From the NCBI GenBank assembly GCA_006384855.1, contig VCJN01002757.1:43931-107930 (forward strand): a DNA stretch of 64,000 bases, read 5' to 3'. Positions 1-64,000 of the stretch are shown here, piece by piece. Every line of letters starts with the position of its first letter. Within the stretch, counting starts at the first letter, position 1. The position numbers and the translations under genes are program-made. The stretch comes from Tetraselmis striata. Taxonomy: Eukaryota > Chlorophyta > Chlorodendrophyceae > Chlorodendrales > Chlorodendraceae. The notes beneath the pieces are model-generated. The model was not told the origin of the DNA, ran no database searches, and saw nothing but the letters and a program-made list of their open reading frames with translations.

Positions 1-809
1 TATTCTGCTGTTCGCGGAAACCCCATTGCGCGCCGCTCGCGCATGATGCTATAAGCGTCGACATATCGAGACTGCTTCACACGCAATTCAAGACGCGGTA
101 ATGGTCGCCAATCCATATTCTTAGTTAGCAGCTCCCCACAGCTCGCGACTCATTCTTTATTGATCTTTACCATCCGATCGTATTCCCTTTATGCAGAGTT
201 TCCCTGCGCGTATACAACTCTTATCGCTTTCCATCTGACAGCATGTGGATGCGCCATAAAGACGCCGCTGTAATAAGCAACGCAATTATGACAATCTAAA
301 TTAACGCTCTCAAAAGTCTGCTGTAAATGCATGTCCAGGGATCTCCATTATTCTTGCTGCATGCAATCCATGGTGACTTGTTGCACTGATATGACTTTTA
401 AACCAGGGCCGCTTTTTCTTGATGGGTGAGATAAATGCAGCAATCGTGCAGTATTGAAACAGGCGTCCATTGCAGACAATTTAGCACCTGGGCAAACACC
501 ACGGTGCTTCAAGGCAGATGTTGTCGCGCTGCTGGCAGGATAGGCTGCACGATACATGATCATGGCTATCACAGCATCTATCCAATGCGATGAAAAGGGG
601 TTTCAACGATGCTCATATCAGAGGTATGACGCATGCAGACTTATGATGGCGACCCCGTCCATGTAATTCAGTTCCATTCATGATCGGCCGAGAAGCAGCC
701 ATGGCAGGCAGAGCAGCATGTCACTGCGCACTGTCGGCAAGCCAGAAGGCCGTTCAATGCGCATGTTCGTCGCACAGTCGTTGCCCCAGCGCCTCAGGTA
801 TCGTCCGTT
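1..809. other. Intergenic, no gene seen
   Basis: Mixed-composition DNA downstream of the pseudouridine synthase stop. Its short open frames have no recognisable domain, start context or splice partners. The plus-strand frame at 680-958 is the shadow of the last synthase exon. Confidence 0.5.
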
Positions 810-3800
810 TCATGAGTCGCTTCCCACAGCATGATCACCTGCGAGTGCCATTGCCAGTGATAGCCACCGGATCAGATGGGAATCTTGGACACGTCCGCGG
901 GTTGAAGGGCTGCGTGCAGCGCAGCAAAACGCAAGCTGACGCACCTCGTCGTCTGTGAGAGGGCGCCACTGGCCAGGCGGCAGTGGGCCCAGCTCGAGGG
1001 GCCCAAGTGCCAGGCGGTGAATGCCGACCACGTGGTGCCCCAGCGAGGCCATCATGCGGCGCAGCTGGTGGTACCTGCAAGCCAAGTAAGGACCAGGCTC
1101 TCAGCCCTCAGGACAAAGTCGCGCTGCAGATATGTATATATACACATATATACACATACATATACATATGTATGTATGTATGTATGTATGTATATACATG
1201 TGTATATATTATATTATGTATGGTGTACTGTAACCCTTGCAATCTGATATGTGAAAGTGGGCAAAGGGGGGAAGGGGGGGAGGGGGGGGGGGCTACCTCC
1301 CCTCGCGCAGCGTGATCCTGGCCACAGTGGGCGAGACATACTCCAGCTCTGCAGGCTTGCAGGGCACCATCTCGCCGCCCTCCCTACGCAGCAGCAACCG
1401 CCCGCAGGCAGTGAGCCGCCAGCCGGTGAGCCAAGCAGCGCGAATCTGGTTCCAGGTGCGCCCGCGTGGCGTGGGTGTGTGTGCGTGTGGGTGTGGGTGG
1501 GTGGGGGGGCGGCGGGGGAACCTGTCGCGCAGGGAAATTTCCCCACTTGCAAATGCATCCGCCTCGGAGCGGCCCGCGACGTCCAGCTGGCTGCCCTCTA
1601 TCGTGACCTCGTACACCTGGAGCAGCCAGCGCGGTCAGTGGTGGGGCCCTCTCGATCCCTCCCACAGCCAAGAGTAAGAGTGGGGCTACGTCGCGATAAT
1701 GCATTAACACAATCGGCACGTCACGTAGTCCGCAATGGCGTTCCTTCATGTGAGGATCGATAGCCATCGGGGCTGTGCATCATTGTCAGGCCGGCGTGAA
1801 ATGATATTATCGTCGGTTGTCACCCACGAGCCATTATATCTTGCCGACCGGCCGTGGTGTGTGTTGGATTGTGTCATGTACAGTGGTGCACCCGTCCCCC
1901 TCTCCCCGCAGTGACACATTGACGTCACATTGTTGCGCAAACTCGCAGATTACACCGAGGCGTTTGCGGCATGCCAATCATTTGCGAGATTGATGGCCTA
2001 CTTGCAGCGTGGTGCCCGTTGTTATGCGTCAGGATGGGAGGTGGAGGGAGGGGGGGGGGGGGGTTAGGCGAAAAGAGCGGCCAAGGGGGCGCTGGAGGAG
2101 GAGGGGGGGGGGGGGGGGGGGGGGGCTCACCTTGGGCAGGTGGCGTGCGGGCGAGGTGAGCGCGTGCACGAAAGGCCCGCTCTGCGTCACGACCAGCAGG
2201 CCGGACGCCATCTTGTCCAGCCGGCCCGCGGAGGTCGGCGCAGGCGTCTGCGCCATCATCTCATCTGGCAGCAAGTCGAAGCAGGAGGCGTGCCCCACCT
2301 CGCGGTGCGAGCACACGTAGTCTGCACCAACGGGGGGCACGGCGTGGTCTCAGGAGCTGCACACCAGCAGGAAGATGCTATGGGGAGAAGGGCTGATGGA
2401 AGGGGGCGCACCCACGGGCTTGTGCAGCAGCAGGTGGATGGGGTCCACCCAGGGCAGAGGCTGGCCGTCCAGCAGCACCTCTCGTGGCTGCACCTGTGGC
2501 ACGAACAGAGACCAGCCCTTCCTGACAACACCCCACCCCGCGTCCATCCTGCCCGGGAATTCACCATGTCGACATGTACATGATAGCGATGTATGACTGA
2601 TTTGGGGGCAGGGAAATGGAGGGCAGGGGGGGGGGGGGGGGGGACAGGGAGCGCAGTGGCGGGGAAAGGGATGGAGCAGCGAGGTGGCCATGTCGCGTTT
2701 AGGGTTTGAGGGGTTTTCGGCATCGACTCACCAGTCTATTAGGCTGCAAGTGCGGCAATTAGAATTGGAAAGAAATAGAAAATGTCTTGATAATTTGCCT
2801 TCTTCTTGAAAGAAATCTGACTACAGATACATGTCGATCAAATTGCAAATTGATTTCGGAAAGCACCAAGGACATTGTTTGATTGTGTTTTGCGCATTCA
2901 CTATGGATCAATTCACGTTCATTACTTGCAATTGTTTGACGCGTATCGCGGATCTAGTCTATTGGGATGCAAGAGCGGCAATTACAATAGAAAAGAAATG
3001 TAAATAGATAATATCTTGACAATTTGCCTTCTTCTTGAAAGAAACCTGACAGACACAGCTCGGTCGTATTGCGTATTGATTTCGGAAAGCACCAAGGACG
3101 TTGTTTGATTGTGTATTGCCCATTCACTATGAATCGATTCACGTTTATCATTTGCAATTGTTTGACGCGTATCGCGGATCTGATCGCGGTCGGATATTCT
3201 GATCCCGGTGCATGAGGATTCTTGCACACCGGTCGTCCCCGTACCAGTAACCACTGATCAGCAGTATTAATCACCAGCCGGTGCTGTACCCGTACCGGTA
3301 CCAATGGTTCTGGCAGTACCAGTACTCGAGTAATCAGCTTTATTGCAAGCTTGCAAAGGTAGAAGGGTGCCAAATTTAAACACGGCCAGGCACCGCCATT
3401 TTACATCAATTGCCAACTTCGCGCTGGTCGTTCGTTATTATGCAGATTGAGCCCCACTCAACCGATGGCGGCAAATCACCTCGCCATTGTGTTCGGTCAC
3501 ATTACGATGTATTAGACAAACGGACAGACAGGCAGACGCACAGACAGATAAACCGGAGATGTGAGTGACGCATGCGCCCTTCCCATCGAGAATGAGGCAC
3601 CGCGTGGGCAGCGCCGTGCCGACATGGGTTATCTCCTCGCAGCGGCGCGCCCGCTCAAGATCAAACTGCGGAATGGATCTGCCAACTGCGCTATTCTCTC
3701 TGTTCCGTTTACTCATTTGTGAGCGCTGTTCGCAAGGTGCACCCTGGTGAGTGCTCTGGTTTGTACTCTGCGGACCAGATCCATACAGATAGAAACCAAT

Positions 3801-4810
3801 AAAAAGCGCTGCGTAGTGGATTGGGTTGGAGCGGCTGATGCGGCCCCTAGGCCGCCGGAGATAAGATATGTCGACGGAGGCGGTGTGATGCCATGCGGTG
3901 TGCCAGTGAGATTTGATGCTGAGCGCCGCACATTCACACCCAGAGGCGCACCTTGGAAGCGGCGCCCACGGCGGCCCCCTTACTCCGCCCGCTGGCAGCC
4001 TGCCCCTCCGCGCCGGCCAGCTCCACCCGGTGCTGCTTCAGGAAGGACTTGGCCTTGCTGCGAGTGCACAGCCCTGAGGGGCAGCGCGGGGCGCCGGCAT
4101 TGGCGCGCCGATGTCAGCAAATGACCGGCGGCAGGTAGCTTGGTGGGACCCGCTACGCCATCCAAGCACACACACGCGCCGGTATGTTCATCTGAAGAGG
4201 TCCCTATAGTCGACGTCCCTCCTCCTTCCCCCCCTAACCCCGATACCAGGCAACTTGTGCCAATGCTCAGGCCTGGCTTTGGGAGATACCGGGGTGTGCT
4301 GGGGTGACCGTGAGTAAATGCAAGCTGAGCGTCAGCGGGCGTTGCGCCAGTGCCATTAGCGTTCAATACTGTTGGTAGGTAGTTAGTGAGTGAGCATGAT
4401 TTGTCCTGTCTCCTCCATGCTCAGAAAACACATCAGCAGCATTGGCATCTTAATAAGACTGCGAGTGAATACGAATACATGCCATGTCAAACGGGCCCAA
4501 TGGCAATTCTGAAGAAATGCGCAGGAATAGCGCCGCCGCAGGTACTCGGCCGGTAGGCAGCAGCGGGTGATACAAGTCACGTCTCCAGGGTAAGCAATAT
4601 GAAAAACCATATAAAGAGGAGTATATAGTAAGGGTTTTAGGAGCTCATACGGGGGCTCGGGGATCGGAGCTGGACCACACCAAGGGAGGACAGCAGGCGG
4701 TCCAGCCGCACAGGGCCAGGCGCGCGGAGCAAGTCCGCCGGTGGCGGTGGTGTGCCCCTGCGCGCGCGCCCCCCCACCGGCTGCTGCGCCGAAGCCGCTC
4801 CCGATGCCAT
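810..4810 (-). CDS. RsuA/RluB-family rRNA pseudouridine synthase with S4 domain
   Basis: Isomerises a uridine in ribosomal RNA to pseudouridine; the S4 domain contacts RNA. Seven exons (minus): 4810-4681, 4073-3952, 2493-2412, 2321-2131, 1616-1522, 1383-1297, 1074-810, giving 323 aa with all phases consistent. The S4 domain spans exons 1-3: RLDRLLSSLG, then CTRSKAKSFLKQHRVELAG, then VQPREVLLDG, with a ~20-residue Ala/Gly-rich insertion after residue ~64. The synthase core has HKPV, then GRLDKMASGLLVVT with catalytic Asp at ~147, and ends with ITLREGR/YHQLRRM and LPPGQWRPLTDDE. The start is the first ATG after an in-frame TAG. Plants have chloroplast members of this family (SVR1), so an organellar role is possible, but no clear transit peptide is visible. 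The splice after HKPV makes Asp where the family usually has Gly. Confidence 0.9.
1124..1212. repeat. TA/GTAT microsatellite in pseudouridine synthase intron
   Basis: Alternating TATA, CATA and (GTAT)n repeats, partly self-complementary. It lies in the last intron of the synthase gene, with a G-rich run (about 1260-1290) just before the upstream exon. Confidence 0.9.
2735..3190. repeat. Tandem duplication, ~223-bp units (dispersed repeat family)
   Basis: Two adjacent diverged copies, starting near 2735 and 2958, share long blocks such as TTTGCCTTCTTCTTGAAAGA and GATTTCGGAAAGCACCAAGG and end in GACGCGTATCGCGGATCT. They lie in the largest intron (3951-2494) of the synthase gene. A third diverged copy borders the pentamer satellite at about 35230-35375. 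No coding capacity is seen. Confidence 0.85.
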
Positions 4811-6357
4811 TGCCGCACCTGCGGGCAGCGGTGCAGCGCAGGGTGTGCTCAGCGCCGCGGCATGGGGGGAGCAGACAGACGATGCTTTCCTCTACCACCC
4901 GCTGTCCGGCTGGTCGGTACCACCGCGTCTCCGCCGCGCGAATCGCTGACGGCAATACGGGTCGTTATCCATGCTCTAGCGCATGCGGTTCGGTGATGCT
5001 CCGAAGTCACCTGTCGGCAGGTCTCACTCTCCCATCGAGATAGATACGCGAGGCGCGAGGGCGGGCAAGCACCGGCGATGGCGCGGCTGCGAAGCCCTCG
5101 CGGCGGCGGTGTCGGCATCAGGCTGCACTGCGCATGCCGGACAAGGGGCAGAAGCCCGTGCCCGTGCCGCGCCATCGCCGCGGCGCTCTGCGGCGGACTG
5201 GCTCTGCCGGCCAGTAGCAGCGGCCCGGCAGCGCGGGGACTTGCTGATGCGGGCCGACTTTCGGCCGCGTTGCGATGCTACTGTACGCTATATCGGGCAG
5301 CGGCGATGGTAGCTCTGCCGACAGGGACAAACGGCATGGCGCTGATGCTGCAGCGGTTTGGCGTCCCGGTATTGTAGCCGCGGCGGCCGCTAATATACCC
5401 GCTGCTGGCAGTGGCGGTCAGGTGAGTAACTCGAGTGACGACGTCGCGGCGGCGCTACTTTTTTTTGCGGGTAAGTCCTGCGCTGATGATGAACCAAACC
5501 CCTCATCCGTCAGCATCGTTCATGATCATCCGGGGCGCGCGGGCCGTAAGGATTTTAGTTGTAGCGCCCTCCTCTGACATCGCCTCTGACATGTAGTGCA
5601 AGTGGTCCTGCGCGCGTGGTTTCGGAGCCGAACACACGGCACGTGGTGCTCTATACATAAAACAGCCGCAAAACCCGCCCGCACTACAGGTGTATTCATA
5701 TACAACACTGTTACCATGATGAGCCCACGGGTGCATCTTATGTAGAAAAGTATATTTGAAGATTCAACACACTACCATGCACTACCTACCTGTCGTACAC
5801 GGTACCGCTGTATTTTATTACAATATCAATTGTATACACAATTTGTCGGAGGGAGATTAAATTGATGCCTGAGTGACACTGTCATTGATGGGGGGAGTGA
5901 GTCGGCGAGAGTCGGCGTGCACGCGTCGAATCACGTCGAGTGTCAACAAGCAAGATGCAAATTGGGAAGGCAAAGGGCTGCTGTGAGCTGTGGGCGATGG
6001 ACGAAAGGTAGTCGTTGTCGCCGTAGTGATGGCTGACTAGCACTGTCACTGGTGAGAGTAGGTGAGTCGGGATTTTCTGGGAAGAGCAGTTGACTGAATT
6101 TACATGAGCTAAGGCTGACAATTTATACCAGCCGGCCAGGTGTCGACTAGGGCAGACACCGCTCCATCAAAGAAGGCAATTTGGCAAAGAAGTCTAAGTG
6201 CCGTACTCTGGTAGCATCTGGGTGTCGGTACATCTTAGGCACATGTACGGCAGCCAGCACTTCACTGGAAAATGCGGATTTCACAGAGAGAATAAAATGC
6301 GGATTCAGGGTATACCGGGGTACCCTGGGTCCAACACAATTAAAGTACATACATCAT
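4811..6357. other. Intergenic, GC-rich then AT-rich; no gene I can support
   Basis: Upstream of the pseudouridine synthase start. The first ~600 bp are GC-rich, with a plus-strand frame (5078-5377) that could be a divergent first exon, but I find no family match or convincing downstream exons. The stretch from 5700 to 6350 is lower in GC and shows nothing recognisable. Confidence 0.35.
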
Positions 6358-6366
6358 GCGGCAACA

Positions 6367-6412
<46 letters not shown>

Positions 6413-6421
6413 TGTTGCCGC
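6358..6421. repeat. Perfect 64-nt palindrome: 13-nt arms around (TA)n
   Basis: The left arm GCGGCAACAAACA (6358-6370) and right arm TGTTTGTTGCCGC (6409-6421) are exact reverse complements. They flank an uninterrupted 38-nt TA run that is itself self-complementary, so the whole stretch can extrude as a cruciform. Confidence 0.95.
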
Positions 6422-7559
6422 CTACGACAGTCCCGCGCCTACCTACCGGTACCGCCGTCGACTACGATGGTGTAGCTCGACCATACACGGCGCCAGCGCC
6501 AGGGGTCAGCAGCAGCGCGGCGCAACAGCAGCATGCGCGCGGGCCTTGCTGGTTTCCATCCTCCGACTTCCGCTGCACAACGCGCCCCTTCGCTGCTCGT
6601 GTTTTCGACGATGGCAACGTTGCTCGCGGAATAGCGCGCTCGGATCGGATTTCGGAGGCCGACGCTCAGCGAAGGCTGCAAGGGGGGCCTTGCTGGTCGA
6701 AACGACGACGACACAGCTTTCTTTCGGGAGGGGCGCGGACGACGCCCCGCCGTCGTTTCTTCGGGATAGTTATTTTGATTTTAAATGCTACTTGCTCAGC
6801 CCGCGCGGATGAAGAATACGTCGCGACTAGTGGCCGAAAAATCGATTCAAAGCACGCGCACGGCACTTTGACAGTGTTGGACGCCCGGCGCCCACCTCGC
6901 GACGAGCTACTTGCCCTCCCTTGTGCCACCCCTCGCGAATGATGAATAGTAGCAGGGACAAGATGTTGTTCAAGCTGGGAGTGCTGGCGGTAGAGAGCAG
7001 CTTTCTCAAAACCACCAGGGTGGACGGCGGCTAGCGGAGCTGCCGGGTCCCGAAGAGCTGCCGAAGACGACGAAGCGTGCTCTGGCGAGCTTTGACACTG
7101 CGCGGTGGGGCTGGCACACTACATCAACTGCTGCATGCCTGAGCCGGCCAGCAAGCTCGAGGGATTTTCACGGCTGCAGGAAATTCTGCGGGCCAACTTG
7201 ATTCGTGCACATGAAGATTGGTTGGCCTGGAAGTCCCTCTGACAGGTCGGCCCTCGACTCGGCAAAGATCTCTCGCGCTTTGTGCCACCCTCGCCGCAGT
7301 CGCCCTTCCACGCTTCAGAGCGCTTTTGCGGCCCAGCAGGCCACCTGATACTTGGCTGCGGTGCCGCTGCCTGACCATGCCATCATTTGAGCGAGTCGGC
7401 GGCGCACACCCTGGCTGCATGCCTTCCAGAGGGCTGAGCCACCGCCTGTCGACATCAGCCTTGAGATCCGCATGGCCGAGGGCTGCCTGCTGCCCCACCT
7501 GGCGTTCAGCGCGGAGCGGCAGCTTTTGACGCCCGACCAACTAAATGGCGAGACGTACC
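6422..7559. other. Region without a supportable gene
   Basis: GC-rich DNA with overlapping frames on both strands and no recognised domain. A plus-strand segment near 7100-7240 and another near 7460-7600 have protein-like composition and could be upstream exons of the decayed NB-ARC gene. Nothing ties them to a family. Confidence 0.35.
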
Positions 7560-8215
7560 CCGAATGCAGCGAGCGGCAGGCGGTGCTGCGGCAGCTACCG
7601 GGCCGGCTGAAGAGGCAGTCCAGCAGGCCAGCTGTACTGCTCGCACGGACGGCCCGGCGCCGGGAAGACCTCGCTCGCCAACTTCTTTGTGCATAAGGCG
7701 TCGCTTGGCGCCTGCACTGCCGTGCCAGCGTTGCATGGCAGCTCTGAGGCGGCGCAGTGCCTAGGCCTGGAAGCGTTTGCGCGGTCGGAGCCGCGAGTGA
7801 GCTCCGGAGACGCGAGATGACTCAATGGAGGATGGAGGATGCGCTGGCTGAGCCGGGTGTGTACCTGCGTTCCTATGACGCTGGTGGACGATGTGGCGGT
7901 AGCGGTGGTGGTCATCAGGGAATGCATACGCCCCTGAGGGTTGCGGCCAGCTGCGGATGACGGCCACCCGGGGCTGCCACCTGAGTGCGCCGTCCAGCTG
8001 GAGGAGCTGAGCGTGGATACTCGCTGCAGCTGCTGGTGAGGCTGGTGAAGGGGAAAGACGCGGAGGTGGAGGCGTAGTTGCCGCCGGTGGAGAGGCTGGT
8101 GGCAGAATCGCTGGTGGGAGGGCTGCCTATCACGGTGGCCGTGGTGACAGCGATCATTGGGGACCGCTCGCTGCCGTTCCCGCAGATCACTATCGCAAGT
8201 CAGGCGGTCAGGCGG
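7560..8215 (+). pseudogene. Decayed NB-ARC / P-loop NTPase gene
   Basis: NB-ARC proteins are nucleotide-operated switches found in plant immune receptors and in some green-algal families. The core motifs occur in the right order and spacing on this strand. A Walker A box GRPGAGKTSLANFF lies at 7641-7680 after a plausible acceptor, a kinase-2-like LVDDV at 7881-7895, an LEELS segment near 7998-8012, and a GLPL-type ESLVGGLPI at about 8105-8132 followed by IIGDRSLPFPQ. They sit in different frames: a frameshift separates LEELS from SLQLLVRLVKGKD, a TAG interrupts before LPPVERLV, and TGA stops occur between the Walker and kinase-2 boxes. Introns could explain some breaks but not the in-frame stop. 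A pseudogene is the simplest reading. Confidence 0.6.
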
Positions 8216-9106
8216 TCTTGGCTCAGAGTCCACATCAAGGGTCACGGCCTAAATATCAAGAATCGTGATGAACGGGTACCCTGAGGATCATGATGATAAG
8301 ATGCCTGATGCATCTGTTGGCCTTCAAAGGGCTCTATGCTGCAGGCTACGGCCAACCCTATGCGGGTTCGTGCATCCGGGCTGGAAGACAGCTGGCGTGC
8401 GAGGTTTGAAGACTGAAAACCTGGTTCATGATTCAACCTGAAACAAATCTCACTTTCAATGGCTCCAGCTGACCTTGATCTATGGTGCGGACCCTTGATC
8501 TCGACAACGGCGGCCGTCATGCGGCGCATTGGCACCCGAGTCTCACTCCAGAACAGGGAGCTGATGCTGCATGAGGGCGCCGACGAGCTGGTCGCGCGAG
8601 TAGACCGCCGTGCCCTCCCTGCGTGCGAGGCGCCGCAGGCGGAAGTCAGTGCGTCGCCGAGCGCACGGAGCGGCATGGCGCAGGGGCGGCGCTCTGATGG
8701 TGCGTTATGGCAAGCCATTGTATGTCTCTGAGGAAAAGGACGGTAAAATTTCAAAGTACACTTAGACATCCTTTTTTATAACAAATTATTTTCATCATCA
8801 CCATCATAAATATATCAAGGGATATATATGTATATATACATATGCATACATACATATGTATACAGATGTACGTATATATCCCTTAACAATATCAGGGAGG
8901 GGAAAGGGGGGGGGGGGGGTAATTAATATATTGAGTTGCGGGGATAAGCCAGCGTTTGCTGAAATAATGTCCACAGTACCTCCTCCAACAGCGAATAGCG
9001 ATAATAATTGCATAGCGCAAAGTCACCATCTTGAATTGTTCCAGTATTTGAAAAGGATATATCGCGGGCTCTGTCTTTAATTGGTATCCAACGGAGCTGT
9101 CACCTG
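8216..9106. other. Intergenic, no confident gene
   Basis: A minus-strand frame near 8540-8660 (RLRRLARREGTAVYSRDQLV) has exon-like composition but no family match or partner exons. The rest is AT-rich with an imperfect palindromic microsatellite. Confidence 0.35.
8816..8886. repeat. Imperfect palindromic AT microsatellite
   Basis: The segment opens with CAAGGGATATATATG and closes with CGTATATATCCCTT, so the arms pair around a TA/CATA repeat. A run of more than ten G follows at about 8908-8919. Confidence 0.8.
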
Positions 9107-9432
9107 TCGACACGTGATATGGAAACATTCTATGGCCGTGCTTTCAAGCTCAGCTTGCGCGGATGTGCAGCCGCATCCGTGTGCTCGTACAAATAGGATC
9201 CCGGAATTGATCCGTAGCAGTCGTTGCAGGATATTGTACCCGTACCGATACGGCGCCAGTAAGTAGCGTTGCGATCAATTGATCACCGTGTACCTGTGCC
9301 CATTTACCATTCTTGGGTACTCTGGTACATCGCAGGTGGTACTACACGACCCATACAGGGACTAACTAAATACGTTGCAGACACGTGCGGTGTTTATATG
9401 TCTAGCGTCAAATCAAGTATAGACCCCCCTAG
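9107..9432. repeat. Dispersed ~300-bp repeat, copy 1
   Basis: Starts near a CACGTGAT box and ends at TCTAGCGTCAAATCAAG. Shared blocks include GCGCGGATGTGCAGCC and AAGTAGCGTTGCGATCAAT. Related copies lie at about 38067-38455 and 38864-39175, inside LTN1 introns. It is non-coding and SINE- or MITE-like in size; I could not define terminal repeats. Confidence 0.75.
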
Positions 9433-9527
9433 TTCTATGTAAAGCAATTAGCAACGGAGTGCCCCGTTGGTCAACATCCGCTCGCACTCGCACATGTCCG
9501 CGTTGGTGTGCGGCAAGGCGGGGCGGG

Positions 9528-12500
9528 TTACCTGAGGTTGGAGCGGCACCACGCCGCGTCTGAACCCCCCGCCAGCACCAGCACATCCTGCCCGGCGGAC
9601 GGCGCCGCGCAGCTGCCGCGCTTTACGGCGACAGGCAGCTCCTTCGCCACCGCCGCCCCCGCGGCTGCCACGAGCGCCTTCAGCTGGCCGGGGTTGCGCT
9701 CCTCCTGGGTGGGCGGGGAGGCCAAGGGGACACGCACATCAGCCACAGAGGTCGCGGAGAGGAGGGGAGTGGGGAGGGCTCGGCGCCGCTCGTGGTGGCC
9801 TCAGAAACAATGCGGCGGCAGGAGGGGGCGGCATGCCGGGGAGTACCTTCAGCAGCTTCGGTGCAAAGAACACTTTGCGACCTGCAATCACGGCGCGCAC
9901 GCACGCACGCACACACGCATACACACACACACACACACACACACACAGCGCGCGGGGGGGGGGGGGGGGGGGGGGCAGAGGTCGTCAGTCGGTCAGCTGC
10001 ACAGATATGCCGGGATGCCTTCACCGTATGGAAGGTGGCCTGGCCTTCAGAGGGCTGCATGCTGTGCGGTACGGCCGACCCTATGCGACTTCACGCAGCC
10101 AAGCCGTAAGACGGCTGGCCTGTGTTCTCGGAAGACTGGCAGGAACACAGTTGTAACACATTTCGAATTTCAAATTTGAAGGCGGCAGCTGCTCTTGCGG
10201 TGGTGCTCCTCAGGGTGCAGCTGACACACCCCTCCCAAGTGGGGACGGCGCGCACCCGCCAGAAGCAGCCCCTGGCGCGCGGCGTCGTAGGCGCCCGCGA
10301 TGCTGAAGCTGTGCTCCTTCTCCGCCGCCTCGTCCTTCAGCAGGAACGGCTCCACGGCAACAAATTGTCTGCCGCGGTGGCCACCGGCAACAGCCACGCA
10401 GTCAGCTTGATGTATAAACGTGTGTGTGTGTGTGTGTGCATAGCGGGGGGGTGATTGATCTGTAAAGGAATTATTATGGTAACTTTTTGCTATGTTAGGC
10501 TACATTATTTTTAGTTGTTAGTTGAAGCGAATTTATAGTTTTTGTCTATACACCCTTGTTGTGTTGTGTTGCTAATAGGTGTTGTTTAACATTCTTTGTG
10601 TATCTATTATTGATGGTTTATGATGTCACTCTGTAGTGGATGACTACTTTTGATTTTTATTATGTTTGAGCGCTGCCCGACTTCATCGCACAGTGAGGCG
10701 CGGCTCAGTAGGGGTCAGGCAGTGGAGAGTGGGGGGGGGGGGGGGGGAGCACAGGTGGCGGAGGCGGGGTGCTGGCGCGGGCACCACCTCTGCTTCTTGC
10801 ATGCGTCCAGCCACCGGACGTCCACAATCGGGCGGCCTAGACAGTGCCCCAGGGCAGCCCATCAGTGCGTTAGGGCTCAGCAGGCGTCGGGTGCCATGGG
10901 GCCATGGCTCCTCACTGGGCATGGGCCCCGTGCCTGTGTGCTCGGCGGCACAATGAAGGGGGAGGGGTTTGGAGGGCGAGGAGGCCGGGGGAGAGGGGGG
11001 GGGGGGGGGGGGGGGGGGGGCACCGGCAGCCAGCGCCAGCAACGTCTTGAAGGACTTTATGAAGCCCTTGCTGTCCTTTCTCTTACCCGCCTGCGGACAT
11101 GAGCGGGTGCATGCAACCGAGTCAGCAGGCCGCGTTCCCGGCATCCAGCCGACGCATCGAGCTTGATGGGCAAAGTTGAGGGGCAAAAAGCGAGACTGTA
11201 GTTGCCAAACACAGGATTGCTCCCCAGTAAGGGAGGGGGGGGGGGGGGGGGGGAAGGGGGGGAGCCAGCCGGCGCGAGACAGCAAAGCGGCAACTGCCAG
11301 CGGCATGTTCCGGGCTGGGTTGGCACTGCCTCCCGTGGCGCAGGAGAGCGCACCATGGTGACGTAGTGCGTGAAGGCCTCGTCCGCAGGCTCGCAGACCT
11401 CGCCGCCCAGAGCCTCGATGGCGGCGGTGTGCCGCTGCAGCAGCGCCTTGCCAATGCAGGTGGAGAACATGACGCGCGGGGGAGAGATGGCGGCGTCCGC
11501 TGCACACGAGGGCGTCGTCGGGGTGTGCCGGGTGGCCTGCGACGCAGTACCGCCGGCATCGGCTGATGCAACCTCCGCAGCCGGCGCGACCCGGAGACGC
11601 TTCCGGGAGCTGCCACTAGGTGTGCTCACCTCCGTTGCTGCGTCCTGAATACCCGGCGACTCGGCAGCAGGCTGGGCTGCGCCTCCGCGCCGCTGCCGCT
11701 TGGCTGACCTTGGTGGCGGCATGGACTCCAGCGCCCCCAGAGCCAGAGCTGCGGCTTGCGTGGTCTCCCCTGGCGGCGTCGGCTGTGTCACGGCCTCCTC
11801 TTCCGTGGCGGTGTCCACGATGTCGGGCGACTCGGTGTTGGGCTGGCTGACGCCTCTCCGCCGCTGCCGCCTTGTGGACCTTGGCGGCGGCATGGACTCG
11901 AGCGCCCCCAGCGCCAGGGCCGCTGCCTGCGTTGTCTCCCCTGGCGGCGTCGGCTGTGTCACGGCCTCCTCTTCCGTGGCGGTGTCCACGATGTCGGGCG
12001 ACTCGGTGTTGGGCTGGCTGACGCCTCTCCGCCGCTGCCGCCTTGTGGACCTTGGCGGCGGCATGGACTCGAGCGCCCCCAGCGCCAGGGCCGCTGCCTG
12101 CGTTGTCTCTCCTGGCGGCGTCGGCTGTGGCGACATCTCCTCCATGGCGGTGTCCGGGACGCCGGGCGACTCGGGAATAGGCAGCCTGGCGCTCCTTTGC
12201 CGCTGCCGCCTTGTCGTCCTTGGCGGCGGCGTGGACTCGGGCGCTCCTGTGGTATCCTGAGTGGTTTCCGCTGACGGCGTGGGCTGACCGACCTCGTCCG
12301 CCATCTCCTCCCCCTCCTCCTCCTCTTGCGCTTGTGCATGTGCCTCTTCCTCCTCTTGGACCGCCTCCACAGGAGCCGCCTCCTCCTCCTCCTCCACCTC
12401 CATATCACCCACCTCCTCCATTGCCTCCTCCATTGCCCCCTCCCGAGCATTTCCCGCCAGCCGTCCATCGCCCGCATCGCCACCCTCAGGCGTGTCTCCC

Positions 12501-15500
12501 TCCGCGCCTCCACCCGCACCCACAGCGCTGCCATCCTCCCCGCTCACCCCCGCGCGGCCACACTCCCCGCTCCTGCCAGCTGGAAGTCCACCGCCGCCCT
12601 CCTCCGTCGGCTCGCCCACCTCCCGCCCGGTCGCCAGTCCCCGCCCCACCGTGCTCCCTGCGGCCACCGTCTGCGGACCACCCACAGCAGCGGGTGCGGC
12701 CCCTTTGCCGGACGTCGCCTCCGGCCCCGCATCCTCGCCGGCCCCCTGCTCCGGCGGCACTGTGGTGGCATCTGAATCACTGGCGGCGGCGCGCCGGCTC
12801 TCCACGCCCTCAGCCTCTTCCCCGCCGTGCTCGCCGTCCTCCATGTCCTCCGGGAGCTCTGTGGCCGAGTCGCTGTCCGCCCCCGCGGCCCCCGCCCCCA
12901 CCCCTGCCACAGCACCACAAAGCGCATCATTTGCCTGAGGGGGGTGGCACTAGCTAGGCCATGCGTGTGAGGCCTGCATCTCACTTGGCGCTAGCAGACA
13001 GAGAGGTATTCCCCTCGCATCTACATCCACTGCAATGTTTATTTGAAGACCTGCGACCCTTACATGCTGCCCGCACGGCGACGGCCCTGCACAGATATGA
13101 CGATGAGGCAACACGGCAACCGGTAAGGAATACTCCCCGCGATTATATTGGTATTGTATCGGCGGTGATTGGGAGGGTTCCAAAGGGGGGGGGGGGGGGG
13201 GGGGGGGGGGGGAGACATCAGTTGGCAACAACACGCCGCAAGGATTTCAGTACAATGATTTCGGTACATTTGATGGTCAGCATGAAATTCACACCAAAAC
13301 GTTTCGAAACAACAATCAGGAATTCCGGAAACAGTTGGAAGTCAACGTGGAAATTGACGGTGATATCCTGAGTATATGTAGTACACATGAGGCAGTCAGA
13401 GTGGCAGTCAATGTAGCTGGTGAAACCAGAGGCGGGAGAGAAACATATGTCCAGCCATTGGTGCCAGTGGGGCTCGTCCAGGTACCCCCTCCCCCCTCCC
13501 CTCCCCCTCCTAGTTGAGCTGTTGCCGGCGCACCAGCAGGAGGAGGCGCCTCCGAGTCAGCAGCCGGCAGGAGTGGAGCGGCATCAGCGCCATCCGCAAC
13601 CGCAGCCAGGCCATCCTCTGCCCGCTCAGGAGCGGCTGGCGCCACGGCCGGCGCCTCCTCTCCCTGCGCGGCGCACGAGGGAGGCGGCTGCATGAGGGCA
13701 CCGCACGCCTCTGCCCCCAAAGACCGCCGCGCTGCAGCTTTAACTGGGAGAGGCGGGCGGGCACGCCCCCACCTGCAGCGCAGTGTCGCCGCACCAGCGG
13801 GAGCGCCAGCTGACGGCCGCGGACTCCATGCAGAAGCGTGACGGCTGCCGGAGCCTCATGGGGGCCTCCGCCTCTGCCGCCGACCTGTGGTGGGTGTCCG
13901 CGGGAAGCGGGCGGGGGGGGGGGGGGGGGGGGGGGAGGGGGAAGCCCGCTGTGAGCTCCCAGCATCGGCACGCACTCCACCCGTACCATTAAATTGGGTC
14001 GCAGGCCTCCAAAACTAAAGAACTGTGTGTTGTGTTCGTATTGTACTATGAGTATTTACCAGCTTTTCTTTTGTTGGGGGGGGGGGGGGGGGGGGAAGGG
14101 GGTAAATCGAATGAATATGCGTGAACCCAAAGAGTGTTTACAGTATGGCATGTGCAACTTGCGCCGCTGCGCGCATGTAGCGTGCTTGTGACGGCCCTGA
14201 GTACGGGTGGGGGCGCAGTATCGGTGGCAATTGGCACGGCGGCTCAACACGTCAGTCGGCCCCCTACCCACCTCCAGCTGTGTGAAACCCCGCCCGCATG
14301 CGCCGCCCACCTGGTCTCGCTGTCGGGGACGGCGCTGCTGCAGGGCTGCGAGCTGCCAGCAGCGGTGCGGAGCCCGACCACGCTGTTCTGCAGCTCCTCC
14401 GCATGGCGGCTGATGAGCGCGTCGCGCGTCGCGCGCAGCGGCTCGTCTGCGGCAGGCACGCGGGGAGCGGCGTGAGACCCCGTGAGACTTCATGGCTCCG
14501 CTGCACAAATCTGCTGATCGTACATGACACCCTGACAAGACTGCCCCTTAACACCCCCCCCCCTTTGACTTCTCTCTCTCAATGCCATGAATCACTACGC
14601 AAAGGCGCCTGCGTTGCCTTGCTGCATGAGCTTCAATGGCGAGAGGTGCAGACTCACCCAGCTGCTCCAAGGGGTCAGCGGGAGCCACATCCTCTGGCCC
14701 ATCTGACTGCTTGTGCTTGATGGTGCGCCACGCAGAGCCTGCCAAGGTTTGTTAACACGCAAGGTTATACTCCGTTAACCCGGGCCAGCGTTCCTCTGCT
14801 GACAAGAGGAATCAGAGCGGGCTGTGGCCATCACAACGGGGCGCGTCGCAGCCAGAGTGGGCCATGGAGGTAGCGGGATACGTTGCGCTTCCTAGAGCGC
14901 ACGCGCACAGGCATGCGTGCGTGGGGGCGTACACACCTGGCGTGCCCCCCTGGCCCCCGCCAGGGGACGAAGACGCCGCGCAGTTGTTTGCTACGCCGGT
15001 GTCGCCACTGCCAGTATTGTCTGTGGCCGTGTTGCCCAGCAATCCTGCCAAGCGCCAGGCCATGCACGGCCTTATCAGTTGCTTGATGGCATCGAATGGC
15101 AGCAGTGAGCGTGGATAGAGGGGGGGGGGGGGGGGGGGATAGAAGGGAGGTAGGAACCGGGCAGCAGCAGCTCCTCTGACTGTGTCGGCGGCACCACATC
15201 CGCCTGCGTGGGTGGCACCACATCTGCCGGGGCAGCCACCAGCTCCTCCGGTATGGCGCCCGGCTCCCGCTGTGACTGGCGGGTGCGCACACGCCAGGTG
15301 GATGCGTCAGCCCGCAGTGGTGGCAATGTGTAAAGCTGAGTGCTCCCGAACGCTGCGGTGCTGGGCAGGATGCTAAACTAATAGAGACGCCACGTTAGCA
15401 GGCAGAGGAGGAAGAGGAGGGGGAGGAGCAGAATGGGCGTACCATTGGCGTGGACTGGGCGGTCAGGAACTCTGGCTCGTCGTCCGAGGCGTCATGGCCG

Positions 15501-17332
15501 CCCTGTGCCGCCGCTGCCGCCCATTGCACCCGCCGCTCGCCTCCAGCCCCTGGTGTGCTGAGGCGCGCCGCAGCAGCCTCCGGCAGCTGCAGCGGTGCAG
15601 ACACAGGCGTGAGCCGTCCCGCGGACCCCGTTCAGACCGCACCCTGGAGGTAAGGAGAGAAATAGGGAGGGGGGGGGATTGTCGCACCGGCAACTGCGCC
15701 GGTGTGGTCTCCTGGCTTAGCAGGCCTCCGCCCTCGGTCTCTGAGCTGGGAATTACCTCCACGGCGGCTGCCGAACTGGCTCCCTCGGCGCTTTGGCGCT
15801 CAGCCGTGTCCTGCGGGGCATAGCATGATCCGCCGGCGGCACCTTATGGGTAGTCGGTGTGGCGAAGGCCGGGCTGTGATCAGGCCCAGGGTAGTCTACG
15901 CCAAAGGGGGGAGGAGGGGAGGGGGGTACATGGTGGCTCTCTTTCAGATCAGCTACCATCTGTTGCTATTATGACATGCGATACACGTCACCCTCTCACA
16001 TACCAACGTGTTCGAAGGGATGAGGGGGAGGGGGAGAAGAGGGGGGGGGGGGGGGGGGTTCCAGCTGCAGGTGCATGTTGACTGCCCAGCGGCCACGCAC
16101 TATGGGGCTAAGCTGGGAGGCTCACAGCTAGGTGTAGGGGTCAAAGTGCTAGGTGTGAAGGCCCACCACCGGCAGCCGGGTCCTGGAGGGCGGCTGGGGA
16201 TGCGGGGGACAACTTGCCGTGAGGTCTACCGGCACCGTCTCCGCATGCAGCAGGCTTCCCGCAGCGCCGTCATCCCCAGGCTCGGCGTCGACGTCCGTGC
16301 TGCTGACGCTGACGGCTGGCGCTGCACCTGTGCCCTCTTGCGCCTCGGCGCTAACGTCGGCGGCCCAGATCTTCACCACCGCCTTGACGTCGCCGAACCT
16401 GCGGTGGCCCGGGGTCCCTGAGGCAGTGACTTAATGGGAAGAGGGAGCGACCCCTGCCATTCCAGCTGTATTCCTGGTCGCGGGTCTCCCGTGCAGGCAA
16501 GGAGGTACACGCACATAGCTGAATGCACGTGGGGCGAGGCCCCGGGCTGGCACCTGACAAGCTCGCCGTGCGACATGCCAAACTTGACATGCGGCTGGCA
16601 GCGCAGGTTGGCGCCGCCGCGCGCAATGAAGGTCCCGTTGGTGCTGCCGAGGTCAGTGAGGAACCACGCCTGCCCCGCGCCCGTGAGCTCCAGCTCTGCG
16701 TGCTTCTTCGAGATACAGCCGCTCGACAAGCGCAGCGCTGGCGGCCCCTCGCTGTCGGTGCCTTCCCCCTCCAGGGCAGAGCTGGAGGAAGGCGCGCCCG
16801 CCGCTGCTCGGGCCACCAGGTTAGCTCCTGTCGGGAGCCAGCCACGGCGTGAGCGTGCCACCTTGCAAGCGCTGTATCAGTTTCATCACAAGTCTCCGAT
16901 TTTGAGTTGGAGGAATAGTGAAGGGGGCTGGGGGGGGGGGGGGGGTACAGGCGCACCAACATACAGAGGCAGTACAGTGCCTTCGCCGCCTTGAACTGTT
17001 AGGCTTCCTGCCTGCGAGACGCGATGGGTGGTGTTTCAGGGAGACGGGGGGTGGGAGTTGAGCCCGCAGGTTGAGCGGCGGCTGCACGAGGGTACTTGCG
17101 GGGGGGGGGGGGGGGGGGGGTGTTGTTGGCTGGGCGGTGGGTCAGATCATTCACTGAGCCCCTCCGCCTCCGCGGGCTCCCTATTGGGTCTCAGGCTGAT
17201 CGGAGAAGGTGGGCAGTGGTGCTGGCCGCACGCTCCCACCTCCACACGCTTGGGGGCGCCGCCGGGAAGCAGTCCCGCCTCCGCCTCCTCCTCGGGCCCC
17301 CACAGCGCTTGCGTCTCCCCTAAGTCGGCCAT
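9528..17332 (-). CDS. MDC1-like checkpoint mediator: FHA, SQ/TQ repeats, tandem BRCT
   Basis: Probable nuclear DNA-damage scaffold. In animals MDC1 binds phosphorylated H2A.X through its BRCT pair and recruits other repair factors. Nineteen exons encode 1215 aa. The N-terminus MADLGETQALWG plus an acidic stretch resembles the start of animal MDC1. The FHA domain (about 33-155) has CISKKHAEL and LTDLGSTNGTF, covering the family's Ser, His and Asn contacts. A long disordered region follows, with an acidic block (residues ~550-760) and about 14 SQ/TQ sites. BRCT1 (about 1026-1118) has VMFSTCIGKALLQ, LGGEV, FTHYVTM, SFKTLLALAAG and VDVRWLDACKK, in register with animal MDC1 including the phosphate-contacting Thr and Lys. 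BRCT2 has RKVFFAPKLLK, QLKALVAAAGA and QDVLVLAGG, then meets TAA early. Arabidopsis BCP4 has been proposed as the plant MDC1 counterpart. Confidence 0.85.
9888..9975. repeat. (CA)n followed by a poly-G run in an MDC1-like intron
   Basis: A dinucleotide run near 9900-9947 followed by an uninterrupted G run of about 22 bases. It lies just upstream of the small BRCT2 exon 9881-9847. A GT run at about 10421-10439 lies in another intron of the gene. Confidence 0.9.
11650..12330 (-). repeat. 171-bp in-frame tandem repeat (57 aa, about 4 copies)
   Basis: Each unit encodes TPPGETTQAAALALGALES, then MPPPRSTRRQRRRGVSQ, then an ESPDIVDTATEEEAVTQ acidic end. The two central copies are nearly identical and the outer two have diverged. 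The period is a multiple of three, as expected for a coding repeat. It adds one SQ and one or two TQ sites per unit. Confidence 0.9.
13064..17332 (-). other. Exon model, 5' half of the MDC1-like gene
   Basis: Minus-strand exons: 17332-17240 (start), 17011-16957, 16827-16554 (FHA core), 16398-16230, 15810-15688, 15586-15443, 15335-15158, 15044-14937, 14738-14658, 14446-14311, 13884-13773, 13663-13534, and a 23-nt microexon 13086-13064. Donors are mostly GTGxGx. Phases match at each junction. The acceptor at 15586 and the microexon are the least certain. Confidence 0.75.
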
Positions 17333-17699
17333 CGCGGCTTATCAATCTTCCTCGCCTCGGCCGTGCGCAGCCAGCTGGGGAGTGAGAGGGACGGAGCGAC
17401 GCGCTTCTGAGCGGCAATGCCACTGGCTAGGAAGGGCAGCACGCACGTGCCTGCCTGACGTCTCCTGCTATCCTTCTGACGGGAGTGAGGGGTTTGGTTA
17501 CACGGGGTAGGGTCGGGCGAAGGCAGAGTAGCGACTACTAAGGATTACTACTGACGGGAGTCGTATCGTCGCGGCCGTGCAGGTACCCTGTAGGGATTAG
17601 TACCAGTAATCCTTGGGGAACTGCCCTTTTTGTAATTCACAACCAGTACCAGTACCAGTAATCCTTACCTGTTGTATTTTTCCCGCCTCCGGGCCAGGA
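17333..17699. other. Intergenic upstream of the MDC1-like gene
   Basis: The first ~100 bp are GC-rich and probably hold the promoter. They are followed by short AGTACCAGTA-type motifs and one perfect GTAGCGACTAC at 17528-17538. No gene is seen. Confidence 0.4.
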
Positions 17700-18545
17700 C
17701 TGGCACCAGTGAAACCCTTGCAGCGTCTCTACGACGGCCGTTTGGGCATCCGCAGCAATCCAGCTACGGAAAGCCCTGGGTGGGCGACGCTCCGTATCGT
17801 CATGAAGCAAATTGCCAAAGCATTCTGCAAGACTAATTAAAGGCTAGTGACAGAATTTCCGACATTGTTGGATCACCGTCTAAAACACTGCCATGAAAAA
17901 ATACCCGGCACTGACCACGAAAGGTCCGCCCTACCCGTTTGGGCGTCAGCCCATTCGAGTAATGCGAGTTGGGGCAAGCCCCAACCCGCGGAGCAAAGCA
18001 TTTCGGGAGTGCGATACATGTGCAACAAAGAAGGCAATGTGAGGGAGGGCCCGACACCATAGCTAGAAAATTTTCCCATTCCTAGTAAAATTAAGGGCGC
18101 CGTGAAGGGAGGGGGGGACCCCGCCCAAAATAAAGGCAGTTAAGTCCTCGGATGTTGATGCAATAACCTGACTATTAATAAAATCCCCGAACTCCGAAAC
18201 TAAGAACTCAAAATTATGACGATGATAACGCCACCCACCGCGGGCACTACACCAACATAGGTTCGATAGTCTCAGATTCACCTCCACCACATGCATGGCA
18301 GTGCTCTAGGAACCGCTCATGCATGGCATGAATCCGGGCCAATCGGCGGGCAGTGGGAAATAGTCGGGTGCGTAATTGTATCATATTGTGCACCTGTTGC
18401 GTACCTGTTGTGTCGGGTTTTTTTAATTTTCCCCGCACCTGTGACCGCGCTGGCACCATCGAAAGAAACCCTTTTTGCGTCTCTACGACGGCCGTTTAGG
18501 CAGCGATCCAGTTGCGGAATACCCTGGGTAGGTGACGCTCCGTCG
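17700..18545 (-). mobile_element. Non-LTR retrotransposon (LINE) 3' remnant, copy 1
   Basis: The minus strand encodes the zinc-knuckle end typical of LINE reverse transcriptases: RFLEHCHACGGGESETIE followed by a CPRW-like segment in the next frame. The open frames 18459-18247, 18296-18063 and 18060-17833 are fragments of one decayed sequence. Direct repeats of ~95 bp containing CTCTACGACGGCCGTTT flank it (about 17710-17800 and 18450-18545). A related copy in opposite orientation lies at 55560-56420. The upstream reverse-transcriptase core is missing. Confidence 0.6.
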
Positions 18546-19294
18546 TCAAGTACAGTGTCTGTTGTAGTGTCTGGTAGTACTGTGGGTGGTTTCCTATTGT
18601 CTTTTTGGGTGATTTCCTGATCGCCTTTTGCAGCTAGCTCATGTAACTAACATACTGTGGTTGGTTACATGGATAGCATCTGGATTTCAAGGAACGGTGG
18701 TGGCGCATGCACATTGCCGGAAAGTAAGGTGCTTTGGCACTATTGCAAGCCTATTTGAGGGGCCAGAGGGCCTAAGAGGCAGACCCGCGACGAATTTGAA
18801 CGAAGTGAGGGGAGGGTGGGGACAGACAAGCCCCCTCATGCTTTTAAGCACACAACGAAGCAACATGCGGGAGCAGCGCTACCCGAGAAGATTGCGTCGG
18901 GAGCCTCACGCGGGTGGACGGTATTGTAAGGGAGTACAGTGTTGATGCAGTTCCTCGAGGCGCTGCGGAGTCGATGCAGCTCCTCAGGCGGTACGGCATA
19001 CTAACACCGGACACATTAGCACCGTATTTGCGGTGCACCTCGCATGCTAAGTAGACGACAAGCGAAAGGCTACCCCAAATACTAGTAGTAAACATTTCAA
19101 GGAAGGGTGGGGGGGCAGACACATTGCCAACATATCTTGGGCGCCGGGCCGCAGGGCGGCGGCCGGGCGGGAGAGCAGCGACCGCCCACGAGAAAAAAAC
19201 GGTCCGCTACCGTCGCACGGCGGGGCGTGCGAAGGGCGGGCGGGAGCGGACGACGTAGTCTGTAGCCATCTCCACGCAACCACGGCCCGATGGC
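18546..19294. other. Intergenic; one dispersed repeat, no gene
   Basis: The segment 18575-18650, ending GCTAGCTCATGTAACTA, recurs at about 50330-50400. The rest shows no supportable coding sequence. Confidence 0.5.
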
Positions 19295-20545
19295 GTCCAC
19301 CAGTTGAGTGTCCGGGGGCTGCGAAAGCAGCCTGGGCACAATGTGCGGCGGCGGCTCGATGGCGGCGACCAGCTGCGTGCCCGGGCTGCGAAAGCGACCG
19401 GGGCACGGGTGCAGCGGCGCCCCGTTGGCACCGACCATCAACGTGTGCATACCTTGAAAGCCGTTGGCGCTCAGGATGTAGTGGCGGCACGATGGCGCCG
19501 ACAAGCCGCATGACCGGGCCGCGGAAGCGACCATGGCACATGGTGCAGTGACGGCCCGTTGGCGCCGACGAGCTGCGTGCGCATGCCGCGGAAGCGACCG
19601 GGGCGCAGGGTGCAAAGACGGCATGACGGCAACGACCAGCTACGTGCCCGGGTCGCGGAAGCGACCATGGCACATGGTGTAGTGATGGCCCGTTGGCGCC
19701 GACCAGCTGCGTGCGCATGCCGCGGAAGCGACCGGGGCGCAGGGTGCAGTGGCAGCCCGTTGGCGCCGACCAGCTGCGTTCCCGAGGCTGCGACAACAAC
19801 CGAGGCACATCGTACATCGGCGGCCCGTTGGCACCGACCGGCTGCGTTCCCGGGCCGCGGAAGCGACCGGGACACATTATGCAATGGCGGTCCATTGGCG
19901 CCGACGAGCTGCGTGCACGGGGCTGGGAAAGCAACGGGGGCACTTTGTGCAGAGGCGGCCCGTTGGCGCCGACCAGGTGCGTGCGCGGGGCGCGGAAGCG
20001 ACCATGGCACATGCTACAGTGGTGGCCTGGTGGCACCGATTACTAGCTGCGTGCCTGGGGCTGCGAAAGCAACCGAGGCACCTTTTTGGATAGGCGGCCC
20101 GTTAGCGCCGACAAGCTGCGCGCGTGCGAAGATTGCGGAGGCGACCGGGGCCCGTGGTGCAGGGAAATTAGGCCGGACGACGCCGACCAGTTGCGTGCCC
20201 ATGCCGCGGAAGCGACCATGGCACATGGTGTAGTGACGGCCCGTTGGCGCCAACCAGCTGCGTGCGCATGCCGCGGAAGCGGCCGGGGCACAGGGTGCAG
20301 CGACGGCCTGACGGCGCCGACTAGATGCATGCGCATGCCGGGGAAGCGACCGGGACGCATGGTGCAGTGACGGCCCGTGGGCGCACACGAGCTGCGTGCG
20401 CCGACCGCGGAAGCGACCGGGGCACAAGGTGCAGTGGCGGCCTGACGGCGCCGATCAGCCGCGTGCGCATGCCGCGGAGGCAGCCAAGGGGCACATGGTG
20501 CAGGGACGGCCTGATGACGCCGACCAGCGCGCGTGCTTGGAGGCG
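19295..20545. repeat. 68-bp minisatellite, about 18 copies
   Basis: A conserved core GCGGAAGCGACC recurs every 63-72 bp (usually 67-69), followed by GGGGCAC or ATGGCAC and then GGCCCGTTGGCGCCGACCA. Copies are diverged, with two alternating flavours. Because the unit is not a multiple of three, the open frames in it (up to 329 codons on the minus strand) cycle through all frames and are not evidence of a gene. Confidence 0.92.
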
Positions 20546-20976
20546 GAAAACATATATTCCCGGTTGGCACCGACCATCTGTGTTCCTAGGGCTGTGAGGG
20601 GCAGCCCGGCTGTGGCGCTGAGTAGCGCGTTGAAGCTGCAGGTCTCACCGGCGCAGGTATCGTTCCTGCCCGGAAATTGCGGTCTTCTTCATCATCGGCG
20701 AGCCGAAGGCCGGTGGCATGGGGGGCTCTTGTGTCCCGAGACGTGAAGAGCGTCCCCCCCGGATTAGTCGTACGGTTGTCCGTGTATGTGGGACACTGGT
20801 TGTCGGCGCGAACAACCGGGGCCGAGGTACAATTCAAAGCCTTTGAGCGCAACTGCGCGGGGAATGAGAACGCCCTCGTCATAGCGACTATTAATGTCGT
20901 CTCCATGTCTGCAAAAACATTCTTTCAAAAAACCCACTCCAGGATCCACGGTTTTTTTTTTTGGCGCGCGCGCGTG
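20546..20976. other. Intergenic between minisatellite and hAT element
   Basis: A 108-codon plus-strand frame at 20677-21003 has no recognised domain. It runs into the transposon end, so I do not call it a gene. Confidence 0.4.
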
Positions 20977-20984
20977 GTTGCGAC

Positions 20985-22198
20985 CAGGGTTTGGCATAAG
21001 TGACCCCTGGGTCGCTTATGTCATAACATAGCGACTAAGTACTTATGACATAAGTACATAATTATTATGTTATGATATCCGGCATAAGCGGAATTATGCC
21101 ATATATATTATCACATAATTTGGATTAGTTATGCTCAGCATAGCATAATCATGCCATAAGTGAGGAAGTGGCCGAAATACACCGCCACCGCGACCTTTGT
21201 ATGTCAGCTCGTACTTGGGGAACAGCTTGGAACCGAGACAATCGGTCGTCTCAGCCATCGGCTCAGCCCACGTCTTGGCGTTCAGCTCCTCCACAGTCGC
21301 ACAGAAGGGCCCCTCTCTCGGAAACTTCGGGGGCAGTTGGTTGGTTTTCGAGCCAAAACACAAAATACAGCATATTGCCTCTCCAGCGAACGAGCCATCC
21401 ACACTCTCGAGGTCGTCAGCCTCCTGGGAAGAGTTGTCGACGAAGCAGCCCCAGCAAGGCGACTTCCTGCGGGTCGCGTGCGATCCCCAGGACGCCTTAA
21501 GATTCTTCTTCACCAGCTCAATGCGTGCGCGCGCGCGGCGAATGTCCTCAGCAGTTCGTGCGTCCGAAGCGCCGCGTTTAGGCTTACCGGAAGCCGGGAA
21601 GTTTGAAGAACCGTCGGCTGGTGGGGCGGTGGTGGTGGCAGCGGCCGCAGCGGGTGGTGCGGCGGCGGGTGTCTGCTCACCAGCGGCGGGTGAGGAGCCG
21701 CCATCGCCCGTACCGGAGCAAATCTCGCTGCGAAACGCAGTATGGCGCGACAGTACGGAGCTTCCATCGCATGTAGACATGGCGGATCCCGTCAGCGCTG
21801 CCTCGTCCTTGCCCGTTGGGGGTGTTGGTGTCGTCATGGCGGGCGCCAGTGCGCCTGCTGGCAAGGTGCTGGATAGCGATCCGCCGGGAAGATTGCCTCT
21901 GCGACGGTCTTCTGTGTGCCGGCATTACGAGTATATTATTTATAATTTTCGTACCACTATCGCCTCGTATACTAACACCTCGTACATAGGTACTGTATCT
22001 ATGAGCAGCACGCGGTCTGCGGGGGAGCCAACTGCGGGTTTTATCGGTACTTATGCCGGCGGGCACTTATGCCTGGGACTTGTGCCGATTTTCCGTGTGA
22101 CCACCTCATAAGCATAACCACATATGCCAAAAAAAACTTATGTCATAACAAAAGTTTCCCAGAATAACTTACTTCGGAATGCCCTATGCCCAACCCTG
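20985..22198 (-). mobile_element. Non-autonomous hAT-type DNA transposon, 1214 bp
   Basis: The ends read CAGGGTTTGGCATAAG (from 20985) and, on the opposite strand, CAGGGTTGGGCATAGG (ending 22198). A CAGGG terminus is typical of hAT elements. An 8-bp target-site duplication flanks it: GTTGCGAC (20977-20984) and GTAGCGAC (22199-22206), 7 of 8 identical. CATAAG/CTTATG motifs crowd both subterminal regions, as expected for transposase-binding sites. The interior carries one minus-strand frame but no full transposase. Confidence 0.85.
21094..21864 (-). CDS. Open frame inside hAT element, possible transposase N-terminal fragment
   Basis: This frame of 256 aa fills most of the hAT element. The N-terminal 110 residues are low-complexity (Ala, Pro, Thr rich). 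The middle is basic (DIRRARARIELVKKNLKASW). Two Cys pairs follow, SPCWGCFVD and AICCILCFGSK, which might belong to a zinc finger. hAT transposases often start with a BED zinc finger, but I cannot match the full pattern and the catalytic and dimerisation regions are absent. It may be a captured host fragment or a truncated transposase. There are no introns. Confidence 0.45.
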   Translation of the reverse strand: MPAGALAPAMTTPTPPTGKDEAALTGSAMSTCDGSSVLSRHTAFRSEICSGTGDGGSSPAAGEQTPAAAPPAAAAATTTAPPADGSSNFPASGKPKRGASDARTAEDIRRARARIELVKKNLKASWGSHATRRKSPCWGCFVDNSSQEADDLESVDGSFAGEAICCILCFGSKTNQLPPKFPREGPFCATVEELNAKTWAEPMAETTDCLGSKLFPKYELTYKGRGGGVFRPLPHLWHDYAMLSITNPNYVIIYMA

Positions 22199-22206
22199 GT
22201 AGCGAC

Positions 22207-23002
22207 TACCGCCGGTGTTTATCGGTACCGGTGTGAATTGCAAAACAGGCAGTAACAAATCCACCTATCGGTACCGGTACGACGAGTACCCGTACCAGGG
22301 TTCTTCTGGCCGTGCTGGACGACTCGTAGGGCTGCTGGTCTGCTGTAGTCAGGATTACTGTACGGGTACCGGTACTAGTAGCGACTACCTGCAGTCACGT
22401 TTCAAGTCACGTTTTCCGCTCGGGCGGTACGGCTGCCATCACCTGGCGGGTGGCGCTCCCCAGCGACGACGGCGGGTCCGGGCATAGCCGGTACTGTTTT
22501 CTATATGCCGGTATCAGTACTTTGTTCTCCCTCCGGCGTTCGTCGTTGGTGCTCTCATCACTCGCTCAGTGGCACTAGCTACTCAGCGGCACCAACGGCA
22601 TTCTTTCCAGGGGCTGCTGCCGCCTGACAGTGAGGTACTCGGGGACTAATTAGTCTGCATAGGCTGCGGCGGGGTGTGCCGCGCAAGCGAGCGTGCGCGG
22701 GGCGTTGTCAGTATTGCGCAGCATCGATACATGCGACTGCTGTTTCAGTAGCAGGTGGTGCGCAGTCGATCCACCGCGCCGGTTGAAATGACTAAGATCT
22801 GGCCAATGCCCGGGACACTAGCATGGGCGCAAATGTTCAAATCACCGGACCAAATGCTGTTGATAAATGCTACGCCTGCTGGGACCGGATATTCCTGGGG
22901 AGATATTACGAAATTCAATCCACGAAATTCAATCCATGAATTTTATTCGTTGCCCGTTGATGCCGAACGTCGCAGGACAGCTACACGTAAGGCGGGCTAG
23001 CC
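22207..23002. other. Intergenic upstream of the quinone oxidoreductase
   Basis: Contains several GGTACCGGTAC/AGTACC-type words and GTAGCGACTAC copies at 22199-22209 and 22378-22388. The last ~300 bp precede the start codon and presumably hold the promoter. I see no clear TATA box and no gene. Confidence 0.4.
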
Positions 23003-25469
23003 ATGGGCACCGTTCGGGCGGCGCTTTGCCGCCGCCTCGGCGATCCGGCGGGAGGTGCAAGCGCCGCGCCTGCTCTGGCGGTGGAGGACGTGGTGCGCAG
23101 GGAGCTGGCGGAGCGGGAGGTCCGCATCCGCGTGGCGGCCGCGGGCGTCAACTTCGCTGACGTGTTGCAGCTCCAGGGCAAATACCAGGAGAAGCCTAGC
23201 CTGCCGTTTGTGCCGGGCAGCGAGGTAAGCCCCCCGCTGTCGGCCCCAGCCCAGTTAGCTGAAAAAATCACGGTGATGGTGGTATAGTGGGTCCAACACA
23301 GTGATCAGACTCGGGCTTCGCCTCAGGTATCAGTCGCATGCGCCTGGCAGGGACACGCCCTAGGAATAGAGCGATGGTGCACGACGAGTCGTACCTCGCT
23401 CGTACGGTCGCCTGTACGACAGAGCTGGCAAGGGACCTGTGGCCGCCTCGTCACGCGCGAAATATCTCTAGAATCATGCTCGTGTTGATTACTCTGTGCA
23501 GTCACGTTGCAGCATCTTCCGCCAAGGTCACTTGCAGTTCTTTTAACCCCCTGCCTTCCTCTTCCACCGCTCCTCCCGTCTTCCCGCTTGGGCGCACAGC
23601 CTGTAGCGCTACTCGTACCACCCATGCTGTCGGCTCTCGTATATAAATATTGTAGCGACTAAATGTCCTCGTCTTTTGTAGCTTCGCGCTCTCAGCTGCA
23701 ATGGACAAGTCGTGGCAGGAAGTAGGCGCCAATTGTTAGCTGCACAACACTACTGTTTTTCTCTTTGTGCCTGCTTCAGGCTGCAGCTAGCGCGCGTAAT
23801 AACCTGTGTCAGCCTTCGGTACTAAAAGTGTTACTAGAGGTACAGATAGCCAGACTGTGGGTATTCATGGTAAATCGTCGAAATTAACTTACATATCAAT
23901 AATGCTATCCGCACCACTTTTGAAATCCTTGCCCAGAATTGTGGTTGGCCTCCGCCCTCAGCTTACAGCTCTGCTTATGTACGCATACAGCTGTCCGGCG
24001 AAGTGATCGAGGTGGGCCCCGGCGTGGCGTCTCTACGCCCCGGCGACGCCGTGGTCGCGGTGGTGAGCACCGGTGCCTTTGCCGCGGAGGCAGTCGCACC
24101 CGAGGTCGCCTGCTGGGCGCTGCCGCCAGGCGTTGATGTTGCAGCCGCGGCGGGGCTGCCCATTGCATTTGGCACCGCGCACGTGGCGCTGGCGCTGCGG
24201 GCGGGGCTGCGGCCCGGGCAGGTGGTGCTCGTGCTGGGGGCCGCGGGCGGCGTGGGCCTTGCCGCGGTGGCCCTGACAAAGCTCATGGGTGGCACTGTGG
24301 TCGCTGTGGCTGCGGGGGCGGCCAAGGGCGCCGCGGTGCGTGCTGCCGGCGCGGATTTCTGGGTGGACAGCGCCGACCCAAAGCTGGACCTGCGCAGCGC
24401 CGTGAAGGCCGTGGTGCCGAGCGGCGTGGACATTCTGTTTGACACCGTCGGCGGCCGCGCGTTCTCCGCCGGCATAAGGTTGTCCCCTTCTCTGCCTGGA
24501 CGTACCTGCGCATTCTCGGACTTAACACACTACCGTTTGCCCGTGTCCTTGTCTATGCCCCCGTCATGCCCTGAAGATTGTGTCCCGGGACACTGTGAGA
24601 CAGGTGCATGAAGTGGGGCGGCGAGGTGCTAGTGATCGGCTTTGCCAGCGGCGAGATCCCGCGCATCGCGACCAATGTGGTGCTGGTCAAGAACCTCACG
24701 CTGCACGGCGTGTACTGGGGCATGTACCTCCGCAACAGCCCTTCCGTGCTGCGCGACAGCATGCAGCAGCTGCTGGCATGGGCGGCGGAGGGGCGGCTGG
24801 CGCCGCGTGTGTGCGCGCGCTTCCCACTAGAGCAGGTGCAGCAGGCCCTCGGCGTTCTCTTCAGCCGAAAGGCCATCGGCAAGGTGCTCCCCCCTTTTTC
24901 ACCGACAGGATGAAGAAACTGCGTGATTTGACGCAATACTATTAACAAAGCAGTAGGTTCAAGCGGTACAGATCCATTGAATCCATAGCTTAATTGTGAC
25001 CATCGAGTGGAAAACACCTGTCAGTCTGAGCCCGAAGCTGCTCACCTATCACCGAACTATCACAATCACAACCACTATGATTATCACTGGAGTACCATTT
25101 CTGATTGTCGGCCTTCGGACTTGAATGAACGAGAGAGGCACAGAGAGTTGATATGTGACAGAACCGTAGAATGATGGCACAGCACACCACCGATATGTGA
25201 AATGTTGACATTAGATTTTGCACGGGTTCTTGTATAAAATGTTGCATGTTCAGATAGATGTAAAGCCGTCCTGTTGATACCAATACCGAGTATGATATTG
25301 CCACTGATATTCTTAAGGTCTTCATTAAATGCCACAATATTGTCAGAATGAGTTCAATATGCTTTGTTCCTGGCTCCTCCCACCAGCGGTTGCTCACCCC
25401 CCACTGTTCTCCTCTCCCCTACAGGTCCTCCTGCTGCCCGAGGCGCCGGGCCCCGGAGCGCGTCTATGA
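23003..25469 (+). CDS. NADPH:quinone oxidoreductase-like MDR protein
   Basis: Probable soluble oxidoreductase of the zinc-free quinone-oxidoreductase branch of the MDR superfamily, reducing quinones or enals with NADPH. Four exons: 23003-23224, 23991-24478, 24604-24883, 25425-25469, total 344 aa with matching phases. The catalytic half has AAGVNFADVLQLQGKY and PFVPGSE/LSGEVIEVGPGV. The Rossmann half has VLVLGAAGGVGLAAVALTK (nucleotide-binding AxxGxxG), then GVDILFDTVGGRAF and GGEVLVIGFASGEIPRI. The end is SRKAIGK/VLLLPEAPG. The last exon is only 15 codons. Without it the frame would run to a stop at 24911, with a C-terminus atypical for the family. Zinc ligands are absent, as expected. A TGTAA poly(A)-type signal lies at about 25884. 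Confidence 0.92.
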
Positions 25470-26685
25470 AATCCCGCGCCCAGCGCCGTTGCACCAGTCC
25501 ACCTGCGTGCTGCAGCCTGGTTCCAGGTCTTTTTTTCTAGATGCCAGGGGCTGCAGAGCCCGCCAAGTAGCTATGGCTGCGTCGCCACGAGGCAGCGGTT
25601 GCATATTTTCGGACTGCGACAACAAGCATTTTTTGAGCCATTTTTGAAATGGCCTTGGAGGTCCCAGGAACGGACCCAACGGTAGGGGAGAGATGAAGCG
25701 ATGCTTCTTAGCCAATCACTGGTATTTGATGCAGCGGTAGAATAAGAGCAACCGGGGCATGTCCTAGTGTCACGGCAGCTCCTGGGAGACGCGCATGGCC
25801 CCGGATGGATGGACATCACCTGTGTTTGGATGTCAATGAGGCTAGGTCATGTTGCGTGAGAGGCGCCTGCAGAGATTGGAAAATGTAATACCAACTGGGC
25901 CACGTTCCGGCATTGTGTGAGTCTGTCATGCCCCACCATTGGGGTCAGCAAAAGGGGATGGCATCAGTGCTGAACACTTGGCGATTTTAGCATGGAAATC
26001 CAATTGTCCCATTAATCGTATACGAAGTTCAATGGATGTCAATAATCCTGCATGAAGGAGGCATCATGGTGGATTCCAGACATAGTTTCAATGTGTAGCT
26101 GCTACTCTTCAGTTGAGAAATGCTGCATCGGACAATTCCATACAAATGTCCAGGCGTTGGTTCCTACACAAACTGACAGCGCTGGATGCTCAAATGTGAT
26201 ATGTTTTGGCTGTGACGGAATGAATCATTATCAATTAATGTCACGTACTTGTAAGCACATTTTGGATCCGTGGATACTTTGTTTTTGACCCCCTTCCCTT
26301 CCACGCTCCGGCGAAGAGTGAAAACCTATTTAAGTTGACAGAGTCTATCAGAATACGCCCCGGAATTCTTGCGCGGTATGGCGAATCGGCAGATTTGTTC
26401 GAACCCTCGCGGCATTAAAAATGGCATGGGCAATTGAAGGGATCTCTTCAATGACTATATGCGCACTCCGGCAGAATAGTAGACTGCATTTATCAACCGT
26501 CCACCCGGCGGCCCTCTGACCATTTCTTGACAGCACAATGATTTACAAATGGACGAATTTTCCAGCGACTACTAATTGTCCCAAAGACATACTGGAGGGG
26601 TCGTTGCAGCCTCCGCTTGGCAAAGCATACCATGCTTAGCCTTGCGCAGCTCGTGTCCCTTGCCCTGGTCGGAGTGCCACTTTCC
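25470..26685. other. Intergenic, 3' flanks of two convergent genes
   Basis: Holds the likely 3' UTR of the oxidoreductase (TGTAA near 25884) and of the glycosyltransferase-like gene (TGTAA on the minus strand at 26547-26543). No other gene is seen. Confidence 0.5.
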
Positions 26686-27996
26686 CTACAACTCCCCTGA
26701 CTTCTCGCTGGCGCATATTCCCAGGTTGCGACACAGCGAAAAGTAAGCCCTCGGCGGATCCAGATGCTCCCGCGCAAACTTTAACACCTTATCCCGGATC
26801 TCTGGGCTTTCGACACGCGCCATAAAGGTTGCCAAGTCTCTGTTCAGATCGGTCTTCTCGTCCCGTTTCCTGTTGTTCGTCATCTTGACGAATGACTGTT
26901 TGCGCAAGGCCACTGGCAGGTGGCTCTGCCGGCTCACGAAGACCGGCATCCCGTTGATGATTGACTCGTCTACAGCGCGCGGGTTCGCATCTTTCCGCGC
27001 GAAGTGGATGAGTCCCTTGGCGGAGCAGGAGTGGCGCGCCACCACCTCTTGAGTCTGCGGACGCTTGTGGATGACGACCTTGATGCCCCGCCGTTTAGCT
27101 ATCTTTTCGACGAGAGACGGCTGCGAGTCAGGCTTGCTGCTAGCATGCACGGAGGAGTAGAAGTGCACGGTGTATCCGCGAATAAGACTGGGGTCCACGT
27201 TCTCGATGAAGTCGAGTTGTCCTTTCCACCCGTGCCACCTAGCGATGTACAGCAAATCGTTCTTCCTCGGTTGCTCTCTGCACCAGTCGGTCCACTGCTC
27301 CAACGCCTCGCGCTCGACCGGCTTCACCCACGCGCCGTCACGCATGACTCGAAAGTCGGGAAAGACCCGCGGAAAGACTTTGTTTCGGTCTATCTCTTCG
27401 TGCCTGATGATGGGAAAGTGCCAGACTGTCGTGGCGCCTTTGCTGATCCACGGCTTAGAGAGGGCGTCTTGGATATCTGGGTAACCCTCCGGGCGGCCTG
27501 GCTTGCGCTGTTGCCTATCCCCGCTGCCGACTATGATGAGGAAGCGCGCAATGTGATGTTGCCTCTTGCTCACCCATTCGTCGCAGTCGAAGAAATTGTG
27601 CTGCTCCTTCCAACTGCCGGTGCGGCACAGCCGGCAGCGACCAGGTCGCCCGTCAAGGGGCTTAACGTCGGTGACGAGCAATGGCCGTTCGGGGCCCAGC
27701 GCGCGAGCCAGGTATATTGGCATCCAGCCGCGCCAGTCCATGGAGCTGGCGTCACAAAATCCGTCGAACGCCTTGCCTACTCCGGTCGTGGCTAGGACCA
27801 CGAAGTCGCTGGCCGCTGCCTGGGCAGTGAGTGGCACCGGTCCCAGGATGGCTCCTGGCTGGGACCTCTTCGCCATGACGCCCCGGTGGCTTGTGTCGGA
27901 AGTCAGGAATATCAGCAAGAATAAAAGAATAACTGGCGGTGGAATTGATGTCGGCATCCGCCGCCCGGCAGGCATCACGTGTTTGCCGCTGGCCAT
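26686..27996 (-). CDS. Putative membrane-anchored GT-B glycosyltransferase
   Basis: Single uninterrupted frame of 436 aa. The N-terminus has one hydrophobic stretch, PPPVILLFLLIFLTS (residues ~19-33), fitting a signal anchor of a Golgi or ER enzyme. The body is charged and globular. The C-terminal half contains LLYIARWHGWKGQLDFIE and later SAKGLIHFARKDANPRAVDE followed by INGMPVFVS. That layout resembles the sugar-nucleotide half of GT-B transferases (acidic residues beside a small-residue NG(M)PV turn). I cannot assign a CAZy family or substrate. It stands out as intronless among intron-rich neighbours, which could mean retroposition, transfer or chance. A TGTAA signal lies ~140 bp past the stop. 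Confidence 0.72.
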   Translation of the reverse strand: MASGKHVMPAGRRMPTSIPPPVILLFLLIFLTSDTSHRGVMAKRSQPGAILGPVPLTAQAAASDFVVLATTGVGKAFDGFCDASSMDWRGWMPIYLARALGPERPLLVTDVKPLDGRPGRCRLCRTGSWKEQHNFFDCDEWVSKRQHHIARFLIIVGSGDRQQRKPGRPEGYPDIQDALSKPWISKGATTVWHFPIIRHEEIDRNKVFPRVFPDFRVMRDGAWVKPVEREALEQWTDWCREQPRKNDLLYIARWHGWKGQLDFIENVDPSLIRGYTVHFYSSVHASSKPDSQPSLVEKIAKRRGIKVVIHKRPQTQEVVARHSCSAKGLIHFARKDANPRAVDESIINGMPVFVSRQSHLPVALRKQSFVKMTNNRKRDEKTDLNRDLATFMARVESPEIRDKVLKFAREHLDPPRAYFSLCRNLGICASEKSGEL

Positions 27997-28755
27997 TCCG
28001 CCGAAGCCGTCTCTATCTTCTGGGATTGGTAGCTCGACGCGACCACTGCTGCTGATTCGCCTTTCTGGGCACAGCGAGTGGCTTGGTGACTGACTTGAGT
28101 CGGACCAGGTACAGGTATTGGTAGGTTATATTGAACGGTCGATGACGGAATGCGTCGATGCCGCCGCCAGCGGCGAAAGTAAATAGTCGCTACGCAAGCT
28201 GTGAGCGCTTGCACCACTTCATCCGAAGGAGGGCCATAAGGAGTCGATTGATATCATCGCTATTATACCTTATTATATTCGGATTATAATTCGGTTGTAC
28301 CACGGCTCCTCGGTACCCGTACGAGTATCTATTCCTTCTGCTATCTACACTAAATACTACAGCTGTACGAATCCCCATTTCCTCAAATGAATAATAATAT
28401 GTTGTTGCGACTGCATCATATTTTCATGTCACAGTGTTGTTTATGACTGTTATCGTACCGTGCTATCTTCGCGACTATACACATTTTAATATCATGTACA
28501 TTGTCGCGACCATATACATATGTTGTGATATTTATTATATATATTATTAATATTATTATCATGCATTATTATATCTATTATTAATCATCTATCGCGACCA
28601 CACCGTACAGCTGGTGTGATGTCGTAGTATGTGTGTAGTATGTGTCACGTTTATATATTTTGTAGTAATCCTGATGAAACATATGTAAAAAATATATGAA
28701 AATGAAAAAACCTTACTATTATTTTATTATTATTATCAGGATTATCAGCGATTTA
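27997..28755. other. AT-rich intergenic DNA
   Basis: Upstream of the glycosyltransferase-like gene. It becomes strongly AT-rich from about 28240, with recurring TCGCGAC(C/T)ATA words and TAGTCGCTAC at 28184-28193. No coding sequence is seen. Confidence 0.5.
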
Positions 28756-28845
28756 TTAATATCGCTCGATCAGCAGCGCGCCAACATTCACCTTAGAGGA
28801 CGACCCATTCACATTAAGCGTCGCAACGCACAGATGGGCCGGCAT
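28756..28845 (-). mobile_element. LINE endonuclease (APE) N-terminal fragment
   Basis: The minus strand encodes PAHLCVATLNVNG followed by KVNVGALLIE, then a stop. ATLNVNG is the hallmark first strand of the apurinic-type endonuclease of non-LTR retrotransposons. Only about 30 residues survive. Confidence 0.5.
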
Positions 28846-30769
28846 GGGAGGGAGGGAAGGACGAAGCGCCTCTGGTGGCCCGTAGCTGGATTTTCCTCTG
28901 GATTTCTGTTCGGATTTCTTGAATTTTGCAGTTGGCTCATGTAATTTACAAGGGAAGGGTAAGGGCGAGGGGTGGAGAGGAGTGGGGGGCGAGCGGCGTG
29001 GCGACCCCAGTACGAGCGGTGTTCCCGCAAGTACCACCCCCACCGGCCTACAAAACTTGTAAAACGCTCGCGGACATGCGCACCGTTCCTTGGGTATAAT
29101 ACACATCAAAGCGCACTTACTAGCCCATCGTGCTGCAACACATACATGATCGACGATCTCGCAGCTCCAAACGACAGGTAGTGCCGACGGGTCCCCCAAC
29201 AACACACACGACGCAAGGACGCTCCAGAGACCTAACCCCCGTCACTATGACGGATGCACCCGATTTAGTGACACCCGGTGTCGCGCGGCTGCCCGTATGG
29301 AGGTCAATCCTACCGGAGCTACGCTTCTGTTATGCCAGGCGGGAAAACTCATCGGTAATGCTGTAGTGTCCAGGCAAACATTCCATGTCGCGAGGTATAT
29401 GTGGTACGGATCCCAGAGTCGCCGGCTTGACAGGGCCAACAGCACGAGGACGGATAACGCTCGGTTACGGACTAGTTTTTACGCGATGCGGGTAAGGCCT
29501 ATATATCCGGGCTAAGACCCCCCGGATTGACCACAGCGGACGGGCGGGCGGGCTAAGCAATCTTGCCGGCGGAGCGGGGCCGGGATGCACCAGGAGATAT
29601 ATCCCGACCTCGTGGCTTTTCGGTCCTGTCCCGGCATGACATGTTGGACCTTGCCTGTCCCGGGGGGGGGGGGGGGGGGGGGGGGGGAGTAGGGAGGGGC
29701 TTGACACGCATGAAATTAGTCGGTTAGCCTCCTAACCGCGCGACCGATCGTGTGATCCTCGCCGCCACCGCGACGACCGGTAGAACCCCCGAAGCTGCGC
29801 GGCTAGTCCCCACGGAGGGCCGTTTGAGTTGACGACCTGCTGGCTGGCCGGCGCTGGGGGCTGGCGACGGCTTGCGGGTTGGCGGGTTGGCAGGCTGGCA
29901 GGCGGTAGACTCATTTGAGGGGGCGGTGTCGCGGGTACTGAAGGGCATAAAGGCGCTTAATACAGGGAAAAAGCGACTGAGAAGTGAGAAGTCGCTGCTA
30001 CTTAACACGACGCTCCAGACTTTCTAAGGGTTCCCGAAGTTTCTAGAGCGGCGGCGGCCGGCAACTGTGCCAGCTGACCGTTCACAGCTCCCAACCTCAC
30101 CGGTGCCGAATTTCCAGCACTACTTAATTAGGTGGTGCCGGAGGTGTCTTCGCGATCGTCTATTGATGTAGCGCTTCTCGCACAACAACAACCGCACAAC
30201 GCACATCGGTGTGAGGGGGCGTCTATCGACTTGACTTCCTGCCCGTATCAGCACGAAGTTGCCCGCGCGGCATTCGCTTGCTCGGCTCAGTATGCCCGGC
30301 AACGATGACGAAAAAGGCAAGGAGACTGAGGCGAGCGCCGATGACAGGAAGTACGGCCTCGGAAGAAACAGAGAAACAGAGCTGACTTCCGAGCCGCCAT
30401 CATGAGTGTAAGTTGCCAGCCTCCCCTGCCCTTTACCCCCACCCTTATATATGCATGCGTGTTGAAGTGTCCCATGTAATAACATGCCCCATAATTTGCC
30501 GTCGCCCAACCGGTTGCTTGGAAATGCGGGATTCCAGAATAAAAGGCGGGAAGCCTTTATTTAGCACTACTACGATTATTGAACCATACATGGTGTACAA
30601 GAACTAGCACTACTTCAACTTTTGTTTGAACTGATAAATCTAGCATGTTCTTTTTGCCGTGTTTTCGAAAAGGGATCAAACTCTGAGCCTACTCGCTCAC
30701 GGGATGACATTGTACATATTCAAGAAAATCCAATTCTTATTGTGTGTTGATATCAGAAAACGCGCAGCT
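28846..30769. other. Intergenic, no gene I can support
   Basis: Several short frames on both strands with no family match. A poly-G run of about 28 bases lies near 29660-29687. A minus-strand frame at 30008-29724 is Pro/Ser/Ala-rich and unrecognised. Confidence 0.4.
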
Positions 30770-31075
30770 CTAGCCCTCGGTGTGCAGCCGTACACATAGA
30801 ACGCATACACCCGTACGTGCTATATAAAAAATCGCGCCCTCGTGACATTGGGCAAATTTAAATTCATTCCTAACCGTGAACAATGACACGCGCCCGTCTG
30901 CCTTTTACGAGAGACAGTGCAACAAACGCCACATAGGGCTGCCGCCACACATGATGTCATGTTTACGTATGGCACATGGAAGGGACCGGCCGGAAACGAA
31001 GGCGAGGGCTGATAATGGTCCAATCTGCAATTGATGCTTGCCAAAGGGGGCAAGACTTTTGTGGCCAAATGTTAG
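30770..31075. repeat. ~290-bp direct repeat, left copy
   Basis: Shares with 32030-32315 the order GTGCAGCCGTACA, TCGTGACATTGGG, GAACAATGACACGC, AGGGCTGCCGCCAC and GGTCCAATCT. The copies are similar but diverged, lie in the same orientation and are about 1.25 kb apart. Confidence 0.85.
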
Positions 31076-32029
31076 CCATCTTTGAAGCACGATTTGGTCA
31101 TCTTTCCGGGTGCGTATGGGGGAGCTGTCACCATGGACATCTCTCATTTGGTATTCCGCGTGACGCCACTTGCTTGGATGTGCCATGTTCGGTCATTTCG
31201 TGAGGCCCCATACTGACCCAAAAGAAGGCAAAAACCTCTACAACGCCCTCTCGAAAGTCTTGCCATGTTCGTATGTGCCCATATCGCCACGCCAGCACCG
31301 GCGCCGCCGACCTCCGAGTGATATTGTGGCGCGGTGGTATGCTGATATAAGTAACATGGAATTTTCATCAATGGCTTGAGATGTGATAAGTGGCGGAAGG
31401 GGGCCTGCATGTTACGCTCGTGATTCCGCTCTGCGCTGGTTCGTATCCTGCCGGCCCCCTCGGTGGATATTTACCCGAGGCGGGTAGGGGTGGGGGGGGG
31501 CGGGGGGGGGGGGGGGGGGGGCGCTGATGCAAATATTTTTAGGTTCTCCCACCAACCCTAATACAGTGGCTTACTGCGCGCCGGTCGAAAAACAGAGCCC
31601 AAATCCAAGCATCGTGATACAGTACTTTTGTGCTCGCGTTTTGGCCCCCTCCCGCGCGACCCGCATCTCGATAAAAAAAACGATGTACTCGCCCAGCCGG
31701 GCGGATTTTTCCCGCGTAGGGGCCCGCTAGGCGCAGTAGCCCAATAGCAGAATCTGGGAGCGTATTGATGGCCAGCCCAACCACACGCCCTGACGATGCC
31801 CTCGTAGGTAACCAAATGGACCCACCCGCTGACTCGGGGGCTGCACCCCTGTGCAGTACGGGCTGAAGCCCGGCTCTACCAATGGCGCATTGAATGCGGA
31901 CAGAAGCCGTAGGTGGGATGGTTTGGCGGAGCAAGCCTTAATTGTAGTATTGGCCGTTTTGCGGGAAATGCTCACTTGCTTGCATGCCGACGGCGGGGAG
32001 AGCGCGCCTTTGTGAATGTGTTCCACGAC
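31076..32029. other. Segment between direct repeats, no gene
   Basis: About 950 bp with no intact frame of interest and a poly-G run near 31495-31520. If the flanking repeats were LTRs this would be the decayed interior, but no gag, pol or primer-binding site is visible. Confidence 0.4.
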
Positions 32030-32315
32030 GGTAGAGCTAGCTCTTGGCGTGCAGCCGTACATATATATAGAACGTGCTATATTAAAAATCGTCCCTCGTG
32101 ACATTGGGTTATCAAATTTATTACTAACCCTGAACAATGACACGCACACAGCTGGCTTTTACAACGAGAGCAAAGCAAACGCCACTTAGGGCTGCCGCCA
32201 CGCATAATGTCATGTTTACGTGTGGCACATGGAAAGGGCGCGGCCGGACACGAAGACGAGGGCTGACAATGGTCCAATCTACAATTGATGCCTGACAAGG
32301 GGGCAAGACTTTTGT
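32030..32315. repeat. ~290-bp direct repeat, right copy
   Basis: Partner of 30770-31075; see there. A poly-G run begins shortly after it, near 32379. Confidence 0.85.
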
Positions 32316-32510
32316 GGGCAGATGTATGTATCCGTATGTTTATCTCCGTAACCGTATCACTTGGGTGGGTGGCGGTTGGGGGGGGGGGGGGGGGGGGGAG
32401 GGCATAGTTATCGGGGCAGCAGCCATTTGGAAGAAAACCCGCTGGGTGGAAGAATTGGTAGTATACAATGCACTAATAGTCAAACCAGATGCAGATGCAA
32501 ACTCTGTTGT

Positions 32511-32542
32511 GCTTACTGTGTTGGAAGTACAACACAGTAAGC
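32511..32542. repeat. Perfect hairpin, 13-bp stem and 6-nt loop
   Basis: GCTTACTGTGTTG (32511-32523) and CAACACAGTAAGC (32530-32542) pair exactly around GAAGTA. There is no adjacent gene whose end it would mark. Confidence 0.9.
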
Positions 32543-33542
32543 CCGTGTTGTACTTATCCCGTATCCACTTAGCAGATGCCCCAAGCACGCCGCGCATACA
32601 TGTTGCGGTGTTCTCATCAGCGCATCACATGCTTGCGTAAACATAAAACACCTCATCGTCGCCGGTTGCACCGGTATGAAACCATTGACATGACCGTTGG
32701 TTGACGTGAAATATCGACGGTACGTGTCTACGGCTATGAAGTGTCGACACTACTTGTCATTTGGGTACCTTAATACAAAGGATGACATATGAGGCAGCCA
32801 CAGGACGTCCACTGTGATAAGGAGGCACTGCTGAGCGAGTCCGATTTGAGCAGACTCTGACCCGGGCAGGGCCAGCACATATATGCCCGCCATGACGACA
32901 CACCACTGCATGCACACCCCCACGAGCCAGTGGTCAAGTAGGACCTCCCTGCAAGTGGAGGGGCAGCGGTCGTGCGGGTAGTCGCCCGGGGTAGAGGTTT
33001 CGTGCAAGCACCCCAGAAGATGCAAATAACCCCGCCGCGATCAGAGATGCACGGCAGCACACTCAGTTGCAGCAGTGTAGCAGATTATGGCGGACAGCAG
33101 CTGCAGCGTACCTGCACCGCCGCCTTGGACCGGCATCGAACTTATAGCCAACAAAAGACGGCACAGTATCACCGCCAGACTTTTATTAATTTGCGAGGAC
33201 GGGAGGGCGGGGACTAAGAGGAAAAGGGGGCTCTGCTCTTGTCATCCTCGGCGATTGCTGGGGTGATGCCTGCCTTTCCCGGGGTATGGCCATGGGATGT
33301 AGGGAAGACCGCCGAGGCCAATCAGCCTCAGGGGCGGTGCCGAGGTGCATTACATAGAGGCCGCGGGTGCGCAGCTGCTCGCCTCCGCCGACTTCATGGC
33401 AACTGTTACTGCGGCTAAGCCACCTTGCGACGGGCCCAGGAGGCGCGCCTAAACGACTAAACCGCAGGTGGATGACTTGGTAGGAGGGCTTGAAGGCAGC
33501 CCGGCCCGGTCACGGAGGCTTGGCACACACTCCGGGCGCTGC
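32543..33542. other. 3' flank of LTN1, no further gene supported
   Basis: Contains the probable LTN1 3' UTR, with TGTAA on the minus strand at 33354-33350, about 190 bp past the stop. A minus-strand frame at 33025-32750 is hydrophobic (GVCMQWCVVMAGIYVLALPG) but has no start, family or splice evidence. Confidence 0.45.
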
Positions 33543-36500
33543 CTACCACGGCGACTGGCAGTGCGGGCAGTTGGACTTGCCGCTGGAGCGGAACCACTTG
33601 TACAGGCATGCGGCGTGGAACCTCTTGGTGCAGGTGCGGCAGCTCAGGCGCGGGAGCGAGCGGTTGGCGGGGTGGATCACGCTGTAGCAGATCAGGCACT
33701 CCTCCAGGCCTGCGCAGCCAGCCCGTCACGGCGCAGAACAGACACCCACATCGTCAGCGCTGACAGCCGCTGCAACCATTCACGAGCACGGCAGCAAGGG
33801 AGACAATAGATGGCCGGGGGGGGGGGGTTGAAACGCCACGGTGTCGGACCTTCGAACTCCTTTTGGACGTTGCGGCGCCACAGCTCAATGGCGTCGCCCA
33901 CCGAGCCGTTGTAGTTGCGCAGGAAGACGTTGATGGACATCAGCCACTTGCGAAGGCGGCCCTCGCTGACGCCCACCTTCTCCCGCACGTCCGCCTCCGC
34001 CGGGCGCAGCGGGAAGCTGGCCGGCAGCTTGACCACCAGCTCCAGCTTGGCATCGTCCTCGATCTCCACCACCGCCACGATCTCGCGCACCGCGGGGTTG
34101 GTCTTGACGGCGAAGCTTTCCAGGCTCTGCGCGGCGGCAAACTCCTGGATGCCGCGCATCTCCGCCTCGATCAGTCGCGGGCTCTCCCGCTGGATGGTGT
34201 AGCGCTCCAGCGCGGCCAGCGCGGCGCTGTCGCGGAGGTCGTTGAACCACAGCCTGGCGCGGCACGGCACGGCGGGTGAGCCAGCCGCCGGCGCAACAGG
34301 CTGCCCATGGGAGAGGGGAGCCCCGGCACACGCGCGCACACACACACGCACACGCACACGCACACACATCCCTTGTTTGATGTCTGCGAAAAAGACATCA
34401 CGAGAAGTGTACTGCCGGTAGTCCTGACTCAACAGTCATGGCATGGAATGGCATGGAATGGCATGGAATGGAATGCCATGCCATGGCATGGCATGGCATG
34501 GCATGGCATGGCATGGAATTAGAATAGAATAGAGTAGAGTAGAGTAGAGTAGAGTAGAGTAGAGTAGAGTAGAGTAGAGTAGAGTAGAGTGGAGTGGAGT
34601 GGAGTGGAGTGGAGTGGAGTGGAGTGGAGTGGAGTGGAGTGGAGTGGAGTGGAGTGGAATGGAATGGAATGGAATGGAATGGAATGGAATGGAATGGAAT
34701 GGAATGGAATGGAATGGAATGGAATGGAATGGAATGGAATGGAATGGAATAGAATGGAATGGAATGGAATGGAATGGAATGGAATGGAATGGAATGGAAT
34801 GGAATGGAATGGAATGGAATGGAATGGAATGGAATGGAATGGAATGGAATGGAATGGAATGGAATGGAATGGAATGGAATGGAATAGAATAGAATAGAAT
34901 AGAATAGAATAGAATAGAATAGAATAGAATAGAATAGAATAGAATAGAATAGAATAGAATAGAATAGAATAGAATAGAATAGAATAGAATAGAATAGAAT
35001 AGAATAGAATAGAATAGAATAGAATAGAATAGAATAGAATAGAATAGAATAGAATAGAATAGAATAGAATAGAATAGAATAGAATAGAATAGAATAGAAT
35101 AGAATAGAAATTAGAATAGAATAGAATAGAATAGAATAGAATAGAATAGAATAGAATAGAATAGAATAGAATAGAATAGAATAGAATAGAATAGAATAGA
35201 ATAGAATAGAATAGAATGGAATAGAATAGAATAGAATAGAATGGAATGTGAAAATAGAAAATGTGTTGATAGTTTGGATTATTTTGAAAGAAAACTGACA
35301 GATACATCTCGGTTGTATCGCGGATTGATTCGGGAGAGCACCAAGTACATTGTTTGAGTTTGTGTTGCCCATTTATTCAGGGAAAGTATACTTTCAGTGT
35401 TAGAAATTACATAGCCATACAGGAATGCGGACCGATGCGCCATGATAACGTCAATCATACTGATAACCGATGGCAACGATTACGAGTTACATATTGGAAT
35501 GAGGAGCGATGCGCAACAATTTCGCGCGCGCGGAATAACGGTGTAACGGAACGTGTAACAGACGCGTCCGCATGCTGGTAAGGATTACATTGTGTGTCTG
35601 GTATAAGTATTATATCATAAGGATATATAAACGCCGTGTACAGGTACTAATTGAGTGTTCTAGACATGCAGGATTACGTAGTCTTTACCGCGTCTACACA
35701 GTCTGTTACGATGGAACTTCAGCAATAATAATAAGGAACATAATCATAGCAGAATGTAATAGAGCAGAATAGAAAAAAAACGCTAGAAGCGTGGACAAAC
35801 ACAGCCATGCACCGCCGTTTCAAAGGCCACCTACGCGCTAGTACTAAATATAATGCAGGGAGCAGATGGCTATAGGTATTTATTGGAAAAGAGTTAGGAG
35901 GGGGGTGTTTGCGACTCGTCCAGCAGCTTGCAGGGGAATTGGAACCGGTAGTTGTGAAGCTTACCTGCAGAAACATCCAGAAAGAGCAGCGGGCAAGAAG
36001 GGCAGCGATCTAAGGGGAAGGGAGGGGGGGGGGGGGGGGGGCTTCACCGGATGCTTGCCGGCAATGTCCTCACGACAGACGCAAAGATGCCGGCGGCGAG
36101 CGGCGTGCTGGCGTACGACCGAGGCGCCGCGGGCTGGGCCAGGATGCCGCGCAGCTGGGCCAGGCTGCTCTCTGGTGGGCTAGGGGTGGCTGCCTGCTGC
36201 TGCTGCTGCTTGCCTGCATGCACATGCGCATGGCGCCCACGACACAAGGAGAATGGTTGACGGGGAGGGGAAGGGGGGGGGGGGGGTGGGGGGGCTCAGC
36301 CGCCAGAGTCCCAGGCTACGCTGCTGGCTCAGCCAATGTATCGGGTGAGATGCAGAGGGCCGTGTCCGCAGCAAGAGCACAAAAGCCAAAGACGCTTCGC
36401 TACCGCATGTCGTTTATCGCACATGACGACATCCGCCCCCTTCACAAGCGATCTACCGTTCTTGCCGCGGCCCCTGCTGCCCCAATTATTCAACAATAGG

Positions 36501-39500
36501 TTGAATAATGGCCTGCCCAACCCGGAAAGAGGTCAATAGATGAAGTAGTAGCGCAAATACAGTGGAGGTTGTTGGTTATGTATGATGAAACCCCAATTCG
36601 AGGTTTTACACCGAGGATTCTTGTACGGGTGGCAACGCATTTACAGTAACACAATTCAGGAGAGTGCGCGCTACCCTCCAGAGGTCAAATATAGACAAAA
36701 TAATTACGGAGCTGCTACTTACGGAATTGAGAGGTGTTTGCCGGGACCTCGATGCAGGGAATTAAGCTGCGGGTTCTTCAAAGTGCACCGGCATCAGTGT
36801 TCAGATCGAAGGTACGGGAGACCGCTGGATGGGGATGGCGTTGTGGGGGCGGTTTGCCGGCTGGGCGCGCACCACCCTTGGCGAGCGGCAGCGCCAGCAT
36901 CGGCAGCAGCCGGTCCAGCAGCGCGGGCACCAGCTCCCCGGCGTCCTTCACGGCCTGCGCGAGCCGCTGCCGCCCCGCCGACCCAAAGGGCAGCTGCCCC
37001 ATGTGCTCCAGGAACAGCACCCACGCGAGCAGCGCACCGTCGCCCCCGCCGCCACCGCCATCCTCGCCGTCGCAGCCGCCCAGCGAGCGGGCCAGCGTGG
37101 GCCGGACGCCGGCAGCAACAAGGGCGGCCTCGGTGCTCCGCGCGTCGGCCCCCTCGTCCTCGTCCTCCTGGTCCGGGTCCTCCTCCTCCAGCGCTCCAGC
37201 GCTGGTCTGCCCGTGAAGGAAACAGCCTCAGTGCGTGTCCCGGTCAGCCACCGCACGAGCATGCGCATGCGTCACTGATTGAATGGGCGTGTGGCTAAGT
37301 TTGACATCCGGGCCGTCAACGACTGGATGTTCATAGCTTATTAAACTGTATCATTCCCATCCATTAAATGTCTAACCGAAATATCTATAAACGCCCCAGC
37401 ATGCGAGTGTACGAGTGTCGGCCCGGCTGGCAGAGATGCGTTTTTCAGGACCCCGTTCTGCGCTACAATACTGCGAGAGGGGGGGGGGGGCATCATGACG
37501 CGATGGGGAGAGTAAGCGGAGCGGTTAGGCCGGTTTGCTTGCGCCAATTTCCCGGGAGAGGGAGATGGCATGCTTAATGCAACAACAGGGTCGGGAATGG
37601 TTGGTCGTCGGTTGGCTAAAGCAACGCTGAGTTGTGGTCAGCACTTCGGGGGCGCGATGCTGCTTCCACGGGGGGCATGACACAAAAGGGGGGCAGCGGG
37701 GGGGCCTACGAGGCACTTGCGCAGCGACGAGGCGTGCAGCACGCGCAGGGCGGCGTGGCGCAGGTCCGGTACGGGCGCGGGGGAGAGGCACAGCGCCAGC
37801 AGCGAGTCGGCAGCGCCCATGCCGGTGTCCTCCGCCCAGGCGTTGGCAGCGGCGATGGCCTCCTCCAGCGCCGCGGTGTGGCCTGGACTCATCGAGGCAG
37901 AGGGGAGAGGGCCGCCCAGGCTTCAGATGCGGGACGGGTGAGGAGCGGGCCTCTGACATGGAAGGAGCTTTCTGGATCAGAAGCTTACAAACTCGAGAAG
38001 CATCAGCGACCTATAAGCATACATTGCGTGCTCTGTATTTCGGCATCATCCAAAAAAATGTCCCCTGTCACGTGATTTACAACCGTGATTTATGGCTGTG
38101 CTTTCACGTTTAGCTCGCGCGGGGATGTGCAGCCAAATATTCGTGCATGCATATAGCAATTCGAAACACATCCAGAGCATTGGTTGGATGATTGCACATA
38201 CCGATACTGCGTCACTCTCATTGCGACCAATCGACTGCTCGTACCGTACTAGCGCGCCAATTTGCCACGGGTGCAGCCGTGTCAGGTACCCTCGCTATTT
38301 TGAGAACGGTCTACCACTGCCAGGGCACCCGTCAGGATTTCGATGTATACTTGAGTAAACATATAACGGATACATTCTCCCCGTAGTTGCGCTGTACATC
38401 CTATATCCCCATTGGTTTATATCTAGCGTCAAATAAAATGCAGACCTCCGTAGTAAGAAGTATGTTAATGACATGGCAGCACTGGTCGCTGGTGACGGAA
38501 GGCGCGGGCTGGCAAAGGAGGGGGCGCGCACCCGCTACCGTGGCGTGCGCCACCTGCCCCAGCGCGCGCAGCAGCCCGCCGCAGCCCGCCTGCATGTCCC
38601 ACAGCGCGCGCAGCGGCGAGACCCGGCCGGTTCGCTGGCCGCCGGGGAGCGGGGGGCGGCTGGAGGCGGCGCTCGCGATCGCCTCGAGGGCGCCCCAGCA
38701 GAGGAGCAGCCGCAGCGCGTTGCTCAGGAGGCCGTCCAGCAGCCCGGGCCAGTCCTGCGCAATCCGAGCAAGCGTAACTCCATCACTTGCTGTGCTTCAC
38801 ACCTTCCCACTGAATGGAGACTTGTTCTTAGAATGCTGTGATTAAACGGCGAATCGCTACCAGTCACGTGATACACACGTCCGATTGACGTCTCAATATT
38901 GTTGTCATTATTATTATTTATATTACAATTGACGCCGCGTTGACTATTGACGTCAGCTCGCGCGGAGATGGGCATCCGCACATCTGTGTACTCACACAGT
39001 GTACCCGAATCGATCCGTGGCAGTGCTTGGATGATATCGCATGTATCGATACCGACACTGCACTACCAGTAAGTAATGTTGCCATCAATCGGTGACTGTA
39101 CCCGGGTACTCGTGCCCATGGACAAGGTATCTAGCTAGCGTCAAATAAAATGCCGACCCCACCCCCCCTCTAGACTATCGGTGTTTACATTACACCGCAG
39201 ATCTGGGTTACTGTTCCAGTCAGTGATGATAATGTACCCCTCCATGGTCCACTTTGACCCTCACCGGTATATGTGGCGATAACCAGCGCTGGCATTGCAC
39301 AGCCTGTAGATGAGCGGCTCGGCGAGGCACGCATGCCACGGGGAGCGCAACGAGAGAGGCTGCCGGGTGAATCGCAAACCGGGGATGCGGGCCGGCAAAG
39401 AGGAGCGGCTGCGCAGCTCCGCACAGGTCAGGGTCTGGCCGGGGCTGTGCGGGCGCGCCTTTGGGAGCGGCAGCGAGGACCCGAAACGTTCGCCCAGCTT

Positions 39501-42500
39501 GCACACCAGCAGGAGGAGCAGCTCCACGCAGGCCTGCGGCCCGGACAGGTCGCCCGCCGCGGAGGCGTAGAAGTGCGTGGCGCGCAGCGCCTCCAGCGCG
39601 GCGGTCTCGACGGCGCCCACATTGGGCAGCTGGGCCAGCACGGCGATGGCCTGCGCACACATTGGGCGGAGTGAAAGGGGCGGCTCAGAGGGGAGAAATC
39701 GCCGGCAGGCTGATGTATATGTTGGGGTGATGCTTCCGTAGCGACATAAATAACGAAAGGAAATAGATAGTCCGACATTGGGTGAGAGCGTGAAGGCCCC
39801 CATCACATGTCTCTCAGGCACAGCACAAGATAAGGCACCTTGACATGCCTGCGATTCACTGTCTTTGGAAGCAAATCCCAAGAAAGTGAGAAAGTGCGGG
39901 GGGTGGGGGGCGGGGGGTGGGGGGCGGGGGGGGGGGCGGGGATGCAGGCATCTAATATGAATGTGTTTAATACATCTTGATGAGATGATGAGCAATAATG
40001 CCGGGGGGGGGGGGGGGGGGGGGGCGGGAGTTGGCCGTACCTCCGTCGGCGTGAGCTCCGCCTTGGAGAGCTGCGCCGCGCCGGCGCTGGCGGCCCCGGC
40101 GAGTGCCTCCACACACTCCTCCGCCTCCAGTGTCAGGTCGCCGATCAGGCGGTCCGCCGCCACCAGCATGAGCGCCCAGTCGTCGCCGGTCGCGTCCTCC
40201 ATGGCATAGGTCGCGACCGCGAGCATCAGCTGGGCCGCCAATGTGCCGGCCTCCGCCTGCATCGCCCCAACCTGTCTCGACCATCCGCAGCACATGCACG
40301 CCAGCGGCGCATTGTCGGCCTTCACGTCTAAACGCACGCCCTGTCATATATATACAGAGAATGCAAGAGGAATGCGCAGCGCGGTGCGCATCGGGGAGAG
40401 GCGAGTTACTACACCTCCCGGAGCAGATCTCCACGCTTCTGGCCGTCGTCCTGACGCGGATGCGCGCCGCTCCGGGCGGCAGCGGCGGCGGCGGCCTTGG
40501 CCCGTTGGTGCGCAGCCGCCTGCGTGCGCAGCAGCTGCAGCAGGGCGGCCCGCTCTTCCGCGCTGGCCAGGCCGGCGGCTGCGAGGTACAGCATCCGGGG
40601 GGGGGGGGGGGTCAGCGTTGATGCAGCAACGTGAAGCACGTGGACTCAATGGTACCGGGGAATCAAGATAGGTCGAACGAAGGACAGACAACCGTCAGGT
40701 GGGGAAAAGGGGAGGAAGGAAACATCGCTAAGGCGATAGCGCAACGACGTCTGCTGCTGCCGGCTCAGAGGATCATGACAACGCAGGTCGATCCGCAATG
40801 CGCATACTCACCAGCTACCGCGCCGCCGTCCGCCTTGACGAGAGGCAGCGCGGCCAGGCTGACCCGCGTGGCGGTGCACCAGCGGCGCAGGTCGCCCGCC
40901 ACTCGCGCCAGCTCCGACGAGCCGGGCGCCGCGGCAGGCGCGAGCAGCTGTGGCTGCGGCAGAGCTGCCGCGGTGGACAGCCAGCGGGCGCACAGGCGCT
41001 GCAGCTCCTGGCTGGCGGGCTCCAGGCGCAGCACTGGCGCCACCACCTACAGGTGGATGCCATTGAGTACACAGCGGAGGGTATGAAGAGGCCAGGGGGG
41101 GGGGGGGGGGGGGGCTATCACCACAGACAATGAAGCATGCAGCACACGGAGGGGGGGAGGGGATGTGGCCGTAATTAGCCAAAGAGCTTCTTATCAATCA
41201 CGCCACCAACCGCTTGGCGATTCTAGAACACCCCTTTGTGGCGACTCTAAACGCGTGATTTGGACGGGATTGTGCTCAAGCTTGCGGGTGCAGATAGCAT
41301 GATAAAGTCACGGAAAAAAAGTTGCTCACTACTTTGGGTGAGCAAGAAAAGAAGATGGGGGGCAGCAGGAAGGGTGGAGGGGTTGGAGGTGGGGGGGGGG
41401 TAAGATGCGGCGGAGGGACGCACCTGCAGGATGCGGCGGAGGGTTGAGGGCGCGATGGAGCCAGGCCTGGCTGCCGTGAGGAGCTGCGAGGGCACCGCCG
41501 CGCTGGCGCCGGGCCGCAGAGGCTCCGCGCCAGCGACGGACTCGCGGAAGAAGTGCTCGATGGCCCTGGCCACCTGCTGGCTGCCCGCTGCCGCGCCCAC
41601 CAGACCCTGCGGCCCCGCCATGGAGGGCGGTCACAGGCGACGCAACTAAGTGGACACGCCGGCGTCTACAATTAAAACCAGGGCATCTCCGGACGGTCTG
41701 CCCTGCTTGGACTGGCCGAAATGCTCTGCTACGGGTGCCGACACGCCAATGAGAAAGACACAGTGTAAGACTTCCCGGGATCGGATACCAGGCTTTCTTA
41801 AATTTCGTCGTATGGTCATGACGATATCGCCTGAACCAAAGCCTGAAAAGGGACCGCTTTGATATGATAGTGTGGTTTCTTGTACGCGAGGTCGCACACA
41901 GACAAGGAGGGCAGGAGTTGTGTCATATTTTTGTGTCACTGCGTTGAGTCATACGTTCTCACTGTTCACTCAATTGTTTAGGAAACGACGAATTGAAACT
42001 GCCGAAGAAATTACCAAGAAAAAGAATGAAAAGGGCATGATGAAAAATGAACACGCATTCTTGATGGTCGCTATTGTTTCTTGGAAAAGGACTCACCTCG
42101 AGGGCGGCGCAGAGCGCGCGCTCGTATTCCCTGCAGCCAGTCTCCGCAGCCCCGCACGGCTCGCCAGCCTCCAGGGCCACCCACTCCAGGTCCGCCTCCT
42201 CGCTGGCAGCGGCGCCGGCCAGGCAGCGGCTGAGGACGCCCGCCACGGCCGGGCTCCTGGTGTCCGCGTCCGCTGCCATGGCCAGCACAGGCACCACCAG
42301 GAAGGCCGCGTTGGCGCCCGCCTTGGGCGTCCAGGTCCTGCAGAGCAGAGCAACGGTCAACGGCAGCGAGGGCACATGACGCGCGGCAAGCTGACGTGGT
42401 GAGGCGGCCCATGTCAGGGCTGGCGGGTTGGAGCCAGGCTGAAGCCCATCACAAAGCATCGCCCCCCCCCCCCCCCCCCCCCCCCCCAAACCCACCCCCT

Positions 42501-45500
42501 TCCTGAGGGTCCTTCTAACAACATGAGTGCCTGCCGAAGCATGCGCGCACCACTGGCAGAGCAGCTCCACCGCCAGCCAGGAGCGCGCCAGGTGCGACTC
42601 CACCGCGGGCCCGATGGCCAGCACCGTCTCGGGGCCCACCTCGGAGCACAGGGACGCGACAAAGGCGCACATGTAGGCGCCCACCTGTGCGGGCAACACG
42701 GGGAGCAGTGCCGCGGAGGCTCAGCAATCAATGGGAGTGGTCCTTCCGGGCGCAGACGGTTGACAATACGGGTCATTTTCGCTCTTTAAACCGACACTAT
42801 TTACACATCCCTCTGAGCATGACACACCAAAGGCGTCTCAACATCAGCTCCGCTCCATCTGCCCAGTGGGTACTCTCATTCTGGGTTGTCCCCCTGGCTC
42901 TCGCATGTCTCTTTTGTACACTTGCTCTCAGCAGGTCAAAGAAGGAGCAAGGGGGCAATGACCTTGCATCTGCTGGCCAAGTCGGCATGCGAGGTGAAGG
43001 ACGCCTCCAAGCTGCCGCCTGCGGAGTCGTCCCCGTCCTCCTGTCCCTCCCCCTCCTCTGCTTCCCCGCCCCATCCCGCATGGGAACCGCCCGCCGCCCC
43101 CTTGCGCGGGCTGCCCGGCGGCGCCGCCCAGCGCGGCCAGTACTGCACCGGCGCCAGCACCGCGCTGAGCGCCTCCTGCAGCTGTGCGTCGTCCTGCCCT
43201 GAGCACGTGGCCACCAGCGCCTGTGCATGGGATGGAGGGGGGGGGGGAGGGAGCATGGGAGGGGGCGATGACGGTAAGGGGCGGCGAGTGGGGGAGGGCA
43301 CCAGAGATGTGGGCTGACTCTGGGACGTATACATATCTGGGCCTATTGGCTCCATCACTATCGGCAGCCCGGAGTCCCACTTTGACTTCCTCTCCATCAT
43401 ATTCCCTACACATGCTCGTGATATCAACGCCATTTCTGTTGGCATGGACCTCCAACTGTCATGGAGGTTTATTCTTTCATCAACCTTTCATTTCAAACTG
43501 TCCGACATCCTTGCGGCCTGTTGTTTCATACCACAGTAATAGCTCGCCGGAAGATAGTGATACCGGCTCTCCTGTCTCACCAGCGCACAATTCGGCATGA
43601 TTGCGGTGCCAAATCCTTCCCGAGATACCTCGTCGCCCAATCGTCATGTCACTCCACAAGTACTGGCGTGCTAGCAGAATCTTTTAGTGGTGCATAACTC
43701 GGGCGGCCGAGTTCACAGATACGGGGAAGCACCGGCCATCTGCATGACAGCGCCAATTGGGGTGCATGCCTCACGGGTTGTCTGCTACTCACGAAACTGG
43801 CCAGCCGCATTGAGCAGGGAGTAGGGGCAGCCCACCTCGTGCGCGCGGCCGGACCAGGCGGCGGCCCACTCGGCAGCGGTGCCAGCTGTGGCGCCGTTGA
43901 GCTGCATCGCCATGCCCGTGCGAAGGCGGTCGATGATGGCGCGCTGCGCGCCCTCCCGCATGCTGCCGCCCAGCATGCCCACCAGCTCCGCGGCGCGACG
44001 GCCGCAGCCCCACAGCCGGCTGGCCGCCAGCGGCACCCGCGCCCGCACCACCAGCACACGCTGGTACAGCGTGCTCAGCCCGCTGCTGTCGCGGCTCAGC
44101 GAGGGCGCCCGCCGGCCTGCGTCCTCCAGCGCCAGCTCCTACGCCGGAACGCGCACGCAAGAGGTGAGCGCCCGCTCGGCATCAAATGGGAGGAAGCCGG
44201 GGGGGGGGGGGGGGGGGGGGCAGCAAGGCATGCGCAGCACCAAGCCACACCTGCAGCCGGTGGAGGCGGGCAGGCACATTTGCCAATCGCCCGTCCTCCG
44301 CGTCATCGCCACGGCCCTCCGCCTCGTCGCCGCTATCGCTCTCATGGCCGCTGCTGCCACCGCTACTGAGGCCTCCCGTGGCCTCCTGGGGCGGCCGGTG
44401 CTGTGTGGCAACGTCCTCCGGCACCAGCCAGCTGAGCGAGAAGACGGAGGTGAGCACGCGGACCAGCGCGCCGCTCACGCGCCAGTGCTCCAGCTCCGGG
44501 ACGCGGCAGAACACGCTCCGCCCCAGCGCAAACAACGCCACGGCCGCGGCCGCCCAGCGCGCGTCGTCTTCCTCATCTGCCTGCTCCACGTCTGCGGCAT
44601 CCTGGATGGCAGTCACATCCCCGGATTTAAATATAAATATATATATATATATGTGTATGTATGTATGTATGTATGTATGTATGTATGTATATATATATAT
44701 ATAGTGATATACAGCATCCTCAGAAAATGGCTGTGAAGCACAGCATTGTGTATAGGCAATGCACGGCAAGAAGGATACCTCCACAGCCAGGTAGGGGCAA
44801 TACTGGGGCAAAGGGCAGAAGATACGGGCACCGGGTGCTGGACATCTTCTACATGGAGCATTGGGACCTATGCCTGTATGAGAAACATCCGCCCGCGCAG
44901 GGTAGCTGGACAAGGACAGAGTGGGGTGACACCTGCCCGACGGCTTCCAGCAGCCAGTCCGCGCAGCACTCCACGTGATTGGCCAGCTCGGCAAGCACCG
45001 CGCCAACCGCCTCGAGGCTGAGCAGCGGCTCCGCGGCAGTGTGGCCACCATCAGGCCCGCCCAGGCCTGCAGCCTTGGCGTCCGGGTAGATCAAGGCCGC
45101 CAGCAGCGAGGCGAGCTGTGTACCCATGGCGTCTGCCGACTGCACCTGCGAGCTCTACCATCGAAAAGAGGATTGGCTGTCAGCCGGGACAGCTGCGACA
45201 GCAGGAGGAGGAGGGCGTCTGCTAGCAACAGGGCAGTGTCAGGGAAGCACACCTCCAGCTCCTCCTCCATGCCAGAGCTCCGCATGTCATCCAGCACATT
45301 GACGCGTGCCAGCCGCAGCGCGATGTCGTCCAGGTAGGGGCTGCCCCAGAGTTGGCGGGTCCTCTGCCCGGTGGCACCGCTGCCTGCTTGCACCACCAGC
45401 ACTGTGGCCAGCTGCAGCGCTTGCATGGACTTGCTTGGAATCACCTGTGAGAGGACTTCCATCTGCCGGGGAAGGGAGGACATGAGCACGACTCAGCAGT

Positions 45501-48500
45501 TGGACAATGAACGGCAATTGGTGGTTGCTCATGGGTGTGTGTGTGGAGGGGGGGGGGGGGGGGGGCAGGGGGGGGGGGGGGGGGGGGGTGTTACATGTTA
45601 GCCCTGCTTCCCTATAATTCAGGACTTCAATCTGACAGGAGGGGGATGGAGGCAGCACCGACCTGCTGCGCGCCACCTGCAGGCAGCGGGATGTCCGCGG
45701 GAGACATGCCTGCCAAGCTGGCCAGCAGCACAGCCAATGCGCTCGCGGGGTCCGCCTCTTGGGCAACCAGCAGGCTGAGGAGCAGGTTGGCGTTGGCGGT
45801 GAGTGCTGGACCAGCTGATGCATCAGCACAGGCATGAGTCAGAGCCTATCACCCTCCCAGCTTACTGCCTGGCATGCTGTACCACCAAGAAGGGAGGATG
45901 CACATGCCCCCCCCCCCCCCCCCCCCCGGCGCATCAAGCAGAGCAGTTGGCTCACCCTCGCTTATCTGAAGGCTTGTCTTCAGGACAGACAGCGTATCAA
46001 GGGGCCCGCCACTATCTTTGGCAGTCGCTGTGCCGCCAACCACCTGAGGGCAGCATCAAAAGCAGCTGGGTATGTAAGCACTCATGAGGGCACAGCTAGC
46101 GCGCTTCACTTCAGACGGAATGAGGGGGGGGGGGAGGGGGGGGGGGGGGGGGGAGGGGAGGGAGGGGCTTGGGCGCACCTGAGAGCCAAACTGGGCGATG
46201 AGAGAGGCCATGAGGGCCGAGGCTGCTGGCGCATCGCCTTGCTGCACCAGCGGCCTGAGCGCCGTGGCCACAGGTGCGCCCATTAAAGACAGCAGCTGAT
46301 CCGGCGGCACTGTGCCCTGTGCCCGGCAGCGTGGTTTTGGAGCTCGTCAGCATGCAGTGCAGCGCGAAAACAGACAGGTTGGGCAAGGTTGTCAGATCAC
46401 ATGGCGCACATCTCCCGATCCGTCCCCATCCCCATCGCAACCGCCGCCAGCACTTTGCGGCGCGCTGCCCGTGGAAACATGCCATGCTGAGGGAGTGAGT
46501 GCGTCAATGGGGAGCCTGTACCTGGGCTCTCTGCAGCAGATCCTCCAGGAGGGCCTCCGCCTGCCGGCAGAGCGCCGGGAGCTGCTGGGCACCGGGCTCT
46601 GCTCGCCAGGCGTGCCAGGAAGGGCGCCCGCAGTTGGGAGAGGGTTAATCAGTGTCAGCGCCAGGGCGGGAGATGGACATACGGCGGATGAAGTGGAAAG
46701 CGGGAGTTTTCACTCAGTCCGACAAGGGTCAAGAGGGTAAGAAACTCACCAACATCCCGAATTCTGGAGATCTCCACTGCAATCACTTTCCCCACCCCGC
46801 CAAGCAAGAATGCCGCCCGAGCAGCAGCAGCCGGTTGCCGGTTCAGCCCATCGAAGACCTGCTTACAAGCAGCTGCGTCAGAGGGCTCAAGGGGGTGCGT
46901 CGGCGCCTGTGAGGTGGGGGCAGCTCAGCGTTGGATGCCGTCCTGTTCGGCCGGAAGTGTCTGGGTGGTGAGCGGGCCCAGGGGCACTTGCCTGGACGAC
47001 AGCAGAGTGGGCGAGCTCGCTGCCCTGCAGCGCCGCCGGCGCCAGCGTGCCCTGGACAAGGGCCTCAATCACCGCATCGCCGTACGCCCCGCGCGCCGCC
47101 TCCTGCGGAAGCACCCGCCCCGCCTGCAGCACCGAGAACAGCAGCACCTCCACGACGGAGGTCATGGCGGCTGGCTGCGCTGAAGTGGAGCTGCCCACCT
47201 GTGCGCCTGTCCAGCTGCACCTGAGGATCTATAGGGGGAACCATCCCAGGGAAAAGGGAGGAGCGCGGAGGTCAGGGACCGCAACGCCATCATCGCTCCC
47301 TCATCTGGGTAGGGCGCGGTGGGGGGGGGGGGGGGGGGGGGGAGGGGCGGAGGCAGCGGGCGCATCCGCACCTCAATCAGCACTGCGGGCTCAGGGGAGA
47401 CGGCCTCAACAGGGAGCAGCGCCACCAGCGGCAGCAGCGCCTGGAATGTCCCTTCCCCCGTACCGCCAGCCTTCAAGAGGGAGTACAGCTTGGGGAGGAA
47501 TGCCTGGCGCGAGACACAGGGAGGGGGGGGGGGGGGGGGGGGGGGTTCAGGGCATGCCTTCACACTATCTCCTCGCGGGGTCCCTATTCTATTTGGTTCT
47601 ACTTTGCTCTAGTTATTTCTGACTTTCGTCCAAATAACCTTCGCCATCCCAGCCTTCACCGATCTCATGTTGTGAAATCCATTTTCGTTGGTACATACTT
47701 GTTTCTCTTGTCATGTTGCTTTTTGCTGAGTTCATATTGCTTCGGTAGTACGCTATATGATAGCATCATACTAGTTTATATTCAAGCCTCCACCCATGCC
47801 CAGCCCCGCCAGCGATGGAGGGAGGCAGTCCACCTTGCGCAGGCTGACGCTGCCCCATGCATCCGGGAAGGCTTTCAGGCATGACAGCAGCGCCTCCCAC
47901 ATGACAGCCGCGGCTGCCGGTTCGCGCTCCCCCACCGCGCCCAGCAAGGCGGGGGCCCAGCCGCCCAAGTTGGCGCCGAGCATCTGTGGGGACTCTTGGC
48001 ACAGGGCGGTCTGAAGCGCATACGCTGCACTGCGCACCTGTGTGTGTTGGGGGGGGGGGGGGGGGGGTGCTCACTCGCAGCAGAGCCAACATAACAGCCG
48101 CTGCCACAACACACGTGTGCACACAGAAGGAGCCCAAGGGGCAGGGAGGGGAGAGACGGGGCCTACCATGGCGCTCTTGTTGGCCAGGTGGGCCTTGAAG
48201 AAGCCGGGACGCGACACGATCGCCTCCGCCCCCGCAGCCACGCCCTCCGCCCCCTTGTTGCCGCCAGACCCGCCCGCACCACTACCCCGCCCCGCGACAC
48301 GCAGCAATTCCGCCAGGGCACGCAGGCATGATGCCACCACACGCTCGTGGCGGTCCGCCACCTCCTCCTCGCTGTCCTTCTTCGACTCGGCCATCGACTG
48401 CGGCGTTGCCTCCAGCTTCTCCTGCAGGAAGTCAGTGATCTGCACGCGGACCCCAGTGTAGCGAGGGAGGGAGGGGTGAGTTAAGGCTGTTCAGCTATTG

Positions 48501-49906
48501 CAAGCAGCAGCAGCAGCTGCCTCTCCCCCACCCCCCCCCCCCCCCCTCTCCCCGTAACACCCCGGTGCCCTCTGCAGGCGCAGGGAGTTGGCAGCCTCCA
48601 CCTGGGTTCCGCAGTACAGCACCGCGTCCGTGCCCTTCCGTCCCGGGAATGCCTCCTGGAACCCGGCGCGCCCTGCCCTCTGAACCTCCGTGTAGCTGTC
48701 GTGCTGGGCCATCCACCTGCAGAAGGCGGCACTGGCAGCTGAGCCGGCAAGCGAGCAGCTGCTAGCGGATGGGGGATACGGGAGTCCGGGGGCGGGGCGC
48801 ACCAGGGCGGCATCAGCGGGCGCACGTAGGGGCCCTGCTGCCGGCCCAGCTTGAGCGCCAGCTGCCCCTGCGTACGCACGCTCTCCAGCCGCACCATGCG
48901 GTGGTTGTCCATCGCCAGCCGCTTGAATGTGTACACCCTGCGCAGCAGCAGCGGGCGGCCCCTGCTCAGAATGCCGCCGGCTTGCAGTCCCCACATGCTC
49001 GCAGTGCCTCGGAGCGAGAGGGGCAGTACCATGAAGGCATGGCTGGCAGCAGGTCCTCCACAGCCTTGTCCTCCACTAGCTGCTGCAGCGCCTGCACCAG
49101 TGACCACAGGGAGAGTGGCTCAGAGGGGGTGGCGGCGCAGGGCACGAGCGCGAGGTGCTACCCACAATGCGGCATCCGCACAGCCAGGAGGCACCCGCGG
49201 GCGCACCTTCAGCGCCTTCAGTTTTGTTGTCGGGTCCCTCTTTGCCAGACGCTGCAGCTGCTGCGAGATCTGTGCACATTCCCCATGCTCAGTCATGGGA
49301 GTCAGCGCAGCAACGCAAGCGCAGCAGGCGCTGCGGTTCATGCAGGTGCAGCGCGGGCGAGCCACCTCGCCATCTACCTCCGCTGCAGGCTCCACGCCAT
49401 CTGCCCTGGAGGACGATTCCGAGGTTGCAGCATCCACCCGCTGAGCGCCAGAGTACCTGCAAATGAGCCAGGGTCAGGGTCGACAGGTCCCCCCCCCCCC
49501 CCCCCCCCCCCACCCCCCCCCCCCCCCCCCTTCCCTCCCCCGCCTGAACCCACCCCATCACCGCGCTATCTGATTGACTGTATTCCCGGGAGGGGAAGGA
49601 TGGTCTGCCAATCCTGTGTGCCCAGTGCCTTCGAACCGATGAGCATGTCCAAGCTGTTATCGCTGCCAGTGAAGACCAAGGAGGACCGCCAGCTCTGCCT
49701 CTAGTCCCGCACTCCCCTGCCTCCCGAGAACAACAGGCGTGCGACCAGCGGGCTCGTCGTCGGCTGTGGTGCGGCAGTGACGCAGTGCAGGCGAGGGCCG
49801 CGGCGCACCCGCCGAACGCGAAGGTGCCACCGGTCTTCCTGGCAGCCGCCCCGCCCAGCGCCGCCGCCGCCGCCGCGCTGCTCGCCTTCCGGTCGCCCTT
49901 CCCCAT
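33543..49906 (-). CDS. LTN1: Listerin, RING E3 ubiquitin ligase of ribosome quality control
   Basis: Listerin ubiquitylates stalled nascent chains on 60S subunits, working with NEMF/Rqc2 in the cytosol. Thirty-three exons give about 2050 aa (other listerins are ~1560-1900). The N-terminus [10 protein letters not shown]...FGGYSG, the segment [17 protein letters not shown], and [14 protein letters not shown] with [15 protein letters not shown] are diagnostic. The middle is a long series of HEAT-like helices with acidic, low-complexity insertions that explain the extra length. The C-terminus has [15 protein letters not shown], an RWD-type domain (about 1862-1995) and the [24 protein letters not shown]...HCQSPW (about 1997-2050), with CxxC, CxxC, H/C and CxxC ligands all present. 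Stop at 33543. The gene appears intact. Confidence 0.95.
34324..34370. repeat. (CA)n microsatellite near an LTN1 acceptor
   Basis: An ACACGC/CACACA run of about 45 bp in the same intron as the satellite, 70-115 bp upstream of the RWD exon. On the sense strand it is a GT run. Confidence 0.9.
34437..35256. repeat. Pentamer satellite (~820 bp) inside an LTN1 intron
   Basis: The array is built of homogeneous blocks of related 5-mers. On the plus strand they run ATGGC/ATGGA (34437-34518), AGAGT (34531-34590), GGAGT (34591-34655), GGAAT (34656-34885, with one AGAAT) and AGAAT (34886-35256, one break near 35109). Each block differs from the next by about one base. It lies in the 36047-34254 intron, between the exon ending PASI and the RWD exon. 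Long frames such as repeated FYSIL are artefacts of the 5-mer. Confidence 0.97.
35230..35375. repeat. Third copy of the 223-bp dispersed repeat, next to satellite
   Basis: Matches 2735-3190: AAAATAGAAAATGTGTTGAT, TTTTGAAAGAAAACTGACAG, then GGATTGATTCGGGAGAGCAC and ACATTGTTTGA. Its 5' end runs directly into the AGAAT block of the satellite. Confidence 0.8.
38067..38455. repeat. Dispersed ~300-bp repeat, copy 2 (LTN1 intron)
   Basis: Begins near CACGTGATTT, contains AGCTCGCGCGGGGATGTGCA and ends TCTAGCGTCAAATAAAATGC. It lies in the 38531-37883 intron and is related to 9107-9432. Confidence 0.75.
38864..39175. repeat. Dispersed ~300-bp repeat, copy 3 (LTN1 intron)
   Basis: Begins at CACGTGATAC, contains AGCTCGCGCGGAGATGGGCA and AGTAAGTAATGTTGCCATCA, and ends CTAGCGTCAAATAAAATGCC. 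It lies in the 39506-38755 intron. Confidence 0.75.
44625..44705. repeat. TA/GTAT microsatellite in an LTN1 intron
   Basis: ATATAAATATATA followed by (GTAT)n and a second TA run, between the exons starting 44601 and ending 44933. Confidence 0.9.
44933..49906 (-). other. LTN1: LTN1 exons 1-17
   Basis: Minus-strand exons: 49906-49809, 49456-49366, 49269-49207, 49091-49030, 48937-48803, 48716-48602, 48439-48167, 48037-47834, 47503-47372, 47228-46992, 46906-46750, 46598-46522, 46316-46179, 46043-45956, 45814-45663, 45462-45253, 45145-44933. Exon lengths agree with the translated residue counts. The exon ending 46992 uses a GC donor (CAG/GCAAGT). Confidence 0.85.
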
Positions 49907-50443
49907 GCCGCCTGCCGCCGTGCGTACACCGCTGGAGGGGTGCCGGGAGGGCGGCACTGTTATTATGTCGCAGCAGCTTCGCCAGTGGGCACCTGCAGCA
50001 GTGAGACAGGGGATGGATAGTGGCTCTGCGACTCGCCCCTGCGTTCGTGCTACTGTCTCAATTGCCGGTGCTGAATTGACTGTAGTGCAGGAGATAGTGC
50101 TACCGCTGCTTTTTTCCCGCCGCCCTGGGTACAGGGTAAAGGTACAGTACCGTGGGACTGGCACCAGCGTAATTCTTAAAAAACCGGGAGTACCCCTATA
50201 CGACTCAGGCGGCGTTTTTCGAATATATACGACAAATCGAGTAGCGACCGAAGGCATCGGTGTGGGCGCCTGACGAATCGTCGGCAGCGTTACCTCACGC
50301 ACTCCTGGGATCAGGAACATACAGTAGTTATAGTGGACGTTTCTTATTGCCTTTTCGGGTGGTTTCCTAATCGCCTTTCGGGGCTAGCTCATGTAACTAT
50401 AACGCTATACCTGTATACACAAGTAGACCCGTTGCAGGAGTGT
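49907..50443. other. LTN1 upst. intergenic region
   Basis: The first ~130 bp are GC-rich and probably hold the LTN1 promoter. From 50030 on the DNA becomes repeat-like, with GGTACAGTACC words and the 50330-50400 segment also found near 18575-18650. No gene is seen. Confidence 0.45.
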
Positions 50444-52541
50444 GAAATGACCTAAACGTGTTTATGGGGTTTCCTAACGGACTATAGCTGTCCTAGTGCG
50501 ACCCGTACGGTCTGTAGTGGTTTGAAGCCGTTACCATCGGGGTTTGGTACGGGCTACCCCATCGCCCGCGAGCCCTGCGCTCCCGGCCGGGGAGCTACTT
50601 AGGACAGCCACCAGCAGCTCGTCTGCCATCTTCCAGCTCGCTGCCTTCGGCAGCGGCTTCGCGTACTTGTGCGCGCGAGGGTCACTGAGGCTGAACAAGT
50701 CCGCACCGAGGTTCATCCACCCGGTAGTGAGTCGTCGTGCCGCGCACATGCGTTACAACATCAGGCAGCGACAGACAGCCCCTCGGTAGTGTGGTTTTCC
50801 CTACTCGTGCGCCCGAGGTCGTTTTTCGTTTTTGCCATGGCTTTGCAGCTGGGACGTTTTCGGATGGCGATGCGCACGGCAAGGAATTGGAGCTGGGGGG
50901 TCCCCGTTGGGGGGGTTTAAACCTCAACACCCGAAGTCGAGTCGCAATACAGGCCTTCGGGGCTCCCGCAGTGGAGCGCCCTCTCGCAGTAGTCAACTCT
51001 TGAGGTTTAGGTGAGGTGGACGCGCTCGGCACCATGGCCGCTGCTCGTCACGGTTGTCAACGAAGACAACTACGCCCACCGCAACAAATCGGCGCGGACG
51101 GAGGAGGACGTCCGTGTCGTCGGGGCGACCACTTGTTGTCCCGCAAGACACTACAACCCAGTCCCCGTGTCCTCGCAGCAGGGCGCCGTGGCATCAACGG
51201 TCGTTACATGCTGTGGTTTTCCGGAACTACTCGCGTAATTGGCCTGTTACATGGGTGGCGCCGCTCACGCGCCGGTGTTTTGAGAGGGCTCGTTGCCCTC
51301 GCCCCAATAAAGCTTCAGCAACGTTTGCTGTGGTCGCAGTGGGAGGCGTTTGTGCGGCCCGTGCCGATGCGTCTCCGACGTCTCCTACTCCAACGTCGTC
51401 GTCACAAGGACCACGACAACCTGCAGCTGCCCGCCGGGGGGCAGCTCTACCACCTGGCGTGCCTGGCGTCTCGTGGTGTACGTAACTACCCTTGGCCAAC
51501 TCTAGGTTTGGGACTTCGGCGGCCGTCGCTGGTGCAGCAGCAGCGGCCGCCTCGTCGTCACCCTCGCTCCGACATCATTGGCATCGTTACGGGCCGGCAT
51601 AGGCTACAAGGGCCTCTACGCCGGCCAACCCGCTTCCAACGTCACGGCAACGCATCTGTGACAACACGAGCTGCCCGCCGGGGGACAGCTCCGCCACCTA
51701 ACGCGACTTGTGCGTTTCGTGGCATCATCCTAAGCCTACGCTTTGTGGGTTGGTCAGCAGCCGTCGTTGGTGCAGCAACGGCGGTCGGCTCATCGCTCTC
51801 CGCGAAGAAAGACCCACGGCGACAGCTAACCGAGTCGGCGGGTCTTCTGCGACGTCGCCGACAACCGACCCCAACACACCTGAACCGGTACGGCACGAGC
51901 GACCACACAGGGTTCCACATTTCCGCGCCCTCAGCGTTGTGCGTTTCACCCGCCGCTCTTCGCGCAAGGGGGCGAAACAACCACCGCTGGTGATGACGGC
52001 AGCAGTACATCGCTGTCATCGCGAGTTGTTGCGTGTCCACCCCTCGTAACGTGCATCGCCAGTACAGGTACAGGGTACGAGTTATCATCGCGTCGGGTAC
52101 AGTGCACCAGTACTTCACCTGACTGTACTCGGCGCGCTCGCGTGCTCGTGCGCGCAGCTGTACTCGTCCTACTCGTGCCTGTGCCGCTGCTTTGCTGGGC
52201 GCTCGTCGCCAACTTGGGCTTTGCTACCCCTGCTGCTTCTACTGGCCTGCAGTTCCGGCTCGTGCCGCACGCCACCAAGGCGCGCAACCAATGCTATAGG
52301 GCGCCGTCGGGAGACGGCGCCTTAATTCCGCGACACGTCCGGCCTATGTCATGCCGGCGTCAACATCTCCCGCCCGCGTCTGATGCGCCTGCGCCTCGAT
52401 CGAGGTCCTCTTGGCGCGAGACCCCTCTACAACTCAAGACATCTTCCGCCTTCGTCTGGTCGGCACGCCTGCCGACTGCCCACGCTCGCAGTCGTAAACG
52501 AACCGCGTGTAAACTGGCAAAACCAGACTCGAATGCATGAT
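50444..52541 (+). mobile_element. Repeat element, ~2.1 kb, direct-oriented copy A
   Basis: Starts with a ~213-bp block (TTTATGGGGTTTCC, GTCCTAGTGCGACCCGTACG, GGGGAGCTACTTAGGACAGC) that recurs in direct orientation at 52542-52755, an offset of 2099 bp. Much of its length is present in inverted, diverged form at about 59670-61690. It holds frames up to 325 codons (51016-51993), rich in Arg and unrecognised. Its 3' end (from ~52390) resembles the 3' flank of the decayed transposase near 57000-57140, so it may be a deletion derivative of that element. Confidence 0.65.
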
Positions 52542-52910
52542 TGAAATGATCTAAACGTGTTTATGGGGTTTCCTAACGGACTATAGCTGTCCTAGTGCGA
52601 CCCGTACGGTCTGTAGTGGTTTGAAGCCGTTACCATCGGGGTTTGGTACGGGCTACCCCATCGCCCGCGAGCCCTGCGCTCCCGGCCGGGGAGCTACTTA
52701 GGACAGCCACCAGCAGCTCGTCTGCCATCTTCCAGCTCGCTGCCTTCGGCAGCGCCCTCCCGTTTTCCGCCTCCGCCCTGCGGGCTCCTCCTCCGACATT
52801 CCCTCCCCTTTCGCTGAACCTTCCTAGCCATAAAATGGCGCTTTTCCGTGTAAAACAGCCTCCGCACCCTTTTTGGCAAAACCAGACTCGAATGCATGAT
52901 TGAAATCCAG
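52542..52910 (+). repeat. Second terminal block, extended to ~370 bp
   Basis: The first ~213 bp repeat the start of copy A nearly exactly. The remainder, including CCTTCCTAGCCATAAAATGG and TTTTTGGCAAAACCAGAC, reappears inverted at 56655-56815. With the upstream flank, about 450 bp (52430-52910) pairs with 56655-57110 in opposite orientation. Confidence 0.85.
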
Positions 52911-53964
52911 AGATCCCGCAATACAGTAGTCGCTAAACTGTACAGCCCCGCGTCCGCCGACCCGTAGACCCGGGACCCGGCGTCCGTCGACGGACGGGCG
53001 GTGAGGCGGACGGGCGACGGTCGTCCGGCGACGGACGAACGACGGCATCCGGGTCCGGTCCACGCGGCGGGCTCGGCGCTTCGCGCCATGCCCACCCTGT
53101 AGACCTGACGAACAACGACGACCGGCCCGACCGGCGGCGGCCGGGCGGCCGGCGACCGGTACCCGTACCGATACATTTAGTAAGCAGCAGGTAAGCGCAA
53201 CGGCTATTTTGGCATGCATATAATTATCACGGAATCTATAACGGATAAATTGTTGATTTATCTGATAATATATGCGAATCCGTTCCGAAATACGGCGACA
53301 GAGAGACAGTAAGACTCAAAGACTCACCCCATATAAATTTAAAATATGGTAGGATTATATTTCTGGACTCTTGGGGTTTAGTCGCTGTGTGTGTGCCGAT
53401 TGAACTTTTTGGTTACAGGGAGAGCGTCCAGAGAATGCACGCAAAGTACTGGGGAAGGAAAAAGCCCCGTGTGTGTGCCGATTCGGCGTCCTGTGCGTCA
53501 AACCCGTTGCGACAGTACAGTCCCGTACCAGTACGGGCTTCCCGGGTTTTTAGGGTTTGATTTGTTACGCCTGGAAGATTTTATCCGTTGTCTTTGGTGC
53601 CCCCCCCCCCCCCCTTTTTTGGGCCCCCCCCTTTCGAAATACTTCCTTCCTCTGCAGTACTGCTAAAGTACTGCCATGAAACAAATAACAAGGAAACATC
53701 GTGTTTGTGCCTTGTAAGCATGCAGGAACAGCCACGGCAACTAAAAACATGTTATAGATGAACTTCTATAGGTATTGGGCACCCCCACCTTCAGGTGAAA
53801 AAAAGGGGGGACTGTGACAGTACTTTGTGCAGTACTGTAGACAAGGCTGGGGCAGCAAATAGGCCGTTAATGTAGCTGCAGGAGGATGCATAGAAGACCA
53901 CGGCATATAGATGAATACTATGGCACATAGATGAATGTAATAAATGACAATGTTGTTTACATTG
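52911..53964. other. Interior of the inverted-repeat region, no gene
   Basis: Contains GGAAGATTTTATCCGTTGTC with C/T homopolymers (53565-53640), which recurs inverted at about 55470-55540. The GC-rich part at 52960-53110 has short CGGACGG words. There is no intact coding sequence. Confidence 0.45.
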
Positions 53965-54851
53965 TCAACCCCAGACCCGCCCGACTGTATGAGACAGCAT
54001 AGACGGGGGTGTCCAGCAGCCGGTGGCTAAGCGAGCGCATGTCGGTTGGGAAATCGCGGATTCGCGGTTGATGGCCAGCACTTTCAGCGCCTCGACGGTC
54101 TCCACATGCGACGCCGTCTTGGCCGACCGTATCGGCTCCTCCATCAGTTTTGACTTAAGGTCATAGTCGCGCTGCTTGCCGAGCCGCTCCTCATACCGAA
54201 ATAGCGAGAGCTCCAGGGCTTTAGCAACGCGATGATGCTCGGCCAGTTGCCCTTCGGGACCCAATTACCGTTGCGGACATCGTGGTATTGAGGTGCTCCA
54301 ACGAGCTTCGGAACGTTCGGCCGGTCTGCCTTATGTCCGAGTTTCTTCTTCCCAAAGAACTGCGCGAAACGTTTGTCCGGCGGGGTTGGCCCTTTGCAGA
54401 GATGCTCTCATACCCCAGATACAACGCCAGTCTTGGAACGAGAGCTGAGAGGGAACAAGGCGCGATGGAGGGCGAAGACGAAGTCGAAGCCGACCGGTTT
54501 AGCCATGTCCGTCGACCAACCGACGCCCTCTAACTCTTGCCAGTCTATCAAGGAGTTGTATTGCTGGTTTTTGGCAGACAGCGGGGCGCCGCTAGGCACT
54601 TTGCGAGTAGGGAGGCGGTGATGACTCTCATGGCTCGGCGCGGCGCTAGCCATCATCATCGTCGGGAACGGGTTGTGCGGTGCTTGCCGAGACCTTAATC
54701 GTAACCGGGTAGCGGGGCGTTGGCAATCGACCTTAATCGTAACCGCTCTCGTCTCAAAGCAAGGAACGCCAAGGTGTCTGTGACTGCCTCTAGCAGGAAT
54801 GCTGTGCAGTCTCGCGAAAGCCCACGGTCGTGCCGGGTGCCGGCGAGGCAC
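53965..54851 (-). pseudogene. Degenerate open frame of unknown family
   Basis: Read on the minus strand, a protein-like sequence continues across one stop and one frame change. Its pieces are SAKNQQYNSLIDWQELEGVG with MAKPVGFDFVFALHRALFPL, then after a stop GPTPPDKRFAQFFGKKKLGH with GAPQYHDVRNGNWVPKGNWP, then in another frame RYEERLGKQRDYDLKSKLME with SHVETVEALKVLAINRESA. The composition is that of a real protein, unlike the neighbouring frames. I do not recognise it. Its position inside inverted repeats suggests mobile-element cargo or part of a transposase. Confidence 0.45.
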
Positions 54852-55149
54852 ACCATCTTGATATCGGTGTCAGCAAGCAGGGGGTGGTAGTCGGGGGCGT
54901 GGGCCTCGATTGCCTCATTCAGCTGGTCCGTAGAGTTCTTGTCGCCCCATCATCCACTCCAGAGCGCCTAGCTTTATCCATACGTTCCGCACCGCGGTCA
55001 TGCCGTCAACGGAAATGCTGACGCACGCCGCCAGTGACACCAGGAGGTACATAGTGGTGCTGCTTGGTGTGAGCGGCGGGTGCTGGTGGTGGTGGGATAG
55101 GGTGGAGGGATATCGGATATATGGAAGGCAATGAATGGGCAGATGAGAT

Positions 55150-55310
55150 GATGGTGCGGTGGCTGTCCTAAGTAGCTCCCCGGCCGCCCAGGCTCGCGGG
55201 CGATAAGGCAGCCCGAAAGGTACCGGTAAAACCCGTTTGAAACCCGAAACAGATTGTACGGGTCGCACTAGGACAGCTGACTAGTTCTTGAAACCCCATA
55301 AACAGAGCTA
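55150..55310 (-). repeat. Terminal-block copy, inverted orientation
   Basis: GGTGGCTGTCCTAAGTAGCT through GGGTCGCACTAGGACAGCTG and CCCCATAAAC matches the terminal block of copy A on the opposite strand. Confidence 0.85.
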
Positions 55311-55559
55311 AGAGGATGCATTGCGGCGGTTTGTCTCCCCATCCGCCGCTACTGTACTGTGCCGGTTTCGAGTCAGCTGCGCCGGCGCTGTCGCCTACGA
55401 CATCGGGGGCATCGACGAGTACTGTTCAAAGTACTATTAGACTATAAGTTTTTTTTTCGGAAAAGGAAGATTTCCCCCCCCCCCCTTTTTTTCCGAGCAA
55501 AATCGCCACCAAAGACAACGGATGAAATCTTCCAGGCCTTACTGCCCTTCTTGTAATTG

Positions 55560-56420
55560 AAACCAGTACGGGTTTCCCTGCGTAGTGCTTTTAGCGGTGG
55601 ATTTGTTACTAGCGTTTTTGCAATTCACACCAGTACGGGTATCCCCGCGGGGGGTTGTGGCCGGGCTGCACATCATGATACAATATTACGCACCCGAGTA
55701 TTTCCCACTGCCTGCCGATTGGCCCGGGCCGGATTCATGCCATTATTCCTGCCATGAGCGGTTCCTTGAACACTGCCCTGCATGTGGCGGAGGTGAATCT
55801 GAGACTATCGAACATATGCTCGTGTAGTGCCCGTGGTGGGGGGTATCACCGTCATAATTTGGGGTTGATTATGGAGTATAGGGATTTTCTGCCTGGCCAG
55901 GTTATATATTGCGTCAACGCCCGAGGACTTAAATGCCGTTATTTGGGGCGGGGTCCCTCTCCCCCTTCCTGGCGCCCTCGATTTTACTGGGAACGGGAAA
56001 ATTTTCCAGTTATGGCCTCCGGCCCTCCCTCACATTGCCTTTTGTGTTGCACATGCAATCCCTATTATATCGCACTCCCGAAATGCGTTGCTCAACGGGA
56101 TGGGACTCGCATTACTTGAATGGGCCGACACCCAAACGGGTAGGGCAAACCTATCGTGGTCAGTGCCGGGTAGTTTGATGGCAATGTTTTAGACGGTTAT
56201 CCAACAATGTTATAAATTCCGTCACTATCCGCCAATTAGAATGCTTCGGCAATTTGCTTCATGAATATAAAAAAGCGTCGCCTACCCAGGCTTTCCGTAA
56301 ACGGCCGTCGTAGAGGATATGCAAGGGTTTCACTGGTGCCAGTCTTGTCCGGGGGCAAAAAACGATATATAAATCGACCGGGCATCAATCCAAACATCTA
56401 GTCAATAGGCCGACGGAAGC
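55560..56420 (+). mobile_element. LINE remnant, copy 2 (opposite orientation to copy 1)
   Basis: The plus strand encodes RFLEHCPACGGGESETIE and HMLV before a stop, then GPTPKRVGQTYRGQCRVV, matching the pieces of copy 1 at 17700-18545. The shared flank with ACGGCCGTCGTAGAGGATAT lies near 56300. It is interrupted by stops and frame changes and is not functional. Confidence 0.6.
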
Positions 56421-56654
56421 CATGCACTGTTGTTCATGATGCGTTGCGGGCGGTAAGGATTATAGCCCAGCATGCTACGAGTACCTTCACTTACTAGTAC
56501 TTTTCTCACGTCAGTGCTTCAACATATGTGCACTAAAAGCATTACCAAAAGAAACGCTACGAGTACCTTTATGTCGCTTACGCAAGTCGGGAGTATTTAT
56601 TATTAGGTATTTAGTATTTTGTGGTCAAAAAACTAAATTTCTAACTTGCAACCG

Positions 56655-56996
56655 ATCCTGGTTTTGCCAAAAGACGCGGAGGCTGCTTTACAAGAAAGAA
56701 GCGCCATTTATGGCTAGGAAGGCTCAGCAAATAAAGGAGGAGAAAGTTGGAGGAGGTGCCCGCAAGGTGGAGGCGGAAACGGGAGGGCGCCGCCGAAGCA
56801 AGGCAGTGAGGTGGAAGATGGCAGACGAGCTGTTGGTGGCTGTCCTAAGTAGCTCCCCGGCCGGGAGCGCAGCCTCGCGGGCGGTGGGGCAGCCCGTACT
56901 AGAACCTGATGGTGCCGGTAACTTCACCGGTTGAAACCACCAACAGACCATACGCATCGCGCTAGGACAATTGAATTGTTGGAGAACCCCATGATT
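56655..56996 (-). repeat. Inverted counterpart of 52542-52910
   Basis: TGGCTAGGAAGGCTCAGCAA, then GAAGATGGCAGACGAGCTG, GGACAGC-type and GGGGTT termini read on the minus strand. Together with 52542-52910 it bounds a ~4.4-kb segment with long inverted ends. Confidence 0.85.
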
Positions 56997-56999
56997 TTT

Positions 57000-58600
57000 T
57001 TTGGATCATTTCAAACTTACATGCGGTTCGTTTACGAATGCGAGCGTGGGCAGTCGGCAGGCGTGCCGACCAGACAAAGGCGGAAGATTTCTTGAGATGT
57101 AGGGGGGTCTCGCGCATAGAGGTTAGGAACCTCGATAGAGGCTATGGACAAAATGACAAGCAAGCAAGCTAATCGCACCAATTCTTTTGTCATGTAAAGG
57201 ACAAACATGACAAACGGTGGGACTCGCATCCGAGACGTCGATGACAACGAGGTTCATGCCCTTCGCATCGCTGAGCGATATGTTGTCATGAAGCCTCTCC
57301 TTGGCGCCGGCGTGAACTCACCCTCCAAGGCGCGTTGTCGTCTTGAAGCAATTGAGCTCGAGCCTCTGCTTCAACGCGAGCGGCTTTGGCATTGTTGAGG
57401 TGTGACATGCCTCAACGGGCGTTGTTTGCCCTTGCTCGCGCAAGAATAAGTCGTTAACTTCCTCTTCCGTTGCGGCTAGAACCTATCCTAGAGAGAGTTG
57501 TCGAAGGAGCAGTTTGCATCTCATCCAAGTCGTCGAACAGATTCTTCCAGCTCTCGCGCTCGCGATGGAAAAAGTGCCTCTGGACCGCCATGTCCGTGAT
57601 GGCTGACCTTCTTGAAGTCGTCCAAGCACCTCCGGGCCTTCAGCGCGCCGGGCTTCTTCTCGTCTCATGGAGTGTACAACAAAGGCCGGCCCGCACGAAC
57701 CTCGGGCGTTCCAGTTGAAGCGTTCTTCAAGATTTGCACTGACTCAAAGAAACGGTGTGTTGGACCACAAGCCTGTGTTGCGCATCGAGCCGCCACACAC
57801 GACGGCGTCATCACGCGTGAACTCGATTTTGTGCAGCTTGATAATGTCGTCTTAGATGTGGTCTTGGAAATGAGGCTTGAAGCACTCAAAGAAGTCAAGG
57901 AAGGCCTCCCGCATGTAGGCGGAGCCGCGAGACAACGCAAGACTGATGCGGTTGCGGATTTGGCCGACCCGTTCATGAGCAGGAAGACCAATAACTGAAT
58001 GACGTCGTAGATGCCGATAAGCCAATCGCAGAGCGCCGCCACGTCCATGTTCTTGTTCTCCCTGGCACTTTTGTCCATCTGGATTCCGATGTTTGGAATT
58101 GTTTTGCCATGCAATTGAATTTCATGCATCGCAGGTCATATTTCGTCAAGTTACGGCTACCGGACAAATACCGAAAATCAGTTGGGGGGGACAATAACGA
58201 GTTCACTGTCATGATTGCGATCCCTATCAGAGTGCAAGCCATGGATGAATCATGGGGGATGGTGCTGTGTAGTAGTAGATGTCGTGCGAGCGGTTAGTAG
58301 CCGTAGTACACACATGTGAGGTGATACTTGAGGAGCATAATGTCGGGCTTCACAGTCTTGGGGATGCGAATAACCCAATGAGGCAGCAAGGTCGTCGCGG
58401 AGTCCATGCTGTCAACTTCAAAGAAGAAGAAGTTTCCCGAGCCAAGGCGCGACTGGAAGTCGGCGTTGTTCAGATCCTTCGTTCTTGGCGAAGTCTCTCG
58501 AGGTGAACCTTTTGCTCGGCTCTGACTTGACGCCTCACGAGCTATTGGTGTTGGCGGTGCATTTGCCGTTCCGCCTCCGGTGTCATGTCCTTTGTGCAAA
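57000..58600 (-). pseudogene. Decayed DDE transposase (DUF7869-like)
   Basis: The minus strand carries, in order but in shifting frames, landmarks of a DDE transposase family common in algae and fungi. FEVDSMDSATTLLPHW lies near 58420-58375 (first catalytic Asp), followed by IRIPKTVKPD and KYHLTCVYYG. IGIQMDKSARENKN lies near 58090-58049, where the family has a D(N)xxxENKN motif. VFLLMNGSAKS lies near 57985-57952, where the family has GHTHxDID, so the His residues appear lost. Further pieces (MAVQRHFFHRERESWKNL) lie near 57590. Multiple stops and frameshifts rule out a working protein. Family assignment is from motif memory. Confidence 0.6.
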
Positions 58601-59669
58601 TCGCACGAGCCTGGTCTATGAGCGCTTTACCCACCGCGCAAATGGGGCAATGGCTGAATCGCTTCACCTTTGGCGTGGTGACCTCCGGGAACTCTTCCTT
58701 CCAAGTCCAGCGGAAAAGTGTCGAATAACGCGAGCTTCACTTCGCTCTCGGCAGCCAATCTACAAAGCGGTAATGAAGTAGTTTCAAAGGGTTTGTTAGC
58801 GACTTTTGCATGTCGCAATCGGGATACTAGGCCTATCGACAACGGGTTAGAACCGCCATACGCCCGAAGACCGGTGATAATCGGTTGGCAATAACGAGAC
58901 AAAATCGGACTAGACACGGAAGTGAAATCATTTTGTAATCAGGCGGACTAAATCTATGAGCAATAAGCGGGACATAATCGGCATGCATCAACCAGACAGA
59001 ATCGATACGCAATCGAATGAAGAATCGAGAGCTATCAGAATCGGATCATTTTTTCGGTTGGCGAATAATCACGTGCATATTGGACTATCAATAGCGCAAA
59101 TTAGTTTTGTCATTAGTGGGGCAAAATAGTTCGGTCAAGGAGGGGGCTTGATGCATACACTGAAAGGCACGCAAGGAACCATTATTGGGCCCATAGCTCC
59201 ATGGCTTGGGCACCAAGGCTAGGATATATAGGCGCGGATTTCAATGTGCAAATACTTATGTGGACTGGTATATGTAACGCGTTGTAACTATGCTTTTGGT
59301 TGTATTTATATATCATTGTTTTTAAACCCCAGGCCCGAAAAGGAAACCTTATTTCCAAGAAATATATGGGAATATACAACGAAAACTTCACAGATGATAT
59401 ACTGATTCAGTTGAGTACAAAAATGAAAAAACACATAGTCCAATATATACTTAAAATGTCAATCTATAAACTTAATTGAGTACTTGAAAATAGTAACAAG
59501 TCTCCTGCAGTTAAATGACTCAGTTTAATGTTGTTTATCTCGGGTGATCCTGCCCTGAAAACGACAGCTTGCTCACAGTTTAGCCCGGCCGCCACTGTAC
59601 CTCGCGCATAATTGCTCTGCCAGCCCGCTAAACGAAGCGCTAGTGCAACAACTATGCAATAGATGGCTT
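58601..59669. other. Intergenic, no gene
   Basis: Upstream of the decayed transposase, then AT-rich DNA. Nothing recognisable. Confidence 0.45.
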
Positions 59670-61690
59670 CACCGCTTACCGCCCAATGGGTGAAATATCA
59701 TCGCATGCGCAGAACAGACGCAAATGGGAGATGTTGACGGTGCGAACGACAGCGCGATATTGGCCGGACGTGTTGCGAAATCAAGGCGCCGTCTCTCGAC
59801 GGCGCCCTTTAGCATTTGCCGCGAGCCATGGCGCTGTGGCGCCGTGGCGGCGTGTGGCGTGCGGCACGAACCGGACTTTAGGCCAGTAAGAATGGTGAAG
59901 GTGGCGACAAGTTCCCCGCAGAGCGGCACAAGTACCACGAGGACGAGTACGACGAGTTGCGCACACGAGCGCGCGAGTGTGCCGCGTACAGCCAGGTGAA
60001 GTACCGTACGTTGTACGCGACGCGACGGTAATTCCGCACATATACTTGCGATGTAAACTACGAGTAGGGGTGGACACGCGACCCGGCGCGATGACAGCAT
60101 TGTAAGACCGCTGCCATCACCTGCGGCGGTCATCTCGCCGCCTCGCATGAGGGGCGGTGCCTGAAACGCACAACTTACGCTCTGGGGCGCGGGCACGTGG
60201 GACCTAGTGCTTGTGGTCGTGCTGTACCGGTTCTTAGGTGTGTCAGGGTCGGTTGTCGGCGACGTCGCAGAATACCCGCCGACTCGGTAAGTTGTCGGCG
60301 CGGGTCTTGCTTCGCGGAGTGCGGTGAGGCGGCTGTTGTTGCTGCACCAACGACGGCTGCCGACCACCTCACAAGTCGTGGGTCTGTAGGTGATGACGCC
60401 GTGAAATGAATTAGTCGCGGTAAGTGGCGGAGCTGCCCCCCGGCGGGCAGCTCGTGTTGTCAGAGATGTAATGTCGTGACGTTTGGAGCGGGTTGGGCGG
60501 CCTAGAGGCTCAGGTAGCCTACGCCGGCCCGGAACGATGCCAATGATGTCGGGGCGCGAGGGTGACGACGAGGCGGCCGCTGTTGTTGCACCAGCGACGG
60601 CTGCCGAGGTTCCAAACCCGGAGTCGGAGAGGGGTAGTTACGGTCACCACGAGACGTCCATCACGCCAGGTGGTACAGCTAGCTGCCCCCCGGCGGGCAG
60701 CTGCAAGTTGTCGTGGTCCTTGTGACGACGACGTTGCAGTAGGACGCGTCGGAAACGCGCCGGAACGAGCCGCGCAAACGCCTCTCATTGCGACCACAAT
60801 AACGTTCGTGTAGCACGGTTAGGGCGAGGGCAACGAGCCCTCTCAAAACGCCGGCGCATGAGCGGCGCCATCCCCGTCACGGACCAATTATAGTTACGGA
60901 AACCCGCAACGTGTTACGACCGTTGACGCCACGACGCCATGCTGCGAGGACACGCGCTACGCGGACCGGGTTGAAGTGTCTTGCATGACAGCAAGTGGCC
61001 GTCCCTCCGACGACACGGACGTCCTCATCCGTCCGCGCAGATTTGTTGTGCTAGGCATAGTTATCGTCGTCGACAACCGTGACGAGCAGCGGCCATGGTG
61101 CGAAGCACGTTCACCTCATCTAATCTCAAGAGTTGACTACTGCGAGAGGGTGCTTCACTGCGGAAGCCCACGCAAGCCCGTACTGCGACTCGGCTTCGCA
61201 TGTTCAGATTTAAACCCCCAACGGGGACGCCCCAACTCCAATTCTCTACCGTGCGCATCGCCACCGAAAACGTCCCAGCCGCAAAGGCATGGCAAAAAAA
61301 CGGAAAACGACTTCGGGCGCACGAGTCGGGAAACCTACACTACCGAGGGGCTGTCTAGCGCTGCATGATGATGTAACGCATGTGCGCGGCACGTCGACTC
61401 ACTACCGGGAATAAGAAACTCGATGCGGACTTGATCAGCCTCTGCGACCCTCGCGCGCACAAGTACACGAAGCCGATGTCAAAAACAGCGAGCTGGAAGA
61501 TTGCATACGAGCTGCTGGTGGCTGTCCTGAGTAGCTCTCCGGCCGGGAACGCAGGGCTCGCGGGCGACGATGGGGCGGCCCGTACTGAAACCTAATGGTA
61601 CCGGTAACTCAACCGGTTGAAACCACCAACAAACCGTACGGGTCGCAGTAGGACAGTTTAATTTGTTGGGAAACCCCATAAACTAGTTTA
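59670..61690 (-). mobile_element. Repeat element, inverted copy B of 50444-52541
   Basis: On the minus strand it starts with the same terminal block (GTTTATGGGGTTTCCC...GCGACCCGTACGG) and continues with blocks shared with copy A, for example CCGGTAGTGAGTCG, ACAGCCCCTCGGTAGTGT and the frame coding SSQGPRQLAAARRGAA. Copies A and B thus form ~2-kb inverted repeats about 7 kb apart. The overall similarity is clear by eye but diverged. Confidence 0.75.
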
Positions 61691-63839
61691 TATCAATACT
61701 GCCCCAGACGCAATCAATTTTTACTAGTATTTCCGCATTTGAAAATACTCATTCGCGCGTCCCGGAGGGCCTTTTAGAGAAAAAATATCGGCCCTCGGTG
61801 CACAGGATGAGGAGTATTTTGAGCATCGTACATAACATGTGTACTGCTGGTTCGGACCCCCACATGCCGGGCTGCCAGGCTGGCGCGGCGGTTGCCGCTT
61901 AATCACAAACCGGCGTCGGGTTGCGGCTGCTACGTGATCTTTGGCCCAGACGTAAACATACCGCCTGCCGCCCCGGCCCTCTCCAACCCCCGTTGGTCAA
62001 GCAACGTACTCGTGGCGAGCATGACTGCGTCCCCGCCCGTGGAAAAGGAAGCGGCGGGCGGAGATGGCGTTGACATAGCGCCCGCTACGGGCGCGGCCGA
62101 CGAGGCGCCATTTGACAATAACGTTGCCCCCGCCTCGCATGTTGAGGCGCATGCATGTTGTTGACCATAGGTATGACCCCGAGGACGATAGCTGCTGCAA
62201 GAAGGGGGGCGGCGCGGGCGGCCGCGGGCAAGAGATGACGACGGTGGAGGCGACCTTGTAAACCCGGGCCAGAAACAAAGTCTACTTGCGAGGCGCGACC
62301 CGCGACGAGGAAATACTAAAATGCCGTGCCTCCGATTCTGTCACGCGGTACAAGTATTCTAGTTTTTAGGTATTTTGCGGGCTCCCTCGGCAGTATTCCA
62401 CAACACTAAAATACTCGTTGATTGGCTAAGTGGCCTTAGCGACCTTCTTATCGTCATCGAGCAAATCGCCGAAGCATTCCATAATCATACTACCCGTTAA
62501 TATCTCTTGACGTACAGTCACCCATGCTGGCGCACCCCAAGCCTAGTTAATGCACCGCCCGAACTTCGACAGCACCCCAAGGGCTTGAAGCTAGGGCTTA
62601 TCACAGCAATCCTATTTTAAATTCAAGGTACCGGAATAGTGAACATGGGATTTGGTCGTTACGCTGCGGGCGGTACCGCACATCGGCGGTTGGAATAACA
62701 AAAACTCACCGAAACACTCACGTTGACAATCTCGGCACTAAAAGCGATGGTTCTGGAGGTGCCGAGTCCGAAGTGACGCTTTCTCGGGAGGGCACCCTGA
62801 AATGACGGCCCAATGGCGGGACATGGCCGGATTTTTGAGCTCGGGCATTGGTGGACTAAACGAATAGTTCGTGATGTCACGTATGTGATTCGTGTAGTAT
62901 TCGTTGTTTGTAGTCGTAAACCCGCGAGATTTTAGATATATGCTCGGAATTCTAGAAAGAATTGTTGATCTAGGACTGTGTGAGGGTGCTGACATGGCGG
63001 ACGTGGCCTTATGCGGGCAGGGTCGGTCATATCATGGGCCCGAAGCCTGTTGGTCCAACGTAGGTAAAAAACACTTATGTCGCTCCCCGCTTTCGCGGCG
63101 TGGCAGGCAAGCCGGCGACACGGTGATCACGGCCCGCATGCTGCCCTCACGACCACCGAGCGAATTGCCGTTGTGATTACCCCAGAGGGCCCTCGAGACG
63201 ATAGAAGCCCCGCGGCAAGCCGCCCGAACGCCGAAGTGCTGGCCGCCGGTACCCGCGATGATTCAATCGCCGGTCGGCGCGGCGCGGGCTGCGCGGCCCG
63301 TTAGTCAGCGTAGGTTACGAGGTCGCGCGATCGGCGGACCATCGCGTGACCCGCATATCCGGCACATCTACATGGGCGGCCAACGAGATGAACTAGTGCC
63401 TGACCAGGATGGCGGTCCTAGCAACCCCCCTAGGCCCTAAGGAAAGGCCCGGGCGGCAGTGATACCCTTTGTGCGATACAGTCTCAGCTCGGCAGCCCGA
63501 GCAAGCGTGTCCCAACGTAGATCGAGTGCGACATTACCATGTATTCAAGACATAAGAGATATTTACGGGTAATTCAAGGTTAGGGACGGACGTTCGTTCC
63601 CAACCGCAGCGTAACTCGGCAACTTTCACCGTTGTGTAACAAAAGATTTGAACACTGCCATGTTAAAGAGATCATATTAAATAAAAATTCTACCCGGCAC
63701 TAGTAGCTTGTCGCTACATGTACGGGTGCTGATGAAAAAGGACAAAATAAGGCATATTGCCCTATTATACCGCCAGCACGAGTACTCTTACCCACCGTAG
63801 TCCGGATCCGGGCGTCGGCCAATACCACCGCCGAACCTA
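61691..63839. other. Intergenic, no gene I can support
   Basis: Short frames only. A plus-strand 90-codon frame at 61892-62164 has no family. Words near 62455-62480 and 63655-63710 resemble the LINE 3' region at 17800-17910, suggesting further eroded copies. Confidence 0.4.
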
Positions 63840-64000
63840 CGTATTCTCCGCATCCATATAAAAAAGTTATGCATGTACATATAAAATATACATATATTTA
63901 GTTAAACATACAAATTAAAGATATATGTGTATGTATGTATGCATATAAAAGGTATGTATGTATGTATGTATGTATGTATGCATGCATGTATATGTATATA
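63840..64000. repeat. TA/GTAT microsatellite at window end
   Basis: AT-rich run followed by (GTAT)n and CATGCATGTATATG at the edge of the window. It may continue beyond it. Confidence 0.9.

Follow-up and report, generated by a model that had tools for sequence, protein, structure and literature searches.

The window analysed here is a stretch of 64,000 nt from Tetraselmis striata (assembly GCA_006384855.1, contig VCJN01002757.1, positions 43,931-107,930 of the forward strand). On its minus strand lies a predicted gene of 19 exons, joined across 18 GT-AG introns that are all in phase, which would encode a protein of 1243 residues. The elements that the original prediction had listed, namely a TQ start, an FHA domain, S/T-Q sites and a tandem BRCT (tBRCT), were all recovered by the Pfam searches and site counts, and in the spliced protein they follow the domain order that had been claimed, that of animal MDC1. 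The predicted features, in window coordinates, are as follows:

Exon 1, 17240-17332, minus strand: Met1, N-terminal T7-Q8 (17309-17314) and an acidic run; donor GAG/GTGGGA
Exon 2, 16957-17011, minus strand: first FHA strands, GSLTVQGGEGTVLPLYVG; weakly aligned with the beginning of the FHA in mouse MDC1
Exon 3, 16554-16827, minus strand: FHA core with R56, S89, K90, H92, N113 and G114
Exon 4, 16230-16398, minus strand: last FHA strands and linker start; phase-matched; FHA match up to residue 143
Exon 5, 15688-15810, minus strand: linker with one SQ; best of the three sense frames
Exon 6, 15443-15586, minus strand: linker; best of the three sense frames
Exon 7, 15158-15377, minus strand: S/T-Q cluster of four sites (TQLY, SQ, TQ, TQ); weak donor GTTCCT
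Exon 8, 14937-15044, minus strand: linker
Exon 9, 14658-14738, minus strand: linker
Exon 10, 14311-14446, minus strand: linker with one SQ
Exon 11, 13773-13884, minus strand: linker
Exon 12, 13534-13687, minus strand: linker; the least certain exon, own frame not best
Exon 13, 11354-12903, minus strand: open exon of 1550 bases with acidic SDS motifs, nine S/T-Q sites and the BRCT1 start
Tandem repeat of 57 residues in exon 13, 11670-12244, minus strand: 3.4 copies, period 171
BRCT1 start in exon 13, from 11479, minus strand: P1032 at 11479
Exon 14, 11024-11090, minus strand: phosphate-side helix of BRCT1 with R1077, K1085 and K1088
Exon 15, 10788-10836, minus strand: BRCT1 Trp motif VDVRWLDACKKQ, W1104
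Exon 16, 10256-10368, minus strand: acidic loop and inter-BRCT stretch
Exon 17, 9847-9881, minus strand: first BRCT2 strand
Exon 18, 9532-9704, minus strand: BRCT2; donor CTCAG/GTAACC
Exon 19, 8543-8618, minus strand: BRCT2 end with D1228 and the stop codon; acceptor CACGCAG/GG, phase-matched

In the codon test, the own frame was the best of the three sense frames in 17 of the 19 exons, the exceptions being exons 2 and 12, and in exons 7, 11, 12 and 19 the own frame was outscored by an antisense frame. Domain homology supports exons 2 and 19, and exon 12 has no other support; for the donors of exons 4, 7 and 12, and likewise for the acceptors of exons 6, 12 and 13, the exact site reflects a choice. 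Two in-frame stops lie immediately upstream of the ATG of exon 1. The gene had been proposed to end at 9528, but the TAA at this position falls within the splice donor of exon 18, and the spliced model extends to a predicted 3' end at 8543, with exon 19 encoding REGTAVYSRDQLVGALMQHQLPVLE and a stop. This segment is the last part of BRCT2, with which the protein terminates, and it aligns to both PTIP and MDC1. Polyadenylation signals were dropped as markers of gene ends, because TGTAA was not clearly enriched after the six gene ends that are defined by FATC domains (eight sites against 5.6 expected) and thus says little about where a gene stops; the first TGTAA beyond 8543 is 2439 bases away. 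When ten other open reading frames of the window were compared with Pfam, one of them matched, a zinc-type dehydrogenase.

Searching the translation with domain profiles, a check that the original prediction had proposed, placed both domains above their curated Pfam cut-offs, and the predicted FHA and BRCT therefore exceed what chance would give. The FHA, which spans exons 2 to 4, reached 35.5 bits and 1.4e-8 in the spliced protein (PF00498, cut-off 20.7), and the tandem BRCT matched BRCT_2 in two stretches with 32.5 bits and 1.1e-7 (cut-off 27.3); the classic BRCT model PF00533 stayed below its cut-off of 21.3 with 13.3 bits. In NCBIfam, generic FHA models appeared below cut-off only, and there was nothing for the BRCT pair. 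The six-frame genome search with PF00498 also matched C2223:60552-60665, i.e., window positions 16622-16735 in exon 3. The matches listed for the 224-Mb genome, 19 to FHA (E of at most 0.001) and 22 to BRCT (E of at most 1), included no contig with both domains, the BRCT exons of the window itself being too short to be listed.

The N-terminal motif reads E-T7-Q8-A-L, and human MDC1 has an N-terminal TQ start as well; a search for this human feature in the open-licence PMC literature returned no matching paper. Compared with all PDB chains, the algal FHA had MDC1 as its first match. Two of the 18 other FHA matches of the genome, taken as bare stretches (72 and 54 residues), had other proteins as first matches and MDC1 at rows 17 and 27. 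In the reverse direction, the FHA domains of mouse and human MDC1 placed the algal gene at the top of the 19 FHA matches listed, and this ranking held with exon 3 and its junction residues alone.

The tBRCT is less partial to MDC1. The original prediction had held that a BRCT placement with PTIP would speak against the MDC1 assignment, and PTIP was the best PDB match of the pair (6e-10), followed by MDC1 (9e-9) and Brc1, and was ahead for BRCT1 (z-scores of 13.0 for PTIP and 10.4 for MDC1). BRCT2 had z-scores of 10.8 with MDC1 and 10.5 with PTIP, and the overall pairwise scores were 145 against MDC1 (52 identities in 204 aligned columns) and 141 against PTIP (46 in 191). Since human MDC1 and PTIP score 245 against each other, the algal tBRCT falls outside both by sequence, and a placement with PTIP is neither established by these scores nor ruled out by them. 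The reverse searches with the MDC1 and PTIP tBRCTs ranked the algal gene first against the 22 BRCT matches listed, a comparison of a spliced sequence with single exons that favours the algal gene. The profile search included MDC1 and PTIP themselves, which makes its ranking circular, and it served for their letters. When 142 residues of the human MDC1 tBRCT were compared with the unspliced genome, the algal gene, whose exons are short, was missed; the two weak matches that were obtained (E of 0.33 and 3.87) had no BRCT recognisable by eye in the surrounding translations. A tBRCT pattern was found in 164 stretches of viral contigs and 118 of prokaryote genomes, none of which was confirmed as a relative.

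BRCT1 had also been claimed to align without gaps to animal MDC1 between the conserved Trp and the acidic loop. Its alignment to human MDC1 is ungapped from K1088 past W1104 and into the acidic linker; an insertion of eight residues lies before K1088. In the putative phospho-pocket, the residues are kept or conservatively changed apart from one substitution and one ambiguous position: K1088 corresponds to K1936, S1037 replaces T1898, and D1228 replaces E2063, a counterpart that was placed by counting back from the C-terminus of human MDC1. The neighbouring G1899 is T1038 in the algal protein. The partner of R1933 is basic in either case, R1077 in the computed alignments and K1085 when the distance to K1936 is preserved.

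Between the two ends, the protein is rich in S/T-Q sites. Ten TQ and six SQ give 16 sites, compared with 8.1 +/- 2.6 in composition shuffles, ten out of 2000 of which reached 16; seven of the 16 lie within the tandem repeat, so the sites are not independent. The repeat, which Tandem Repeats Finder scores at 840 with 89% matches, holds these seven; TTQ, SQP, VTQP and a basic RRQRRRG stretch occur in it. Residues 557-1027 of the linker matched no Pfam family above cut-off, and neither 1-556 nor 557-1027 showed a further BRCT or an NBS1 domain in Pfam. TQxF is absent among all ten TQ sites, which lowers strict membership in MDC1; TQ followed by any residue and a hydrophobic one occurs at two sites, TQAL (7) and TQLY (299). 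SDTD is also absent from the algal protein, and acidic motifs of the SDS type, DSDSATE and SDSDATT, are present at 566 and 598. The strings SQSQ, DWD and DTQ were not found in it.

Taken as a whole, we consider that one nuclear gene probably encodes an MDC1-type gamma-H2A.X DNA-damage mediator in this green alga, with a probability of roughly 0.73. That its domain order is the one of MDC1 and that each end is independently MDC1-like is supported by the sequence comparisons. The likeness to metazoan MDC1 covers the N-terminal TQ, the FHA, the S/T-Q-rich repetitive linker and the C-terminal tBRCT with a putative gamma-H2A.X-type pocket. The algal protein differs in its 1243 residues, human MDC1 being longer, in the missing TQxF and SDTD, in another repeat, in the insertion in BRCT1 and in the pocket, where E2063, T1898 and G1899 are D, S and T, and R1933 is R or K, according to which alignment is used. 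TQxF repeats dock RNF8 in vertebrates and invertebrates, and SDTD motifs dock NBS1 in vertebrates only (PMC11014961).

It is quite unlikely that two adjacent genes were read as one, i.e., one for an FHA/TQ protein that ends near 14247 and another for an SQ/TQ-BRCT protein. Reading exon 10 through its donor leads to an in-frame stop near 14247, with a TGTAA at 14142, and exons 11 and 12 are weak in codon scores; however, the chain from exon 10 to 13 is in phase, both ends are MDC1-like independently of each other, and TGTAA is the poor marker described above. Less probable still is that the gene is an orthologue of NBS1 or PTIP, a reading that the present data already disfavour. PTIP, the source of the best BRCT match (3sqd, PTIP/PAXIP1), has several BRCT pairs and is not known to carry an FHA, whereas the algal protein has one FHA and, in residues 1-1027, neither a further BRCT nor an NBS1 domain. 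NBS1 does combine an FHA with a BRCT pair, but as an adjacent FHA-BRCT-BRCT at the N-terminus; in the algal protein about 880 residues separate the two, and in Xrs2/Nbs1 the BRCTs are located directly behind the FHA, as described in PMC12400192. Nibrin was absent from the best ten PDB matches of the BRCT pair and came lower in the profile search, with 31.6 bits. The NBS1 models PF16508 and PF08599 had no match in the genome, which is uninformative for intron-split and diverged domains. The control for PF16508 was also without a match, so this result does not speak for a missing NBS1.

A lineage-specific mediator with a tBRCT of the BCP4 or PTIP type, which gained its own FHA and converged with MDC1, is a doubtful but more serious explanation, and it overlaps with an MDC1-type mediator in that such a protein could still read gamma-H2A.X. 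The tBRCT is no nearer to MDC1 than to PTIP, and Lorkovic (2024, PMC11014961) argues that the other parts of the plant and animal mediators were gained independently. Against this, the FHA itself is nearest to MDC1 among PDB chains, it is likewise N-terminal and behind a TQ start, and the amoebozoan homologues are said to carry FHA and tBRCT (Wei 2014, PMC4013092). These MDC1-like proteins, Dictyostelium EAL70982 and Polysphondylium EFA74881, resemble the algal one by description, with an FHA and a C-terminal tBRCT, and that paper gives S. pombe Mdb1 as having no obvious FHA; Mdb1 matched the algal BRCT pair weakly (14.2 bits). Arabidopsis BCP4 and BCP3 share the C-terminal tBRCT and, in an N-terminal region that is disordered, TQ-x-hydrophobic motifs, and they lack an FHA, in agreement with what had been claimed for BCP4 (PMC11014961). 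As described there, BCPs are also set apart by SQSQ, DWD and DTQ, which the alga is missing, and DWD and DTQ do not occur in every plant group.

If the gene is an MDC1-type mediator, its partner would be a histone with an SQEF tail. One of the three H2A loci in the assembly, two of which were resolved, ends with SVSQEF. The assembled sequence of this copy shows a one-base shift, and a frame shift affects the H2B paired with it. Six FATC ends of PIKK kinases were found in the genome. Once a double-strand break has formed, a kinase of the ATM type would phosphorylate the SQEF tail, and the BRCT pair would bind pS-Q-E-F with its free carboxyl end, the phosphate presumably being contacted by S1037 and K1088 (where human MDC1 has T1898 and K1936) and the carboxyl end by R1077 or K1085 and D1228 (where it has R1933 and E2063). 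The same type of kinase may phosphorylate T7 (pT-Q-A-L), which the FHA of a second molecule could hold, as well as the S/T-Q repeats, to which additional effectors with FHA or BRCT domains could then bind. Each repeat may also contact nucleosomes through its arginine-rich part, in the manner of the positively charged human PST repeats.

According to Lorkovic (2024, PMC11014961), the tBRCT is the sole MDC1 feature that is common to opisthokonts and plants, the mediators of plants and those of animals arose independently, and BCP4 cannot be unambiguously identified in most chlorophytes and unicellular green algae. No MDC1 with FHA and BRCT in green algae appeared among the open-licence PMC papers listed by the literature searches. 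An old FHA-tBRCT combination in the family is not a new idea in view of what Wei (2014, PMC4013092) reports for Dictyostelium and Polysphondylium in Amoebozoa; the contribution of the alga lies on the side of Archaeplastida. Ancestry of this layout with a loss of the FHA in land plants is plausible. Its broadest form, to which we give somewhat less than even odds, is that a gamma-H2A.X mediator with an FHA, an S/T-Q linker and a tBRCT was ancestral to Amorphea and Archaeplastida, i.e., close to the last eukaryotic ancestor, was kept whole in green algae with H2A.X, and persists in land plants as BCP4, a remnant after FHA loss. An alga in which an FHA, ATM-type sites, a tBRCT and a SQEF histone occur together would offer a direct test of the conclusion of Lorkovic (2024, PMC11014961), and may serve as a single-celled system for gamma-H2A.X signalling on the plant side.

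We estimate a probability of about 0.73 for the reading that fits best, in which a single gene with MDC1 architecture is present in a green alga. The window corresponds to C2223:43931-107930 in an assembly of 224 Mb and 2903 contigs. For its plastid-type rbcL, the top PDB match was 1gk8 (Chlamydomonas), which ranked above chains such as 4hhh (pea); the host is therefore a green alga, probably from the chlorophyte side. After a three-frame reading of the minus strand, exons were joined by GT-AG sites and phase, which yielded 19 exons running from 17332 to 8543. They total 3732 coding bases, stop included, and encode 1243 residues with no frameshift; two in-frame stops lie immediately 5' of the ATG. 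The original prediction had ended the gene at 9528, but the TAA at that position belongs to the donor CTCAG/GTAACC, and the true end is at 8543. An in-phase acceptor at 8618 opens a 76-base last exon (8543-8618) encoding REGTAVYSRDQLVGALMQHQLPVLE and the stop, which is the missing BRCT2 end and aligns to the C-termini of PTIP and MDC1 alike. A codon test, with 791 codons from Pfam-confirmed stretches as its training set, ranked an exon's own frame first of the three sense frames for 17 exons out of 19. Exon 2, which has a weak alignment to the FHA of MDC1, and exon 12, which no other evidence confirms, were the exceptions. As exons 7, 11, 12 and 19 each had an antisense frame that scored above their own, the test backs the model rather than proving each exon. 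Runs of G or C of at least 12 bases numbered twelve between 8000 and 18000, many of them within the introns of this gene, and 15 between 40 and 50 kb. Other features of the window were:

23874-24608, plus strand, zinc-binding dehydrogenase fragment (ADH_zinc_N, 9.9e-13)
34400-35400, minus strand, long low-complexity stretch with repeated FYSIL coding

The predicted FHA domain was recovered by its Pfam profile (PF00498, residues 81-143, E 1.4e-8). Against all PDB chains, rows 1-4 were all MDC1 (best E 1.6e-4), followed by TB39.8 (E 0.0033). The genome has 18 other FHA matches; two of them, searched as bare stretches, had Kanadaptin and TB39.8 as their top matches, with MDC1 at rows 17 and 27, respectively. 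In the reverse comparison of all 19 matches, the algal gene ranked first for the mouse and human MDC1 FHA (26.5 and 24.6 bits; runner-up, 17.1 and 16.6), and exon 3 with its junction residues alone still did so (18.9 against 17.1 and 21.3 against 16.6). Residues R56, S89, K90, H92, N113 and G114 occupy the positions with which FHA proteins grip phosphothreonine. Human MDC1 has a TQ at its start that is bound by its own FHA; the algal protein begins with T7-Q-A-L, with Leu at +3. Among the assembly contigs, MDC1-like tBRCT exons had matches on C2223 only. FHA matches with equal scores were paired across contigs (C2643 with C1708, C43 with C403), as if both haplotypes or duplicates had been assembled.

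A PDB search with the BRCT pair (E up to 1, 10 rows) ranked PTIP (42.5 bits) above MDC1 (38.7, four rows) and Brc1 (26.8), with Pol lambda (17.2 and 13.3), BRCA1 (16.8) and Mdb1 (14.2) lower. Brc1 and the PTIP pair matched here are gamma-H2A binders. Pairwise, the algal pair scored 145 with MDC1 (z 25.9) and 141 with PTIP (z 23.4), while MDC1 and PTIP scored 245 with each other, which by sequence places it outside the animal MDC1 and PTIP pair. Taken singly, BRCT1 had z values of 10.4 (MDC1) and 13.0 (PTIP), and BRCT2 of 10.8 and 10.5, respectively. Mdb1 is likewise a gamma-H2A binder (PMC4013092), and recruitment of human PAXIP1 to foci is reported to be independent of gamma-H2A.X binding (Lorkovic 2024, PMC11014961).

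In the case of the phospho-pocket, with human residue roles taken from the same two papers, T1898, G1899 and K1936 correspond to S1037, T1038 and K1088, and E2063, placed by counting back from the human C-terminus, to D1228. For R1933, the computed alignments give R1077, separated from K1088 by an eight-residue insertion, as the partner; preserving the three-residue spacing to K1936 would give K1085 instead, and the residue is basic under both options. According to PMC11014961, BCP4 binds gamma-H2A.X in vitro with Asn in place of K1936 and the R/E pair retained; hence the alga seems to depart from the human MDC1 pocket no more than BCP4 does.

The protein has 16 S/T-Q sites, where shuffled sequences average 8.1 (at least 16 in 10 of 2000 shuffles), a total inflated by duplication: in the linker, exon 7 has four and exon 13 nine, seven of the latter within a 57-residue repeat present in 3.4 copies. 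Each repeat carries a basic RRQRRRG-type stretch, which is analogous, rather than homologous, to the human PST repeats, also positively charged, reported in PMC6858307 to bind the nucleosome acidic patch.

The genome also encodes possible partners. It has three H2A loci, one with the C-terminus ASGSVSQEF and another with SEKKA, and six FATC ends mark PIKK kinases. NBS1 was not found with two Pfam models, a search that would not have revealed its absence. The SQEF copy (within C338:3001-13000, L061; gene end near contig position 7967) has a one-base shift after AGLQFPVG, with a single extra base relative to the intact C1753 H2A. The H2B paired divergently with it shifts frame as well, while the paralogous C1753 pair (L062) reads through; both changes are perhaps assembly errors. 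The palindrome GGTGTTATTAACACC lies 3' of both H2A genes. Tetranucleotide correlation with window 18-40 kb was 0.786 for the H2A.X stretch, 0.825-0.876 for five other C2223 or C1753 stretches and 0.675 for a bacterial-looking contig. A BRCT match on C2292 (L009/L063), in a stretch with a composition unlike the window, resembles a bacterial NAD-dependent DNA ligase, and C2292 is probably a bacterial contig within the assembly.

As had been anticipated for the Arabidopsis counterpart, Lorkovic 2024 (PMC11014961) states that BCP3/4 lack an FHA; it also reports FHA and tBRCT in all 119 metazoan MDC1, BCP1 and BCP4 not unambiguously identifiable in most unicellular green algae, and SQEF-type H2A absent from some of them. 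Arabidopsis XIP likewise lacks an FHA domain according to a 2022 paper (PMC9792525), and Wei 2014 (PMC4013092) describes two amoebozoan homologues with FHA and tBRCT. Among the entries listed by searches of open-licence papers, none described an FHA+tBRCT MDC1 from a green alga. Descent of the algal gene from a common FHA+tBRCT ancestor is a tentative proposal with slightly less than even odds, the alternative being that the FHA was gained separately in the algal lineage. Under the single-gene reading, the protein would most likely be a gamma-H2A.X reader that self-associates through its FHA and phosphorylated TQ, and its S/T-Q sites would most likely serve as docking sites.
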